Shown: positions 1 through 8,790 of the stretch, one piece after another
How positions within the stretch are numbered: the first letter of the stretch is position 1
Layout: the number at the start of each line of letters is the position of its first letter
Origin: Candidatus Poribacteria bacterium
GTDB lineage: Bacteria > Poribacteria > DTPJ01 > WJIO01
Reading direction: 5' to 3'
Length of the DNA stretch: 8,790 nucleotides
Assembly: GCA_014730235.1 (NCBI GenBank)
Contig: WJIO01000204.1
Coordinates: forward strand, 1-8,790
Position numbers and translations under genes: made by a program
Notes under the pieces: model-generated
Told to the model about the DNA's origin: nothing
The model's database searches: none
The model's input: only the letters and a program-made list of their open reading frames with translations

Positions 1-2835
1 AAGCAAAATGGTATATCTGTTTCCATTATAAAACCTCAAACCTATGGCATTGATTTTTACGGCGACTGCCTGTATACGTCAGAAAACGAACTGAAAAACT
101 ACCCAGAAAGAGTAAAGCGTTTTCGAGAAGCCAGCTTAAAGGGTTGGGAATATGCCATGAGCAAACCGAATGAAATAATTGATATTATAATCAATAAATA
201 CAATGCAAAAAAATCCGGGGAGCATCTGAAATACGAAGCGGACAAAATGCAGGAACTCATTATGCCCGATCTTATTGAAATTGGACATATGAATCCGGGA
301 AGATGGAAACACATTGCCAATACTTATGTCAGTCTTGGTCTTGCCGAATCGGAATACTCACTTGAGGGATTTATATATAATCCCGAACCTGAGGGTAACT
401 ATACCTGGGTTTACTGGATAATGGGGATCATGACTTTGCTAATTTCTGCTGCCTTTGTATCCAATTACATATTTATAAGTTATAACAGGCATTTAAAACA
501 GGCAGTGCTTGAAAAGACTGAAGAAATTCGCAAAATCAATATGGAACTTGAAAAAAACCGGGCAAATCTGCAAACCCTTATTGATAATACTGAAGATATA
601 ATGGTCTCCCGTGATCTTAATAACCGGGTTATGGTATATAACAAAGCCTTCGCAGATATTACAAAAGAATTGTTTGGTGTTAAAGCAAGACCAGAATTGA
701 ACACGCTGGAACATCTTACTGAAGAAAAACGAAAACATTGGGAAAATATTCTGAATCAGGTAAAAATGGGACAGGAACATCATGAGGAATTTACCCATGT
801 ATTCAAAGACGGCTCGGTAAGATACTACGAAATATTCTTCAAACCCATATTTAATGGAGATGTAGTAATAGGAACAGCGGAATTCAGCCGGGACATTACA
901 GAATATAAAAGATTCCAGGAAGAATTGATGGAAAGAAAAGCTGTTTTGGAAAAATCCCAGGAGATAGCCAATATAGGGAGCTATGTATGGGATATGCGGG
1001 ATGATTCCCTGGAATGGTCAAAAAATATGTATGCCATAGCCGGGTTGGATCCCGATAACTTTGCCGGGAATCTCAGCGAGGTAATACAGAACAACCTGCA
1101 TCCTGATGACAGAGATAGAGTTACAAAAGAAATCCAGGATATGATAAAAAATAAAAAAACCGCCTCTATGGAATTCAGACTAATAAGACCTGATGGGGAC
1201 GAAAGATATCTCAGATCCGGGGCGGAATTTATCTTTGATGAAAACGGCAACCCTATAAAGACTGTTGGCGTGCATTTCGATCTAACAAAATTAAGAGAGA
1301 TGGAAATCAATCTTCAACAAAGCGAGGAACATTACCGCCGCCTGGTTGAATCCAGTGAGGATTTAATATTCAGTGTTGATCGCGATGGCGTATACCATAC
1401 AGCCGGAGGTTCAAGGCTAAGGGATTTTGGATTAACTCCTGATGATGTTATCGGAAAATCCATGGTTGATATTTCCAGCCCGGAAATCGCTGCCGAATAC
1501 CAGGCAAAGCACGATAAAGTCTTTGAAACCAGTTTGCCTATAACCTATGAGCATGAAGTTGACTACGCTGGTGTGAAAAGATATGATCTGACAACAGTTT
1601 TCCCAATTAAAAACGAAGATGGACATGTGGAGTTGGTGGGGGTAATATGCAGGGATATTACCGAACGACGGCAACTTGAAGCCGAAAGGCTTAAAGTTCA
1701 GAAGCTCGGTTCCATAAGCACTCTGGCTGCCGGTATAGCTCATGATTTTAATAACATCCTGACGGCTGTAATGGGCAATGTCTCTATGGCAGAATCATAT
1801 CTGATTACCAATAAACCTGTTCCCAGGGTGTTGGAAAGAGTCCAGGCGGCGGACAAGGCCCTTCAACAGGCAGAGGAACTTTCAACCCGACTTCTTACAT
1901 TTGCAAAAGGTGGTCTTCCAGTAAAGGAATTAGGTTCAATAAAGGGATTTTTAGAGGAATCAGCCGAATTTATGCTGACTGGTTCTGATTCAAAGTGCGA
2001 ATTTCAATTATCCGAAGATTTATGGTTTGTAGAATTTGATCCCGGGCAGATAAATCAGGTAATTAACAATATATTACTGAATGCCCAACAGGCCATGCCT
2101 AACGGCGGAACGGTGAAAATCAAGGCAGAAAATACAGAAATTAACGGAAAACATGGACTTCCTCTGGAATCCGGCCCCTATGTTAAAATATCAATATCTG
2201 ACGAAGGAATAGGTATATCAGAAAAACATCTTGAGAAGATCTTCGATCCATTCTTTACTACAAAACAGTTGGGAAGCGGTCTGGGACTTTCCACGTCATT
2301 TTCTATCATAGATAAGCACGGTGGAATAATAACTGTGGAATCTGAAATTGGCGTGGGAACTACGTTTCATATATATCTTCCAGCCTCTCACGAAAAACTG
2401 AAGGAGAAGAGAGAAATACTCGAATCGGTTCAACCTGGAATGGATATTTCAGGTTCAGGGAAAATACTGGTGATGGACGATGAGGAATTTATCCGGGAGA
2501 TGGTGGAAGATATGCTTTCAGAACGGGGGTTTCAGGTTATCCAGAGCGAAGACGGTAAAGAGGCTGTGAATCTATACAGGGAATCAATGGAATCAGATTC
2601 GCCCTTTGATATGGTTATCCTTGACCTGACAGTTCCCGGCGGAATGGGTGGAAAAAAGGCAATCGAAAAGCTACAGGAAATAGATCCCCACGTTAAGGCT
2701 GTTGTATCCAGTGGTTACTCCAACGATCCTGTTATGGCTAATTTTCAGGAATACGGGTTCAGCGGTGTAGTGGCAAAACCCTACAAATCCCGGGAACTGG
2801 TAAAAATTTTGAATGAAATTATGGATAACTCTTAA
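1..2835 (+). CDS. Hybrid sensor histidine kinase with NMT1/THI5-like input domain (5'-partial)
   Basis: The frame is open from base 1 with no stop, and the first 52 codons read as good protein (YGIDFYGD, FREASLKGWEYA), so the true start lies outside the window and the Met at 157 is internal. Residues below count from that Met. The start of the window to about residue 75 is the C-terminal part of an NMT1/THI5-like periplasmic binding domain (HMNPGRW at 44-50). A membrane helix covers about 84-108, then a coiled coil at 111-138. Three PAS domains follow at about 136-255, 262-380 and 388-505. HisKA carries the phospho-acceptor His529 in AAGIAHDFNN. The HATPase has N-box N638/N642, G1 DEGIGI at 682-687, F-box 696-700 and G2 GSGLGL at 706-711. 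A C-terminal receiver has D774/D775, acceptor Asp823, S851 and K874. All catalytic residues are present. It probably senses a small ligand outside the inner membrane and signals by phosphorelay. Its output partner and ligand are not visible here. Confidence 0.95.
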   Translation, partial: KQNGISVSIIKPQTYGIDFYGDCLYTSENELKNYPERVKRFREASLKGWEYAMSKPNEIIDIIINKYNAKKSGEHLKYEADKMQELIMPDLIEIGHMNPGRWKHIANTYVSLGLAESEYSLEGFIYNPEPEGNYTWVYWIMGIMTLLISAAFVSNYIFISYNRHLKQAVLEKTEEIRKINMELEKNRANLQTLIDNTEDIMVSRDLNNRVMVYNKAFADITKELFGVKARPELNTLEHLTEEKRKHWENILNQVKMGQEHHEEFTHVFKDGSVRYYEIFFKPIFNGDVVIGTAEFSRDITEYKRFQEELMERKAVLEKSQEIANIGSYVWDMRDDSLEWSKNMYAIAGLDPDNFAGNLSEVIQNNLHPDDRDRVTKEIQDMIKNKKTASMEFRLIRPDGDERYLRSGAEFIFDENGNPIKTVGVHFDLTKLREMEINLQQSEEHYRRLVESSEDLIFSVDRDGVYHTAGGSRLRDFGLTPDDVIGKSMVDISSPEIAAEYQAKHDKVFETSLPITYEHEVDYAGVKRYDLTTVFPIKNEDGHVELVGVICRDITERRQLEAERLKVQKLGSISTLAAGIAHDFNNILTAVMGNVSMAESYLITNKPVPRVLERVQAADKALQQAEELSTRLLTFAKGGLPVKELGSIKGFLEESAEFMLTGSDSKCEFQLSEDLWFVEFDPGQINQVINNILLNAQQAMPNGGTVKIKAENTEINGKHGLPLESGPYVKISISDEGIGISEKHLEKIFDPFFTTKQLGSGLGLSTSFSIIDKHGGIITVESEIGVGTTFHIYLPASHEKLKEKREILESVQPGMDISGSGKILVMDDEEFIREMVEDMLSERGFQVIQSEDGKEAVNLYRESMESDSPFDMVILDLTVPGGMGGKKAIEKLQEIDPHVKAVVSSGYSNDPVMANFQEYGFSGVVAKPYKSRELVKILNEIMDNS

Positions 2836-2845
2836 GTCTACTGAT

Positions 2846-3048
2846 ATTTCTAAAATTAACTAAAACCAGATGCTGCGGTGCTTAAAGAGACACTGGCAAA
2901 TGAAGATGCTAACACCCTGTCATTCCTGCTTCAAGCTTTTTGAAAAAGCTTGAAGCAGGAATGACATAGAACTATATTCTTTGAGCATTTTCATCTGTTT
3001 CTTCATGCTGAATTCTTATAAACATTGGTTTTAGTTAATTTTAGAAAT
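2846..3048. repeat. 203-bp inverted-repeat element, possibly MITE-like
   Basis: A perfect 23-bp inverted repeat bounds this interval: left arm 2846-2868 (starts ATTTCTAAAATTAAC) and right arm 3026-3048 (its exact reverse complement). The midpoint of the outer arms (2947) nearly coincides with the midpoint of the nested palindrome at 2918-2966 (2942). The flanks between show weaker complementarity, for example GCAAATGAAGATGCT on the left against AGCATTTTCATCTGT on the right. The whole interval could therefore fold as one long, imperfect hairpin. There is no gene inside. I cannot see a clear target-site duplication. It fills nearly the whole gap between the kinase stop and the CapA-like gene. 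Confidence 0.6.
2918..2966. repeat. Perfect 49-nt palindrome (24-bp arms), GTCATTCCTGC family
   Basis: Arms of 24 nt (2918-2941 and 2943-2966) are exactly complementary around a single central base. The outer 12 nt, TGTCATTCCTGC, are identical to the arm of the second palindrome at 5334-5361. The inner part adds an extra stem (TTCAAGCTTTTT). In RNA this would make a very stable hairpin downstream of the kinase gene and could act as a terminator or 3'-end stabiliser. No clear U-tract follows, so a classic intrinsic terminator is not supported. The sequence resembles short extragenic palindromes dispersed in many genomes. Confidence 0.85.
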
Positions 3049-3102
3049 CATTTTCATTCTCACACTCAAATAGGAAGGATCAAATTTATTTACAAAGGCA
3101 AT

Positions 3103-4161
3103 ATGAAAACTCAAATTATTATAATATTAACAATACTAATTTTATCCATTAACGCATACTCTCAGGAATTTTCCATTGTATTGGTTGGTGACATGATGTT
3201 TGGTACCGAAATAGCCCGATTTGTGAATCGGGAGTGTTCATTAGCACCCTTTGGTGATGCCGTTGAACTCCTTGAAAGTGGGGATGTTACCTTTGGTAGT
3301 GTTGAAGGTGCAATAACAACAAGGGGGCAAAGGGCAGAGGATGAGGAATATACTTTCAGGTCCAGACCTTCTGCCGCCAGGGGACTGGCCAACGTTGGTT
3401 TTGATGTAATATCCCTGGCTAATCCCCATATTCTTGATTACGGTTCACAGGGTCTAGCAGATACGCTGGAGTTTCTTGCATGGTATGGCATAAAGCCAGT
3501 AGGTGCTGGTATGAACTGGATAGAAGCCAAAAAGCCAGCAATACTTCAGGTTGGTGACATTAAAATTGCTTTCATCGCTTATTATCGGGGAGGCCAGTTT
3601 GACGAAATATTTGCCAAGGGCAACAAACCGGGAGCCGCTTTTCCCGCTATCGGGGAACTTGAAAACGACGTTGCAAAGGCAAAAGAAAATGCTGATCTGG
3701 TGATTGTATCAATGCACTGGGGCTTTAAGTTGGAAAACAGCGAACCCACCAGCCGTCAGGTTTTATATGCCCACAAGCTAATAGACGCCGGTGCGGATGC
3801 CGTTATCGGTCAAAGGCTTCATCAGCTACAGGGGATCGAGATATATAAGGGCAAACCAATAATCTACAGCTTAGGGGATTTTATATACGGTACTTATGCC
3901 AAAAAATTGCCTTTGGCCTTTGTTGTAAAGGTGAAATTTTCGGAAATGAAACCAAGTTACGTTGAGATTATCCCCTTTGCCAATTCCGACACAAAAAACC
4001 AGGATTATTTTCCAAGAACGCTAAAAGACGAAGCCGCCATAAAAGCTTTGGATACTATCGCTGAACTGTGTATACCCCTCGGTACTGATATTCAGATGGA
4101 AGATTCAACCGTTATTATCAAGATCGTTTCTGAACAAAGCACAAAGGAGAACGCAAAATGA
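3103..4161 (+). CDS. Secreted CapA/PgsA-family protein (metallophosphatase-like fold), divergent active site
   Basis: The protein is 352 residues. I chose the ATG at 3103 because it is followed at once by a Sec signal peptide (MKTQIIIILTILIL, likely cut AYS-Q at 20/21) and preceded by AAAGG. An upstream in-frame TTG at 3025 would put the start next to the inverted-repeat arm and bury the signal peptide. Family motifs appear in order: GDMMFG (29-34), SVEG (66-69), SLANPHILDYG (104-114), HWG (205-207), GADAVIGQRLHQLQG (230-244) and YSLGDF (255-260). The usual family versions are NLEG, SLANNH..DYG, GHHPH..Q and SLGNF, so several polar signature residues are replaced, notably N to P in NPH and HHPH to QRLH. 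CapA/PgsA relatives act in poly-gamma-glutamate capsule formation, but many members have unknown roles, and no PgsB/C-type genes are present here. The stop overlaps the next start (ATGA). Confidence 0.9.
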   Translation: MKTQIIIILTILILSINAYSQEFSIVLVGDMMFGTEIARFVNRECSLAPFGDAVELLESGDVTFGSVEGAITTRGQRAEDEEYTFRSRPSAARGLANVGFDVISLANPHILDYGSQGLADTLEFLAWYGIKPVGAGMNWIEAKKPAILQVGDIKIAFIAYYRGGQFDEIFAKGNKPGAAFPAIGELENDVAKAKENADLVIVSMHWGFKLENSEPTSRQVLYAHKLIDAGADAVIGQRLHQLQGIEIYKGKPIIYSLGDFIYGTYAKKLPLAFVVKVKFSEMKPSYVEIIPFANSDTKNQDYFPRTLKDEAAIKALDTIAELCIPLGTDIQMEDSTVIIKIVSEQSTKENAK

Positions 4162-5237
4162 AGGAATATAATGCAGCCGTAATCGGTTGTGGTCGGATGT
4201 CAAGAGGCCATGCAGCCTCCTATCAATCTCTGGGTATTCCCATTGTCGCCGCTGCTGATATTTCACAGGAAGCCCTGGACTTTGCCCGGGAAAACTACGG
4301 CGCAGAAAAAACTTATACAGACTACAGGCAACTGCTTGCTGAAGTCAAACCCGACCTGGTTTCGGTTGTGACTGCGGAACTGCTGCACTGTGAGATGGTT
4401 GTGGCAGCCGCAGAAAGCGGGGTTAAAGGCATTGTCTGCGAAAAACCCATGGCCATGAATCTGGCAGAAGCCCGAAGGATGGTTGATGCCTGTAAAGCCT
4501 CAGGATCAAAACTCACCATAAGCCATCAACGCTATTACGATCCCCAATATACAAAAGCACGGGAATTAATTGCCCAGGGTGCTATAGGCAAAGTGAATTT
4601 TATCGAGGCATTTGCCATGGCCCCTTCCATTATTACCGACGGCACGCATACTATACACATGACCATGTCTTTGCTGGGAGATCCCAAGGTAAGCTATCTT
4701 ATCGCTCAGATTGATGGAAACTCCGATTATCAGTATTTCGGTCACAGATGCGATCATGGTGGCAACGCCTTTGTTACCTTTAAAAACGGCTGTTATGCTC
4801 ATCTGACCTGGGGATTGCATACTTACGGTGAACAGGGGAGAATTCATCCCAAGTGGAATTTCCAGCGATACCAGTATCATGCGTTTCTGGTTCATGGTGA
4901 AACGGGTATACTGGAACTGGACGGGGATTTCAGATATGGCGGCTCAAACACAGAACCGTTAGAACTCCTGAGAATACACCGATGCGGGGAAGTGGAAAAA
5001 GTAGATCATAAATGGCCCATGGAAAAAGGCTCTATTGCTATGGAGATACAGGATTTAATCGAATCCATAGAAAATGATAAGCCGCACCCACTCAGTGGTG
5101 AAAATGGTTATGCTGTAACAGAAGTGATTATGGGTATATATGAATCAAGCCGGCGGCGGGGAGTTGTCCATTTTCCTGTTGAAGTGATGGATAATCCATT
5201 TCTGGATATGTGTGAATCGGGTATATTTCCCGGTTAG
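4158..5237 (+). CDS. Gfo/Idh/MocA-family NAD(P)-dependent oxidoreductase
   Basis: The protein is 359 residues, a normal length for the family. An N-terminal Rossmann fold starts at once (AAVIGCGRMSRGH, residues 6-18, GxGxxxxGH) and has an acidic beta-2 end (AAADIS). The EKP motif is at 95-97, with Lys96 the expected catalytic or cofactor-contacting lysine. The C-terminal alpha/beta domain follows, with GTHTIHMTMSLLGD (162-175). There the family's usual GxHxxD pattern keeps His164 but has His167 in place of Asp. No signal peptide is present, so it is cytoplasmic. Members oxidise or reduce sugars, inositols and related polyols; the substrate cannot be read from sequence. It overlaps the CapA-like gene by 4 nt and has a strong Shine-Dalgarno AAAGGAGA at 4143-4150, 7 nt before the ATG. 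The two genes are therefore probably co-transcribed and translationally coupled. Confidence 0.93.
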   Translation: MKEYNAAVIGCGRMSRGHAASYQSLGIPIVAAADISQEALDFARENYGAEKTYTDYRQLLAEVKPDLVSVVTAELLHCEMVVAAAESGVKGIVCEKPMAMNLAEARRMVDACKASGSKLTISHQRYYDPQYTKARELIAQGAIGKVNFIEAFAMAPSIITDGTHTIHMTMSLLGDPKVSYLIAQIDGNSDYQYFGHRCDHGGNAFVTFKNGCYAHLTWGLHTYGEQGRIHPKWNFQRYQYHAFLVHGETGILELDGDFRYGGSNTEPLELLRIHRCGEVEKVDHKWPMEKGSIAMEIQDLIESIENDKPHPLSGENGYAVTEVIMGIYESSRRRGVVHFPVEVMDNPFLDMCESGIFPG

Positions 5238-5408
5238 AGGAATATTATCAAAGGTATTTACTTAAGGAAATTTTGGGAAAAGAGCCTCAAGTGTAGTAAT
5301 AATGTAATCGTTAAAAAATGAATACAATTTAGTTGTCATTCCTGCTTTCGCAGGAATGACATGCTGGAAAAATTTTCAACCAATTTCCACACTATATCCT
5401 GAAAAACC
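5238..5408. other. Intergenic gap between convergent genes
   Basis: This 171-nt interval separates the plus-strand oxidoreductase from the minus-strand receptor gene. Apart from the palindrome at 5334-5361 I see no open frame with coding character, no RNA gene and no U-tract terminator. Confidence 0.7.
5334..5361. repeat. Short palindrome, second copy of the GTCATTCCTGC family
   Basis: Two perfect 12-nt arms, TGTCATTCCTGC and GCAGGAATGACA, flank a 4-nt loop. Read on the minus strand the loop is GAAA closed by C-G, a GNRA-type tetraloop, so the RNA hairpin would be especially stable downstream of the receptor gene. It sits between two convergent genes, 48 nt after the receptor stop, where a bidirectional terminator or 3'-end protector would be useful. 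There is no U-tract, so function is inferred from position only. Its arms are identical to the outer 12 nt of the palindrome at 2918-2966. Confidence 0.85.
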
Positions 5409-7382
5409 TCAAAAGTTAATAATTGAGAAAAAACCTTTAAGATGAACATAAAAACCCAGGTCAAATGAAGCGCCAATAGGGTGATAACGATAATTTTTAT
5501 CCCAAACGTTTCGGAGAAGAAGACTTGCTTGTAATCTTCTTCGCCAAAACCATTTTTTGAACTGTAAATCAAAAACAGTTGATTTTTTAACTGTCGAAGA
5601 ATATTTAACTTTAATAAGACCTAATTCGTAAGATTCCCCGTCAATATTTTGGTAATCCGTCCATTTAGATGAAGAAAGATAGCTTAACATTGCCCAAATC
5701 GAGAAATTTTCCACCGGATTATAAATAAAACGATAACTCGCTTTATGTTTCGGGATTGATTTCCAAACATCCTTGAAAACATCATCTCCGGCAATTGTAG
5801 TACGATAGCTATAAAAAAAACGATGTTTAAGTTGAGAAGCAGGACGATATTTTATGACGAAATGTCCACCTAAAGTTTGTCCGTCTTGATGCGCGTAGAT
5901 TTGCACAGGGGAAGAGAAAGAATAATCCTCGGGATGAAAATCAAAAAGCTGTTTCTCCAAATAGAGGTCGTAGAAAAATCGGTAGGAACCTGCTGTTTCC
6001 AATGTTAGCTTACAATTAAGATTGTGTTTCCAGATCATATCAGCAGTAGCTTGTCTGCTTTTACCAATATTACCGATAATAGTGTAATTGATATTATTTT
6101 CTTTAAGTAAATCGTACCCTCGTTCAGACCAATACCACAAGTTATTATCCTCCTCCAAAAGCCTTTGAGAAAAGGATAAAATCGTAGAAACTTCATGTTT
6201 AGAACATACCTGCCAATTATTTGTCAATGCTCCTTTAATTCCGATTTTACCGCCACTGAGTGTAGTCAAAACATTGATATCTTGTTGGACATTATCGGCT
6301 AAACTGTAATTGATAATTCCATATACTTTACCGACATGATGAAAATCATTTTCAAGTTGGTAACCTGTATCTAAGTGAAATCTTTCAAACCCAACCCCAA
6401 GTTTGCTTTTGTCGAAAACACTTTCAAAATCACCTTCGAAGTTCGCATAAAAGTTACTTGATTTCCAATCAAAATCAAAATCAAGAGTGTTTGGCAATTC
6501 ATTGATTTGATTCCTGGAATATTTAAGACGATATGTAAGACCTAAATTCTCAGATAATGAAAAATTGCCATTTATTCCAACATGACACATCATATAGTCC
6601 ACAGGGATTTCTCTACCCAAAGGTTTAAAAAAGAGGAAGTATTTATCCGCGTTGGAGTAACTTGCCAGAAATTCATGTTTCCCATGAAATTTCTCCAAAC
6701 CCATCTTAAGAAAAGATAGGGTTCTCTCAAGCGCCATGAAACCCTCATCTGCATAAATGCTCTGGTTTCGTTTGACCGTCGCTAAATCTGTAAACGAATG
6801 CGTCTGAGCCATTAATCCCATACGAAAATAAGAATTTTTGAATGCAAAGTCTATAGTCGTTGATAAATCCTTTCCCATCCTATCAACATTCGGTGTTGCG
6901 AATTCTGTATATTTGTAAGGTCCGGGATCTTTCGTTTCGCTGCCTGCAGCTACACCCCCTTGAATGAAAATTCCTGGCTTGGGTTTATTTGTATGAATAT
7001 GAATCAAACCCTGGTCTACAAATTTACCTCCGTATATTTGGGGTATATTGAATATTTCAACAAAAGAAACATTATCAATTACTGTTGATAGCATATTCAG
7101 ATGAATCAGATCAAATGAACTTAATTCGATTCTCTGACCATCAAGCATAACAGTCCAATTTTGTCTTTGGAAAGAAGACAATCCATTCATACTGACCCGC
7201 CAGGTATAGCCATCCATTGAGTTGACATTCAAGCCATCAGCTAAGAGCAAAACATCCCCGACTCGGATTAGGCCTGAATTTCTAATCATTTTGGCTGTTA
7301 TAATTTCTCTTTTAAAATTATCTCCGCTAACCCGAAGTGGAAAGGTAAAAAACAAAAGTATCGGTAAAAAGATATATTTCAT
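5409..7382 (-). CDS. TonB-dependent-receptor-like outer membrane protein (plug plus barrel), no evident TonB box
   Basis: The protein is 657 residues from the ATG at 7382, which overlaps the upstream stop as ATGA and is followed directly by a signal peptide (MKYIFLPILLFFTFPLRVSG). A Met 7 codons upstream at 7403 is less likely because it delays the signal peptide. Residues of about 25-133 read as a plug domain: IITAKMIRNSG..VGDVLLLADGLNV, WTVMLDGQRIE, VEIFNIPQIYGG, then IHIHTNKP. The rest is rich in alternating aromatic and polar residues, as in a beta-barrel. It closes with LLLRNVWDKNYRYHPIGASF and a terminal Phe, typical of this family. The plug begins only 4-5 residues after the predicted cleavage site, so the usual TonB box region is missing. 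Length is close to BtuB-type receptors, but the ligand is unknown. It is the last gene of an apparent minus-strand operon. Confidence 0.82.
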   Translation of the reverse strand: MKYIFLPILLFFTFPLRVSGDNFKREIITAKMIRNSGLIRVGDVLLLADGLNVNSMDGYTWRVSMNGLSSFQRQNWTVMLDGQRIELSSFDLIHLNMLSTVIDNVSFVEIFNIPQIYGGKFVDQGLIHIHTNKPKPGIFIQGGVAAGSETKDPGPYKYTEFATPNVDRMGKDLSTTIDFAFKNSYFRMGLMAQTHSFTDLATVKRNQSIYADEGFMALERTLSFLKMGLEKFHGKHEFLASYSNADKYFLFFKPLGREIPVDYMMCHVGINGNFSLSENLGLTYRLKYSRNQINELPNTLDFDFDWKSSNFYANFEGDFESVFDKSKLGVGFERFHLDTGYQLENDFHHVGKVYGIINYSLADNVQQDINVLTTLSGGKIGIKGALTNNWQVCSKHEVSTILSFSQRLLEEDNNLWYWSERGYDLLKENNINYTIIGNIGKSRQATADMIWKHNLNCKLTLETAGSYRFFYDLYLEKQLFDFHPEDYSFSSPVQIYAHQDGQTLGGHFVIKYRPASQLKHRFFYSYRTTIAGDDVFKDVWKSIPKHKASYRFIYNPVENFSIWAMLSYLSSSKWTDYQNIDGESYELGLIKVKYSSTVKKSTVFDLQFKKWFWRRRLQASLLLRNVWDKNYRYHPIGASFDLGFYVHLKGFFSIINF

Positions 7383-8014
7383 TCCAGAAAATTTTTCATC
7401 CATTTTGGTGTGGCAAAGGAATAACCAAATCCTATAGAAAAATATGCTAAATCAATTTGCTTATATGTAAAAATACGATTGTAACTAACCTCAAATCTCA
7501 TTGTCCAATTTTGGTATATCGGATAGCTTAAATGAGAATTTAAGCATGCGCTGAATTCGGTTTCAGTGAATTGAGTTAATTCATAAAGGTCTGACCATGC
7601 TGGCGTATTGGAGAAAAAGGTGCATAAACCGATACCAATACCCATAAACCATCCTACTCCATGAGGTAAAGAATATTTTTTGCCCCATTTCAGATGAGTA
7701 AAAATGCTATGAAAATCTTGAACTGTACCTTTCGCTTCGTTTGAAGTTATGCCTTTGTTCTTAGCTGAATAAGATAAGACTTGAACCTCGGCTTGCACAT
7801 CTCCGTAATAGAAAGGCATTTCCACGAATCCTTCAATGCCTTTGCCCGGTTCATAAAAATCGTGAAAACTATTGCGATTGATATTCGCAATATATTGTAA
7901 TCCGATTTGAAGAGAATCAAAAGCTTGTGGTTCTTGGGCATAAATTAACCCACTCTGTAATATAGTCATCAATGCTTTGACTATAAAAATAACTGCCAGC
8001 TTCTTTAGAAACAT
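7379..8014 (-). CDS. Predicted outer membrane beta-barrel protein, family not recognised
   Basis: The protein is 211 residues. A Sec signal peptide (MFLKKLAVIFIVKALMTILQSGLIYA, likely cut A-Q at 26/27) leads into a chain of alternating hydrophobic and polar segments with many aromatic residues and glycines (GVGWFMGIGIGLCTFF, MRFEVSYNRIF, YFSIGFGYSF). This suggests about eight short barrel strands. A short tail, TPKWMKNFLE, follows the last strand. The start at 8014 is the first Met after an in-frame TGA at 8021-8023. AGGAG at 8028-8032 lies 13 nt upstream, somewhat far for an ideal Shine-Dalgarno. The gene starts 6 nt after the preceding broken gene and overlaps the receptor gene by 4 nt, so it probably works with the receptor at the outer membrane. 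I do not recognise the family; a porin-like or adhesin-type role is possible. Confidence 0.75.
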   Translation of the reverse strand: MFLKKLAVIFIVKALMTILQSGLIYAQEPQAFDSLQIGLQYIANINRNSFHDFYEPGKGIEGFVEMPFYYGDVQAEVQVLSYSAKNKGITSNEAKGTVQDFHSIFTHLKWGKKYSLPHGVGWFMGIGIGLCTFFSNTPAWSDLYELTQFTETEFSACLNSHLSYPIYQNWTMRFEVSYNRIFTYKQIDLAYFSIGFGYSFATPKWMKNFLE

Positions 8015-8020
8015 ATAGCT

Positions 8021-8444
8021 TCATTTTCTCCTTCCATATTTCCACTTGCTGTACTGGGTTTGAAAAACCAAATGATCTTTACCGTGCCTCTCATAAAATC
8101 TCCGCCAACCTGACTTATTCCTCTCTATGGCATTAAGTATCCGCTTATCCGTGGAAATCTGGAAAGACATATCGCGTTTGGCTATCGGTTTTGTTTTCGG
8201 GTAGAAATCGGGAACAAGAATATTAACATAGAGAAGAAATCATTTTGGATATACTATGCCTGTAATAGTGCGTTTCACCAACAAGCTCACCATAACAGGC
8301 ATAGGATATCTCTGGCTTCTTAACCTGCACAGGTTTATTCTTTGAGCTTTTATTCTTTATTATGACGGGCTGATGCGCTTGGCCTACGGATGAAAAAAGA
8401 AACACAAAGGAAACACAAAGTAAAATCACTTTTACCAACTGCAT
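8021..8444 (-). pseudogene. Small secreted basic protein, frame broken near 8238 (or sequence error)
   Basis: From ATG 8444 a Sec signal peptide (MQLVKVILLCVSFVFLFSSVGQA) leads into a Lys-rich stretch and CYGELVGETHYYRH, ending at a stop at 8223-8225. The next frame is open from 8239 to a TGA at 8021-8023 and encodes a well-formed basic tail (VPDFYPKTKPIAKRD, then WRRFYERHGKD, then KWKYGRRK) with no usable start of its own. The two open frames overlap by only 17 nt. Removing one T from the minus-strand TTT at 8237-8239 fuses them through KMILLYVNILVPDFYP into one protein of about 140 residues. This suggests a one-base insertion by mutation or sequencing error. I do not recognise the family. 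The last stop lies 6 nt before the barrel gene, as expected for the first gene of an operon. Confidence 0.65.
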
Positions 8445-8450
8445 TAAATA

Positions 8451-8459
8451 CCCCCCCCC
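8451..8459 (-). promoter_or_regulatory. G9 homopolymer at the ribosome-binding position
   Basis: On the minus strand nine G follow an A and end 6 nt before ATG 8444, where a Shine-Dalgarno should lie, so the tract itself may bind the ribosome. An earlier in-frame ATG at 8468 reads MIRGGGYLMQ through the tract; from that start, any length change not divisible by three would shift the frame. Such runs mutate by slippage and are also prone to base-calling error. Confidence 0.5.
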
Positions 8460-8487
8460 TCTGATCATGATTTAATCTTCTAAATTA

Positions 8488-8493
8488 ATCATA
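8488..8493 (-). promoter_or_regulatory. Weak -10-like hexamer TATGAT
   Basis: On the minus strand TATGAT lies 43 nt upstream of ATG 8444. It matches five of six positions of the sigma-70 -10 consensus. No convincing -35 box at 16-18 nt is visible, and the region is A+T rich, so this could be chance. Confidence 0.2.
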
Positions 8494-8574
8494 GTTCTAA
8501 AAACGGTCATTTTTTGTTGATTATTCCATGAAACAGTTGTTCTGTTTTTCTATCCCAAGGCATTTACCCCGGGT

Positions 8575-8577
8575 TGA
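8575..8577 (+). other. TGA at peroxidatic Cys position, possible former selenocysteine codon
   Basis: The codon lies in TPG-TGA-TTEA, where peroxiredoxins carry TPGC(T/x)EA. A small hairpin (GCTG 8595-8598, loop CATGA, CAGC 8604-8607) starts 18 nt downstream, at a distance allowed for a bacterial SECIS. It has only four pairs, and its loop G is in the fourth position rather than the first two. The SECIS support is therefore weak, and a plain nonsense mutation of TGC or TGT is the alternative. Confidence 0.45.
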
Positions 8578-8610
8578 ACCACCGAAGCCAAAACGCTGCA
8601 TGACAGCCAC

Positions 8611-8642
8611 GACGAAATAGAAAAGAGACGAAATAGAAAAGA
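8611..8642 (+). repeat. Perfect 16-bp tandem duplication
   Basis: GACGAAATAGAAAAGA occurs twice without a gap (8611-8626 and 8627-8642). The first copy encodes DEIEK in the upstream peroxiredoxin frame. The unit length is not a multiple of three, so the duplication shifts the frame within the remnant. Confidence 0.9.
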
Positions 8643-8790
8643 CAGGAGCAATTCAAAGATAAACTTGCTTTGCCCTTTGATCTTCTAAGCGATAATAACA
8701 AAGAGGTTGCCAGGGCATTTGGGGTTTTAAATATTATCGGCACTCATGCTAAAAGAAAAACTTTCATTATCGATCCTGGGGGAAAGATCG

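Follow-up and report, generated by a model that had tools for sequence, protein, structure and literature searches.

A probable decayed duplicate of a Bcp/PrxQ-type selenocysteine peroxiredoxin gene in a Poribacteria genome

Selenocysteine peroxiredoxins and the fragment at the window end

The TxxU peroxiredoxins, which carry selenocysteine (Sec), are an established family of bacterial selenoproteins (PMC1088965, PMC1794560, PMC13188914). In bacterial SECIS elements, the small apical loop carries a G that is conserved (PMC1088965). Similar to the Bcp/PrxQ-type Sec peroxiredoxins (TxxU, COG1225, PF00578), the gene fragment at the end of the window, which is the whole 8,790-nucleotide stretch of DNA analysed here, has the fold family, the peroxidatic Sec codon and the TPGU motif. 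Different from these enzymes, however, the window copy is truncated and frame-shifted, has lost the G of its SECIS loop and cannot make the enzyme. PrxU of Eubacterium acidaminophilum (NF040737) has its Sec at the same active-site position as the window gene. The window gene and its near-identical copy on another contig of the genome (C141) are, however, on the Bcp/PrxQ side, and the true PrxU member of this genome is found on contig C337. Neither the enzyme nor its TGA codon is new.

The features that define the fragment are:
8536–8626, + strand: fragment of a peroxiredoxin spanning its peroxidatic site, VVLFFYPKAFTPG-U-TTEAKTLHDSHDEIEK
8575–8577, + strand: in-frame TGA at the peroxidatic position, well supported as a Sec codon by descent

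In frame 1 of the + strand, positions 8536–8626 give VVLFFYPKAFTPG-TGA-TTEAKTLHDSHDEIEK, and this translation was 93% identical to residues 37–66 of the C141 copy. Two Pfam AhpC-TSA (PF00578) matches, both above the curated cut-off of 26, were found in different frames, one at 8533–8628 (35.8 bits, E 8.9e-9) and the other at 8634–8789 (43 bits, E 5.3e-11). At the codon aligned to the window TGA, each of the 80 named homologues of the genome collection had TGC or TGT. These homologues were retrieved with a query that had Cys at this position and with six patterns, one of which disfavours TGA forms. The alignment with these homologues and the AhpC-TSA matches confirmed that the TGA is at the peroxidatic-Cys position of a Bcp/PrxQ-type peroxiredoxin fragment, as the preliminary description had stated. 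The stretch that it had delimited, 8536–8626, lies inside the remnant and is only part of it, as the homology extends from 8511 to 8790, where the window ends. In having TGA where homologues elsewhere encode the peroxidatic Cys, the window piece agrees with the TxxU family.

Three other peroxiredoxins of the genome also possess TGA at the same place, of which the one on C141 is nearly identical to the window copy. The other two are:
C401, 15035–15400, - strand: TGA-peroxiredoxin with TGA at the peroxidatic position
C337, 15874–16272, + strand: TGA-peroxiredoxin, a PrxU member (NCBIfam PrxU 379 bits, cut-off 270)

The frame of the C141 copy is undamaged for 131 amino acid residues up to the contig end, with TGA at codon 51. 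This copy matched Pfam AhpC-TSA with 142 bits and PrxU (NF040737) with 82.6 bits, which is below the equivalog cut-off of 270. Its top-scoring NCBIfam family was the Bcp thiol peroxidase NF006960, with 120 bits against a cut-off of 140 for a copy that is cut at the contig end. The C401 peroxiredoxin was 58% identical and had a lipoprotein-like N-terminus.

Damage and proposed history of the window copy

All damage in the window copy was defined with the C141 copy as the reference. The features concerned are:
8511–8539, + strand: homology to the leader that precedes the C141 gene (BLASTN 93% over 29 nt, C141:491–519)
8611–8642, + strand: perfect 16-nt tandem duplication (GACGAAATAGAAAAGA twice), frame-shifting, present as a single copy in C141
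8648–8655, + strand: deletion junction where 44 nt of the C141 sequence are missing, frame-shifting

While 27 of the 29 leader nucleotides are kept, a 211-nt deletion, whose junction was placed at about 8535–8537 by a breakpoint fit with one mismatch, eliminated the start codon together with some 36 codons. The preceding in-frame stop is at 8518, and no ATG, GTG or TTG lies between it and the TGA at 8575. Thus, the window gene is dead no matter how its TGA is read. Its open frame is not intact and has no start codon, and frameshifts occur downstream as well. Besides the indels, the window copy differs from C141 by two substitutions. One is at 8529 (CACGAAA in C141, CATGAAA in the window) and the other at 8600 (GCGTG in C141, GCATG in the window), and both are changes at CG dinucleotides. 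The ratio of three indels to only two substitutions is unusual, although recent decay could produce it.

Similar to bacterial pseudogenes that arise by short indels after duplication, the window copy is a redundant copy that shows truncation, a tandem duplication and a microhomology-scale deletion. Different from ordinary indel pseudogenes, however, the dead gene was that of a selenoprotein and its internal TGA is no part of the damage. A TGA within a broken gene may be the original codon rather than a lesion, which calls for caution.

The sequence gives direct evidence of the homology and the indels, as well as of the Sec machinery of the genome and the other copy. The end of the window is very likely a recently decayed duplicate, that is, a pseudogene, of a Bcp/PrxQ-type Sec peroxiredoxin. 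The C141 gene is presumably complete beyond the contig end, and both copies probably reside in one chromosome. In the C141 copy, SelB and tRNA-Sec would most likely decode the UGA as Sec in the cell, with a short hairpin as the guide, which starts about 17 nt past the UGA and has its apical loop 21 nt past it. Like other TxxU peroxiredoxins, the C141-type product would then use its selenol to reduce peroxides. The gene together with about 125 nt of its leader was very likely duplicated into another locus to give rise to the window copy. This copy then lost its start and N-terminus via the 211-nt deletion and its frame via the 16-nt tandem duplication and the 44-nt deletion, and it yields no protein.

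Contig ends and strain variation

The 3' part of the fragment is shared with the C141 contig:
8650–8790, + strand: 3' part of the peroxiredoxin fragment, 141 nt identical to the end of the C141 contig

The shared suffix is exactly 141 nt long and both contigs terminate there. This length equals the maximum k that the MEGAHIT assembler uses by default. Most simply, the shared 141 nt represent a branch of the assembly graph whose common continuation was not binned. Given that both contigs end at the shared branch, neither copy can be followed to its 3' end, and a strain variant is conceivable. The window contig and C141 would then be alternative versions of one region from two co-assembled strains, one with the broken and the other with the intact gene. 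The identical contig ends and the fragmented assembly, with its 451 contigs and a contamination estimate of 4.77%, are consistent with such an arrangement. However, the upstream sequences of the two contigs are wholly different except for the 29 nt of leader, and no long, nearly identical second version of 5238–8520 of the window occurs in the bin, where the best other match of this stretch spans 170 nt at 93%. Moreover, the repeat at 5298–5420 of the window, which matches about 40 or more places in the genome, including C141, C337 and C401, ties these contigs to one lineage. Strain variation is thus unlikely to account for the two copies, and decay of a duplicate is preferred.

Positions 5298–5420 and 2871–3060 of the window are palindrome-bearing dispersed repeats (TGTCATTCCTGC...GCAGGAATGACA), of which the former resembles REP-type elements. 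The first part of the window (1–2835) encodes a sensor kinase whose N-terminal end is NMT1/THI5-like and which also has several PAS domains, HisKA, HATPase and, at the C-terminus, a receiver domain.

Predicted SECIS hairpin, selenocysteine machinery and relatives

Downstream of the TGA, the window retains part of a hairpin:
8595–8607, + strand: remains of a predicted bacterial SECIS hairpin, GCTG-CATGA-CAGC, in whose loop an A replaces the G at 8600

The hairpin of C141 and of C401 is GCTG-CGTGA-CAGC, and in both its loop is 21 nt past the TGA. The numerical spacing and the G-position rule applied here are those of bSECISearch. By this rule, the window loop CATGA has no G in the tested position. 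Thus, of the SECIS suggested to lie 3' of the TGA, the remains of the hairpin were found in the window while the required apical G was absent. That the loop G was one of the earliest positions to mutate, with loss of Sec insertion before or alongside the structural decay, is a doubtful proposition.

A hairpin with its loop at the 21-nt spacing was present in all 28 relatives' loci whose aligned codon is TGA. The specificity of the relaxed SECIS rule is weak, as 65 of the 80 Cys homologues pass it at some spacing and 24 of the 80 at 21 nt. Given that most Cys homologues pass, the presence of a hairpin alone was not counted as proof. The SECIS evidence consists instead of the fixed spacing and of one and the same hairpin being shared by two paralogues that have diverged, and the structure itself is a prediction. 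Minimum-energy folding of the C141 stretch favoured another short hairpin, and an Rfam scan of the window at gathering thresholds found nothing, so that the SECIS has no support from a catalogued RNA family. Between C141 and C401, the hairpin residues LRDS are encoded by identical codons at 4 of 4 positions, compared with 34 of 68 at other identical degenerate residues, which points towards constraint in what is too small a sample.

All components for decoding Sec were found in the genome. The tRNA-Sec scored 79 bits and was called tRNA-SeC with anticodon TCA by ARAGORN, while SelB scored 367 bits and SelD, which carries an in-frame TGA of its own, 394 bits. SelA had two matches above the cut-off:
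C246:1704–2852: SelA match, 530 bits
C64:7849–9198: SelA match, 424 bits

The second of these may be a paralogue or a contaminant. Of 58 genomes searched, 56 had a SelB match above the curated cut-off, the set comprising this one and 57 others of the same order or phylum. The TGA position was verified in the 29 loci fetched from relatives, and 28 of them had TGA at the aligned codon. Given the machinery in the genome, the distribution of SelB and the TGA in these loci, Sec use is current in this lineage.

The preliminary description had held that an ancestral selenoprotein gene was lost here, perhaps after a Cys paralogue took over, and had named selA, selB, selC, selD and an intact peroxiredoxin paralogue as the genes to look for. 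That the locus is a selenoprotein remnant holds up, as the TGA is a Sec codon by descent in a dead copy and the genome has TGA-bearing copies together with the Sec machinery. All four sel genes are present, and the C141 copy is a paralogue with an undamaged frame, albeit one that carries TGA and is cut at the contig end. The window copy is indeed dead and Cys paralogues do exist, e.g., on C368 (TGT). However, with the undamaged Sec frame of C141, two more TGA-peroxiredoxins and the complete machinery retained, loss of the selenoprotein from the organism is contradicted, and replacement by a Cys paralogue is very improbable. What decayed was a spare copy only. The inference of a lineage that lost its selenoprotein is thereby corrected: Sec is still used, in several peroxiredoxins. 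The window copy is an ordinary decayed duplicate in a genome that keeps an apparently functional copy and is no evidence for a loss of selenium use, and the remnant provides a small example of a redundant selenoprotein gene in decay.

A chance nonsense mutation in a Cys-peroxiredoxin pseudogene, without any tie to Sec, would agree with the TGC or TGT of the 80 named homologues and is nevertheless hardly credible, because the same TGA occurs in the near-identical C141 copy, in two further peroxiredoxins of the genome, including the 58%-identical one of C401, and in most of the relatives' best matches.

Across the genomes searched, most best peroxiredoxin matches carried TGA. The nearest of the genomes compared shares only its order with that of the window, and its best peroxiredoxin match was without an in-frame TGA. 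Many genomes of the same phylum had multiple TGA-containing peroxiredoxin-like matches, often two of them adjacent, which suggests an enlarged set of Sec peroxiredoxins in the phylum.
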